Below are positions 1 through 64,000 of a stretch of DNA of 64,000 nucleotides, piece by piece. Each line of letters starts with the position of its first letter. Position 1 is the stretch's first letter. The translations under genes and the position numbers were made by a program. The stretch is from Xylona heveae TC161 (taxonomy: Eukaryota > Ascomycota > Xylonomycetes > Xylonales > Xylonaceae). The stretch is taken from positions 620,001 to 684,000 of the forward strand of contig NW_017264195.1 in NCBI RefSeq assembly GCF_001619985.1. Direction: 5' to 3'. Under the pieces are notes generated by a model that saw nothing but the letters and a program-made list of their open reading frames with translations, was not told the DNA's origin and searched no databases.

Positions 1-896
1 TGCATCCTACATCCGGTTTATAAGGAAGCAGTTTTCGGGCTTTGCACAGTTTATCACGAGAATCACGACGTAAATATAGTATGAGTACATACAAAAGACT
101 CTAGACAAATGAGGCCGCTTCTCTTTTAATTTCTTATAGTACTAGAATCTAGGTAGCGTAGTAACTACCGGTTGCACATACAACACTTGGAAGCAGAAGT
201 TACGAGTGGTAGGGAAATAAACATTGAAAAAGAGAGATGTAGGGAATAAACAAAAGAGATCATAGTCGAGATCCCTAGTAAATATAAATATATTGTTCTT
301 GTATCTATGGTACAATATCACGCTATCTTCACTTCACCTTCCCTACCTATAAATTTATAATAAGAATTATAGCGGTATCTAGGCTATTCTTTGTGTTTCT
401 GATATATACTGTCTAAAGATTTGTAAAACTTCCTACCTATAGATATCGTGTCGTTGCTTAAGTTAGAATACTTGGGGTATTAAATAGATTCTAAGATAGC
501 TCATACATCTATAGAGAAAGCTGTAAAATCATTACCGAAATGATATTACAGGCTAGCGAATGATAGCACAGAGAATCCATTACCCTCAAAAACGGCTCAT
601 TATCGCAATCTGGAAGCTTTCCCTCTCATAAAAGCAGATTGTGCGAACGCAGCCAGCTTTGTGGTTTTTGCTCCCTGCACTCGCCGTTGAGGCGACAAAT
701 AATTAGGACATGACGCTTTGATCACGCGTTCTTGATAGACTCATGATTTGCACGTACTGCTCACACCATACTGCCTTGGCAATCGGAGTGGATGGCCAAT
801 CTGTACGAAATTATAATATTAGAAACTAAGATTACGATCGAAGGACCGCATCTTCTGAAACAAATATCAAATGCACCAAGTCCTTATATTTACATT
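1..896. other. Non-coding left end, AT-rich
   Basis: No reading frame on either strand looks like protein. The first 600 or so bases are clearly AT-rich compared with the coding DNA further right. The last part probably contains the 3' UTR of the helicase gene transcribed leftward into it. I see no tRNA, repeat or transposon remnant here. Confidence 0.6.
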
Positions 897-3287
897 TCAT
901 TTCCTTCGCCCGAGATTGGCTTTATTCTTTCCCCCTTTCTTGCCGGCGCCCGGCTTCTTAGTCGGCAAACCAGACCTTTCAGTCTTACCCTTCTTCCAAA
1001 CCTTTCCTCCCAGTCTAGCCTCTCTGTCCTCAAGCTGCTTCTTTTCTTTTCCGCTTAGCTTCCGCTTCTCCTTGACGGCTTGTACGGCGTCCGGTGCATT
1101 CAACTCATGGAAGCCAGCCTGCTTTGAGGCCTGCTTTTGTTTTTCCGACTCAAACCAAGTTCTCCTCGGTCTGGACTTAATCTCTTCTTCGTGAGCGATG
1201 AGGTTCTCCCCTCGCTTGACATGCATCTCTGCTTGAGCAAGCTGCTTTTCTTGCTTTTCCTCTTTGAGGATCTCCTCAATTTCAGTTCCCATTGCCTCGA
1301 CCTTTTGCGCCCATTTGTCCGCCTCCGAAGGACCGATGAGCCGACTGACAATTTTGGCACCCTGGTTTCTGCCCGTTTTGACTGCAGCTTTGACAATCTT
1401 CCGATCGGGTTCAGCAGCAATAGTACAGGCTCGACCGGAGCGTCCTGCTCGTGCTGTTCTTCCAACTCGGTGAAGATAGATTTCGTGGGATTGAGGCGCT
1501 TCGTAGTTAATGACTGTTTCGATGCCTTTGATATCCAAACCACGGGACGCAACATCTGTTGCGAGAAGAAACGAGACTTTGCCGTTACGGAAGGCTTCCA
1601 AGCTTTTCATTCGCTATGCATGCGTTAGAGATTAAATATAAGATAAGGTAGCTCACGCCACGAAGCAAATCGGACTCACCTGCTCTTGACTCATGCTTCC
1701 GTGCAATTCCCCGGCCGTCAATCCCGCAAGACCAAAGACAATTCTCACCCTGTGAGCCTCCTTCTTCTGCCTGAAGAAGATGATTGTCTTTTCAGTGTAG
1801 ACAGACTTGCACAACACCATGAGATACCCTAGTCTCTTATCTTCCCTCCCAGGCCGAAGTCTAACAAATTCCTGAACTAATGTACCGACAGTACGACGAT
1901 TGTTGTCGACCATGAGCCTCACAGGACGATTGAGGCCAACACGTATCAATTTGTCTATTGATTGAGTCATGGTTGCCGAGAAGAGCATTGTCTGGCGTGA
2001 CTTAGGGATAGTTGTCAGAATCTCATTTAGCTCATCGGCAAAACCATCTTCGAGCATCCGATCTGCTTCGTCGAGGACCAGAATCTCCAAGGTATCTACC
2101 GTAAAGCTTGCAGAGTTCCGCATATGATCAATGAAGCGTCCAGGAGTAGCAATAATAACATCGGGCCGAGTCTTGAGAACATTTTCCTGCTCCCTCAGAC
2201 TGAAACCTCCGACTAGCTGACAGAACGTGATATCTGTGAAGCTTGCCAGCTTCTTGGCGACATTAAAACACTGAACAGCTAATTCTCTCGTCGGCATCAA
2301 GATTACAACCCGGCTTGTAGGCACCTTCTTCGGACGATAGAGCAGGCGTTCCAAGATAGGAATGACGAACGCCGCAGTCTTTCCAGAACCCGTAACAGCG
2401 CCACCGACAATGTCTTTGCCTAGTAGAGCGACCGGGATAGTTTTAGATTGAATAGGAGTAGGCTCTGAGAATCCCACCGAAGCTAGACCTCGCAGGATGG
2501 GTCGCGAAAGAGACATGCTTTGGAAAGACATTCCAGGTGAAGCTTTCGAGCCCTTGGCTGGGGTAGTGCCTTCCTCCGCCGGTGCAAAAAATGCCTCGCG
2601 GCGAGCTAGCTGAGTCGGATTCTCGTCTTCGTCGTCATCTGAGGCAGTATCGGAAGCTAGGTCGTCGGGATGGGCAACGGGGGAGGCGATGGAATCATCA
2701 TCCGATGCCTCGTCATCTCCATTCTCTGATCCGATTCCTTGGATACCCCTACTAGCTGAGTTGTCTGGTTTTTCATCTTCAACAATGTCATCCTCATCCT
2801 CCTCGTCAGCACTTGACGGACTTAATTCTTCTTCATTCTCCGAAGCGTCATTGTCGGAACTGTCTGGCTGAGAACCCTGATCGCGGGTCTGCCTTCGCCG
2901 TGCGATGATGTCGTCCAAATCTACTGCCTGTTTCTTCGCGGGGTCTGCAGCCGCAGCAGTACCAGCATGGCCCGTCCATCCATCAAAATCGTCAAGGACA
3001 GTTGTCGTAGCATCCCCGGGTTGAAATTCAAAATCCGAGTTCAAAGCAGCGTCTTCTTCATCCTGTAAATCTTCGTCATCCGAAGTAGAGGAGTATGGCA
3101 TCGGAGATCGTGACTTTTTCGTCTTCTTCTTGTTTCTTTCCGGAGAGATATCCTCCGCTCTCCGTTTCAGTCCAGACTTTCCGCCTCGTGAGGACTCTGC
3201 TGTTCGCTCTGCGGCGGTAGCAATGTCTTCATCCGATAGAGTCAAGATGAAATCATCTTCCTCATTTGGCAAAGCCTGAGGAGACAT
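897..3287 (-). CDS. DRS1: ATP-dependent DEAD-box RNA helicase Drs1 (60S ribosome assembly)
   Basis: Two exons on the minus strand (3287-1680 and 1613-897) with a 66-bp GTGAGT...ATAG intron between codons; 774 aa. Residues 1-260 are acidic, Ser/Asp/Glu rich and disordered, with a KKKTKK-type basic patch near residue 55. The helicase core follows with the Q-motif (GFSEPTPIQ), motif I AVTGSGKT, Ia PTRELAVQ, Ib [28 protein letters not shown] and [15 protein letters not shown]. The intron falls between motifs IV and V. The C-terminal tail is Lys/Arg/Glu rich, as in yeast Drs1. The long acidic N-terminus combined with this core separates Drs1 from other DEAD-box helicases. The family acts in the nucleolus on pre-60S particles (established knowledge). 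The start is the first ATG of the exon; nothing upstream extends it. Confidence 0.93.
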
Positions 3288-4245
3288 ATTCAGCAGATTT
3301 TAACAGAATTTATGGGCTTTCGCGATCACTTTTCTCTCGCGTGTGGCGGCCCTGAAAATAAATTCTAGCCAGATATTCAAGGCTCTGGCAGATCGTCCTC
3401 AAAAAGCATGTTCACGCTAACCAGAAATAGAGGGCGGTGAAATTAGTCGTGCCACTACCATCTTACCCACTTCATCTCCAAGTACCTCAAACCTTTGGAC
3501 CCGTTAACATGGAAATAGGAGTTCTTCGGACGAACGGGCTCAATGTATAGAAGTGAAATAGGGGACTGTGACTGTGACTGTGACTGCCGTGCTTAAATCT
3601 TGAATGGTCATACGTGCAGAATCTGGGGCACACGCTGCTGGGCGCTTTAACCCGCGAAAGTCCTTTCGTATCCGGTTTTCGTGGGGGGATCAATTAGTGT
3701 CGACAGTCAATGGAATATGGACACTGTGCTACATCCACCTTGCCCCCCCTTCTGCAACGCAGGCCCTAAGAAAACTGCACTGGTATACAGAATGTAGTCT
3801 TGATTGTATCTCAGAGACGAAAAGCGCAATAAGACTACCAATGTGTGTCGGGTAGGAAGGAGGCTGATCTATCTTGTGCTCTGTGTGTGGAAGCTTTGAA
3901 ATGCACTTGTTCAATGAATATATGTCAATGCTCACCTTGGATTATGTCAAACAAGATGAATGGAATGGGATTTAGATTGTTTCTAGCAAATCAAGCACCA
4001 AATTGGCCGTCAATGTAATCTGATACTTCGCTCGCCAACGTAGAAATATCTGGAGCCAGACACAATTTTTCGGAGATCCAATCTTTTGAGAAGCATAGGA
4101 GCGTTGGGGTCAGCAAGGATTCAATGAGTTACATTCCACGATGCGGTTCGATACGGCTTCCTGTAGTCATCTGAAGGCAAGCCACATTGACCCTAGTTTG
4201 CAGTTAGCAATTCTAGATGTAGTTCAACGAAAATTTCCAAGCGTC
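3288..4245. other. Intergenic: DRS1 promoter and 3' UTR of the GNAT gene
   Basis: Both flanking genes run leftward, so the left part should be the DRS1 promoter and the right part the GNAT 3' UTR. Several short reading frames exist but none has coding character. The only visible structure is a small tandem repeat, listed separately. Confidence 0.5.
3564..3586. repeat. Hexanucleotide tandem repeat (GACTGT, about 3.8 copies)
   Basis: Perfect copies of GACTGT at 3564, 3570 and 3576 plus a 5-base partial copy. It lies about 280 bp upstream of the DRS1 start codon. It is probably a simple microsatellite. Confidence 0.85.
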
Positions 4246-6964
4246 TTACGATTTATCAAATTTCCATCCAATCCCTAGCAGATCTCCAACCTGCGCGAAC
4301 TCCCATTGCTCCAGCCACTTTTTGAGCCAATCCAGCTGTGTCCTGTCATTCCCGTCATACGCTATCATGCAGAGAACCTTTCCGATAACTCTAGCGCCCC
4401 CAGGGCCGTATTCGCCACCTTCGAAGACGAAATCATAGCCCTCACGTTCAACATATATTGGGTCAAGCAGTCCCATGAGTTTGTCCATTAGGCATCTGCC
4501 AATGCCCAGTTGACGATGTTCTGGGCGGACATACAGCTCTAATTCCACGGTATAGCGATAGGAGCTGCGAAGTGAATTATAATCATCTGCAAATCCGAAC
4601 CCCAATATATTTTCGCGCGATCCATTCCGACCTTTGTTCATCTTCCTGTCAACGGCCACCAACCATGGTAGCTTGCTCTCGCGCACGTCTTCCCATCGGC
4701 TTTGCATCTGCGAAATGGTTACTGACTCTAATTCAGAGACATACACAGATGTTTCCACATAATATTGATAAATATCTCTGATCTGCGAAAAGTCTGACGG
4801 CTGAACAGGACGTAGATAGATGTTTGCCTTCGGAGCATAAGGATTTGGAGGCGGCACGTAACTAGCCGCGTGCTCGATGAGCGAGGCCCTAAGAATCTTT
4901 TGACGCTGCTTTCTTTCCTTTTCGCGCCGAAGAACGCGGTTGCTGCGTTCCAGCGCCGATATCTGCGCAGTTTGCATTATATGGGATGCCGTGAACTCAT
5001 CTTCTGGATCTAGCAGAGAGCGAGGGTGATCCAAAGGTGAGCCCAGCAACCCATCTTCTTGCACAGGAGCCGAGCCATCTTGAAACGCAATGCTAGTCAT
5101 GTCTACCTTTGGAAATTGCTGCCTTTGAATCTGCCGAATCCAAGATTCCATGGTATCCATGAATTTGCGGTCTTTAAATGCCGGTCGGCTGTCCCATTCA
5201 ACCGGTGCAGGTGCCCATGAGCCATCCCAGTCAGCCAGCCGATTCTCCAAGTAAGCATCATCTTCTTCATTGCCGTCTACAACATCATCCGATCCTGCAT
5301 CTGCTCCGGCTATGCTCGGTAGCCCGCTTGCATTGTCCGTGCCCGGCACATAACTTCTTCTCGGCGTCTTCAAGTCCCTCCTTGCCGGCCACTTTGACTC
5401 CCGTCGGCGCTGAGAATTCGACGGATATGTGTGATCGCGGGTAAGATCTCCAAATCCTCCAATTGTAGGCTCTACTGTCAAAGATGGTTGATCATTGGGG
5501 ATATGGAAAGGAGGCTGTACCTCGGCTGGCTTGGCCATTCTATAATTTCGAGGAATGCCACGTTGCCTCTCTACTCGCTGTGAGGGGTTTGGAAGACTCT
5601 CAGGGCTTGGCGCTTGTAGACTTCGAGGACCCACCAGTTGAGGTTGAGTCGGGCTGGTCATGACTTCCGCTCCTACATGCTCAGGAGCATTGCTCGACTG
5701 AATCGTCGTTGCGTTGGAATTGGGAGCCATCTCCTTCGAAGACGGCTTTCTCTGAAGTGGTGGTTGTTTAAACGAATTGCCTGCTGGAGTTTCATCTCTC
5801 GATCCGAGACCATCGTTAATGACCTCAAGTTTGCCGTCTCCCTGAACTTGATTGAAATCATGTCTTTGCACTTCAACAGCCTGCGGCCTTTCCTCCTCCC
5901 AGTAAGACCAGGCATCGGAGGCAGGCTTTTGTTGCGGCGGTGTGGAGTGCATTGCGGACCGTAAAGGAAGAGACACGCCACCACGAGGCGTGTTAATTCT
6001 TGAACCAGTTGCATAGTGCGAATCATGTAAAGAGTTGCTGTGGTACCCTCGTTGGCTTTTAATAGGATTCGCAAAGCGATGTCCTGTATTTGAGCTCAAA
6101 TCCATATTTTGGTGCGGCCTTGGACCACGAGAAAAGCCACCACGCCCGGTGCGACCTTGACCCCTTCCACGTGATCCTCTGAAGGAGTTTCTTGGAAAGA
6201 ACTTTTGTTGTTCTCGAGGATGCATAACAGATAAAGAATTTGTCTCTTCATCACCTGGAGGACTCTTCTTTTCTGAAAGGATAGCAGCCGGTGGCCGTGA
6301 ACTGCAAGAACGAAATGTCCTAGGGGGGTGCATTGAACTTTTGGCAGACTGGGAGATGTTAGTTGACATAGGCGCTTCAGCCAGCATGGAATGCCAGTCA
6401 AGGGCAACATAAACCCGGGACAGCATTTCTGGACTTTCTGATGATCGCTGAATGAGAGGTGAAGATTACTGGATGCATGAAATTGAGACTCACATGATGA
6501 CTTGGCTCTGGAATTTCATTTGGAATTTCATTTGAACGTTCTCCGAGTGAGGGAAGGCGTACCGAATGCATGGTTGGCAGACTCGGCCCTTTTATATGAC
6601 CTGAGTGAAGAAAAGCCTCATTCCCATTCTCGTGTCCTGTGCCTTGTCCACCATGCTGTGGTAAACCTCCAGCACGGGCAACGTTTCTGTCCAAAAGTTC
6701 GATCTTTTCTGGTTCACTTTTTGTGAGAGAATACGAGTTGAATTCACTAGGCTCCTTGGGAGAATAAGCGGACCCTTGAACGTGCTGATTTCCAGCCTCA
6801 ATTGCCTTAGTCCGATAATTTCCAAGGTTTTGGCCCGGTGACTGCAACTGGGATGGCCACTGATTATCAATTTGATTACGATAACCGCGGCGCTTCCAGC
6901 TCAAACGCTGTCCGTTTGAAGAAAGCTTGCGCTGTCCGGCGGGGGAAGCTTCGTTAGTCATCAT
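4246..6964 (-). CDS. GNAT-family N-acetyltransferase with a long disordered N-terminus
   Basis: Two exons (6964-6494 and 6447-4246) joined across a very short 46-bp GTGAGT...TTCAG intron; phase is kept and gives 890 aa. Roughly the first 690 residues are low complexity, rich in Ser, Pro, Gln and Arg, with an RGRG/GRGG-type stretch near residues 240-255 that resembles RNA-binding RGG motifs. The last 190 residues form one GNAT domain: it opens with IYLRPVQPSDF, has the acetyl-CoA loop RPEHRQLGIGRCLM (Q-x-x-G-x-G/A type), and ends in a fungal extension (EGGEYGPGGARVIGKV, then WLEQWEF). The substrate cannot be read from sequence. The start (MTNEA, preceded by one more Met) is the first ATG of exon 1. 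Alternative view: an uncharacterised fungal protein in which the GNAT fold has a non-metabolic role. Confidence 0.8.
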
Positions 6965-7467
6965 AATTTATAGATCAAAATTTGATTATTATTGACGTTG
7001 CTTTGTAGATGACAGTAAGAAGGAATGACGAAGCACTTCGATTTGCATCATACATGACGGTTGGTAAAGTGGCTGGAATCGAATTCATGCAGTATAACAG
7101 AGCAAGCGAGAAGGCTTATGATAGAAGCCATCAGGTATCCATATTGAGAAGCCGGGGAGGTCTGTATGAACAAGTGGAGATGGAATACGAGAAAGAAGAA
7201 AAATAAGGGTAGAGCATCTCTGTCAACTTACAGGAGCAACTTGTACTGTGCTTTCATTTGAGGACTGTTGGAATACTATTAATTATGAGTCGGATAATGA
7301 TGGCAGGAGGTACCTGACCTAAGTTACATAACCGTAAATTAAACCGAGGCGAGCGGGCTCGACGGAAGGGCAACGGGCCGAGCTTTACGGGGATTTCTGC
7401 ACGCAATCAAATTGAAAAATGACAGGCATTTGCAGTCAAATTCCAATTCAGTGACCATCGGTCAATC
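6965..7467. promoter_or_regulatory. Divergent intergenic region between the GNAT gene and ARL2
   Basis: The 503 bp separate two start codons on opposite strands, so both promoters must lie here. I see no strong motif and no credible small gene; the one frame of 65 codons has no coding character. Confidence 0.45.
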
Positions 7468-8310
7468 ATGTTATCCATCCTGCGCAAGGCTCGTCTGAAA
7501 GATAAGGAGCTTCGCGTACTCATGCTGTAAGCTAGGTTGCGTCCGAATCCAAGTTGTGGTACTGAACGAATATCCCAGCGGACTAGACAATGCAGGCAAA
7601 ACTACCATTGTGAAGAGAATCATGGGTGAGGATATAAACACCGTCAGCCCTACGTTAGGTTTCATCATCAAGACAATTGACTTTGACGGGTGAGTGAGTT
7701 GAATTCGAAACTAATTGCAACAAAGGCTGACTGAGCCCGAAAAGCTACAAACTAAACATATGCAAGTTCTGTCCAAATAATTCAATTTGTAATTCTATTT
7801 TCTGGAGCTAACAAAGTTGCGGCTATAGGGGACGTGGGGGGTCAGAAAACACTCAGATCATACTGGAGAAATTATTTTGAAAAGACTGATGCCCTGATAT
7901 GGGTCGTTGATGCCACTGACCGACTCAGAATGGACGATTGCAGGGAGGAGCTGGCAGGACTCCTTCTGGAGGAGGTGAGCGCTCCGCATATGCTTGTAAA
8001 GCCTGGGCTGATCGAGGGAAAACTTTTGTAAGCGATTAATGGGCGCGAGCTTGCTTGTGTTGGCCAACAAGGTCGATGTGGTTGGATGTATGAATGAGGG
8101 GGAAATCCGGGAGGTAAATGACTCCTCGTCCATTCTTTCATAAGCAATTCGCCTAACTGCCCATCACTCCAACTGCAGCGGCTCCAGTTGGATGCAATTA
8201 GGACTCATAACTGGACGATACTTCGTTGCAGTGCATTAGATGGCCTCAATCTCCGAGAGGGTCTTAGCTGGGTTGTCCAAGATGCCAAAGACAGATTGTT
8301 CCTATACTGA
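7468..8310 (+). CDS. ARL2: ADP-ribosylation factor-like GTPase Arl2 (Alp41/Cin4 family)
   Basis: Six exons: 7468-7526, 7579-7689, 7745-7761, 7829-7974, 8033-8113 and 8179-8310, giving 181 aa, close to the 184 aa usual for Arl2. The GTPase motifs are complete: P-loop GLDNAGKT, switch I with SPTLGF, WDVGGQ in switch II, NKVD, and CSA near the end. There is no Gly2, so it should not be N-myristoylated, which fits Arl2 as opposed to Arf. Arl2 works with tubulin cofactor D and regulates tubulin folding and microtubules (established knowledge). Exon 3 is only 17 nt, and the intron after it (7762-7828) begins GCAAGT, not GT. That is the only donor restoring the invariant Trp codon of WDVGGQ, and a good branch site (GCTAAC, 7807-7812) lies upstream of its AG. 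The gene is very intron-rich for its size. Confidence 0.93.
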
Positions 8311-9296
8311 TTTCCGGAGCTTGATGCTTCTTTGGGCTTCTTTATTAAAGCACTATATATACCTTAATTAATATAATTCTTCCTGCGCGGACACACGACT
8401 GAATTATGTGATTGGTGCTGTATGTGTAGCATCTGATTGTGATACTCAATCGAGCGGGAAAGGTTGATGTACATTATCGATGGGGGTCTTAAGATAACAA
8501 ACATGATACAGCCCGACGGCACGGAATAATTTGATATAGTGCGCTGCTCTTCTGTTCAACAATTACCACAATTATTCCATTACAGCATGCGCCCAATTGG
8601 CTTTTTCCCCCTAATTTGGGAGTTGTTTAAACGTTGTTTACACTGGAGCAGAAACAGCTCTAGTCGCGATTCCAATAGCGATGACGAAAGTACTGAAGCT
8701 GTTGCTATGGCTCCGGTAAGTAGTTTTGTTTCCTTGCGCAAGGAAATAAACGAGTCCACGTCCCCTCGGTCGCGTCTGACGATTTGGTACTCGTACAGTT
8801 GTGGGCGAAAGAAGCGAGGTTGTGGGGACCATAACAACAATAATAACAACAAAGGGTACAAGGCTTCCTACTCCGTACCAAACCTTGGGTGTTAGTCCCG
8901 CGTCGCGGCCTGCCAACGCCCCACGGTTCGGCTAGAAAGCTGCCCCTCAAAAGACTGGATCGAAGAGCACCTAGTATAGTTGGCATCTGGAACATTGATT
9001 CCAATCGCATAGTGCTTTTCTTTTCATTGATTCTGATATTATAAGGCGACGAAGATAGCACCGTACATACCATTTTAAGTCGTGCGTGGCTGATAATAGT
9101 GTTATCGTCCATCCCGTCCATCCCGTCCATCCTTGGCTGGCATACGGGTTGTACAACCTGAATCTGGCCAACCCCCGAACGAGGCCGGCGTCGATCGTCT
9201 GCAAGGTGCGAATGTGAAACGTTGCGAAAACGACATGTGCTGTAACCCCGCCTAATATTGAAGACCTTTTTTTTTTTTAAAGATTCAACGTTGTCC
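8311..9296. other. Intergenic: ARL2 3' UTR and promoter of the DUF4045 gene
   Basis: Nearly 1 kb with no credible gene. It holds a 9-bp tandem repeat (9107-9132), a run of 12 T (9267-9278) just before the downstream start codon, and a short CAA/TAA-rich simple stretch near 8833-8852. A 211-codon minus-strand frame overlaps the start of the next gene and looks spurious. Confidence 0.5.
9107..9132. repeat. 9-bp tandem repeat (GTCCATCCC, about 2.9 copies)
   Basis: Copies begin at 9107, 9116 and 9125, the last one base short. It lies about 165 bp upstream of the DUF4045 gene start. No known site is recognised in it. Confidence 0.85.
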
Positions 9297-12200
9297 ATGA
9301 TGTCAAGTGTTGGCAGTTTCGAAGGTGCAGAGGATGTCAATGACTTCCTTCAACGGATAAGGGAATTAGGACATAGGCGTGACAAGGAGGATGAAGAGCG
9401 CACGAGGAAGCTAGAGGAGGAAATACTGCAAGGGCGCAAAGAGAGGCAAGCCCGTCGAGCAGGTAACGTCTCTCAGTGATGGCTTTGCCAAGTCGTGCAG
9501 GTTACGAATATCTGACAAGTCACACTGCTGATGATGATTGTTTAGAGCGAGCAAGGTCAATATCCCCTACAAAGGACACGCCCTCCAACATCAGTACACC
9601 ACCGCCTGAAAGATCTCCGTTGGACGCGACCAAGCAGGACAACCACCCCGGCTCTTCCTTTGGTTCAAACTCATCGAGTTCAGATCATACTTTGCGCAAC
9701 GCGCAAATCAGCGATACACTACGACGTTTGACTGGCATAGAGGAGAGCAATTCCTCTACACAGTCTCCACAAGAAGCGATGCGTGAACTACCGCAACCAC
9801 CAGCAAAGCCTTTGAGCGCGTCACGAGGTTCATCTGCAGCCCCCATTATCCCTTCTAGGGCTGGCACTCTCTCTTGGCAACGCCGACCAGATTCTCGTTC
9901 GTCAATTGGCTCACCTGTTCGTCAACATTCGATTGCTACAAAAGAAAATCGCTCGGAGGGACCCTCAGATTCTCTAGTCGATAACCCTGACTTGAAGGCA
10001 CCTGATGATCTCGGCCGCTCTAGAAACCAAATCGCACAATCTCTAGCATCGAAAGATCCTTCTTGGTTCAAACAAACAGCCGACAGAGGTCTCCGATCCC
10101 CTGCTTATCGACGCGACGACAGTGTGCCAAATTCATCTCGCGGCTCACCGGCGAACAAGATGCCCCTGCCAGGACTCTCCCATCGACCAACTGTTTCATT
10201 CGAGAAAAGCAATGCGCATTCTGAAACCACAAGTCCACAAGCCTGTCCTTCCTCGAGTCCGGAGCCAGCTGGAGCTCTGGCAAGTGAGCAGTACACGGAA
10301 GCCGCTGCTCCTCTGAATCTTCCTGAATCTAGTTTAGCGGAAGATGTCACATCAAATAATTTGAGTGCGAGCCGAAAAGCTGACTTGCATGATGCTGGCA
10401 TAGGAGGATCTGGTGAACTCGAACCCTTGGCTTCTAATATATCGTCAATAGCAAACCCTCTTCCTATTCAAGGGTCGCCTGAGGCGCCTGAGCGCGCGAG
10501 TTCACCAACGAAAGGGCTCGGGGGCTTCGTTCAGAGCGCAATGCTTAAACGGTCTGATAGTGTCAGCAAGAGATGGAGCACTCAGTCACGCCCCGGTCTT
10601 AGTCGTGGGAACTCGATTGCTAATCACATGGGGCCACTGAATGAGAGCAAGCAGCACCTTAGCGCTTTGAATGGATCCAGGAGGGCGCCGAACCCCGAGT
10701 TGCCTCCGGTTAGTCGACTCAATGAAAGCTCTTCTCTCCCAATGCTTCGCCCAAAATCTAGCTCTAATGGCGACTTGGTTCCTTGGCAAGTTGAGGAGAC
10801 TGCTCCAGATTCCCACAATGAGCGTTCTCAGCATACCATTGATTCAAGGCCCCCTTCAGACATCGTTAAGCCTATGCTGATCCACCACTCTCGATCTCGA
10901 TCAACGACCAATATCGGAAGCGAAGACAGCACCAAAAGTCCCACCGGCTCGCTCACGACGCCACCAGTCAGTCCATCCAAAACCATGGACCAAAAACGCT
11001 GGAGCCCGACAAAGGCAAGCTGGCTAGAAAGCGCGCTGAATAAACCAGAAAGCTCCAAGCCGAAAGTGCCGGTGGCACCGCCACAGCCAAGCTGGATGGC
11101 AGAGATTAGCAAAGCGAAACAGCAGCGGAATAGCGTAGATCTCGGAAAAGGCGCCCGCTTGGACCTGAGATCTACTGCGGACTCATCCAACAATTTATCC
11201 GCGTCGGCGACTCCCTCAAGGGATGAACTAGGGCCTCTAGGCAAGGATGACAAGATCCCAGAAATGCCGAATAGCCCAGGTACGCGTTTTGGCGTAACTT
11301 TAAAACGAAGAATCACGGAAGCCACCCCGCGCAGTCCAGAGAGAGCAATGCAAATGGACATCGATGTGGGCAGCTCTGAGAAAGAGCAGAGAGGCACGGC
11401 AGCAGATCTCAAGAGTCACGTCGAGCCAACAAAACCCAAACCGGCAACGCCTCCGAAAAAGGATTTCCGTTCTACGCTGAAGACTATGCCCTCGAAAGCG
11501 GAATCAAAGGATGCCGACGAACCCGAATTCAAAAACGTTTTTGGCAAGCTAAAGCGCACCCAGACTCAACATTATGTAGCTCAAAACGAGTTGAAAGACA
11601 ATATACTCCGCGGAAAGGCTGGTCTCACAGCCACGGGCGGTCCACGAAAGAGTGTAGTGAAAGATGACTTTAAGGAGAGCATTGTCAAACGAAAAGAAGT
11701 CATAAAATCACGAGCAGACGCGGAACGTATTCCGCGTCCATCCTCGAGAGAAGAAGGCGGTCCGGTGTCTGCTAGCCGCCCAGTCGAGACACGGGCAATC
11801 CAATCAAAATCCGTACCTGCCGAAGGTGATACCGAAACGAATCTGACCCAAGAAGACTCTTCGAATTTTAAAAATGATCCGATCGGCCGAGATCAAAGAA
11901 AATTTCACCAAAACCACGATAATGCAGCGAAAGAAATGCCCTCAGCAAAGCCTACAACTACAGGCTTTGGAAAAAGTGGAAATTTAGCAGCGAGATTCAA
12001 TCCAGCTCTAGCTCAGGCACTAGCCCGAGGACCTCGCCAAGGTGCTGCCCAAGAAGGAGAGCGACCTTGGGATCCAGAGAGCTCTCCTACCTCGAGTGGC
12101 TCAGCGATCGCAAATGATGACAAGCTCGGCGACCAGCGTACCTCGTCAACGCAGCTAACGCATATGACCAAGGGAAGGGCTCGTGGCCCGAAACGGAGAC

Positions 12201-14288
12201 TTCCAACCTCTAAGCAACAAAGCCCACGTAACAGCGGTCAAAAAACTCAAAGCCAAGATACAACTTCTGATGAGCCAAGCGAGGCTGACACATCTGCAAA
12301 GCTTTGGGATGCAAAATCCGAAGCTCCAGCATCTCGCCCACAAAGTCGCAATGGATCCGAGCTTAGTATGCTGAGGTCGCCTTCTTCATTCGTTCAGCAG
12401 AGGGCAGGAGACCGCAACGCAGAAAACGTCGGGAAAGTGGAGCATGAATTACACCATACACCGGCCTTTCATGCCTCAGGAAAATCAAGCTCTAGAGAGC
12501 CATCGCCCCGCTCCCAGCCTGGTAGACCTGAGCCAAACAGTACCCACGCCATGGCTTCCACAATTACCCGGCCCAAGATTCCCATGGAAGCTCAGGCGTC
12601 GGTATCTGTCAAGGCGGCAACAAAAATGTGGGGTCAATGTGGAATTTCGAAAGCCGCCCAATATTCTCCAGCCGAAAAGCTAAATGCAACCGCAAAAATA
12701 AATAGTAACGAAAGTGTCAGCACTCCGGCCACTGCCCTCCCCCCTTCTTCAGCGGATCATTTCCGACACGTGATACAAAATAAACAAGAAGACGTTAATT
12801 CGACCCCAAAGCAACACACTGCTGCTCATCCTGAGACCCAGCCAGCTCCGGCTGCCACTAGATCAAAGCCCCCGTCAGTGATTTCTCAGCTTCGTCATTC
12901 GCCTTCGTCTATTAACACTGATGAAGCTTTACTCAACCAGGCGACTATCCAGGAATCTTTGCAACAGTCCCCCGTTCCAAAGACATCTGAAGCAGCAAGA
13001 CTGTTTGCAGAGTTTTTCGACATTCCTCCCACTGGAAAGGGCGCCGTAACCATCGATACGCAAGCTCTCTTGTCCGACGAATTCACTCTCTCCAAGAAAG
13101 TGAAAACGATTCAAAAGAACATCTGGCGGATACGTTCAGGTGCGGATAAAGAAGAGCTTTCTCCAGGCAAAGAGCACATTTTATTTGATGGGGAAGCTTA
13201 TCTTTGTACCCATACTTTCATTGCGCAAAATGGAAAAAGAGACATGGAATGTTATGCATGGGTCGGAGACTCAGTTCGAGACTCTGAGTTCCAATACGTG
13301 ATGCAACGAGGGCGGCAGATGTCGGAGGACCACGGCTGCCTATTCTCAATCTTTCGGCAAGGGAAAGAAAGTTCAAACTTCATTCAAGCACTAGGGGGCA
13401 TTGTTATCGTCCGTCGAGGGAATATGATGGGACAGCACACAGGGCAACCGTATATTCTCTGTGGCCGCCGCCATCTTGGGAACGTTGTATTTGATGAGGT
13501 TGACCTATCTCTTAACAGTCTCTGTTCTGGATTCCCTTACCTGATCTCTAGACCAAGAGGAAAGCCTATCTTGTGGAAAGGAAGAGGTTGTAGTGCTGAC
13601 GAACTCGGATGTGCAAGGTTGATTGGCATGGATGTAGGGGTCTCGCCGGAAATTGAAGAAGTAGAAGAGGGTCACGAATCTTCATCCTTTTTTCAGGCTT
13701 TCTCTATCGATAGCAAGACAGCCATTCCCAAGTCTGCTGATCATTGGAGATTAAAAGCCAGCTACGATAATTATAGATGCAGACTATTCTGCATTGATTT
13801 GGGCGTCAAGTCGAAGGTAAGTGCACTAGGACTTTTCCATTGGGGTTGGGATTGATGTTTTTGCCTTCAAACAGGTTCGTGAGATATCACCTTTTTGTCA
13901 AAGAGATCTTTGCATTTCTGACATATATGTCGTGGATGCTTTCTTTGAGATTTATATGTAAGTAATCCTTCATTCCTTTCCCTCGTTACAGTACACTTAC
14001 AAATCGGTCCTGTATAGCGTGATTGGTGCGCAGGCCCAATCACGGTCTACTGAATTCCAGGCCGCGCTGCTATTCGCCCAAGAATATGGAATTCTCTCCG
14101 CATCATTAGAGGATCGCCCATTTCTTCCCGTTAGTACAGTCATCCTTCAAGGCATTCCGCGGGATTTCAAAGCCATATTTAGAAAATGGGAAGAGGAGCA
14201 TATCATGACTTCATGGCAGCCGAAGCGGAGCCCGAGCTTGAGGGTTGTCCCGTTGGGCGCCGCTATAGAAGCAACTCGACCACGATAA
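9297..14288 (+). CDS. DUF4045 domain protein with C-terminal gelsolin-like repeats
   Basis: Four exons (9297-9462, 9546-13816, 13875-13957, 14018-14288) give about 1596 aa. The N-terminus holds a charged helix (VNDFLQRIRELG, then RTRKLEEEILQGRKERQARRA) followed by ERARSISPTKD, which I recognise from Pezizomycotina proteins annotated DUF4045. About residues 100-1200 are Ser/Pro/Lys-rich and disordered, with many S/T-P sites. From about residue 1200 to the end the sequence is folded: FDGEAYLCTHTFI, a CYAWVGD element and IVIVRRG segments look like gelsolin/villin repeats, so an actin-related role is plausible but inferred. Introns are 83, 58 and 60 bp, all GT-AG, all phase-checked. Two ATGs lie back to back at the start (9297 and 9300). 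I believe no reaction is known for this family. Confidence 0.85.
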
Positions 14289-14888
14289 AACATCCTGTAT
14301 TTGATCGCTAAGCTGAGTCTCGTGGCGTTATTGTTTTCCCCACTGGGGGCCTTTTTTGGAGGAAATAGAAAAGGCTAATTGTATTTGGCGGTTTTCTTGT
14401 ACATGATTGATCGCTTGAGCTCTTAAAATTATTATGCAACCTTTGTTCTGAGGATTCAAACAGTGGAAAGTACATGTTACTTTTTTTTTAATTCTTTGTT
14501 ATTGTATCTCCACTCCTCGTCGGCCATATAACCTATCAGTTTGACATGCCCGAAAGGAGCGTTGCGGAACTCGCCGGACTTAGCTGATCCGAATCTGGGG
14601 GTGTCGCGAACTAACCAAATGTAGATGACTCGTCTAGTTAACTGTAGTGAGAGGACAGCTTTCTGGCATGAGCACAAAGTCGCATCTGGCAAGTTGGTGA
14701 ACCAGTGGGAAAGTTCATTGTTTGTCTGCGGCACCAAAGTAGAGCATGCTCTGGCTGCCTCAAAGGCTGAAATACTCATTTAAATTTTTCGGCTGAGCCG
14801 AGATCTTTGATCTTACCCGTGATTACTTTTTCGACTCTTTCTTGACCACGTCGTCATTGATTGACGTCGTGGTCTCTGTTTCGCCATC
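14289..14888. promoter_or_regulatory. Intergenic: SEC63 promoter and leader
   Basis: About 600 bp between two rightward genes. The notable element is a 31-bp inverted repeat directly before the SEC63 start, listed separately. A 100-codon minus-strand frame (14779-14477) ends in a poly-Lys tail made by a T-run and has no recognisable similarity, so I did not call it. Confidence 0.5.
14844..14874 (+). promoter_or_regulatory. 31-bp inverted repeat with ACGT cores directly upstream of SEC63
   Basis: A 13-base arm (14844-14856, GACCACGTCGTCA) and a 13-base arm (14862-14874, TGACGTCGTGGTC) are complementary at 12 of 13 positions around a 5-base spacer; the one mismatch is T against T. Both arms contain an ACGT core, the right one as TGACGTC. 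Read as DNA it resembles a paired bZIP (CRE/UPR-type) site. Read as RNA it would fold into a strong hairpin ending 14 nt before the SEC63 AUG. Which applies depends on where transcription starts, which I cannot see. Confidence 0.7.
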
Positions 14889-17321
14889 ATGTCTACCGAT
14901 TACAACTATGACGAACAGGCAAGAAGCCGTATCATTGAAGCCTCGAATTCAATTTAGTTAATCGAAATATAGGGCCAATTCTTTCCATTCTTCGTTTTGA
15001 CCATTTCGGGTCTCGTCACACTTCCACTTACATATTCCTTATTGAAACCCAACAAAGGTTTGTAGGACCTATACTGCTCGATGAAGACCTTGTGCTGATG
15101 AAAGGAAAATGTAAGGCCTTGAAAACACCGCGCCCCGAATATCCTCTGATTTTAAATCGAAGAATGCGGATGTGGTGGAAGGGCAGAAACGGAAACATCG
15201 GCGGCAGGAGCGCAAAGTGAAGCGATTTTTTACCGTGCTGTTAGGATACGCGGTAATGGGATGGATGATTTACCTCATCATAGTCACAGCAAGGGTGACC
15301 CCGAAAATTTGGGATCCGTATGATATCTTGCAGATTTCCCGGGTTTGTACTGCTACAGATACATGTCTCTTCATTCGCTAATGGTCTTCACCAGTCCGCA
15401 AGTGAAAAGGATATCAAAAACCACTATAAACGCCTCTCTCTAAAATATCATCCTGACAAAATTCGCCCGGATCCCGCGTTGAACGAAACCGTTGAATCCG
15501 TGAGCGAACGCTTTGTGGAAATTTCCAAAGCGTACAAAGCCCTCACAGATGAGGAGGTACGCAATAATTATATTCAGTATGGTCACCCCGATGGAAAACA
15601 AAGTTTCAGTATTGGCATTGCCTTGCCAAAATTTATTGTGACGGAAGGAAACGGAAAATATGTGCTCCTCGTCTATGGATCGCTGCTTGGGGTGCTTCTC
15701 CCGTATCTCGTCGGGACCTGGTGGTACGGTACGCAGAGAATGACCAGAGAGAAGGTCTTAGTAGCAAGTGCTGGTAATCTCTTCAGAGAATATGAAGAGA
15801 ACTTATCTGAAGGGGGTGTCATTGGCGCTCTCAGCAGTGGCGAAGAATTCCGGAGTCTTCTTGGTGGTGAAAAAGGCGAAAGGGGCTCCGGAAAAATCGA
15901 AAGGAAAATACTTGCAGGCAGCGACTCTGAAAAGTTGTTCACAATTCTTGCACCGGCAGACCGCCAGAAGCTGGAGGATCTCGACGATGGCTTGCGACGA
16001 AAAGTATTGAGTCTTCTTTGGGCGTACCTTGGCCGCGTTGAACTTGAAGACCCAACCCTGAATTACGGTACGTTTGTATCCTCAAACATAACACAACAAA
16101 AAGCTGTTCATACTCATTGGTGCATCAGAGAAGTATGAAGTTGCGCCAGTCGCGCTATCTCTCAACGAATCGTTTGCTGCAATTGCACTTGCATTCGGAA
16201 ATACTATGCCAATTCTATCAGCCTATCGAACGTCCCAGAATATTATCCAAGCCATCCCGCCTGGGTCTTCACCGCTATTACAACTTCCTCACTTCACTCC
16301 TGAAATAGCCCAAGCAGTTGAAGGTGAATCTGCCAAATTGCACCTGACAGTTCAACAATTCATGCATATTCATGAGCAGAAACGGCGAGAGCTTGCTACA
16401 GGTCCTCGTCTTCTATCGAATAGTCAGTACGAGTCGGCGGTATCAGTAGCAAAGCAGCTCCCTTCCCTTCAGGTGGAGAAGGCCTTTTTTAAGGTTATGG
16501 GAGAGCGTTTCATTACGCCAGGAAGTTTGGTGCAATTTGTAGTCAAAGCACGTGTTGTGCCACCCGGCTCATCCAATGTCCCTGAAGTGAATGAGATTGA
16601 CCTCGAGGATGTTGACCCCGATGAGGGCGACCTCGATGCTCTCCTTGGACGAAAACCTGCCAAACGTTCGAAAGCACCGGCTGAGGGCGATAGCAAAGGC
16701 TCTGCAAGTGACAATGAGAAGCTGGTGCAGCCACCTTTGGCTTTTGGGCCTTACCTGGCTCGAGACCATTCACCACGCTGGCATTTGTTCCTCGCTGATG
16801 GCAAGCAAGGCAAGCTGGCTGTTCCTCCATTCACATTTACGACTTTTGAGAGACCTTTGTTCAATAATCAGGGCGAGCCGACTTACGCTATCCAAACATT
16901 CAAAATGCAATTTCAGGCGCCTCCTCAGCCAGGTCAGTACACGTTTGTCATGCATCTCGTGTGTGACAGCTACGTCGGTATGGACAGCAAGCGCGAGGTT
17001 ACCCTCGTTGTTGATGATATGGCTCGGGCGGAGCAAATTGACGCAGAGGACGAGATTAGCGAACCAGATGAAGGTAATAGCAACTCATAAGTCCTTTACT
17101 TCAATTTTTAAGCCTTATCAATTGCTCCCACTAACTTTCTTCTTGCAGATTCCCTTGCTGGTCAAATGAATGCTTTGAAGACTGGAGGCCTGGCAGGCCC
17201 GACGCCGACAAGACCAAGACGTACGCGAGACGCTTCTAGTGAGGAAGAGAGCGGAACAGAAGACGAAGACGAAGACGAAGCCACCGATACAGACACCGAC
17301 ACCGACACGGACGAGGATTAA
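14889..17321 (+). CDS. SEC63: Sec63, ER translocon J-domain subunit
   Basis: Six exons: 14889-14918, 14973-15057, 15116-15342, 15395-16067, 16129-17073 and 17149-17321; 710 aa. The protein starts MSTDYNYDEQGQFFPFF and has a first TM segment at about residues 13-35, a second at about 78-100 (VLLGYAVMGWMIYLIIV), and a luminal J domain with the HPD motif (KYHPDK) followed by ISKAYKALTDE. A third TM segment follows (LLVYGSLLGVLLPYLVG), then the cytosolic Brl/Sec63 domain. The C-terminus is strongly acidic (Glu/Asp then Thr-Asp repeats), as in yeast, where this tail binds Sec62. Sec63 recruits BiP to the Sec61/62/63 channel (established knowledge). Intron 1 (14919-14972) begins GCAAGA: reading through hits a stop, and only the GC donor after CAG joins to the conserved GQFF. 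The start is fixed by the conserved first ten codons. Confidence 0.95.
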
Positions 17322-18175
17322 AATCTGTTTTATCCATGTCATATGCGTTTCACTTCGCCCTACTTTGCTTCCTCGCCCGCTTCATTTGGCTTCGCGCATT
17401 AGGCTCTTTGTCATTATTTCAACTTTGTCTCCTTTACTGCTGTTGCTTGGACCAGTCTGATTCTTGTACATAAAATGCCTTGAGGCGCTTCTACGCTCGG
17501 GTTTGAATGAGAGCATTTCATTAAATTTGTGGAGTTTAAGAGTCTTGTCGAGCTATAAATGTCTTGCAACATGCTCTTCTTGATACTTCGCCAGTCAATG
17601 AAAAGTGACATTTAGAAATGATGTGTGCTTTATCACATTTTGATTTCCTAAGCTGACAGAGCTATAAATCTCATTTTCCTCAACCGCTCATATCGGACAC
17701 CTAGAAAACATATGTACCCATGCATATGATTTTTGGAATGCTCTTTTGATTTAAAGTTGCTCTAGAAGGAAATACACGGCCGAAAGGGACCTGTCCATTT
17801 TAAAATTATATGAGTGCAGCATCTGGAAAAAGAGTAGCATCGCTACTGCAAACATGTAGGAATAGTATGACAGAAATTTGCTAGAAACGCCAAGCAAATG
17901 CAAGCATATGAGGATACACCTTGCGAGCAGAAAATGCGTAGAGCGCGACGCTGAATGTTACGGAAAGAAAGGGAGTAAGAGTGATTGAAGAGGAAAAGAG
18001 GGAGAGGAAATGCAAACCCATCCGGCTGAAAAGGCTTTGATTGATTTGATGCTCGCCATCCAGACTTGGGCACATCTTTGTAAGTGCCTAATCAAGAAAT
18101 CTTGCGAAGGAAGCAGAAGTGAATAAGGAATAAGAAGAGGAAAGTAGAGAAAATAGAATAAGAAGGATAATAGGC
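17322..18175. other. Convergent intergenic region (3' UTRs of SEC63 and the DUF8004-like gene)
   Basis: Two genes converge on this 854-bp region, so it should hold both 3' UTRs and polyadenylation signals. Frames of 60-76 codons occur but look random. No repeats or structured RNA were noticed. Confidence 0.5.
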
Positions 18176-20864
18176 TCAGGAAAAGACTCTGCTCTTCCTC
18201 CTAGGCCGGTCATTACTTCGCGGGTCGGCACTACCAATGATTGTCTCGAAGCTCAAATTCGGGTCAAAAGTTGAGACGGGCCGTGCTGGAGTTGTTCCAT
18301 CGGGACTGACTCCCGACGGAACTGCCAGTGCTTCCAATCCGAGATTGACAACAGACAACCGGGACTGGGGAGAGATGGACCGATTCGGGCTAAGTAACCT
18401 CGAGGCTGGCGCTGGCGCTGCTGGCGAAGAGGAATCGGCATCGGCATTTGCGTCGGTTGGGGAAACAGCATTGTCCAAGAGGCCTACAACATCCTCGCCC
18501 CATTTGGCAGCTGCTCCCCAGCAATGGCTCCGGCGATAGGTGCCCTCGATGCTGTAATCGACAATGTCCGAAGGAAGACTAACAAAGCCTGAGCCGCCTG
18601 CAATTTCGTACCAATTCATTCTTAGCCCTGGGTCCTCTTTGCTCCAGGGTACACCACCTTTGGGCGGTTCGCAGAGGAAATACTCTACGCCCTTTTTCCA
18701 TTGGACACCGGGCGCATCAACGATCACCATGGGCAATGCCTGGAGCACGGTGTATATGAATATCCATTGTCCGATACGCAGGTCGCAGAGACCATTACTT
18801 GACTGCCTATGGGCTTCTTTACTCTCAAAGGCTTGGAAAGTCCCCAGGAAGGGGCTCTTTATGATTGTGTCGGCATTGTGGGATGCACTGAGGATTTTTT
18901 CAACCTCGCTGTCCTTCAGCCTTTTGTTATCCTCCTTGGCTTCCTTTTTGGCATCACCAGTACCAAAACCATTTCGAGTGGAAGCTAAAGATGGAAGTAA
19001 AGGAACGTCAAAGGGAATGGGAGGTAAAACCGGGGGAGAACTGCGGTCATACTCTCCTAGGATTCCCCGAAGAGCCCAGAATATAGGATTTTCGGAATCT
19101 GGTCCGCCGCCAGCCTTGGTCTGTGTGGGCCAAGCACCACCCCGGGTGGTCAGGGAAGTGCGATCGACTAAGAGGTCATAGATGACACCGAGATCTTCAT
19201 AGACCTCTTGGAGCACAATACGATTGAGACCGCTCTCCTCAAACTCATTCTTCTTTGAGCTCGCTTTTGGTGGCCAGGAGCCGTATCTCTTCTTGAGATG
19301 ACCCAAGAAATGCTTTCGAGTGGAAAGGAAAGACGCTCTCCAAGCCTTGAAGTGGATATTCTTGCTCTCATCGACCGTGTTTGAACTGGCTATACCAGCC
19401 CACAGAGATGGGAATTCGAATTCTTTTAGCTTCAATCGGACATTTTCCAGGCGTCCGGTCAGATCCATGGATGCTCTTTCAATACGTTTCCGGGTCGTTT
19501 CACTTATCAAGCCATACTGTGGGCCATTAAGCTTCATCAAGCTGTCAAAATTGCCCACGGCGTGGACAAAGCACTCATTGTAGAGCTTCAACGACCGCAT
19601 CCTTTCAGCCAAGATAAGACCCTCAATGGTCTTTTCAGGACTTCGTCTGACATCTGCTAAACCGAATTCTTCCACATATCGGTCGAATCTCTCAACTGGG
19701 ACTTCACCGAAGCTAGATCCATCAAGGTTGGAAAACCCAAAGCTTTCAAGGAGACCACCTCCTCGTAAGAAGATAGCTAGAATAGTCTGGTGCTTGCTGG
19801 TTGCTACGAGCGCCTGGCCGAGCAGGAACGCGAAAAGATTTCGCAAAGAAACAAGGTCGTCCAGATCTTCAGATGAGCTGAAAACCTTGGCCTGGTTGTG
19901 ATCATTTTTTAGGGCTACTTCGGCCAAGTATAGGTGGATCTCTTTCCGCGGGCCCATTGAAAAGTTGCTCGATGCTCGGGAGAGACGGGTGGAATGAGAA
20001 GAGCCACTTGTTGGAGAAGTCACAGGTGAGGATGTGGGACTTGGGAGCGCACATTCTTGTGACGATATTTTGGGATATTGATCTGATGTTTCTGGAGAAG
20101 GTTCATCTTGACCATATACTCTGTCATGAGCCAATGCCGAAAGAGCCCGCGAAGAGGAGAATATAGAAGAATCGACTTTAAAGGAAGGGGCTTTTCCGGT
20201 TTCTCGAGGGAAAAGGTAAACAAAGGTATCGCCATCGGGATCCCACAGCTCGGGTATCTATGCATACCGCTCTTTAGTTAGTGGACAACCAGTACCGCTG
20301 GCTAGAAGTACTTACTGGCTTTGCTTTCTTTAACGGCGAAGCATCAAACTCCACATCACTGCCAGGACCAAGAATCCACGTTGTATATTTTTCCTCCGAG
20401 CTGTCTCTTTTTTTTCCTCCAGAAGAAAAATTTTGTAGGCCTGGCAGCCAGCTTCGTCGCTTGGATAATTTCCGATTTCCGGGATGATCTTGTGGGACAG
20501 GGCTCAGTGTGTCCTGGAAGGATCCTCCGTAGAAGCTTGTAGGTCTCCTTGAAACTGAGGATCTTGGAACAGCTGGAGACAACTCGCCCCCCGAAGAGTA
20601 AACAGAAGAGCGAGAACTGGATCGTGAACCAGGCAAAGAGAGCGCCGAGGTGGATGGCGGCGGAGAAAGTAAATGGGTTTGAGGGAAGTCTGGCCCCGAA
20701 TCGGAACAACTACGCCGTGTCATAGGCGGGTTGTGACATTTGGTCAATTGTTCACAGTCTTCGGATGCACCGGACGTGGAGGGATCTATTCCTTGGTCAG
20801 AAGGCGCAGAAACGGATGCAGAACCGACAGCGTCCCCAGCTGGCGGCATCGTCACAGTCTCCAT
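18176..20864 (-). CDS. Fungal protein of unknown function, probably DUF8004 family
   Basis: Two exons (20864-20316 and 20257-18176) joined over a 58-bp GTAAGT...CATAG intron; 876 aa. The first 180 residues are Ser/Pro-rich. A short conserved-looking block follows the intron (IPELWDPDGDTFVYLFP, an element seen in several fungal proteins), then another Ser-rich linker. Residues from about 290 to 780 form a globular, helix-rich region (EIHLYLAEVALK, then a hydrophobic FAFLLGQALVAT helix, and near the end GTYRRSHCWGAAAKWGEDV). The C-terminal 100 residues are again low complexity and end in RPRRKSRVFS. I recall this architecture as DUF8004 in Aspergillus-type genomes but cannot confirm it here. 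No catalytic motif or signal peptide is visible. The start is the first in-frame ATG; a further 5' exon cannot be excluded. Confidence 0.72.
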
Positions 20865-22260
20865 CTTGGAGAGACTTGCTGGTGAAACCGGAGATACTGT
20901 GGAGGGGGAACGAAAAAGAAGGGATGATCACAAGCTGTCAGCGCAAGGGTCGGCCGTAGGCATGGGAAGATACACAGTAGCTGCAAAAGGGGGCGTCTGT
21001 TCAACAAGAAGGATGATGTTCAAGAAAAATCTGCATTGTTAATCAAACAAATTTGACACCTTAGCCAGTGCACTGTTTCGGGGCCCTCCTTAAAATGTAG
21101 GATATCTTCATTTTTTAGCCTACAAATTAAAGAACCAGAGTGTTTGGGGGCTGTTTTGGATCGGGACAGCCTCGGAGGCTTTGTCTCTTACGACATCGCC
21201 CTGAGGAAAAGCCTCTTAGACAAAAAGATGCGCACAGACGGTTTGTTCAGCATGCTTTAGAGATTGTTTGGTTTGCCTGCGGACACAAATTATCCGTAAT
21301 CCAATGCATACCATGAACTGCGCCTCTCCTACGTGTACCTCGCCTGGTCTCAAAGCACAGGGACCTCGGAAGCTTTTGCACCCGAATCAGGGGAGATAGA
21401 CACGTAAGTCGAGTCAGGTAAGGGGAAAGACAAGCAAGGCTAAGTTACTGAGCAGTGGTAAGGGAATGTGGAAAATCTATTCTTGACATCTGACAAGCCG
21501 CAACATACCAGTTGCGTTGGTTCCCTTGCGGACGTCCTGACTATGCTGAAAAGAGAGAGGATTTATGTCCCGCGGTGGCTCTATTTTCCCGACAAGAAGA
21601 AACGTCATTTAGAGGGTCCATTTAAGCGCCAGACTTAACTATTTTTGGGCGAGGCGAAGGCTTTTAAAGGAGAAAGTTGAAGAGCTTCGCCTCCTTATGC
21701 GGGTCCGTGATCGTGGCCTTCCTAACTCAACCCGGCCAAGCGTATTATTGTGGTGTTCTCGAAGTTCCTTGTGTCCAATGTCCCGGTCAAAGAGTGGGGT
21801 GTATATCAATCAAGAAGGATATCTATAGTGGTCCCGTTGAATAGAGTGAATACAATGTGCGGATGACCCAAAGCAAGACATGTATCAGCATCACTTCTGC
21901 AGACCTTTTCTGATCTGTCATTCTCAATCTCGTGCGAGACTCTGTAAATGTAATCTGAACCGTCCCAGGTGGTACATGAGGGATAAGATGTTGAATTACC
22001 ATTAACTAATCGTAATCATTACTGGGCCCCAATTCCGCTTCTATGTTTCATCCCTGAATCTAATACTGATGGTGTTATTAGGGAAAGCTCGTTCCCATGC
22101 TGGTAAAATTACTCCGTACACTACTCGTACAGAACAATGTCACCCAAAGATCTCAGTCATCGGTGGTTTAGGAGCCCCACGTGTCGTTCTTAATCTTCAG
22201 CATCGGAAGTATTACCGAGGAATCTCTCCTGCAAACGATGGACATATCTGTCCTGCCTTG

Positions 22261-22290
22261 GGACAATCGAGCGAGGGACAATCGAGCGAG
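22261..22290. repeat. Perfect 15-bp tandem duplication
   Basis: GGACAATCGAGCGAG occurs twice without a gap (22261-22275 and 22276-22290), followed by a partial, diverged third copy (GCGCAATC). No function is apparent. Confidence 0.9.
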
Positions 22291-22425
22291 GCGCAATCTT
22301 TTGGCTCAATAAGCGCATTCCAAATGGATGCTCACCCAGATTTCGAATTGAATTATTTGACCCAGCTACAGAAAATACTCAGACATGTTTTGTCCAAATC
22401 TGTAATCCTGCTGATTAATTCGAGA

Positions 22426-22427
22426 TT

Positions 22428-22459
<32 letters not shown>
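22426..22459. repeat. Homopolymer junction: 22 T followed by 12 A
   Basis: An uninterrupted T-run (22426-22447) passes directly into an A-run (22448-22459). The tract is self-complementary and would be nucleosome-poor. It lies about 770 bp upstream of the aminotransferase start. Run lengths may be affected by sequencing error. Confidence 0.85.
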
Positions 22460-23232
22460 CATGAGAGGGTAAAAATAATCCTCCATTATAACTTCTGATA
22501 TCGAAGCTGGATATTGTAGCCGCGTGGCCACCAATTTCAATGACTCCACATTCTTCCAAAAGTATCGCACGTCCTGACGCCACTACATGCCAAAATAGCA
22601 CATCACTGTCCGCATACGTGGCAGAGCCATTCCTGAGCCAACGGCAGCATTTTCGGTCAATAGCAGGATCTGTGTCAACACCATCATATACTCTATTCCC
22701 TTCTTATCACATAACTTTCAGGAAGAAAGTCAAGGATTAATGAAAAAGCCAAACGCATTGGTGTTCTAGGTTCTGAAGATGCAGGCAAATAAAAAAAAAG
22801 GTTAAGAGCAATCGGATGTATATCATAGTTAGAAAATATCAAAGGAACCGCGAGAAAACCGTCGACTCTGCATAAGTTATGGGCACGGGCCGGTCCCGAC
22901 CGTTTTGGGAGCGAGCAGCTCGCTTTCGGGGAAACTTGCCCCTTCCGAGATGCCCGTTCCCGCCAGAGCTTGGGTGTTGTTATCTGGGGAAAGTGAAAAC
23001 CTCAAGAAGATAAGCATAAATTTTTCGAAAATATGACAGGTGCAAACTTTTCCTGCCAACTCCGAGCTCGGAGATCAACTGGAAAGTGATAACCAACAAA
23101 GTGCCGAAGGACTCATTGACTTGAGAAGCGTGGAGCTGTTTAGAGTGGACTCTATCACCATCGATTCTTGACGAAGTCCTAGTCCTCACGACTCAAAAGT
23201 TCCACTGCTTGACTGCGACTTCGAACGTCATT

Positions 23233-24760
23233 ATGGTTGCTGCGCAAAAACCACTAATTAACCTTTTGAGAGGCTGGCCGAACCCTAAGCTCCTCCCGGC
23301 GCCGCAACTCAAAACTGCCTCGCAGAGCGTTCTTTCAAATCCAGACGTCTTCGTTCCCGGCCTACAGTATGGGCCCGATCCTGGATATGAGCCACTACGA
23401 GAGCAAATTGCGTCATGGCTGCACAAATACTATCTACCGCTGGAGCAGATATCTCCAGAGAGAATCTGTATCACCGGTGGCGCTAGCCAAAATCTTGCCT
23501 GCATCCTGCAGGTCTTCACCGATCCGGTCTACACTCGCAATATCTGGATGGTGGCTCCAACATATTTTCTAGCCTGCCGCATTTTTGAGGACTCCGGGTT
23601 TCATGGTAGACTGCGTGCAGTGCCAGAAGACAAAGGGGGCATTGACTTGGACTTCCTACGAAGGGGCCTGAGAGAGAGCGAAAAACGCGCCGAATTGGAA
23701 GGAAACAATGTGCCGGTATGATACTTTGTGTTGTAAACTCAACCACGAAGAAGAGACTTGGTCCGGCTGACAGGGCTCGATACCAGAAATTGAAACCTAA
23801 TCGACCATGGGCCCGAGTATACCGCCACATTATCTATGCTGTGCCTACGTTTTCCAACCCCTCCTCGATTACAATGAGCCTTCAACATCGCGAGGAGCTC
23901 GTCCGTCTTGCACGCGAGTTTGATGCGCTCATCATCACTGACGATGTGTATGACCATCTTCAGTGGGCTGTGTCTGTCTCGGCACATAGCTCGGGCAATC
24001 GCGATGCCGACCATGCTATTTTGCCCCGCATTGTAGACGTGGACCGGCGGCTAGAAGGCGGTGCCGAGCGTTCAGGATCACACGGGTTCGGAAATGCCGT
24101 CAGTAATGGCAGCTTCAGCAAGATTGTAGCCCCAGGCTCTCGGACGGGCTGGGCAGAGGGCACACCGAAGTTTGCCTTTGGTCTCTCTCAAACGTAAGTA
24201 CTGCAAGAGCTTGCTACAGTGACAAACCTCGAATGACATCTGACTTGCGGCATAGCGGCTCGAGTAGATCTGGCGGCGCGCCCTCCCAACTCGCTTCAAC
24301 TTTCATCGCAGACATGCTGGCCTCGGGCGAGCTGCAGAAACATATTCGGAATGTTCTTCGGCCTGCCTACGCTGCACGATACCGTCGAATGCTTCTCGCA
24401 ATCGAGCGATACCTTCTTCCGCTGGGCGTGACCATGGCTCAGCCCGACCGGGATGTCGTGGGTGGCTACTTCATCTGGTTCGATCTTCCAAACGGATTGG
24501 ATGCAGATTTGGTAGCTCGCCGTGCTATGGAGATGGAGAACGTGATCATTGCTGAAGGCAGTCTTTTCGAGGTTTCGAACGATGCAAAAGGGGCACGCTT
24601 TCCTAGCGCTGTGCGCGTCTGCTTCTCCTGGGAGGAAGAAGACTGCTTGGCCGAGGGTATTGAGAGGCTAGCGAATGTGGTGAGATGCATGTTGAATGGA
24701 GAGTGCAGCGACTTTGTCCCATCAGACAACAACGGCAGCTCTAGGGACCAACATCGCTAA
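23233..24760 (+). CDS. PLP-dependent aminotransferase, class I/II fold (yeast YER152C-like)
   Basis: Three exons (23233-23715, 23787-24193, 24256-24760) give 464 aa. The N-terminus INLLRGWPNPKLLP and the LQYGPDPGYEPLREQIA block are typical of the fungal group that includes yeast YER152C. Cofactor motifs are present: GGASQNLA for the phosphate-binding turn, VPTFSNPSS, the PLP-ring Asp in ITDDVYDHLQW, and the Schiff-base Lys at about residue 273 in SFSKIVAPGSRTGW. Intron 1 is best spliced at the TACCAG acceptor (23786), which keeps phase 0; a nearer AG would shift the frame. The preferred substrate is not readable from sequence; 2-aminoadipate or aromatic amino acids are guesses from the family. 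There is no targeting signal, so it is likely cytosolic. Nothing in the neighbourhood indicates a pathway. Confidence 0.88.
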
Positions 24761-25973
24761 AAAAATTCTGGTGGTGGGCGAAAAAGTCTTTTCTTCGAAA
24801 TGCATAAGGAGCCGTTGAAAAATGGCGAATCCATTCGTTGCGGCCGCAAAACTCACTTTGAGAAAGAGACCACGTAACAATAAGGGATGTGACGGACCCA
24901 AATGCCTCACTCTTCAAAGAGGCCTTGTGATCGTCAAGGGTTCTGGAAGACTAATGCGGGGTACCCTTTAAGAGTGCAAGGCGCGCGTTGAATCGGCAAC
25001 GTGTAAGAGGAAAGTCCGGGTCATGCCCTACCAGTAACGCTTTCCCTGAGGGAGAGAAGAAGTCACGTAGACCCCTCTGGCTTTGAAGATGGAAAGCGAT
25101 GCAAGGCGGGGAAATCCTGCAAGCCTCGTGGTTGGGTTGAGGATCGTGACTAGGGTAATGCTGGTTTTCATCAGCAGCCGCATGCTGCGAGATGAGCGCC
25201 TCATATGGTACTTGAATCGGATCAGATCCAAGTTACGAAGACTTTGATTGTTGGGGCGTGATGGGGCATGACTGCGTAAAGAAATGGAAGTACTCTGAAC
25301 ATGGTTGATACCTGCCGGAGCCTGGAGGCGTCTTCGCTTTTGGGCGGTGAGGAGGGATTTTGCGGCTAAGCTGCCTTGAGGGGCTTTTGCAGGCTTGACC
25401 CTTTGCACGCGCCACGCGCCACGGGCCTCGGACCGTTCCTTTGAGGTTGTCACCTTTGGCGCCTCAAACCAAACCCTCAATTCCGTCCTTTAGAACCAAG
25501 CTAGCCAATGTATGTCCTAGAGCGCCCTTCGCCGTTTTGGTTGGGTCATGCATAACATCACACCTTGTGCTGATATAATCTTTTGTTTTTCTTTTTCGCT
25601 CACCTCTGGATTCTGACCTCGCATCAGTTTCGTTCAAATGCAGTGTCTTTTTTGAAATTTGCATGCCGGTAGTCCAAATAGTCTTGTATAAGCCGAGCGG
25701 GCCTGATGATCTGTATCTGACCTCCTAGCGCTGTACATTGCACGACGACATGGACCCTCGTCGCATCTGGGCGCTTGGCTCCTCGGCCTCTCCCGTTGAC
25801 GAGGCCATTTTTCTCTAACGTGAATGGTCCAACCTCGATTTCGCAGCACGTTTCACTACTCCCTCCCCTTCAGAACATCACCACTTGCTGAAACAACTCG
25901 GCTTGAATCCATTCGTCTCCCCCCTCCGACTGCTCAACGTGGGGAGCAAAGACTGTCCTTGCTTAGTGTAAAA
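24761..25973. other. Intergenic region after the aminotransferase gene
   Basis: About 1.2 kb. A 150-codon minus-strand frame (25480-25028) opens with TTG and lacks recognisable motifs, so I left it out. A short direct repeat (CGCGCCA twice) sits near 25410. Nothing else stands out. Confidence 0.45.
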
Positions 25974-26507
25974 ATGGTTGGCCATCGAAGATGGACTGAG
26001 GCAGATCTGCCTGAGATGTTTACTCTGTAACGATCTCTTTGGTTGACCCACCCACACACTCTCTTTCTTCTGGCCGACAACATCATTTGTTCAATGTTCG
26101 TCGAGTAATCTCACGATCTCCTTTCTCATTGTTTCACTCTCACGGGACATCTGTGATCACCGGCTTAGTCTCGTAGCCCTTATCACACGCCATCCCAGAG
26201 TCTCGCTAGACCCCAAGGGATCATTCTCGCGTCAATTTTGGATGGCGACTGTGGTCTCGCGGAGCCGCAAATGCGTCCTGAGCTCATGTCCCCTGACCTG
26301 AAGCCCCTCAATGAGGGTGTCAAGGGACAGAAGCATGGAGGAGCAGATATCGTGACAAGGAAGCACTTCCGAATGCCTCACGATGAGGTGGCCTTAAGGG
26401 AAAAGATTATATATCAGGACGATGGTGCGCAAATTTCATGGAGCAGCGCAGGCCCATCGACAACTACCGCAGTCAGCGGTTCGGAGCGTAACTTCTTATT
26501 GTCCTGT
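25974..26507 (+). CDS. Doubtful small gene, two exons, product unknown
   Basis: A start with good context (AAAATGG) opens MVGHRRWTEADLPEMFTL and runs into GTAACG at 26027. A second open stretch from 26201 can be joined in phase (intron 26027-26200, ...CCCAGAG). It reads LARPQGIILASILDGDCGL and later KHGGADIVTRKHF and MPHDEVALREKII, which look like real protein and not random translation. The frame stays open to a GTGAGT donor at 26508, after which I cannot identify the continuation; the end given here is that donor. I do not recognise the family. Alternatively the whole stretch could be the long 5' leader of the glucanase gene 490 bp downstream. Treat as a hypothesis. Confidence 0.3.
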
Positions 26508-26997
26508 GTGAGTAAGACTGGCGCTTCAGATTCTTCACTTTCGTTTCAATTCGACCAACAATGTTTCTTTGCCCGCTATTATTCCCTTCTACTGATACAC
26601 GTGTCCGCCCTTCCCGCTGCCACAATACATATTCACAGCTCCTTATATTTAATGAATTTCATTTCCTTTGATTCTGTTTTGCAGAAAGATCATCTCACCA
26701 TCACACTCCCTGTTTTCTACCGCTTCGTTATCTGCTCTTTTCTTCCATTCATTTCCATTGTTGTCCATTCGCTCGCATTTTTGCGTGGTGATTCTTATGC
26801 TGAAATATTTTCATTTGCACATTTAATATCTCCATTTATCCTTCACCCACTCTCTTTGTAGTTCTCCTTTCAAACACCTCAACTTGCGTCTTTCTCCAGA
26901 AATCACTGTGCAAGGACATTATATCAGTGCTGGCTCACTGACGTACATTTAGCCTCGACAATCCTTTAGATTTGATTTCAGGCAGCACGCCTTCATC
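26508..26997. promoter_or_regulatory. Pyrimidine-rich promoter/leader of the GH55 gene
   Basis: The 490 bp before the glucanase start are strongly C/T-rich on the plus strand, as is common around fungal transcription starts. A frame stays open through much of it but encodes a hydrophobic, low-information sequence. It probably includes the 5' UTR. Confidence 0.45.
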
Positions 26998-29581
26998 ATG
27001 GCGACGTTCTTTACCATCACTCTTTTCGTGGCACTGCGTTGCCTTTTGTTCTTAACAGGGCCGACACGTCTTGTCGAAGCTCTGCCAGCGGCAGATGTTT
27101 CAAACAGTACAGCCAAAGCCTCCACGAATGCTACCACTCATTCCCTTCTTGCTCAAGCAGCTTCCAGCTCGAACTATTGGGTTGCCAATATCCAACGCCA
27201 GGGAACTGTCGCTTATTCTGGCGGTTCTTCCTATCCAATTTATCGTAATGTGATGGACTATGGAGCGAAAGGAGGTCTGCTGAAGCCCAGGTGTTTCCTT
27301 GCAATGGAACTTGGTACTGACCATTGACAGACGGATCCACTGATGACACCAACGCCATCAACCTCGCCATCAGTACTGGGAATCGCTGCGGCCACGGCTG
27401 CGATTCTTCTACTGTCACGCCTGCCATAGTGTATTTCCCGCCCGGAACATATATTGTCAGCTCTCCTATCATCCAGTACTATTATACGCAGTTCATCGGA
27501 GATGCTCTCAACATTCCAACCATAAAGGCAGCAGCCACCTTTTCTGGCATTGCTGTGATTGACGCTGACCCATACGACAACACCGGAAATAATTGGTACA
27601 CGAATCAGAACAATTTCTTCCGTCAAATTCGCAACTTCGTTATCGATCTGACCCAGATGCCACCCTCTAGCGGAGCTGGTATCCATTGGCAGATTGCTCA
27701 GGCTACTAGCTTGCAAAATATTAGATTTGAGATGGTTCGCGGCGGCAGCAACAATAAGCAGCAGGGTATTTTCATGGACAATGGTGAGCCAATGTTTCGA
27801 TCTATTCCCTTTAGAAATAATGAGCGCTAACGTGCCCTACAGGTTCTGGAGGTTTCATGACAGACCTCGTCTTCAATGGCGGAAATTACGGTGCCTTTTT
27901 CGGAAACCAGCAATTCACCACCCGCAACCTAACCTTCAATGGTTGCAATACCGCCATCTATCTTAACTGGGACTGGGTGTGGACCATGAAGTCACTCTCA
28001 ATCAATAATTGTGGTATTGGTATCGACATGACTAGCGGCGGTGCTTCGAATCCTGGTGTTGGTTCCCTTATTGTGCAGGACAGTACATTCACCAACACTC
28101 CAATTGGCATTAAGACCGTGTGGGGACCTTCAACCACACCCACTTCTGCTGGAACGCTGGTCATTGATAATGTCGACTTTGTCGGTTCTGGAAGTGCCGT
28201 TAGCGATGGTTCGGGCAATACGATTCTTGCCGGCGGTACTCTTATTGCTGAATGGATTCAGGGCAGGAAATATGTCGGAAATGGCAGCGGTAGCAGAATT
28301 CAGTCAACTGTATCTGCCCCATCCAAGCCCGGTGTGCTGCTCGACGGCCAAGGGAGATTCTTTGAGCGCTCGAAGCCTCAGTACGAGGAATATTCCGCGG
28401 ATAGCTTCGTCAGCGTTAAATCTAAGGGTGCAAAGGGAGATGGCACAACGGACGACACAGCTGCCATTCAAGCCGTTTTTGACAGTCTCACAAGCTGCGA
28501 TATTGTCTACTTTGACCACGGTGCTTATGTCATTTCTAACACTGTCTTTATTCCCGCAAACGTCAAGATTACTGGAGAGATCTGGCCGCTTATTATGGCT
28601 CAAGGATCTGCCTTCCAGGATCAGAACAACCCGAAGCCGGTATTCCAGGTCGGCAACCCCGGTGACGTTGGCAGTGTCGAAATTAGCGATTTGATTTTTG
28701 AGACTGTTGGCCCTCAACCTGGTGCAATTCTCATGGAATGGAACGTAGCACAATCTTCCCCTGGCTCCGTAGGATTGTGGGATGTCCATTTTCGAATTGG
28801 TGGATCTGCTGGAACGGACCTAGAGTCAAACACATGCACAAAGGACCCCAGCGTTATCCAACCAGCCAATCCGTCCTGCATGGCTGCGTTCCTAGCTCTC
28901 TACGTTTCTCCAAGCGGAACCATCTATCTTGAAAATAACTGGTTTTGGACCGCGGACCATGAGCTCGACCTTGGCGACCACAGTCAAATCAACGTATTCA
29001 ATGGCCGTGGTGTCTTGATTGAGTCATCCAATGGGCCTGTTTGGGCATACGGTACCTCATCTGAACATCACCAGCTCTATTGCTACGAGGTCGCCAATGC
29101 CAAGAATATCTATCTAGGCGCCATTCAGACCGAGACCCCGTAAGTTTCTTGCTTAAAGGCCGCTTAACATAATGTATCTTGTTTGAGTGCTGACCAAACG
29201 CGCAGGTATTATCAATCAAATCCTAACGCTCTGACTCCCTTCACTCCTCAAACCAGCTGGCAGGACCCAACCTTTAGTGACTGTACCGATGATTCATGCC
29301 GAAAGTCATGGTCTCTTCGTATCACCGACTCATCAGACGTCTTTGTCTATGGTGCTGGGTTGTACAGTTTCTTCGAGAACTACGATCAGACGTGCTTGCA
29401 ACCCGAAACTTGCCAGACTAATATCGTCTCGATTGAAGGCAGCAGCTCGGATGTGTGGCTCTTCGCCCTTACCACGATTGCGAGCACCTATATGGTTACT
29501 TTGGATGGCACCGGAGTAGTCCTCGGCCTTGACAACAAGGACACTTTTGCTCAGAGCATTGCTGAATACAGTCTTTCTTAA
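26998..29581 (+). CDS. Secreted exo-beta-1,3-glucanase, glycoside hydrolase family 55
   Basis: Four exons (26998-27274, 27331-27783, 27843-29139, 29206-29581), 800 aa, the usual size for GH55. A signal peptide occupies about residues 1-28 (hydrophobic FFTITLFVALRCLLFL, likely cleavage after VEA). Two pectate-lyase-like beta-helix modules are visible, each opened by the same signature: DYGAKGDGSTDDTNAI at about residue 90 and SKGAKGDGTTDDTAAIQ at about residue 435. This duplicated helix is the hallmark of GH55. NNWFWTADHELDLGD and the Cys-rich block near the C-terminus are also typical. Family members release glucose from beta-1,3-glucans, either for feeding or wall remodelling (established knowledge). 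The three introns are all GT-AG and phase-checked. No carbohydrate-binding module or GPI signal is seen. Not clustered with other CAZyme genes here. Confidence 0.94.
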
Positions 29582-31421
29582 GCTCGCTTCCGGCCTGATC
29601 GGAGTGGACGCGCAAACATTCCTTTTCACCATTGTACATAGTCTCTTGTGGAACGGCTCGATGCCGAGATCGAAACATTCGTTGACGGAATGGCCACAAC
29701 GCTCTTTTACTATGCGCTCGGGAACTTCATATACAGCCACAATCTCTTGATATCCAGCGCACCGTTCCCATCACCTTTTCGGCTTTCCCCAATATCATTC
29801 GCTATTGTCTGCATCGACGACGATCATTTCCGGACCGGCCTCCTGCGCCATTGTTATCTTCGTACTCAGCCGGTGTTGCCAATTCTGTTATTTCTTCATG
29901 TCATCTATGACAAAAGAGGGGGATTTGAAATGAACGAAATGGCCACAAATGATTATTCACTTGCCCGTCTTTCCTCGCTGCTTTCGCACAGCAAAGCATG
30001 CTAGACCTGTTTACTGCATCAATTCAAACCTTTAACCTTTCGAGGAAAGCCACTTCAGCTCCTATAACGCCCACGCTCGACAAGCAACACAGTTTCTCCC
30101 GAAAATATTTTCAAGATTACAGTCACGTGGCAGCGTATTCATTCATTGCCTTGGATCGCGATCTGCCAATTTCGCTCCTTGATTGTTTAGCCTTTCCTCA
30201 GCTTTCTGCCAACCAAAAGGGAATCGATACGCTCATTTCTTGGCCAGCACAGCAGTAGCATGGCATCACTCTCTTTAGTCAACTTGATGGAATCAAGGTT
30301 ACGCTTGCTTGTCGGTATCCGAGGTGGATATATGAATTTCACTCATTATCTTGTCCCAAGAATCAGCTCTCATTAGCTTTTTATTTAGCTCAACTTAGTG
30401 GTCGTAAGATGTTTATGCGTCTGTGCACAAAGACAAGCGTTTTTTTCTGGAATTGCATCGCGCAGATCTTGGCTCGGATATTCCCTCCTTTTCAAGCTTC
30501 GTTCCTTTACGATCTTTGTCACATCCTCACTGCATCAAAGTCTTTTCTCTGACGTGATGTCTTTTCACTTCCTTTCCCTATTTCCCTGTACCTCCTTCTC
30601 ATGGCAAATCATCAAAGTTGCAAATAAACGTAGGATGCTAGTAGTCGCACCTTGGTTCCTCGAATACATACTAAAGTCTGTGACATGTTTCATTTAAGCC
30701 TTTTGCTTCAATTGCAAGACTCTTAGCTTCCAAAGCGATAATGTACCATAGTACACACAGCATAAGAAGCCCTTTTCAGTTTTGCGACTGGCCAGATTGA
30801 CAGAACCTCAGTGAGACGTTAAGACCACGCCTCCAGGCTTTACATGTAGAAATATCCCACCGTTAGGAACATCTTGCTCTTTGGCTCTTATCATACATAT
30901 ATGATTACACACCGGGTATTACTGCATTAGCTGCTTACAGAACAGATTGAATTGAAATAGGTATTGTTTATTGGAAAAATTGCAACGCCGGTGCTATGCC
31001 ATGCATCATTCTTGCTCTTGCTTTTGCTTCCTGCCGAAGCACATAAGTAGTTTGGGAGGTTGCAGGAAAGGAAAATAGGCGAAGCCATTCGAAGGCAAAG
31101 GAAATAGGAAGAGTAGAAGACTAAAGAGGTATAAGAGAAAAGGAAGCGAAAAGCAGAGAAAGAAAATGAGTGAGACTGAAGAACCGCTACGCCTCCCATG
31201 ATTTCTGCCAGAAGAAGATTCGAAGCTGACTCAACTTGACTATATGCACGCAAATGTATTGGAAGTTGGATCCTGGGAAGCAAAACAAGGCCGAGAAACG
31301 CAAGCAAAGCACAAGTAGCACATTAAAAACCGTCAACCTAAAGAAAAATTGGGGAAAGAGGGGAATAGTAATAATAAAAAAAGAATAACACTCGCTAATC
31401 CAGAGATGACATGACGTTATT
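29582..31421. other. Convergent intergenic region (GH55 and ferric reductase 3' ends)
   Basis: The 1.84 kb are longer than needed for two 3' UTRs. Short frames on both strands (for example 29648-30004 and 31307-30927) lack coding character. I see no repeat, transposon remnant or structured RNA. Confidence 0.45.
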
Positions 31422-33405
31422 TTACCATGTAAAACTCTCTTCAAAGAAATCAATCGAACCAACATCAACACGTCGACGCACGGCATTTCGTACACCATCG
31501 GCAAAGCTTCCAGGCCCGCAGACAGTTACAGCCATGGCACCCACGCGATCGATAATTTCCTTGTCAACAATGACTTGGGGGTTGGCACGACCAGGGTACA
31601 TCTGAACAGTGGCAGAAGGGGAAATAACTTCTCGTGGACTGCGGGGCTTCGTGACGAAGAGCAATACCTTGAGCACTTCGCGGCGACCAGGCATTGAGAG
31701 AATCTGATCCATCCAGGGTCGTACCCATTCGAGGTGTTCAGTGTGTCGGACAGACCAGACAAGCACGAGCTTGCGCGCTGCCACGGTACCCTCCTCGTAA
31801 CCTCGCAGCAGGTCTCGGACGTGAGGCACTTGGTGTGTGATGCCGACACCACCGGCAAACATGACGACGGTGCCGTAGCTATGGAGTGATTCGTGACCGC
31901 CGTAAGGACCGTCAATAAATCCTGCAATGTGGATTTGGCCCAGAGGCGATGCGGCTGCGCGCTCGTACAGTTTCGCGGTCATTCCGGTGCGCTTGGAGAC
32001 AACTAGGGAGATGGAGGTGCGGAGGTGACGCGGACGGTCTAGACTTGCTTCAGTGACAGGGAGCTGAGGGCCCTTTTCGTCGTCTTTATCGGTGGTGGGA
32101 CGGGCGCTGAGATGGTGTTCTGCCCATGCGACCGAAAATGGGTGGGACATCCAGAGCGAGATCCGGGGGAGATAGACGTAAACGTGTGTTCCAGGACGGA
32201 CGTCGCATCGTCGAGGAAGATCAAAGGTGACCCGGCATGCTTCACCAGGGAGCGCCTCAACAGTCACCGCAGTTCGGTCCTTTCGGGAAAAATTGTTCCA
32301 AAGCATGCAACCGTAGCGAGTGACACGATCGAGCACCCAGACGCAGATGATGGCCACTACATAGGGAAATTGTGGGAGACCGGCCATATGCAGATGCACG
32401 TAGACACCGGCAAAGGCCAAATATGCGAGGACCGTATGCAGGTGGACAAAGACTTCATAGAAGGCGTGCCGAATGGGCGAAGGCGAGTGGAGCGCTAAAA
32501 AGATCATGGCGAGCGTGCCCACGGCTCCCCAGCCATAGAATGCCTGCCCACGAAGACAGTCCCCTATTCCAGACCATCCCAGCGCATGAATTGTATTTGC
32601 TGCCCATGCTAGCGTGTGAACAACACTCTCAATAACGACAAGCCGACCAAGCCATCGATGGAATAGGTTGTATGTGTCAAAGCTGACCTTCAGCATAGAA
32701 ATCAGAGGATTGTTTCTCCCCGCCAAGATGAAAAGCGGAATCATGTTAATGACAGCGAGGACACCGCTCCGGCCGCGAAGATCGGCCAGAACAGCGGAGA
32801 TGTCCAGCTCAGAGTAGTCAAGAATGAGACAATATGCGACATTGCTGAGCAAATACACACCTAAAAGCAGCGTATGGAAGCGTGAAGGCAATGTACCCAT
32901 GTTGATCGCTGATGAGAGCATCCATTCCCGATTATGACGATTTTTCCACAGAGGCGCATATAGCAAGTGTCTCTTTACCCTTGGCCAGAAGCTTCCGCTA
33001 TTTTGAGCCCAGAATTGTTGCCTCTCTCCATCTGCAGCGAGGGTGAAGAGGTGTCTTAGATGAGCATTGGCCATCTGCACAATTCTCAAGACTAATATTA
33101 CAACACAAACTAGACCAAGAGTTGACCACGAAACGTGTCTGTGGTCATAAAGCCGTTAGCTGATCTGCTCAACAATCATTGCGATGGGAAAAGGGGTCAA
33201 CATACGTGAGAATGACATTGGTCGGTTGGTCTACTCCAGCAAGACCATGCATATAATCGACAGCAGGAAGGAAAGTATCTGAGGCGGCAGCTTCCATGGT
33301 TGTCGTTGCTGCTGCCATTCTTGGTGCAATCGTAGCAGTTCCATTTTCTATGGCGGCGGCCCCGCGCCGCATCAGATGCGTATGTACAAGATGATGATGG
33401 TTCAT
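31422..33405 (-). CDS. Ferric/cupric reductase transmembrane component (FRE family)
   Basis: Two exons (33405-33206 and 33138-31422) across a 67-bp GTATGT...CACAG intron; 638 aa. A short Ala/Thr-rich N-terminus leads into a first TM segment (LGLVCVVILVLRIV, about residues 72-90) and five or six more. Haem-binding His are in FHRWLGRLVVIESVVHT and in the FVHLHTVLAYLAFAGVYVHLH segment. The FAD motif is HPFSVAW, and the NAD(P)H site reads AGGVGITHQVPHVRDLL, with the CGPGSFADGVR element and a C-terminal SIDFFEESFTW. All redox motifs of the family are present, so it should be active. These plasma-membrane enzymes reduce Fe(III) or Cu(II) outside the cell before uptake (established knowledge). There is no ferroxidase, permease or siderophore gene nearby. 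A single AGATAA (33552-33557) lies upstream, too little to claim iron regulation. Confidence 0.92.
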
Positions 33406-34252
33406 TGCGACCAGCGCTATGCTCTGTCGTTGAGATATCGGTTCAGATTTGAACGAATGACTGTCGAACTTTTCGAAAGATACCGATGCCTGGACATCCG
33501 ACAGAAGAGGGAGATTGAAATTTATTGGTGTTTGGAAATGAGAAAACCGAAAGATAACGACAGCAGTCGGAAAGAAATAACCGTTGACGGGTCGTTGAGC
33601 TGCTGGCTTTGTGCTCAGCCAGAAAACAAAGAGAAGGTGAACAAGACGACAATGCAATTATATCGAAGACGGCCAGGCTAGTTCATTGTATTTTGGTGAA
33701 CAATGGATGCCTATGGGAGGGTGTGGCTTGAATGGACTCGACGCAGTCGAGCGTAGATAGACAATTAATTGCCAGAGGAATGATATCAAAAGACCTCGAT
33801 GAAATGTGGTGCAAACGAGCGTATGTTCACAATGGATGCCAGCGCGAAATTCACTTTGAATAAGTTGAAGGTTGAGGCGTGAATATGCTTATGTGAGGAT
33901 TGCAAGTTTCGGAAACGACTGAAGGAGGGCCTTTGACATCCAATGCAATCCAAGATCTGGGCGGTGGACAAAGTCAGTGAAGGATGAGTCTGCTGAGGTC
34001 CCTCTTTGTGTGGGAAATTGCAATCTACGCTTGGGCCAAGGAGACTAGGTGGCCAGCGGCGCTTGGCGAACTGAACGACAGATGAACAACGGGCCCAAAA
34101 AACGATGCTACGGATTATGTAGAGAAAAACATGACATGAAAGACAATCAGATGGAGAAAACAAGCATATAAATTTCCAAGTAAAGCGACATTACGCAAAT
34201 CAGAGTCGCCTGTTGCAATGCGCGCGAAAAAGCTGCGGTTCAGAACCTGTAG
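33406..34252. promoter_or_regulatory. Intergenic: ferric reductase promoter
   Basis: Roughly 850 bp between the ferric reductase start and the 3' end of the small gene to its right. No coding frame stands out. One GATA-type site (AGATAA, 33552-33557) is present. Confidence 0.4.
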
Positions 34253-34553
34253 TCAAGCAGCAGAATTAGGACCTTGAGCCACCCCGGATTCATCTTCATC
34301 TCGCGACCACAGGTTGCCGGGCGCGTGTGGCTCGCTGAGTGGAGACATTTCGCCAAGCAGGACACGAGCGAGTGAGTCTTTCGAGTGGCCCTGGCCATGG
34401 TTTCCCCTGAATGTTTGATGTCGATATTGCCTGTTGAAGAAAGGGATCAGCATGGCCAAGATCGCTTCCACGAAACGGAAAGCAGAAGCGCCACAGCATG
34501 GGGAAGCTTTGTTTGGTTTACCAGTACTCTATCATTTCCCATGGCGCCGCCAT
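34253..34553 (-). CDS. Small two-exon protein of 69 aa, function unknown
   Basis: Exon 1 is 32 nt (34553-34522) and encodes MAAPWEMIEY plus two bases of the next codon. A 91-bp intron (GTAAAC...CAACAG) follows, and exon 2 (34430-34253) completes a Trp codon and reads QYRHQTFRGNHGQGHSKDSL, then ARVLLGEMSPLSEPHAPGNL and an acidic tail. The spliced protein has a coherent composition: basic and Gly-rich in the middle, acidic at the end, no TM segment. I do not recognise the family. The alternative is an unspliced frame starting at an ATG inside the intron (34453), which gives MLIPFFNRQYRH in place of the first exon; I prefer the spliced model because the split Trp codon joins cleanly. It lies between two unrelated genes on the same strand. 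Confidence 0.55.
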
Positions 34554-35888
34554 CTGTAACCGTTCATGGTGTGGGCAAGTGATTGGGCCATGGACGGCCG
34601 GGCCCCCCTCTCCCGGGGCAGCTACCCGCCTAGAGCAATCGTATCTGGTAACGTACCGGAGTATCCATTATGTTATGTACGGAGTTGTTGCCACAACCGC
34701 CTCGGTCATACCTCAAACGCCCGACTTTCTCCCTTTGAACTCTCCGTCAACGATCCCTGAGATGTTGTGGAACCGAAAAGAACTAGCCCTCGTAGGGGGA
34801 GACCTGGCACGTTGCGGAAGCCCACAGTTTAAGAGTGAAACATCTTCAACCGAACCACTAGATCACGATATTTCCAGAGGTAAGTTATCACTCATTTCGA
34901 ATGTATGTCGGTCCCACATGTCATGAATTTTTGATACAATAGAGCCACCAGTGCATCAAGATGAAAATTTTAATAATTTAATATTCGTCTGGTCGGATAA
35001 AAATGACCTGGAAAATTGGGGAAAGCCTTACCAATATATGGCATGAAGTCCGATCATTCCGAATTGAGTAAACCCCCCTGAGCTAACCAATTTACAATTG
35101 CGCTCGCGTGCGGCTTTACCGACATCTCGCCTCCTTCCGGGCAGAAAGCCTTCCGGCGCCAAAGTCCTTCCGAGGGTTCCAAACCTTTTGGAGCTTTAGC
35201 CTACTAACAGAGCAATTATCTCAAACCACCTTTCGTATGATTCTTTGTTCTGTCGACTTATAACTCCTCTTCGTCGATTGAATGGTTATGTTAGCGCTGT
35301 TCGATGATCCAAGAGCACAGCGTACGACAAAGGTATCTCTTTCGCCCGCATCATCCAAGGATTTCGTTGGCCTTCTATCCTTCGCACTTGGGGTTAAAGA
35401 CTCTGCCGGCATTATTGGGCTGATTTATGATTTGACTCTTGGAGCTCTGAGTTGCAATTCTTTTCATTTAGGATTCACTGACTGGAAGTTGGTTTTGAGT
35501 TTGTGACACGTGCACGGTTAATATCGTGTACCTGCTCTGCCAAAGGGCCGGTCGGATAGATCAGCCCGAAGGTGAATACATATATTTTATGAGCTGCGGT
35601 GACAGGCATTCCGCAAAGACAAGATGTAGCAACTTCTCACTTATTTTGTCTTTGGCTGGTAAATTACTCAACTTAAGATCATACCTGGACCGTTTAATCC
35701 TGGCCCCTCTCTGTGCTATAATCAAGGTTTCTACTAAAACGTTGGGAATTGATCGGTCACACCAGTCGCAGACCCCATCTTCAATGGATTAAACTTTGCT
35801 CCAAAATCTTCCATAATTTTGTAATGAAGTTATTAAATCTTCGTCTCCAAAGCCGCGACCTGCCTAAAAGGTGAAAAGATTCAGGTGT
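34554..35888. other. Intergenic region
   Basis: About 1.3 kb between the small gene and the 3' end of the methyltransferase gene. It becomes AT-rich around 34920-35050. Frames of 60-140 codons occur but none looks like protein. No transposon remnant is seen. Confidence 0.45.
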
Positions 35889-37400
35889 TTAGCGGAGGCG
35901 CAGAGCAAAGTATGCAGCTGTCGCACCCAGAACAACACCAATGGCGAGGCTGCCTGTCACCAGCGTATGGAGGGTAGAAGTCAAGCCAGGTACGGGTTGA
36001 GACGCGGGGCGCCTTGGGTTTGTACCATGAACAACGTGCCTGGTAAACAAGAGATTTGAGCACATTCCCCACCTTCAGATGGCCGGATATCACGGGACAA
36101 ATTACTGAGATTATTCACTTACATTCTAATGTACTGATGAATATTTGGATTCACAACCTCTTCTTTGACTTGTCTCACAAGCTCTCTTACTTGCTCAGGC
36201 GCCCAGCCAAAGGTGCCTGTTAGAGGTCGCATGGCCCAGCCTTCTAGGCCGCTTAGAACATTTCGATGATGCATCATCCCTATGAACTGATGAAAATCAT
36301 CGTCGCCAACCAATGGCTTTTGGGGACATTTGTTAATGCGCTCATAGACATCAACAAAGCCAGCCTCCATGACAAGGCCTCGAATACGCGGACCCATGTG
36401 TACCTCCCGGCCGCGTTTAGCTGCTGCCTCGAATAGGAGTTTCATATAGCGTGGATAGGCTTGGTCCGGTGTGACTGTGCCATCATCGGAGAGAATTTCG
36501 CACAGCGCAAGTTCGAGGAGCTCAACTTTCCCGCCGGGTTTGAGATGCCTTAGAAGAGTTAGAAGCCGGAAAGTTGAAAGTTTGACAAATCAAAATTTTC
36601 TCGGAAAAGGATGATTATTGGGTGAGAAGATATACTGTGAGATAGAACCTTTTAATCTTTTGTAGCACGCCAGGCCAGTCGGCTATACTTCCATGAAGCA
36701 TAGCCATGTGGATATAGTCGAAGGATTCCTCTCCGAAAGGCCATTCCTTTTCGACATCATGGACTATGAAATGAACGTTCGGTGGAACACTGCAGATTTA
36801 ACTTGAGCTGAGTGAGTTGAAAGGACATGACATACTGGTCTGCTTAACTCACTCTTTCTTCGGCTGGATTGCTGCAATGTCCGTAGCGTAGATCTTGAGC
36901 AACGATATTTAGACTGAATACTTCCACATAGACCACCGTGCAAAGAAGCATCGAACTGGCTGCTTTACCTCAGCTGAAGGGTATTCTCTACCCATATAAA
37001 TGGGCCAAATCCCTGTGCCGGTGCCTATATCAAGCACTCTTGTTGGAGGCTCTGACAAAGGAGCTAGATGCAATTTGCCATCATTTTGCAAACGAAAGCA
37101 ATGAAACTATGTCAACATGTCAGAAAGGGGATCCGTCAAGGTCTATAATAAATTCAATTCCGCCAAGAAAGAGTGGTATTAACCTGCATGTTCAATCTTT
37201 GAATTTCCGGCTCATCATTTGGGATCCAGTAATCTAGCGGCCAGTCAGAACATGCGGCAGCGCAACAAGAAATGGTCCCTTCAAAGCTGTATACCTCCCA
37301 AACTCTTGCTATGGTATCGCCGCTCATTTTCATACTCAAAGTCGAGATCGCTAGAATCACATTCAGTCAAACGGTCTTGAATTCTCTTGTTGCGGACCAT
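35889..37400 (-). CDS. LaeA-like SAM-dependent methyltransferase with a C-terminal membrane anchor
   Basis: Seven exons on the minus strand (37400-37295, 37233-37184, 37106-36969, 36893-36853, 36789-36649, 36548-36123, 36039-35889), all junctions in phase, 350 aa. The N-terminal block (YENERRYHS, then YWIPNDEPEIQRLNMQ and QNGKLHLAPL) is the signature of the fungal LaeA/TAM methyltransferase family. SAM motif I is VLDIGTGTGIW, followed by YATDIAAIQP, then FDYIHMAMLHGS and LKPGGKVELLE. The last exon encodes HVVHGTNP, a Pro-rich linker, then a hydrophobic segment (LVTGSLAIGVVLGATAAYFAL) ending RLR. That would make it tail-anchored, which is not what nuclear LaeA looks like. Substrate unknown. 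There are no polyketide or peptide synthase genes nearby, so it is not a cluster tailoring gene. The start is the nearest ATG in frame; a further 5' exon is possible. Confidence 0.82.
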
Positions 37401-38206
37401 TACCTTTCTTCGATCTTGCTGAGAGCGACGCCCAAGGTCTGGACCTGAAAGATACCATGGATCAACTAGATTTCCAACTATCCTCCCCTTTCAAGAAACT
37501 TTCGGCTCAACTACCTTTTTGTTCCCCATGATATGGCTCAAACCTCGCTGCATAGGATAAAAGACGTCGGCAACTTTAGATGAGGGCTATGAAATAGGTC
37601 CGGTAAAGAATCCATCCCCCGATAAGGGGTCCATGGTAAGCATGATCATCATAGCGAACAGCTGACACTGGCATCCTGCTAATGCTAACGGGCTGACGCA
37701 CAGGCCATTGCGCCTGAGCACGAGAAGACGTTGCATGATGATAAAGGCTCTAGGTAACCTTCGTGTCTCAGTTCGGAAAATTAGCGACTCTTATGCCGAA
37801 ACCTCTTGTGGCTGGGATTCCGTGAGAAGCATAAGAGCCGGACTTTGCTTTCACCAAGTTGATTTGGTCAGACCTAGTATTTAAGATTATGTTAGGCATG
37901 TCCCTTCGACCAGTCCAAGTAACAGTCCGTAACCGACAGCAGGACGGTGTCCAAGGGCGGGCAGGTATTTGAACCAGATTTTTGCCTCTGAGTTCTCGTA
38001 AAAATGCGCTCTAAGCAAGCAGTATTTAATACGCAAAATGGAAATAAATAGGAAATAAAGGGACAGCCATTAAAATTTATTGATCATCAATAATTTGATA
38101 AACCGACATACCACTGATTTTGCATCAATATAGAAATATCGTGATACAAATAAGTTTGAAGAACTGCAATCTTGAATTTTGCGTTGCCTTGGGAAAATGA
38201 TCGAAC
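37401..38206. other. Intergenic: methyltransferase promoter and 3' UTR of the NTF2-like gene
   Basis: About 800 bp between two leftward genes. AT-rich toward the right (38030-38160). No credible reading frame or structured RNA was found; a tRNA-like T-loop near 37970 does not pair and was rejected. Confidence 0.45.
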
Positions 38207-38907
38207 TCAAAAATTCTTTTCAGGAGCATGTTCCTCAGCAGCTCCGGTACCATATTTTTTAACCGGCTCCTTCGCAGCACCCTTGTCGGCCGCAAATACC
38301 TCAACTTCTTTGCTGTCCATGTGCTTTGCTACCTGGTCAGCTTGCCATTTCTTGAAACTGAAACCCAGACCTTCGTGCGAATAATCCTTGTCATTGGCCT
38401 GATCTTTATGATATTTAACCTGGATGAACTCCGAATCTACGGTGGCAGGGTCAAGAGAGAGCGATACAAGGGCGTTGATGGTGGCAGTTTTTGGGATTAG
38501 TCTAAACGTCCACGACTAGAGCGAGAAGATTAGGGTATGCGCAGAATCTCAAATTGACATACAGCTATAGATACCTGTTCATTCTTAAACTGAATGAGAT
38601 CCCGCTCATTCTTAACAACCTCGTAACCTTCGTTTTTGCTCTCATTGAAAAGCTTCGGCAGGGCGAACCACTGTCCGGCCATCTTGTATCGGTCATTGGC
38701 ATACACAAATTGATCATCATATACGCAGTCAGGAGTATATCTTTTGACGCGCTCGATGGTTGGCTGGCAGCTGTAAAGGGCTATAATATCGTCTAAAAGC
38801 CTCTGTCGAGCCAGATCCAACGGCAGAGACTTTGATGGGTCGGGCTTCCAGTCCGCTGTGCCGGAAGTTTGACGCACTTCGAATTGTTCTCCTGGTTTAG
38901 AAGACAT
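38207..38907 (-). CDS. NTF2/SnoaL-like fold protein, unknown function
   Basis: Two exons (38907-38575 and 38515-38207) over a 59-bp GTATCT...CTCTAG intron; 213 aa from MSSKPGEQF. The body (LARQRLLDDIIALYSCQP, then VKRYTPDCVYDDQFVYANDR and KMAGQWFALPKLF) looks like the cone-shaped SnoaL/NTF2 fold: an N-terminal helix followed by strands with a conserved Y-DD-F pattern. The C-terminus (FKKWQADQVAKHMDSKEVE) is helical and charged. No enzyme motif is certain. The same frame stays open upstream to an ATG at 39060, which would add 51 hydrophobic then basic residues that could serve as a leader; I chose the shorter start because its product begins like a typical soluble protein. It shares a 674-bp divergent region with ATP12. 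Confidence 0.7.
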
Positions 38908-39581
38908 TGTTCTGACCGAGAGAAACTTTTTTGAATTACAATGTCCAGACTGTTCTCTTAAGCAATGGATGAGTAAACAAGGTACGCTGAAGACCGGAAG
39001 CGGAAGGACCACAGATTTGAAGAATGGCGTTTGAAGTTTGCAGAGCACGGAAAATAGCATGATCTCTTGTATTGGAAAAACTTCTCTGTTCCTTTGTATT
39101 TAAAGATAAAAGTGAAGTCTCGCAAGAAATTCCGCCATGTTGTCTCGACCAGATATTCTGACGTAGTCTATGACGATTACGCCGTATCATGATCTCATTG
39201 AGGCTGCAAAACGAGGCGACGTTTCAGAAGAATTACTTCTGAGTTGACTTCGCTTAAGGAAACCAAAAGAGTTGCACATGTTTTCTTTGCGAATCGTATT
39301 GACGATATATGCTGTCATCGACACGGTGTAGATAGCTACAAAGGGTCTGTGGAACATTGTTCTGGATTAACTTTTGTGGGGAAAATATGGGTTTTCTCGG
39401 TGTTCAAGCCGGGGTCGGCTTTTCTAGTCCCGCCCTTCCAACTAATCGCCAAATCTCTCCTGGAAAATTTCCATATCGAGTTAAGAAAGGTTCTTTGGCC
39501 ATCATCGTTAATGGATGACCCCGACGGGAGGCGTCAAGCATTGAACGTGACTGGCACTAACATTCCAATCCAGTCTCGAAA
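38908..39581. promoter_or_regulatory. Divergent intergenic region (NTF2-like gene / ATP12)
   Basis: Both promoters must lie in these 674 bp. If the longer start of the NTF2-like gene is used, its coding part would occupy 38908-39060. No clear regulatory motif was recognised. Confidence 0.45.
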
Positions 39582-40739
39582 ATGAAGCCATCATCAATGC
39601 TTACCGCATCATCGCTGCGATGCTTGACATACCGCATTGCTCCTCGTCCGCGAGGATTTCCAAGGACGCAATGCATCCACACCAGTTCCTCCAAGCCAGC
39701 CACTCCACTTCCCATCACCGCACATGGCCCTCCGCCAAAAGCTCCATCACCTACGCCGTATAATGGCACGGAAAGATTGGCACGAAGACAACAGCAAGCT
39801 GCGATATTAGAGCAAAGCCAAAATTTGCGCGCCACACAGTCAAAACCTAGCAGTGCGCTCCGCAAAAGATTCTGGAAACATGTCTCCGTTCGGGAGACCG
39901 AGGGTACGTTGCAGGGACTTTCGTTCTCTTTGATTCCTGAAATAATCCTGCTGATTATCATTTTAGAGGGTTTGCAAGTACTTCTTGACACCAGACCAGT
40001 CCGGACTCCTTCCAAATCGATTCTTACGCTTCCACACTCAAAGTCGCAACTGGCATCTGCAATTGCCTTAGAGTGGGATCTGCTGATCTCTGCTCAACAA
40101 GCTCTGAAACACCACTTCATTCCACTAACTTCTCTCACTGCGCGAGCGAATGATATTCGACATGATGACACGCAAGGCGATTCGAAGATCCGTCAAGATA
40201 TTGTAACAATGGTCATGAAGTACTTGGATACCGACACTTTGCTGTGTTGGGCACCTGAATCTACTCACGCACAAGAGCCTGGCGCAGAGAGCTTAAGAGA
40301 TATCCAAGCTCGTGTTGCCAAACCTATCATAGCATTTCTTACTTCCCGAGTCTGGCCAGGCGTAGAGATCAAGCCGATTCTCGACTCGGAAAGCATTTTA
40401 CCAACTCCACAGCCCCAAGCTACACAGGATGTCATTCGAGGGTGGATCACGGGCCTTTCGGCTTTCGACCTGGCTGGTCTTGAGAGAGGAGTACTTGCGA
40501 GCAAGAGTCTGCTCGTGGCGGTCAGGCTCTTGGTCGAATGGAGTGAAGGGTTTCGGCAATTGCCCAAGACGCAGGATCAGCGATTCGGCATTGAAGAGGC
40601 CGCTGAAGCGTCGAGTCTTGAAGTCACTTGGCAGACAAATATGTGGGGTGAGGTCGAGGACACACACGATGTGGACAAAGAGGATTTGCGACGGCAATTG
40701 GGCAGTGTTGTACTTCTGGTTAGTGGGGAGGAGAAGTGA
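39582..40739 (+). CDS. ATP12: Atp12, mitochondrial F1-ATPase assembly chaperone
   Basis: Two exons (39582-39903 and 39967-40739), 364 aa. The first 60 or so residues are rich in Arg, Ser and Pro with few acids, as in a mitochondrial presequence. The ATP12 domain starts at RKRFWKHVSVRE and continues with LQVLLDTRPVRTPSK, LTLPHSK, AIALEWDLLISAQQALK and a C-terminal QTNMWGEVEDTHDV. Atp12 binds the F1 alpha subunit before hexamer assembly (established knowledge). The intron is 63 nt, a multiple of three, and has no in-frame stop, so the unspliced message also encodes a full-length protein with 21 extra hydrophobic residues (LSFSLIPEIILLIIILE). Splicing is supported by GTACGT, a TTTTAG acceptor and the clean join RETEEGLQVLLD. 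A second ATG lies five codons downstream. Confidence 0.93.
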   Translation: MKPSSMLTASSLRCLTYRIAPRPRGFPRTQCIHTSSSKPATPLPITAHGPPPKAPSPTPYNGTERLARRQQQAAILEQSQNLRATQSKPSSALRKRFWKHVSVRETEGTLQGLSFSLIPEIILLIIILEGLQVLLDTRPVRTPSKSILTLPHSKSQLASAIALEWDLLISAQQALKHHFIPLTSLTARANDIRHDDTQGDSKIRQDIVTMVMKYLDTDTLLCWAPESTHAQEPGAESLRDIQARVAKPIIAFLTSRVWPGVEIKPILDSESILPTPQPQATQDVIRGWITGLSAFDLAGLERGVLASKSLLVAVRLLVEWSEGFRQLPKTQDQRFGIEEAAEASSLEVTWQTNMWGEVEDTHDVDKEDLRRQLGSVVLLVSGEEK

Positions 40740-41723
40740 TGATTTCCTACTAAATTGCCTTCGGACCGGGACAATCGCCTGTCATTTTTTTTTTTCGTCT
40801 TTGAGCACATATAGAGGGAAATTTCAACAGGAGAATTCTATCTGTGGTCCAAACTTGCCGCCGATGAATTTCACTACCCGTTCAGCGTTGATGGAATCAC
40901 TCACCCTCCATCATAAGGTCTAATGGGTCATTGGCTTTTCTTGGCGCTCGATCTGTTTCTTGTGCAGAATGCTCCATCTGATGGCGCCCACATATATAAT
41001 GCGTATACAATGTACCTATATTGACGACAGTTTCTCTGCATTCTAATGCAAAGCTTCAACCGTCCACTTGTGAAAGTCATCTTCCAGGGATTCAAAATGC
41101 AGCAGTAGCGATGCCAAGTATCACAGCTTTTGTCCGGGTAATCGTCGGTTGACAATGTGACCGCGCCTTTTTGGGTAGATAGCTCAGCTTATGTTAACTT
41201 ACTCTGGTAATGAGCTGGACCAGACAAATTGAGCGAATTGCTTAACATAAGGTGCCTAACTCCTGACCGTCTCTGATAAAATACAAACCCGATGGATAAA
41301 TCATGTTACTGGGGACAAAGTTTCGTGCATGCCTGCGAGGAAAGAAATCTCTGACTAGATTCGTCTTGCACATTGCAGTCTTCCCGTGTCTTATCCGGCA
41401 GAGACGGGAGATGCGGCACGAAGATTACAAAAAGCACAAGAGGCGAAGAAGTCGCTGACGGCAAGATCGCTTATAGCCCATTGGATGCCCGAGTACAGAG
41501 TAGTAAATAACTTAATCTATCCCCATCCAGCGGGAAATCTAAAATACGTCAACCGTTCTTGACCCCAGCTTTTCTGATACAATTGATTCACTTTCCTCGA
41601 GCTACTGGATTGTTATCGTTCGTTGGTTATCTGACTCTTGCCTTTGCAAATATAAATATCCCCGATTGAACTCGATTACAAGTAGGACTGCGGCCAGTCC
41701 CAGTGGCTTTGTACGAAAAGAGC
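40740..41723. promoter_or_regulatory. Intergenic: ATP12 3' UTR and OSH1 promoter
   Basis: About 980 bp between two rightward genes. No coding frame or repeat is visible apart from a run of 10 T (40789-40798). The right half should hold the OSH1 promoter and 5' leader. Confidence 0.45.
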
Positions 41724-44700
41724 ATGGAGGGGTGAGTTTTGAGTGGGGTATCCCACGGTGACACAACCGCATGCGAACGCCTCGTCTTGCTTTGCTGCTG
41801 CTGCTCCCACTGCTGCTTTTTATCGCTTTTCCGATGGCTCATCGTCTCCGACATACCTTAAGCTCCGCATATTATACCTCCATATCTATTAACTTGTGAT
41901 TTTGTCATTAACAGGCATAAGCGCTCCAAGTCCCAGCTCGCCTTGTCCTTGCTGACGCGGGATAAGAGCAAGCGCGAGGACAAGCTCTCGGAATCGGCGC
42001 CTGGAACTCCTCCACCGGAATCCGCTTCTACGGTGTCGCTCGTCCAGACTCCTACATCAGCTTCCTCCGCAACCGCGATATCGGCGCCGCTCTCACAACA
42101 GATTAGCCCCATGCAATCCTCGCGGCAAAAGCAACGTTTATCAAACACTGCCCCGACAGCCCCCAATGGATCTTCTACCAGCGTGGAGAGCACCAGTGGG
42201 CAACCAGGCACCTCAGTGCCAGGGCGAACAATGTCAATCGAGCAGTCAGTGAGAATGTTCCGCCTATTTGAGGCCTTGAGAAGTGGAGATACTACAGCTA
42301 TAGGCAAGGCGATCAAAGACACCTCAAGCATCAGCGAAGAAGATGCCCAGGATGTAGCTACTGGCACCGTCACCTCCAACGGGCTAGAAGGAACAACTCT
42401 GCTCCATCTTGCCATTCAATGCGCTGATTCGCAGGTGATCGAGTACATTCTGTCAACGGGCGCTTCCTTCCCCGGTGTGGCAATCAACGTTAATGCTCGC
42501 GATCGTGATGGAAATACCCCTCTTCATCTGGCCGCGCTGCTTGGTCGATCTGCCATCGTTCAACTTTTACTGGCGCAAAGTGGTATAAATGACTCTCTTC
42601 GAAACTATCAAGGCCGGCTTCCTTTGGACCTGGCAAAAACTCCGGATATCTTCCAGCAACTGCAACTAGCTCGGTCTCTTTTTATTGATGCCAAGGTCAG
42701 GGAAATACAAGGCTTGGTTGCCAACGGTGACTATGAGGCATTGGAAAACCTTCTCGAAGAATCACGCGTGCAGATGGTGCTCGACGTAAATGGCGCCGAG
42801 CTCGCCACAGATCCCTCCACAGTCCAAACTGGTGGTACGCTCCTCCACGAAGCGGCAAGGAAGAAGGATACGCAATTGATCCAGCTTTTGCTTCTTCATG
42901 GAGCTGATCCCTTCCGCCGCGACAGGAAGGGGAAGCTTCCGCAAGACGTGACCAAGGATGACCGGACGCGCAGCATCCTCAAGAAATCGCCCGCCGCTGC
43001 GGCTGCGCAACGCGGTATTCAGGAAAAGGCCGTGTTGGGTAATGCACCTCCTGGAGCTCCTGCATTCCCGGCGCCCGGGGAGAATGTGGTGGCCAGTAAG
43101 GAAGCCCGAGAGATGAAGGGCTATCTAAAGAAATGGACAAACTACACGACTGGCTATAAGCTTCGATGGTTTGTCCTAGAAGACGGCGTTCTCAGTTATT
43201 ACAAACATCAAGGTACAACCCCTTTGTATTGAATGTTTATTTGTGAAAATCAATGCCACTTAACACTTCTGTATAGATGATGCCGGCTCTGCTTGTCGCG
43301 GTGCAATCAATATGCGGATTGCGCGACTATATATGGATCCTCAGGACAAATTGAGGTTCGAAATTCAGGGCAAGTCCTCTGTAAAGTATCACCTCAAAGC
43401 AAATCATGTAGTAGAAGCCAAGCGGTGGTTCTGGGCGCTCAATAACGCCATTCAATGGTCCAAAGATGAAGCGCGGGAGGAGGAGAAGAAACAGCATAGG
43501 GATTCGGAAGTGCTTCGCCAAGCCCAGGCAGAGCAGGCGGGGAAGAGCCAACACCGAGAAAGCGACAGCACGAGCATCGCCAGCAGTAAGCTTGGCAAGA
43601 CTTTGACTCCTACTGGGGCGATTAGCGTCCCTGGCGCCGGCGGGTCTCGTTCCACCTTGGTAGCCTCCAGCTTCGGCCCAGAAAGTATCATAGAAGAAGA
43701 TGAGAGCGCTGTTGTTGGTTCGTATGATCCAAGCATCATAGCAAATGATCTTGGCAAAACCATCAGCAACGCCGAGACTGCCAATATTGAGGGTGACATG
43801 GACGATGAGGAAGATTATGGAGATGATCCAAGCATCAATGATCTGCAGACCACGAACAAAGATGCCTTCAATATTACCGCACAGTCTGCAAATTTGCAGT
43901 TGGACCTTTTGTCTCAAGTCTCCGCTGCTCTCCAAACCGAAAAGTCGCGAAATTCTTCGCTCTCTATTTCCGATCCATCGGTTGTCAAGGCTTTACTTTC
44001 CTATGACTCTGCGCTTGTCAGTCTGAAGGGCTTGATTGGTGACCTCTTGAAGATGTCAAGGGACCGAGATGCTTATTGGCAATACCGCCTAGATCGCGAG
44101 GCTGATATTCGAAGGTTCTGGGAAGAAAACATGGCTCGCATAGCCAAGGAACAAGAAGTTTTGCAGGAGCGCATCGGCGAGTCGGAAGACAAGCGCAGGC
44201 GCACAAAGCGAGCCCTGAAGGAGGCACTTGGCAGCGCAGCCCCTTCTGCCGCAATTAGCCGTAGAGGGAGCGGCGAAATTCCAAGGGAGACTCCCAGCAT
44301 ATCAGAAGCTCTGGAGCAGGTTCCAGTTGATAAGGAGGGCGCAGCCCCGCTGCGGAGGAAATCAATCTCTGCGACCAAGCGGCGGTCTACAATTGTTGAT
44401 TTGAGCAATATCTCCCCATCAGACTCTGAAGATGACGACGATGAGTTTTTCGATGCGTTGGATGCTGGCGAAGTTGAGGTTCTTGATAAGTTGCCCACAA
44501 TTCCTGCTGAGAGTCGACCACACGAGGAAGGCCTGGTTGTCAGCCGTGAGGCCAAGAAACAAGAGATCACGCCGTCCTTTCACGGCTATGAAGAGCCATT
44601 GAGGAAGAGACTCAAGCTTGACGCTGACAACAGGCCTAAAATTTCTCTTTGGGTGAGTATCGTATGCACCTCGAATGGACCAGAAATCTGACAGTGACAT

Positions 44701-45924
44701 AGGCGATTCTGAAGTCTATGATTGGAAAGGACATGACCAAGATGACGCTGCCTGTATCTTTCAACGAGCCTACTTCTCTGTTACAGCGAGTGGCAGAAGA
44801 CATGGAATATGCTGACCTCTTGGACACCGCGGCCGAGCGTCTGGACTCTACCGAACGTATGGTTTATGTTGCAGTTTTTGCCGCGAGCGAGTACGCGTCT
44901 ACAATTGGGCGAGTCGCAAAACCATTTAATCCCCTATTGGGAGAAACGTACGAATACGCCCGACCAGACAAGGGCTACCGTTTCTTCATCGAGCAAGTCA
45001 GCCATCACCCTCCTATTGGCGCCGCGTACGCTGAATCACCATCATGGGATTACTATGTGAGTCTTAGCATCATCAATACGATGTCTCTTCAATCATTCAT
45101 TTCTGACAAATTGATAGGGAGAATCGGCCGTCAAGTCAAAATTCTATGGAAAGTCATTCGACATCAATCCGCTCGGTACTTGGTTTTTGAAGCTTCGGCC
45201 AAGTTCTGGGGGCGAGGAGATTTACACCTGGAAAAAGGTCACCTCGAGCGTTGTCGGCATCATCACCGGTAACCCGACTGTCGACAACTACGGACCAATG
45301 GAGGTCAAAAATTGGAAAACAGGCGATGTCTGTATCCTGGACTTCAAGCCTCGAGGATGGAAAGCTTCTTCTGCCTATCAAGTGACTGGCAAAGTGACTG
45401 GCGCTGATGGAAAGACCCGATGGAGTATTGGCGGCCGATGGAACGACAAGATTTATGCCCGTCTTACTCCTGGTTTTGAAGATGACTTGGATCGGCCCTC
45501 ATCGGTCTCAGTCCGCAGCCAAGATGCAGGATCAACTCAGGCGTTCTTGGTGTGGCAATGCCATGAGCGTCCAAGCGGCATTCCATTCAACCTAACACCT
45601 TTTGTCCTGACCCTGAATGCTCTTCCGGAGAGCCTGCGTCCTGTTCTCGCACCCACAGACACTCGGCTGCGGCCCGATCAGCGCGCCATGGAGGACGGCG
45701 AGTACGATTTCGCTGCCGTCGAAAAAAATCGCGTTGAGGAGAAGCAGCGCAAGAAGAGGAGAGAGAGGGAGGCTAGTGGTGAGGATCACAAACCCAGATG
45801 GTTCACCAAGGGCAGGTGCGAAATTACAGGTGAACCCTACTGGGTGTTCAATGACCAGTACTGGCGCATGAGAGACGAGGTTGCCAAGGGTGGAAGCTGG
45901 GAAAAGGTCGAAGATATCTTTTAA
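41724..45924 (+). CDS. OSH1: Oxysterol-binding protein (ankyrin-PH-FFAT-ORD, Osh1/Swh1 type)
   Basis: Five exons: 41724-41731, 41915-43212, 43277-44652, 44703-45056 and 45118-45924; 1280 aa. The first coding exon is only 8 nt (ATGGAGGG) and is joined over a 183-bp intron to [13 protein letters not shown]. Ankyrin repeats are clear at about 155-330 ([12 protein letters not shown], then [25 protein letters not shown]). A PH domain follows at about 400-505 ([22 protein letters not shown]). A coiled, charged linker precedes an FFAT motif EFFDALD at residues 825-831, set in acidic residues, which binds ER VAP proteins. The sterol-binding ORD occupies about 890-1280 and carries the family signature EQVSHHPP. 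Such proteins move sterol or PI4P at ER-Golgi or nucleus-vacuole contacts (established knowledge). All internal introns are GT-AG, 50-64 bp. Confidence 0.94.
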
Positions 45925-46618
45925 CACTTTCCATTCTTGCTTTACACTATTCTCTACCTGAATCTCCCATTTCCTTTTAGTCCCTTTCGTTCCATTGCTA
46001 TTTAATTGGCCTACAGGGCCAAAACCGATACCAGATTGTCATTGCGAGGCTATGTTGCTATACTCACCAAGTCACAACGCGATAATTGACCGCTTTATTT
46101 CAAGCGTTCGAGAGCAGGGAAAATTGTTTTTCTTTTTTCAAAGTAAATATCTTTATTTTTCGATACTCTACCTTTCTATTTTTTAATTCTTAGTCCCCGC
46201 TTAACTTGGCCTGCCACTCTACTTTAGTATAGCATGATTAGCTCATGTATAGGAACAGCGTATGCTACGCATCTTGTATTCCTTAAGCAAAGATACTTGC
46301 TGAAGAAGTGCGTTTGGTGAATTGCACGTGCCCTGGAGAAACCGGTGGCCCAAATATATATTCTCTGAAAAGACTCGAATATACAAGATTTACTCCACGT
46401 AGGGTCAACCGTCGAAGAAATGTGTGATCACGGTTATTTTTCGAGATGAGAAATCTAATTGGTATATACATACACAAGTGTCTTTTTCTAAATGTACACA
46501 ATTTGAAGACCGAATATAAAGAAACATGTAAATGCCAGCTACGCTATTCACCTTAGCCATTTATGCCTCGGCGCTTGGTTCCCCGCGAGCTTCAGTGTGA
46601 AATATTTTCAACCCACGG
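45925..46618. other. Convergent intergenic region (OSH1 and MSS51 3' ends)
   Basis: About 700 bp, T-rich and then AT-rich, holding the two 3' UTRs. No credible small gene or structured RNA was seen. Confidence 0.5.
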
Positions 46619-48388
46619 CTAAGAAATGCCCTTCTCATTGTTTCTCATGGTAGTTTCGTACCTGCATTACGGGAAAAAGAAACTGTTAGCCAGCAAGCTT
46701 TTTATAAGATGACCAAACGTAAATGGAGACAAGTTAAAACGGGGAGGGAAGCACAGCTAGTACTGACCGTTTGCCTCTAAATGCCCAAACGCCCCAGTTG
46801 CCACAGGTAATATCTTGAGGGTCCAAATCATTCAAATCCCACCGCAGACTGCTGAACCGGTTCTCGCCAGGCTCCATTAGCAGATCGACCTCACCGCCAA
46901 CCTTTTCCTCAACCCACTTCCAGTCGCGCTCCATGTCCCAGGGCGTGTAGCCCGTTGCCAGAATTGGGACCTTGGTCTCAAGCAGCATAGGAAGAGTCTC
47001 TTCCCACTCCGCTGAGCTTGCAGGGTGACCAAGACCAGGATGGAAAAGCATGAAGCAGTCAAAGTACGGGTCATATGGATAGAACAGGCCTGCACGATGT
47101 AGCGTATGGTAGTATTCCACGAATGTAGTAATCTTGAGTTGATGGCTGATTCGGTCTTCCACAATCGCGCCAAAGGGGTTGCTCGGCGTACGCTCAGGCA
47201 GGGGGAACTCGGCTTCCCGGTTCGCCATGCTCTCTGGGCCGATGAAGATGAGGTGGAAGGATACGCGAGGGAACATGTGCGAGAGCTGTGCCCAGACTTC
47301 GCGCGGGAGAGAAGACTCAGCGCGCGCACCGAGGATGAAGATACGCACGGGAGGCGGGTTTGGTCGCAGCCCCTTGATGTCGCCGCCGGCACCTGTTCGA
47401 GGAGGGTGGAGAGTATAGCGAAGGGCTGTTTCATTCATTATCAATTAGTCCTTGTGAAATGAAAATTGGTTGGTTTATTTTGAGGGATAAATATGAATTA
47501 CGTACCGCTTAAACTCTTGAGTCCTTCAACAGTCAGGCGTCCTCCCTTTTTGAGATTGTATGGACTCAATTCGTGCAAGATACTACCAATAGTAGCAGGA
47601 TATGTGAGAAGGCGAGTCGCCTGCCGCATGCTTCGCTCGTCATTGATTGCGCGAAAGTCGCGCGAGTACATGAATGTGTCCCAGTTAGTCATATTGATCA
47701 AAGCTTCTTCCATTTGAGGACCGGGATATTCGAATTCGGGGAAGAAGCGTCCAGAGCGGAGATCGTGGTCATCCTCGTTAATCTGGCGCAGGGTATCACA
47801 GACTTCGAGATGCGCCTCATAGTCGTCTGCCCAATGCTCCTCACAGCAGTATACGGGAATACCGCAGTCGGGGCATTCAAATCCCACGTGTGCAGGTGGC
47901 AGAGTTTCCGGACCAGTTGCCTTTTTCGCCTCGGGATCTTCAGGGTCCGTAGGAAGTCTGCTCTGATGATGGCTCGGATGAGGGCAGTGCGCATGCTGCT
48001 TGATGAATGCTGCACGCTGTCGTATCTCTGGTGAAGGTGATTTAGAGAAGGGGTGGAAGAGGTTGCCAGGCTTGAGCAATGGGCGGCCGCTGAGTGCGGG
48101 AATGGGCTCTCGCTCCAATCCCCGGGGCGAAGGAATCTCGACGGGCTCATTGGCCGCCGTCTGGCCACGTTGGGGGAAGGTCGACGAAGCCCGCTTCGTA
48201 GACTGAGTCGAATTCAAAGACTGCAAGTGGGTTTTACTTGCAGGAGCACAGTTTCTGCTGTGCTGCTTTGGTTGCGTGGAAATGCATCGTTGGCCAAATT
48301 GTCGTATGGGAGATATAGGAGTAGGAGTTGACCGCGAGAGAGGCCGCAGGTGGGCCAAACACCGCTGGCAGGTATATGCCGAGCGCAT
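46619..48388 (-). CDS. MSS51: Mss51, mitochondrial COX1 translational activator
   Basis: Three exons (48388-47506, 47425-46768, 46661-46619), 527 aa. The N-terminus MRSAYTCQRCLAHLRPLSRS is Arg-rich and acid-free, as expected for mitochondrial import. A MYND-like zinc-binding region follows: CPHPSHH, then FECPDCGIPVYCCEEHWADDYEAHLEVC at about 140-215. The downstream domain has NMTNWDTFMYSRDF, then IFILGARAESSLP, FHLIFIGPES and FMLFHPGLGHP. In yeast Mss51 activates COX1 mRNA translation and couples it to cytochrome oxidase assembly (established knowledge). The last exon encodes only 14 residues. It is needed because the second exon ends at a donor in GKR, and splicing (intron 46662-46767) gives RYETTMRNNEKGIS. 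The open frame extends 8 codons upstream through a TTG, so the first ATG is taken. Confidence 0.92.
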
Positions 48389-48801
48389 TGTTCTGGTCTT
48401 TGCACTCTGCAACGTATGCGCTGATCAATTGATGTCAAGATAATTTAAAACAGAAAGGTTACAGAGTACGAGAGTATAATCTGATGGGCTTCCACGTCAG
48501 CCAATCACAAGCGAGAGAAAAGAGGGAGCTATTTCGGAGCCTCAAAATCTGCTTTTCCATCCACCTCGCCAAAGCTTTACCTTCCCTCCACCCTACTCTC
48601 TACTTTTTCCTCCTTCCATCATCCTCCAAATTTAACCCTTTGCTTCAATGACCCTGAAGCTCTCCCCACAGTCGCCGATTGTCGGTCGATAAGGGGCTCG
48701 CTGAGTGGGAAATAGCTAAATCTATTTTCCTGTTGTTCTGAGGTGATTGAAAAAGAGGGTTTGAGGCCCAGGGGCCGGTCCCTCTACCAATACCGCCCAT
48801 C
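48389..48801. promoter_or_regulatory. Bidirectional promoter region between MSS51 and RSE1
   Basis: The two start codons are 413 bp apart on opposite strands. In the middle, CCACGTCA (48492-48499) is separated by one base from a CCAAT box (48501-48505). An ACGT-core site beside a CCAAT box suggests bZIP or bHLH plus HAP/CBF control. The motifs are seen; their use is inferred. Confidence 0.5.
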
Positions 48802-51800
48802 ATGGCGACGACTTCGTCCATGTTTATGTATTCGTTGACGATACAGCCTCCCACTGCCGTCACGCAAGCTATATTGGGTCAATTCGCAGGAACCAAGGAG
48901 CAGCAGATCATAACCGCGTGCGGTTCTCGTCTGACTCTGCACAGACCCGACCCAACGCAGGGCAAGATTACAGATATTCTTTCGCATGATGTCTTTGGCA
49001 TTGTTCGAACGCTGGCAGCGTTTCGTCTCGCTGGCAGCTCAAAAGGTATGCTCTACTCCCTTCCAACCTCGGAAAGCTACATTTAGTGATGTCTTTTTGA
49101 AGTCTGGGCCACAGCGCGATCGACTTTACTTCCCGCGCCTGCTGGCTGAGCTTAGAGACCAATTTGCAAGCCGAATCGCTTTAAAGAACTGGGCTGAGCG
49201 TGAGAAATAGATTACATTATCGTTGGCTCCGACTCTGGCCGTATAACTATTCTTGAATACGTCCCATCTCAAAACCGTTTCAGCCGGTTACATCTCGAAA
49301 CCTTCGGCAAGTCCGGAGTCCGTCGAGTTGTTCCGGGACAGTATCTCGCTGTCGATCCTAAGGGTAGAGCATGTTTGATTGCATCGGTCGAGAAGAACAA
49401 GCTGGTTTATGTTCTGAACCGCAATGCGCAAGCCGAACTCACTATTTCGTCGCCGCTTGAGGCCCACAAAGCTCAAACACTTGTCTTTGCCATGGTGGGC
49501 ATGGATGTGGGTTATGAGAATCCGGTCTTTGCTGCATTGGAGGTTGATTACTCTGAATCAGACCAGGATCCCACCGGTCAGGCTTATGAAGAATTGGAGA
49601 AATCCCTCGTCTTCTACGAACTCGACCTTGGTCTCAACCATGTCGTTCGCAAATGGTCTGATCCCGTTGACCGGACTGCAAACATGCTTTTCCAAGTTCC
49701 TGGTGGCGCCGATGGTCCAAGTGGAGTTTTGGTGTGCGCTGAGGACAACATCACTTACAGGCACTCCAATCAGGATGCGTTCAGGGTGCCCATCCCTAGA
49801 CGTAAAGGTGTTACAGAAAACCCGGAAAGGAAACGATCCATCACAGCCGGTGTCATGCACAGGATGAAGGGTGCCTTCTTCTTCCTGCTCCAGAGTGAGG
49901 ATGGTGATTTATTCAAGGTGACCATCGACATGGTGGAAGATGACAATGGCCAGGCCACGGGCGAGGTTAGACGGTTGAAGATCAAGTATTTTGACACCGT
50001 GCCAATTGCTACGAGCCTTTGCATCCTCAAAAGCGGTTTCCTCTTCGTCGCCAGCGAGACGGGTAATCATCATTTTTACCAGTTCGAGAAGCTCGGTGAC
50101 GACGATGAGGAGCAGGAGTTTGACAGTGACTCATTCTCTCCTGACATTCATGAACCTTACACCCCCGTCTTCTTCTATCCTCGCCCGCATGAAAATCTCA
50201 ATCTTGTTGAGAGTATCGATTCTATGAATCCTCTGCTGGACTGCAAGGTAGCCAATCTTACAGATGAAGATGCCCCCCAGATCTATTCCATTTGCGGCAC
50301 AGGAGCTCGCAGTACTTTCCGTACATTGAAGCACGGTCTGCAAGTATCCGAAATCGTTGAATCGGAACTGCCAAGTGTTCCCTCGGCTGTGTGGACTACC
50401 AAACTCACTCAGAACGATGAATTCGACGCCTATATCATTTTGTCGTTCACGAATGGAACGCTTGTACTTAGCATTGGCGAAACCGTTGAGGAGGTTACAG
50501 ATACTGGATTCCTGTCCTCGGCACCAACGCTTGCTGTGCAACAGCTGGGCGAGGATGCTCTCATTCAAGTCCATCCCAAGGGCATCCGGCATATCCGCGC
50601 CGATAGGCGCGTCAACGAGTGGCCAGCTCCTCAGCATCGGTCCATTGTTGCTGCCACCACCAACGAGAGACAAGTCGCTATTGCACTGAGCTCTGGAGAG
50701 ATTGTTTACTTCGAGATGGACAGTGATGGCTCATTGGCGGAGTATGACGAAAAACGTGAGATGAGTGGTACTGTCACATGTCTTAGCCTCGGAGAAGTGC
50801 CTGAAGGTCGAGTGCGGAGCCCATTCCTTGCTGTCGGCTGCGATGACTCGACTGTGCGAATCCTTAGTTTAGATCCGGATTCGACTCTTGAGAATAAGTC
50901 CGTGCAAGCGCTGACCTCCGCCCCTTCCGCTCTGTCTATCATGTCTATGGCGGATTCTTCCTCGGGTGGATCGACCCTCTATCTCCACATTGGATTGTAT
51001 TCTGGTGTCTACCTACGAACTGTCCTTGATGAAGTGACTGGAGAACTCTCGGATACAAGGACTCGCTTCCTGGGTCCCAAGCCGGTCAAACTGTTCAGAG
51101 TCTTGGTGAAGGGCCAGACATCAGTACTTGCACTGAGTTCTCGGCCATGGCTGGGTTACTCTGATCTGCAGACGAAGAGCTTCATGCTCACACCTCTTGA
51201 CTATGTCGGTCTCGAATGGGGTTGGAACTTTAGCAGCGAGCAATGTTTGGAGGGTATGGTCGGCATTCAAGGCCAGAATCTCAGGTAATGCAACCCTCTC
51301 AACTCACGTCCCTGTGTTTTTGATCGGTGTATTTCTTGCATAACTATGATGAGAACTCTTTGTACTCTGCTTATGCCCATTGGCAATGAGGAGTCAACTA
51401 AATTTTTTCCAATTGTTCCTACTGAAGTTTATTGCTATTTTCTTCTTAACTGGCATAGTCTCCTGTTAAGCATACCTGATCTGACGATCTTCTAGGATCT
51501 TCTCTATCGAGAACCTCTCCAGTAACCTCCTGCAAGAGAGCATACCTCTCACTTATACACCTCGCCACTTTGTTCGACATCCCGAACAGCCTTTGTTCTA
51601 CGTTATTGAATCAGACAACAATGTTTTGTCACCGGCTACCAAGGAGCGATTATTAAATGACCCTGCGAAACCTGTCGTTAACGGAGATGCTACGGTCTTG
51701 CCTCCTGAGGATTTTGGATACCCCCGAGGACAGGGTCATTGGGCCTCTTGTGTTCAAATTGTCGATCCTGTCAGTGGCAAAGAAGTTGTCAAGTCCTTCG

Positions 51801-52931
51801 AGCTGGAGGAGAATGAGGCAGCAATCAGTGTTGCTGTTGTATCCTTTTCCAGTCAGGATGACGAACCTTTCTTAGTTGTTGGCACAGGAAAAGACATGGT
51901 GGTAAATCCGAGGTCATTCACCTGTGGCTTTATTCACGTCTACCGCTTCCAAGATGAAGGGAGAGACCTGGAATTCATCCACAAAACCAAAGTCGAAGAG
52001 CTACCGTACGCACTCCTTGCCTTCCAGGGCCGAATGCTCGCTGGCGTTGGACCAAATTTACGCATCTTCGACCTTGGTATGCGTCAGCTTCTGCGAAAAG
52101 CACAGGTGCAGGCTGTTCCAAACCTCATTGTGGGGCTTTCGACTCAGGGTAGCAGGATTATTGTCAGTGATGTTCAGGAGAGTGTCGTCTATGTGGTCTA
52201 CAAGTTCCAGGAGAACCGACTGATTCCGTTTGTGGACGATTCCATTGCTCGATGGACCACATGCACGGCCATGGTCGACTATGAAACCGTTGCTGGTGGC
52301 GACAAGTTTGGCAATATTTGGCTCCTTCGTTGCCCTCAGAAAGCATCTGAAGAGGCCGATGAGGAAGGCTCGGGTGCTCATCTTATTCATGAACGAGCCT
52401 ATCTTCAGGGCACGCCGAACCGGTTGGCTCTGATGGCACACTACTATTCGCAAGATATCCCGACGAGTGTTCACAAGACGCAACTCGTCGCGGGAGGTCG
52501 GGATTTGCTTCTGTGGAGTGGACTGCAGGGTACCCTCGGCATATTGGTTCCTTTTGTCGGCCGTGAAGACGTCGACTTCTTCCAGACGCTGGAACAGCAC
52601 ATGCGGACTGAGGATGCTCCGCTGGCTGGAAGAGATCACCTGATATATCGCAGCTATTATGCGCCCGTTAAAGGCGCCATTGATGGAGACTGTGAGTTCT
52701 TGCTAATCCTCACTTTGATGCAATAACTCTAGCTAATTTTCGTCGGCAGTATGCGAACGCTATACTCTTCTACCAACTGACAAGAAGTTGATGATTGCTG
52801 CCGAACTTGACCGTTCTGTTCGTGAGATCGAGCGCAAGATTTCGGTATGTTTCGAGTGCCTCTTTTCTTAAACTAGAACGTTTGGCTAATATTTTTTTCA
52901 TTAGGATATGCGCACTCGTGTAGCATATTAA
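48802..52931 (+). CDS. RSE1: Rse1 / SF3B3, splicing factor 3b 130-kDa subunit
   Basis: Five exons: 48802-49045, 49211-51284, 51496-52691, 52750-52844 and 52905-52931; 1211 aa, the normal size. The protein starts [20 protein letters not shown] and has the three-propeller DDB1/CPSF160/SF3b130 fold: TRTELHR-like [10 protein letters not shown], then [41 protein letters not shown], and the C-terminal [26 protein letters not shown] and [10 protein letters not shown]3b130 is part of the U2 snRNP and supports branch-site recognition (established knowledge). The last exon is only 9 codons. Introns 1 and 2 are 165 and 211 bp, against about 60 for the rest of the window, and intron 2 contains a C/D box snoRNA (listed separately). 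It shares a short divergent promoter with MSS51. Confidence 0.95.
51336..51435 (+). ncRNA. C/D box snoRNA in RSE1 intron 2 (18S Am541 type, like yeast snR41 / human SNORD62)
   Basis: A canonical C box ATGATGA lies at 51346-51352 and a D box CTGA at 51422-51425, with a C'-like ATGAGGA at 51386-51392. The flanks TTGCATAACT and AGTTTATTGC pair (AACT with AGTT next to the boxes, then an interrupted outer helix), the expected terminal stem. The 13 nt at 51408-51420 are perfectly complementary to the conserved 18S rRNA sequence AGGAACAATTGGA. By the D-box-plus-five rule the methylated residue is the fourth base of that sequence. Counting along the yeast 18S sequence from memory, it corresponds to Am541, guided there by snR41 (human Am590, SNORD62). 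A D' guide is not obvious. It lies wholly inside a 211-bp intron, so it is probably released from the debranched lariat. Confidence 0.85.
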
Positions 52932-53524
52932 TCAATTAATTCTGTTTTATTTCCAGGGTAATACCCACAGCCCTGGTCGACTAGTTTCTTTTTCATTCGG
53001 CCAAAATCCGACTTTCGTCACCTTACTATGTCAGGGATGGCTTGGTTCTTTATAGCTCAATGGGTGCGTTCTTTGTTACGGATAGGATAATACGGCAAAA
53101 GATTTCCTTTCGCTAGACGTTATTTATATATCAAAAGGTGATGATGAAATGATTCAATGAATAGTGTTACCAAAGTTCGTTCTTCATGATTATTTACGTC
53201 GTTACTAAGAGCTAAGTTACTTCTCTTGCTCCATGAATGAGCGGCGAGAACGAAAGTTGTATAGGCCACACCTCTGCCTAGTGGGACGCTCTTGAATAAA
53301 GAAAAGTGCAATTCTTTTTTAAAAAGACCGCTATGTTAATGCTGCGCTATGCTAGAGAATGCGAATGAAGCCATACGTTTCTCCTGTCCTCCCAAGAATT
53401 CGATAAAAAAACCCTTAAAGCAAATGAAACAGTACTATCAGCGTGGACAGCGCTATGTATACTGCGGCAATCTTTTGAAAAAGAAAAGAAAAGAAAAGAA
53501 ATGCAACGAAACAAATGGGGGCGG
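52932..53524. other. Convergent intergenic region (RSE1 and Usa1-like 3' ends)
   Basis: About 590 bp, AT-rich, containing both 3' UTRs. A purine-rich AAAG-type simple stretch sits at about 53478-53500. No gene is visible. Confidence 0.5.
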
Positions 53525-56228
53525 TCAAGTAGAAGATTCTCCGACGGGCGCAGCGGATGGGCCAGGAGAAGAAGCAACAACTCCAGGCTCCGAAGCCGAA
53601 GAGATAGTTGCATTGCCAGCCTCAACATTGTTGCTCTCAGGACCATCATTCGTGGCGCCAGCTTGAGTCGAGTCCTGTTCTTGCTGCTCCCGATCATGTT
53701 CTTGTTGCTCGCGCTCCCGCCTTTCTCTTTCGTCACGCTCTTGGCGCTCACGTTCACGCTCTTCAGCTCTTCGAACAGCAGCCACAGCTTCTTCTCTTGC
53801 GGCAACTTGTCTTTCCCCCACGCCGGGAATCAGACTACCCAAAAATAGTACAAGGGCTCGCTCAACGCGTCGGATTTGTCCCATAATCCTACCACGATCA
53901 TGCTGTTGTCGCGCACGTAAAAGTCGAGCCGCAGCCTCTCGAGGATCAGGTTCTCGACGAGGCCGTCCTTGACCTTCTTCTTCTTCTTCCTCTTCTTCTT
54001 CTCCCTCCGCATCGAAATCCTCATCCGCGTTTTCCGCCCCAAACGGAACCAGACCTTCAATGTGCCTTCGTATAGGGTCCCAGAGTGCTTGCCGGATGTG
54101 GTTGAATACACCTATCTGGATGGAAAAAACCAGCATGGTGGCGAGGAATAGCATAATCACGCGCATCCAACCGCCGCTTGACGTGAGAAAAAGGATGACG
54201 CCAATGAGACGGATTAATAGCCAGAGATGGCCGCCGATGGGCAGAATGATACGCATGAGCTCTCGACCCCCTCCTCGATTCTGCGCTTGAGCTCGGGCTT
54301 GGGCTTGAGCTTGGGCTTGACCCACAACGTTGTCAACTTGAGCGTGCTGTTGTTGCAATTGCTGTGCCTGGATCCGTTGTTGAATCGCGCCATTACCGCG
54401 GGTACGATTGATCAGCTCATTTGCATTATTGAGTATTTGCTGATGCAGCTGGGCTGGATCCGGTACAGGAACGACTGCTGGCCCGCGAGCGAAGGGTTGA
54501 GCGAGAGGTACTTGATGATGAACCGGCTGACCATTTCCTGGTATGGGAGAAGCGTAGATGCCCCCTGACGGAGGTAGTACCAATGCATGTGGGGCATCCG
54601 GGGAAGAGAGAAGGTAGACAGTTGCTGGATCTGGGGCAGTGGGGACATTTGCCGAAGGAGCTGATTGGCTTTGCTGCATCGGCTGAGAAGATGGAGGTCG
54701 GCTTGATGTTTGAGATGGATCAGGAAGTCTACTTAGCATATTTCGAATCATGTCTGCCCGGGTCGACAGATCGTTTATTCGCTGATTGAGATTGGTAAGG
54801 GTTTGCTGTAACTGTTGATGACTAGCTGCTCCGGGGTGCTGCCGTGCATCGTTAATCTCGCGATCCAGGGGTAGCTGATTGCGTGCTACAAGGTTTTCCA
54901 GATTAGTTATCCGACGGCTTAAAGATAGTAAAGCTTCGAACAAGTGCTGGACCTGTGGATGATTCGCCTGAGTATGTGCATGACCTAGAGGAGCATGCTG
55001 CTCTGCTGGCCGTTGGTATTGTGGGAACGGATGATGTCCCCCTAGACCTTGCCCAATTGCCGGGACTGCGATAGGAGTATTGCCCAAGCCAGGCAGCGGT
55101 ATACGGGGAGATGCCGATCTTCCGTCAAGTCCCAGGAGAGGGTTATTCCCTGCCATGTGAGGAATCACTGTAGTACTCTCATTTACAACAAAAGCAAAGC
55201 CGTTTGGGCCCTGACCTTGTGCGTTTAAATGAGTAGCCGGCCCCGGAGGTAATGTACCAGGCTGTGGTTGTGCTTCAAACGGCGCATGTTGCTGTGGTTG
55301 TTGGTGGGATGCGGTTGACCCTGCTAGTGGTGGTGCTCCACCAGTACCATTTGAATTGCTCTGCGAAATCCCATGGAGGCCTGCAGAGGCACGAGCTTGC
55401 TGCTGGTCGCTAACGCGCTGCTGAAATGTAGGCTGTGCACTCTGCCCCGGGTGCTGGTAGCTTGGATATCCACGGGGTTGTACTTGTGGCGGCTGGCCAG
55501 TTGGCCCAGAAATAGTAATTTGCGGTTGTGGATGCTGCTGGTTTAGCGTTGCGAGTTGCTGATTAAGTATGTTTTGCAAATTGGGAGGCAAGTTGGCTTG
55601 AAAATGCGTCAGAATTGGACCGTGAGGTAAAGGCACGTTATTGTAAGCCCGATGGTTAGGCTGGTGTATCGTTGATCCGGTAGCTGCCGGCACTTGTGGG
55701 AGAGGCGCTCCTGGTGCGACTGAAGGACGATCTTGGGCGCCCAATGCCGGAGGAATAGGGGAAACGGCTCGGGCAGGACTAGGTGAACTAGAAGGGCCAT
55801 CCTCAGAGCGATCAGGTCGAAGCACAAGATGCAGCTTGTGAGATATAGGATCGTTAATCTAGGGCTGACGTTAGCAGAATGGATTAATTGATCATCCGGA
55901 TGGTGCATAGACGTACTGCTTGTTGTCCGAAGACATCTAGCATCGTATCGGTATCCCTGGCTAACAGTCGCCCCTGGTATATCAGCCGTTGTCGCTCAGC
56001 AACTGGCTTTGATGGTATTGCATCTCTGATCTTCTCCTTGAGTTGGCCTACAGTGGTCGAGATCGGTAGGGAAGGGAAGGACAGCTGCGATGGAACCTCC
56101 AATGTAGATGGCGAGAGCACATGAAGGAACATTGTCGGAGGCGTCGAAGACGAGAAAGATTCGGATTCAGGATTGTCATCAGGTGGAACAGGTCCCGGAT
56201 ATGAATTTGGCCCTGGAGATGAAGCCAT
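53525..56228 (-). CDS. Ubiquitin-like domain plus two-TM protein, Usa1/Herp-like ERAD factor
   Basis: Two exons (56228-55917 and 55858-53525) across a 58-bp GTACGT...CCCTAG intron; 881 aa. A ubiquitin-like domain covers about residues 33-117 (FLHVLSPSTLEVP, TVGQLKEKIRDAIP, RQRLIYQGRLLARDTDTMLDV). About 300 residues of Pro/Gln/His-rich low complexity follow, then a helical segment (LSLSRRITNLENLVARNQL) and an Ala-Gln dipeptide run. Two adjacent TM segments lie at about 640-690 (WLLIRLIGVILFLTSS and VIMLFLATMLVFSIQIGVF). The C-terminus has a poly-Glu run and a long Arg/Glu coiled coil. UBL plus paired TM segments is the layout of Herp in animals and Usa1 in yeast, which scaffold the Hrd1 ubiquitin ligase at the ER. 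Assignment rests on this architecture, not on residue identity. It diverges from PSD1. Confidence 0.75.
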
Positions 56229-56838
56229 GGCGAGCTGTAAATATTTGCCACCGATGACCTGAAAACAGGTAAATAAAGCTCAAATTTGGAGGTGAGCGGA
56301 GGACAACAGCTCCTTGGGGGCGGAAAAGGAACGAAGTTGGTGAGATGAGCGCCTTGGGCCTGTACGGAAGCTAACAACAAACATTAGGCAGGTATTATTA
56401 TGAAAGCTCCCCAGAAAGAAGGGATGGACCAAATGAAGGCTTTGTAAATCAGAAAAATCCTCAAGACTGCATGAAAGCCATGAGCGAGAGCTCAACGGCC
56501 GAATGGACAAATATCCTCTGGAGTTACGAAGTACAGGACTATATGCATTTATGGTTCGTATGGACTCCCGTAGTCATTATGGAGTTGCCGTGGGGTTTTT
56601 CGTGCAAGGGCCTCTGGTAGTTTATATAAACTTTGGGACGTCATATCCATCAGCCTATACAGGTATTACTGATTATCCTGAACGAATTCGATCTGGCAAA
56701 TCCATTCTCCTAACTTAGTTTGTGCATAGGGTGTCTGTAAAGGCTGATTTAACATCACAGAGCGACATAATTCTCGTTACTTTGCTCGGTCTGGCTGGAT
56801 GCTCTGATCCAATTGCTTGTTTCAATCAAGTCTGAGCC
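56229..56838. promoter_or_regulatory. Divergent intergenic region (Usa1-like gene / PSD1)
   Basis: The 610 bp between the two start codons should hold both promoters. A 71-codon frame at 56503-56718 has no coding character. No inositol-response element was recognised. Confidence 0.45.
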
Positions 56839-58593
56839 ATGGCGGCGTCCCGCGTCGGACGGCATTGCTTTCTGCCATGCCAAGCTGCGTTACATAACCG
56901 TGTGTACGCCAACAGATGGATATCATCGTTGAACGCCACGGGACGATCTCCTTTTATCCTCCTCTCTTGCGCTCACAATGCTCGCACCTTCACATTTTCC
57001 TCGCGCCGGCTTGATCAGCGACAAAAGGAGACATTCCGGTCTCGGCTTGCAGCTGCTTTGAAGCGTACAAAAATACAATGGTATCCTATACCAGTAGGTC
57101 TTGGTATAGGTTTCCTCGGCCTCCTTCAATTTTACAAGGTGCGAGAGCGAGAAGGACAGCGGAGTATCGAGGGTGGCTCTTTTCCAGCTGGAGATGAAGA
57201 CCAGCCCCCGAAGAGGAGGAAGATCAGGCCAAGCGGGCCATGGTGAGCGACATTAGATTACATTGTGAATTTTATGGTTCAGGCTGACCACTACCTCAAG
57301 GCAAGTCCAGATCATGTCGACTCTTCCTCTCAAAGCGGTCTCGCGGCTTTGGGGATGGTTCAATGGGTTAGAGATACCTTACTACCTTCGAGTACCCGGC
57401 TTTAGACTATATTCCTGGATATTTGGCGTCAAGTATGTTCCCTTATTCTGAACAAGTCCGCGCCTACTTTCTCACATTTTGGCAGCTTGTCTGAAGTGTC
57501 AGAGCCGGACCTTCACGTTTACCCAAATCTTGCGTCGTTCTTTTATAGAACCCTTAAGCCTGGCGTGCGCCCGCTAGATCCAGATCACAACGCTCTGCTT
57601 TCTCCCGCAGATGGCCGCATTCTGCAGTATGGAATGATTCAAGAGGGCGAAGTCGAGCAGGTAAAAGGCATGACTTATAGCCTGGATGGGCTTCTGGGCC
57701 AGAAGCCTCCAGGTGAATCTGAACATGACTCGGTGCCTGGAGCCCCAAAGCAAAGCAATTCCAGGAGCAGACATGGTGAGGAGGAATTAATCAAAGCTGA
57801 TGAGGAGTTTGCCCGCTTGAATGGCATATCTTACACGCTCCCAAACATGTTCTCTGGCCCACAGAAGGCTGGGCAGCCGACGGAATCTGTAGATGCGTCA
57901 ATGGAAGCTACAAATTCAGCCGTAGCTGAGGTTCGTGCTGACCTTGCCCTTGGAGATACTTCTTCCCATTGGTACGCTCCATATGATGCAAAGCCTCACC
58001 ACGCGCTGTACTTTGTAGTCGTCTATCTCGCTCCTGGAGACTATCATAGATTCCATTCGCCGTGCTCTTGGGTAGCGGAACGGCGCCGACATTTTGCTGG
58101 CGAGCTCTACAGTGTCTCTCCGTATTTACAGCGAACCTTACCTGGCCTCTTCACACTTAACGAGCGTGTAGTTCTACTCGGCCGGTGGCGCTGGGGCTTT
58201 TTTAGCTTCACTCCCGTTGGAGCTACGAACGTTGGTTCGATTGTAATCAACTTTGATCGAGAGTTGCGGACCAATAGTCTTCTCACGGATACAGCAGCTG
58301 ATCGAGCAGCTGCAGAAGCTGCTAAGCGTGGCGAGCCCTATTCTGGGTTTTCAGAAGCCACTTATGCGCCTGCGAGCAGGGTCCTAGGGGGTCATGCCCT
58401 GACCCGAGGAGAGGAGATGGGTGGTTTCCAGCTCGGCAGCACTGTTGTTCTTGTTTTCGAAGCGCCAAAAGGTAAGAGAAGGAGCTTTGATGAAGGATGG
58501 CAAGGAGGTGAAAGAAAAGGAGGATGGAGATGGGCAGTGGAACAAGGTCAAAAGGTCAAAGTTGGACAAGCGCTTGGTTATGTTGATGAATGA
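56839..58593 (+). CDS. PSD1: Phosphatidylserine decarboxylase proenzyme, mitochondrial
   Basis: Three exons (56839-57242, 57301-57432, 57486-58593), 547 aa. The N-terminus is a basic mitochondrial presequence (MAASRVGRHCFLPCQAALHN) followed by an inner-membrane TM segment at about 82-100 (YPIPVGLGIGFLGLLQFY). The catalytic part shows VSRLWGWFNGLEIPYYLR, the Asp of LSPADGRIL, the His-rich DYHRFHSP, and the self-cleavage motif LGST at residues 495-498, where Ser497 becomes the pyruvoyl group of the alpha chain. It makes phosphatidylethanolamine from phosphatidylserine at the inner membrane (established knowledge). Relative to bacterial enzymes there is a hydrophilic insertion at about 250-330. 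Both introns (58 and 53 bp) split codons cleanly, giving GPWQVQIMSTLP and GVNLSEVSEP. Confidence 0.95.
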
Positions 58594-59578
58594 TTTCCAG
58601 CTCGCCGGCCAACATGCTACCCGTGGCACTTCATCACTGTTTTCACGGCTTGCCCATGCAATAACTTTCGTTCGTTATCATGAGCCGGTTGATAATCTTT
58701 TACTCGGGATATTGGGCTCAAGCATACGTTATTCTGCCCGGATCTATTCAACTCTTTACCTCAACCATGAAAACACCGAATTGTAGAATGCTTAGTACTT
58801 GCTCTATCCGATTCTATATTCGTTGTTGCACAGACTGTATGTTATCATATTTGAATATATGGTGCAGAACCTCTCCAGAGTATGTGAACCTCTCCTAACG
58901 AATAATTTCGTTCAACTACAGAAATTTTACTTTTGAGGCACTTACATCTTTATTTGGCAGGTGTATATGCGTTGAATGCTTGTGTAGGAGGCTGGGCGCC
59001 ACGAGAGTTTGTCTCGTCCATTCTGTAACCTCACCGGAAGAATTTAACTTAATTGCTAGTACTTGAAGTCTAGAAAATTCAATGAATCTTATTAAACATA
59101 GAATGATTCATCAAATATCTCATGTTAGCCAATTCTTACTGCAATTCTTGTCTCATTTAGAAAGATGCCTCCGGAGAGACTGGAAATCACTCAGAGGTAG
59201 TACTTTGCCTTGAAAAATCGACCCAATACAATGAGGATCATATAAGGTCTGTAATGATTGTCCTTCCTGATATATTCCATCTATTGTATCATCCAAAATG
59301 TGATTTCAGTGCATGGCTGTTGATTTATTTATGCTAAGGTATTATAATTTGTAGGGGTAGGTATTCAGGCACTAGTTCTGGACTGTCTGGTAATAGCTAG
59401 TCAGCGAGAGAATCGATCAGTATGACTCCTCTACCTGTCAATCGATGGCTCAAGGCGTGTACTTGTATTGAATCAAGATAAATGATAGAGATACTGGATC
59501 GGATCCACAAATTTTCTTAGATGACCCTGCCTTATTTGCCTTATTTACCACGCTCAGGAATTTTCGCAATTAGAAAGC
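58594..59578. other. Intergenic, AT-rich: PSD1 3' UTR and nitrilase promoter
   Basis: Nearly 1 kb between two rightward genes, visibly AT-rich from about 58900. No reading frame is credible. I saw no inverted-repeat ends or coding relics that would mark a decayed transposon. Confidence 0.45.
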
Positions 59579-60884
59579 ATGCCCCAAAAGCTGAAGCTTG
59601 CCGTCGCGCAAGCACATACTCTCTCGGATCCTGCGTCCACGCTTTTTAAGTTGGCTGAGATCACACGACGTGCTGCTTCCGCTGGCGTTCATCTAATACT
59701 TTTCCCGGAAGCATATCTGGGCGGTTATCCTCGCACCTGTAGCTTTGGGAGCGCCGTTGGTAGTCGCGATCCGATCGGTCGCGAGCAATACCTGCATTAT
59801 TTCCATGACGCCATTGATCTCGGCGACACCCCTGTCGGAGCTGGCAATCGTTGGGTTGAGAAGCAGCTGCCGATTGGGAAAGATGGCAAACCCCGAGGAG
59901 ATGGGACTCGAGAGCAATTGGAAAAGATATCTAGGGACACTGGGGTCTTTATTGTTGTGGGCTTGGTGGAGCGAGCAGCTGGAAGCCTTTACTGCTCCGC
60001 CGTCTACATATGCCCCCGCGAAGGCATGATCGGCAAACGGAGGAAGGTCATGCCAGTAAGTCAGCTCCCATTTGACCGGAACGGCACGAATCATTCTTTC
60101 AAGAAATTCTCCCAGATTTACTAAAGAATCCGTGTAGACAGGCTCGGAGCGGATTGTTTGGGCGCAAGGTTCTCCATCTACCCTCAAGGCAATCACGACC
60201 AACATCGCAGGCGTTAAGCTGACAATCGGCACTGCAATTTGCTGGGAAAATTATATGCCACTTCTGCGTCAGACCCTATATGCACAGAATATCAATCTAT
60301 ACCTTGCTCCTACAGCGGATGCGCGGGATACATGGCTTCCACTTCTGCGGACCATTGGTTGCGAGGGCAGAGCATTTGTTCTGAGCTCCAACCAATGTGT
60401 AAGGAAAAAGCACCTGCCACACTGGATTACCGGTACTTCTTCTGATAGCTCTGGAGGGGCCGCCAGAAATGGTATAGAGAGACGAGTTGGACAACGTCGT
60501 CGATCATCAATCGTGACAAAAACGAAAGAAGATCACGAGATATCTTGGCCTCCGCCTCATGGCTCTTTGGACGAACATGATGCTCGACAAACGGCAAGCG
60601 TTGATGAGGCCTTAGGAAGCGCAATAAGTTCTGCTGATGATGGAACTGCGAAAATGCCTGAACAAGATACTTTTGTGTGCCGAGGAGGTTCCTCTATCGT
60701 TTCGCCCATGGGTGAGGTCCTCGCAGGTCCATTATGGGAAGCTGAAGAGGATTTTCTAGCCGTAGAGGTGGACTTTGAAGATTGTGAGCGTGGACGTCTC
60801 GATTTTGATGCTGCCGGCAGCTATTCACGGAATGATGCATTTCAACTTACTGTCCAGGGGCTTGATCTCGACCCACCAGCTTAG
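59579..60884 (+). CDS. Nitrilase with an internal low-complexity insertion
   Basis: Two exons (59579-60055 and 60138-60884), 407 aa. The catalytic triad of the nitrilase branch is present: Glu44 in [13 protein letters not shown], Lys156 in GKRRKVMPT (next to the splice junction) and Cys194 in [13 protein letters not shown]. The acceptor GTGTAG at 60137 restores [13 protein letters not shown] exactly. The protein lacks a signal peptide and is probably cytosolic. From about residue 258 to 334 there is a charged Ser/Asp/Glu/Arg-rich insertion of roughly 75 residues just before the conserved [22 protein letters not shown]. Family members hydrolyse organic nitriles to acids and ammonia; the true substrate is unknown, and cyanide hydratase is less likely because its typical length and C-terminus differ (inference). 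Confidence 0.9.
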
Positions 60885-62874
60885 GTAGTGAAGGCCATGT
60901 ACAAGGCCGGCCCAGAAACTTATTCCCACTGTGGCTGGTATAGTTGATGTATTTACTAATGAGGCATCCCTAGGCGGTGGTCCAAATTGTTCAACTTTTT
61001 TTCACATATCTCAAAAAAAACTGTATATCTTAATCAATAGTATCTAAAATTGAAACATGGGAAGTCATGACGTGTCAGAGCTAGATGAACCACGCATCCC
61101 TTTCCAGGATTCCGTACTATGTACCAAGCTGCTCTATCATTTGATACAACGCTGTTGAGATCCCAAAAAAGGAGACTAGCAAGGCAGACGCTTAACGAAT
61201 CCTAGCAGGATCGAAGTACTAAGTTGAAAAGAGAGTGCCTGTTTCAGACATGTCTCGACGGATAAATTGCAAGCACCGCCCTCAGAAAAGCATGACGGGC
61301 CCGCACTCAAAGATCGTCGAAGATAAATTGGTCTAGTCTCATACATGCGGCGCAGCTTGGAAAGCCAACCGTGCATCCAGCTCAAGATCCTCCAACAGAA
61401 GGGTAGAAGACCGAGCGAGGCAGGAGACAAAGAAAAAGCGCGGGGAATTGAATAGCATGTTCTGACAAGAATAAGAAGAGGGCAGGGAGGACAAAACAAC
61501 CAAGTAGGAGAAGACGGCTTGAGAATCCATATTAGTGCGTTTGTTGGCAACACGGACAAGAGGTGTTCCAGTATAACAGAGCAAAAAGCCAGATCATTAC
61601 ATTGTGTTTTCTGCCAAAACCCAGCTCTTTGATTCACGTCTGCTTAGGGGGGGGGGTTTTGGGCAGATGAGGCTGTTGTCTAATTGATTGTCGAACATCC
61701 AGCACAGTTTGCGTGAACAAAATTTCGGTAACTTTATTTAGTAGGAGGGTGCTTATGTAATTCGGCACTTGTGTCCAAGGATCTCATCCGCGTGTGACAT
61801 CTCGCTTAGAATTGGGTCTCCCCAGTGTACTCGTATGCTTTTGGATTCCTTCCCTGTCGATGCTGGGGCTGAGCTAACTAGTTATACTGAACCGATAACA
61901 GCCACACCCAACATTACGCGTCTTGGCGGCTTACTCCCCTCGCTCCTCCGAGAGCTCAGTTGTCCTCCCTTCGCTCGTTTCGTTCTTGCCCTCTCCCGCT
62001 TCTCAGGTTATTCCTCAATCCGCCGCCAAGCCAAATGCCAAGCCCTGAACTTACCCATCTGAGTAAGGGGTCGCGTGCAGCTTCTGTGCTAGCAGGGTAT
62101 CCGAAGTATGTCTCCGCTGTTTTGTCCCGGATTGTCCTCCGGGAAAGGAAACGTCCTATGTCGTCAGCATAGTCCACAAATCTTCCTGTTACGTTCCTTC
62201 CTCTGTGGAGTCTTGGAAAAGGCCCTTGACAGCTGCACCCGGATTGGTCCATGATCTACTCTCCCCCGGGTGCACTATCTCTTTTAAACGATGTGGATAG
62301 TCTGCGCGTGTGGGCGTTCTGGCGTCTGAGCACTTGTCTTGACCAGGTTATACTCCAAGGTGTATGGTAAAAGTATACGCGCAACCATCAGCATGCTCGT
62401 GCTCTTCAGGATTTGCAACTTGAGTGTTGGAGCCTCACAGAGCCTCCTCAGCCCTAACTCTTCCAGACTTTGCTTTCTCTTCTTCTAGCAAACTAATGTT
62501 TGATGTTATGAAAGAGTGTGCTGTTTGTTTGTGCAGATAGATGGTCACATCTTCCACCACCGCCTGCTTTCTCTCTTAAGGCCTTTTTTTTGTTCATCCG
62601 GAATACTCTAAGCCAGGCCAGAACATTGTCTCAGCAATCACACATTCTCTTTTGCACTCAAGTCGTTTCGATATAGCTCATCGGCTCTGTTGGATATGCA
62701 ACGAAATTTATTTGTCTAGGCCAATGCTACAATACAGTGCAAGCTTTTCGGTTTAAGCATCACTTCAAGTGACAATCAACGGACCGCGTTCGAAGACCAG
62801 CTTCGGGGCCTGATACTCAGCTCGCGCCTCTCCAAAGCTGGGCTTGGCGCGCATTTCTATCAGCGCCCTCTAGC
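60885..62874. promoter_or_regulatory. Intergenic: nitrilase 3' UTR and CAS1 promoter
   Basis: About 2 kb. A run of 10 G lies at 61647-61656. A minus-strand frame of 63 codons from 61530 (MDSQAVFSYLVVL) has slight coding flavour, but I found no supporting exon. The right part (61900-62870) is pyrimidine-rich on the plus strand, like a long fungal promoter and leader. Confidence 0.45.
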
Positions 62875-64000
62875 ATGCAATTGCCGCCGTCCCGACCCAG
62901 TTGGGCGCTGCATCGAGTTTTTTGGACTCTTCTTATTGGCGTATTCCTAACCGTTGCTTATCGTCGGTTTCTTCTAGGTAATTGGTAGTTTCATCATCTC
63001 ATGAGCTTTTGGCTAACATAATTTTGCCTTCCTAGATGCACCCGATCCATATCGTTGTCATGCACTATTAAACGAGGGTGGATGGCTCGATCCGCCAAAT
63101 CAGCATTTTCTTGATCGGCCCTTTCAGCGATGGCAGCCTCCGCGCTGCATGCTACACGAGTACCATGCCAGCGGCCTAGCTGGTTGCTTCAGGTCGCGAA
63201 GAGTCGTTATTGCCGGAGATTCCACAACCCGCCAGATTTATTGGGCCATTGCAAAGAAACTGGATCATGATCGGGCTAATCGTGAATTGTCCGAAGCGCC
63301 GAAACAGGAGGATCTTATGTTCAAGCACAATGAGGTTGAACTGAACTTTGTCTGGGATCCATATCTCAATTCTTCGAGACTGCACAATGAGCTGCTGCAA
63401 TATCAAAATGCGAAGGCTTCTTTGAGAGAGCCGGGAAAGGCAAAAAAGAATCCTGCGCTGATAATTATTGGTGGTGGACTATGGTATGCACGTTTCATTC
63501 AGCATAACCCGGTAGCTGAGTTTCAGACTGCCATGGAGACGATTGTCCCTATGCTTGCGCTCCCTCCCCAACAAAGCAGTCAATTTCCCCTTCTTCCGGG
63601 CGAGCACGGTTCGGATGACCTAGTCTTCATCATGCCCGTCGAGACTCCCGTTTACGAGCAATTGTCCCCTTCTCGTATGATCAGGGTGACTCCGGAAAAG
63701 ATTGATGCAATGAATCAATATCTCTATCAGCTCAGCAAGCGTCCCGGGTTAGATGTTCTGTGGAGTTACCGTCTTATGACCCATGACGAACCAGAGACAT
63801 TAGGAGAGAGCGGGTTTCACGTTGTTGAAACCGTCGCCAACCGACGAGCAGATGTCGTCCTCAACCTAAGATGCAACGCCGGCGCTACCGCCAGAGGAAG
63901 GTATCCGGTCGATAGAACTTGCTGTAGCGGCTACAGACGACCCAATTGGATGCAATCCATCGCGTTGTTGGGATTTCTTGGATCTCTCGGACTGGTGTCA
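62875..64000 (+). CDS. CAS1: Cas1-type O-acetyltransferase, 5' part (runs off the window)
   Basis: Exon 1 (62875-62977) and an open exon 2 from 63036 to the window edge, joined over a 58-bp intron; 356 codons are visible with no stop. Residues 13-34 form a signal anchor (HRVFWTLLIGVFLTVAYRRFLL). The luminal esterase-like domain follows: YRCHALLNEGGWLDP, RWQPPRCMLHEY, and the nucleophile motif GDST at residues 95-98 (VVIAGDSTTRQIYWA). The family's LNLRCN block is followed by CCSGY and a first hydrophobic segment of the multi-TM part (IALLGFLGSLGLV). Cryptococcus Cas1 acetylates capsule glucuronoxylomannan and animal CASD1 acetylates sialic acid (established knowledge); in moulds the acceptor is probably a wall or secreted glycan (inference). 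At the expected catalytic Asp-x-x-His the sequence reads Ser-Gly-Phe-His (His296). Confidence 0.88.

Follow-up and report, generated by a model that had tools for sequence, protein, structure and literature searches.

Does the second intron of a fungal splicing-factor gene harbour a guide for a conserved mark of the 18S rRNA? The question arises from a preliminary description of a 64,000-nucleotide stretch of Xylona heveae TC161 DNA (hereafter the window), which had proposed an intronic box C/D snoRNA aimed at the equivalent of yeast 18S Am541. The gene is RSE1, the fungal SF3B3, located on C3, one of the 17 contigs of a 24.28 Mb assembly. The 650 amino acids encoded upstream of intron 2 match the Pfam families Beta-prop_RSE1_1st and _2nd as well as PDB chains of SF3B3/RSE1 (top match 5hy7_A, 'putative pre-mRNA splicing protein'); a search of viral and prokaryote collections turned up no relatives of RSE1. 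Joining the five exons yields an uninterrupted open frame of 1211 amino acids, which requires the removal of the putative host intron (intron 2, 51285..51495, plus strand; 211 nt, GT...AG) together with the other three. A branch-site-like CTGAC can be read from the letters of intron 2 at 51481-51485 (plus strand).

The length of this intron had been put forward as a mark of a snoRNA host, and the argument holds in part. In a comparison covering the introns of RSE1 (165, 211, 58 and 60 nt for introns 1 to 4), intron 2 is far longer than introns 3 and 4. Intron 1, however, is long as well and gave no match when scanned against Rfam (E up to 5), so that length is only partly diagnostic of a host. 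Intron 1 (window positions 49046-49210, long for this gene) contains GTGATG, which resembles a C box, and CTGA twice. Length is thus no proof by itself, and the possibility that boxes and an rRNA-like word came together by chance within a remarkably long intron has to be weighed against the finer structure of the locus.

A box C/D RNA is recognised by a C box (RUGAUGA) and a D box (CUGA) near its two ends, by a short terminal stem beside them, and by a guide of at least 10 nt that adjoins the D or D' box and points to a plausible site at D+5. All of these were recovered on the plus strand of intron 2, within a predicted core of 88 nt (51342..51429) that is set back 57 nt from the 5' splice site and 66 nt from the 3' one, its ends being deduced from the boxes, the guide and the flush stem; outer paired ends could lengthen the predicted snoRNA to 51338-51435. 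The 5' arm of the terminal stem (AACT, 51342..51345) abuts a C box, ATGATGA (51346..51352), that fits the consensus, and pairs at 4/4 positions with the 3' arm (AGTT, 51426..51429), which in turn abuts an exact D box (CTGA, 51422..51425). Between these ends we located a C' box (ATGAGGA, 51386..51392) one change away from ATGATGA, and a candidate, degenerate D' box (CTTA, 51370..51373) one change away from CTGA. The latter abuts an internal hairpin (TGCC-CATT-GGCA, 51374..51385) that separates D' from C' and that appears in centroid folds, and as GCC/GGC in minimum-energy folds. The C box, D box, C'-like box and pairing ends named in the preliminary description were thus present within the coordinates it had given.

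The guide itself (TCCAATTGTTCCT, 13 nt, 51408..51420, plus strand) is complementary with zero mismatches, as had been claimed, to AGGAACAATTGGA in the yeast 18S sequence assumed here. The claim based on the plus-five rule also stands: T51417, at D+5, faces the first A that follows GG in the target, which is the A541-equivalent residue, and the spacing between guide and CUGA equals that in the Rfam snR41 consensus. Yeast 18S Am541 is described as methylated with snR41 as the guide (PMC8307265). An intact 18S copy of the target stretch was sought in the assembly and not found. The lone 18S-like fragment present (L014, G000:C5) is diverged (90% identity over query positions 98-184) and carries AGGAACAATTG followed by AAGG, with which the guide pairs across 11 of its 13 nt, unbroken. 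The same fragment (G000:C5:222140-225231) shows, at about 1500-1640, insertions and base changes relative to the assumed 18S sequence, both within the 541 region and beside it, and from its letters it looks like a degenerate piece of rDNA.

How easily could such a combination arise by chance? The pattern CCAATTGTTCC-NN-CTGA occurs at a single site in the 24.28 Mb genome, the RSE1 intron 2 locus (0 sites for the reversed control), where 0.045 sites would be expected genome-wide under equal base frequencies, even before a C box, a stem and an intron are required. The bare 13-mer complement is found at three places (the RSE1 locus and two on contig C7), and the two contig C7 copies lack a CTGA within 48 nt after the 12-mer. 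A looser pattern does speak for coincidence: TGATGA precedes CCAATTGTT by 40-70 nt at 5 sites genome-wide, compared with a single site for the reversed control, and this pattern is therefore not specific; only the RSE1 locus among these five recurs in the guide-plus-D-box search. Eight exact RTGATGA/CTGA pairs with suitable spacing exist in the window, two of them with a flush 4/4 stem, and a 12-nt complement to any part of the rRNA would be expected in about 0.005 of such pairs, for an rRNA length that we assume to be 5400 nt. Viral contigs gave 32 matches to a near-identical 19-nt word, and in none of them (0/32) did RTGATGA occur in the upstream sequence (up to 100 nt, with only 45 nt available in the case of L021), which likewise argues against coincidence. 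Many of the flanks of these viral matches look alike by eye, and we took them as unrelated viral sequence. What was observed directly comprises the intron, its boxes, stem and guide, their spacing, and the fact that the assembly holds no second guide with a correctly spaced D box, and we consider a chance arrangement scarcely credible.

The covariance models were less forthcoming. Scanned at gathering scores, the whole window returned no report for the RSE1 intron 2 locus, and neither of the Rfam checks that had been suggested brings confirmation: snR41 (RF01218) scores 25.5 bits where 50 are required, and for SNORD62 (RF00153) the locus has no reported match. In a genome search with snR41 the RSE1 locus was the best of 5 weak matches reported (E 0.486; 55 of 2134 first-look candidates scored), a rank that means little by itself, because matches below the cut-off were also present in 9 of 14 control genomes. 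With SNORD62 (gathering score 39 bits), for which 55 of 2731 first-look candidates were scored, none of the 5 genome matches with E up to 10 fell on the locus, nor was this family listed by a cmscan of 51100-51700, a procedure that discards overlaps between families belonging to the same clan. The low snR41 score may be explained by the yeast model, which represents a two-guide RNA.

The snR41 alignment (51380-51438) places the C box of the model on the C' box of the locus instead of its C box, and this raises the prospect of a shorter RNA that would use ATGAGGA (51386-51392) as its C box. Its favourable points are that the cmscan alignment begins at 51380 and that TGGCAAT and ATTGCTA, read from the letters, could pair. 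However, ATGAGGA is off consensus and the resulting stem is not flush; the longer form, by contrast, combines a consensus C box with a 4/4 stem set directly against the boxes, and we judge the shorter RNA highly improbable.

For the longer form, the predicted folds add little: neither of the two folds computed is more stable than its shuffles (z 0.54 and 0.30, with 144/200 and 114/200 shuffles folding at least as well), and the terminal stem forms in the minimum-energy fold of 51336-51435 and not in that of 51342-51429. Box C/D RNAs are recognised more by their boxes and guide than by fold energy, and we therefore weigh the low Rfam scores and the fold energies lightly, although none of them strengthens the case. 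A published benchmark notes that it is in fungi and protists that Rfam-based search misses more C/D RNAs (PMC12309372), and the present locus would be an example of a fungal C/D RNA below Rfam cut-offs, in keeping with what that source notes for fungi generally.

The same low scores, together with the degenerate D' box, could also be taken as signs of decay, in which case the snoRNA would no longer be made or used and another locus would supply the guide for the Am541-equivalent residue. Against this, the C box, D box, stem and guide are all intact, and the assembly contains no second site at which the 11-nt guide core is followed, after two nt, by a CTGA (a search that a mismatched guide or another D box would escape). 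Degenerate C'/D' boxes are moreover usual, those of yeast snR41 being described as non-canonical and as not having bound Snu13 (PMC8413462). Hence, a decayed copy appears very unlikely.

Upstream of the guide, a second contact with the rRNA came into consideration. Two nucleotides before the D' candidate, the 8-nt word TTGTACTC (51360..51367, plus strand) is a perfect complement of 18S GAGTACAA, a weak candidate for accessory pairing, and GAGTACAA precedes the target of the guide by 16 nt in the assumed yeast 18S sequence and by 18 nt in the 18S-like fragment of the genome itself. Since 8-nt complementarity is also attained in 57 of 1000 shuffles of the sequence outside the guide, and since the same comparison yields a further match of 8 nt, between TTCCAATT, which overlaps the guide, and AATTGGAA, the accessory pairing is suggestive at best. 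That the RNA grips the 18S at two nearby sites, through the D guide (yeast 18S 538-550) and the accessory element, seems unlikely to us; if true, the accessory pairing could also help to fold that part of the 18S. Precedents point in both directions, since extra pairing is reported to raise methylation by other yeast snoRNAs such as snR13 and to play no role for the C/D region of U18 (PMC5389607).

Taken together, we consider it very probable, on the strength of the sequence features, that intron 2 of RSE1 encloses a box C/D snoRNA, about 88-98 nt long, with the A541 equivalent as the one target that it would methylate, and the original reading of the locus as a guide for this residue appears to be by far the best account of it. 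Expression, processing, protein binding and methylation are what we infer for this RNA, along the following lines. Once the RSE1 pre-mRNA is spliced, the intron 2 lariat would be opened, and exonucleases would trim it to the ends shielded by proteins on the C/D terminal stem. The proteins of such particles are Snu13, Nop56, Nop58 and the methylase Nop1. Within the assembled snoRNP, the D-box guide would pair with the 18S rRNA, and the A541-equivalent residue, which lies five positions from the D box, would be methylated on its ribose.

Two further loci in the window resemble snoRNAs. On the minus strand at 61248-61430 lies a full-length Rfam match to the box H/ACA snoRNA snR36 (69.2 bits, cut-off 43), so that, with the RSE1-intron element, the window probably holds two rRNA-guide RNAs; yeast snR36 is described as guiding 18S pseudouridine 1187 (PMC8307265). 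A C/D-like element on the plus strand at 6489-6551 has CTCAC/GTGAG ends and an ATGATGA, with CCGA where the D box would stand, and shows a weak Rfam match to snoR160 (21 bits against 42, E 0.69); it is possibly a small C/D RNA, and it may have arisen by chance.

The preliminary description had gone further and had seen, in a splicing-factor gene that hosts an rRNA-modification guide, a link between the spliceosome and ribosome production. This we regard as unsupported speculation, and we set such a regulatory link aside for want of evidence. The hosts of snoRNAs are reported to be broadly expressed genes, and snoRNAs in equivalent conserved introns not to be orthologous (PMC3511168). The introns of human SF3B3 host SNORD111A/B, which resemble the present case as box C/D snoRNAs in introns of the equivalent host gene, but which are predicted to guide 28S G3923 and hence are not the same snoRNA (PMC6124571). 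Because SF3B3 hosts a different guide and hosts are broadly expressed, RSE1 would be better viewed as a broadly expressed host than as a regulatory link.

Among known systems, S. cerevisiae snR41 (RF01218) shares the Am541 target, the guide core CCAAUUGUUCC and a CUGA at equal spacing with the Xylona element; the snR41 model has its 541 guide in the first half, whereas in Xylona the 541 guide stands at the D box. Intron 2 of RSE1 offers at most 6 nt of complementarity to the 18S around 1126 (a 90-nt stretch in the sequence assumed here), as would suit an RNA with a single guide. Searching the rest of the genome with one strict pattern, which may be wrong, revealed no separate Gm1126 guide. The human SNORD62 target sequence, in the form we take it to have, differs from that of the Xylona guide in the middle of the pairing region. 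SNORD62/U62 (RF00153) is given as the human counterpart for the homologous 18S site (PMC2780460), and yeast snR41 differs from the Xylona element in that it also guides Gm1126 (PMC8307265).

A literature search on snR41/SNORD62/A541 gave no paper, and neither did one on RiboMeth-seq with Aspergillus and snoRNA; the text of a small-RNA survey of Trichophyton rubrum (58 C/D RNAs reported) names snR41 0 times, and the word 'RSE1' has 0 occurrences in the text of PMC2780460 and PMC3596301. An RSE1-hosted snoRNA was not met in the literature searched, and we do not claim its absence from print. The kind of RNA, its target and its intronic location are already published, and the RSE1 host is the one detail that we did not meet. 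With this element, a well-formed guide for a mark conserved on the ribosome is added to a fungal genome; the finding has no bearing on a larger open question.

The closest parallel comes from Neurospora crassa, in which 45 of 55 C/D RNAs are reported as intronic, with the 5' splice site in most cases 41-60 nt away (PMC2780460), a range that includes the 57 nt of the RSE1-intron RNA. CD13 is listed there as an 84-nt intronic RNA with a D guide for 18S-Am538 (12/0; Table 1 of PMC2780460), with snR41-I in S. pombe, snR41, snR41Y and U62A/B as homologues. Likened by this table description, the two RNAs share an intronic location, a D-box guide and a homologous 18S site (538/541), and differ in the length of the match (12 nt in CD13, 13 nt in the Xylona element); the host gene of CD13 is not stated in the text of that source, where CD13 occurs once, in the table. 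Cluster III (snR41-snR70-snR51) is described as unspliced in S. cerevisiae and intronic in Euascomycetes (PMC3596301), and since Neurospora CD9 belongs to it, the 'snR41' of this cluster is probably the 1126 guide and not the RSE1-intron RNA. CD9 guides 18S-Gm1122, the other half of the work of snR41 (PMC2780460), and the Xylona element fits the Neurospora arrangement, in which the 541 and 1126 guides reside on separate intronic RNAs (CD13 and CD9), while yeast joins both in snR41. Judged by its sequence, the RSE1-intron RNA is an ordinary intronic box C/D guide, the predicted functional counterpart of Neurospora CD13.
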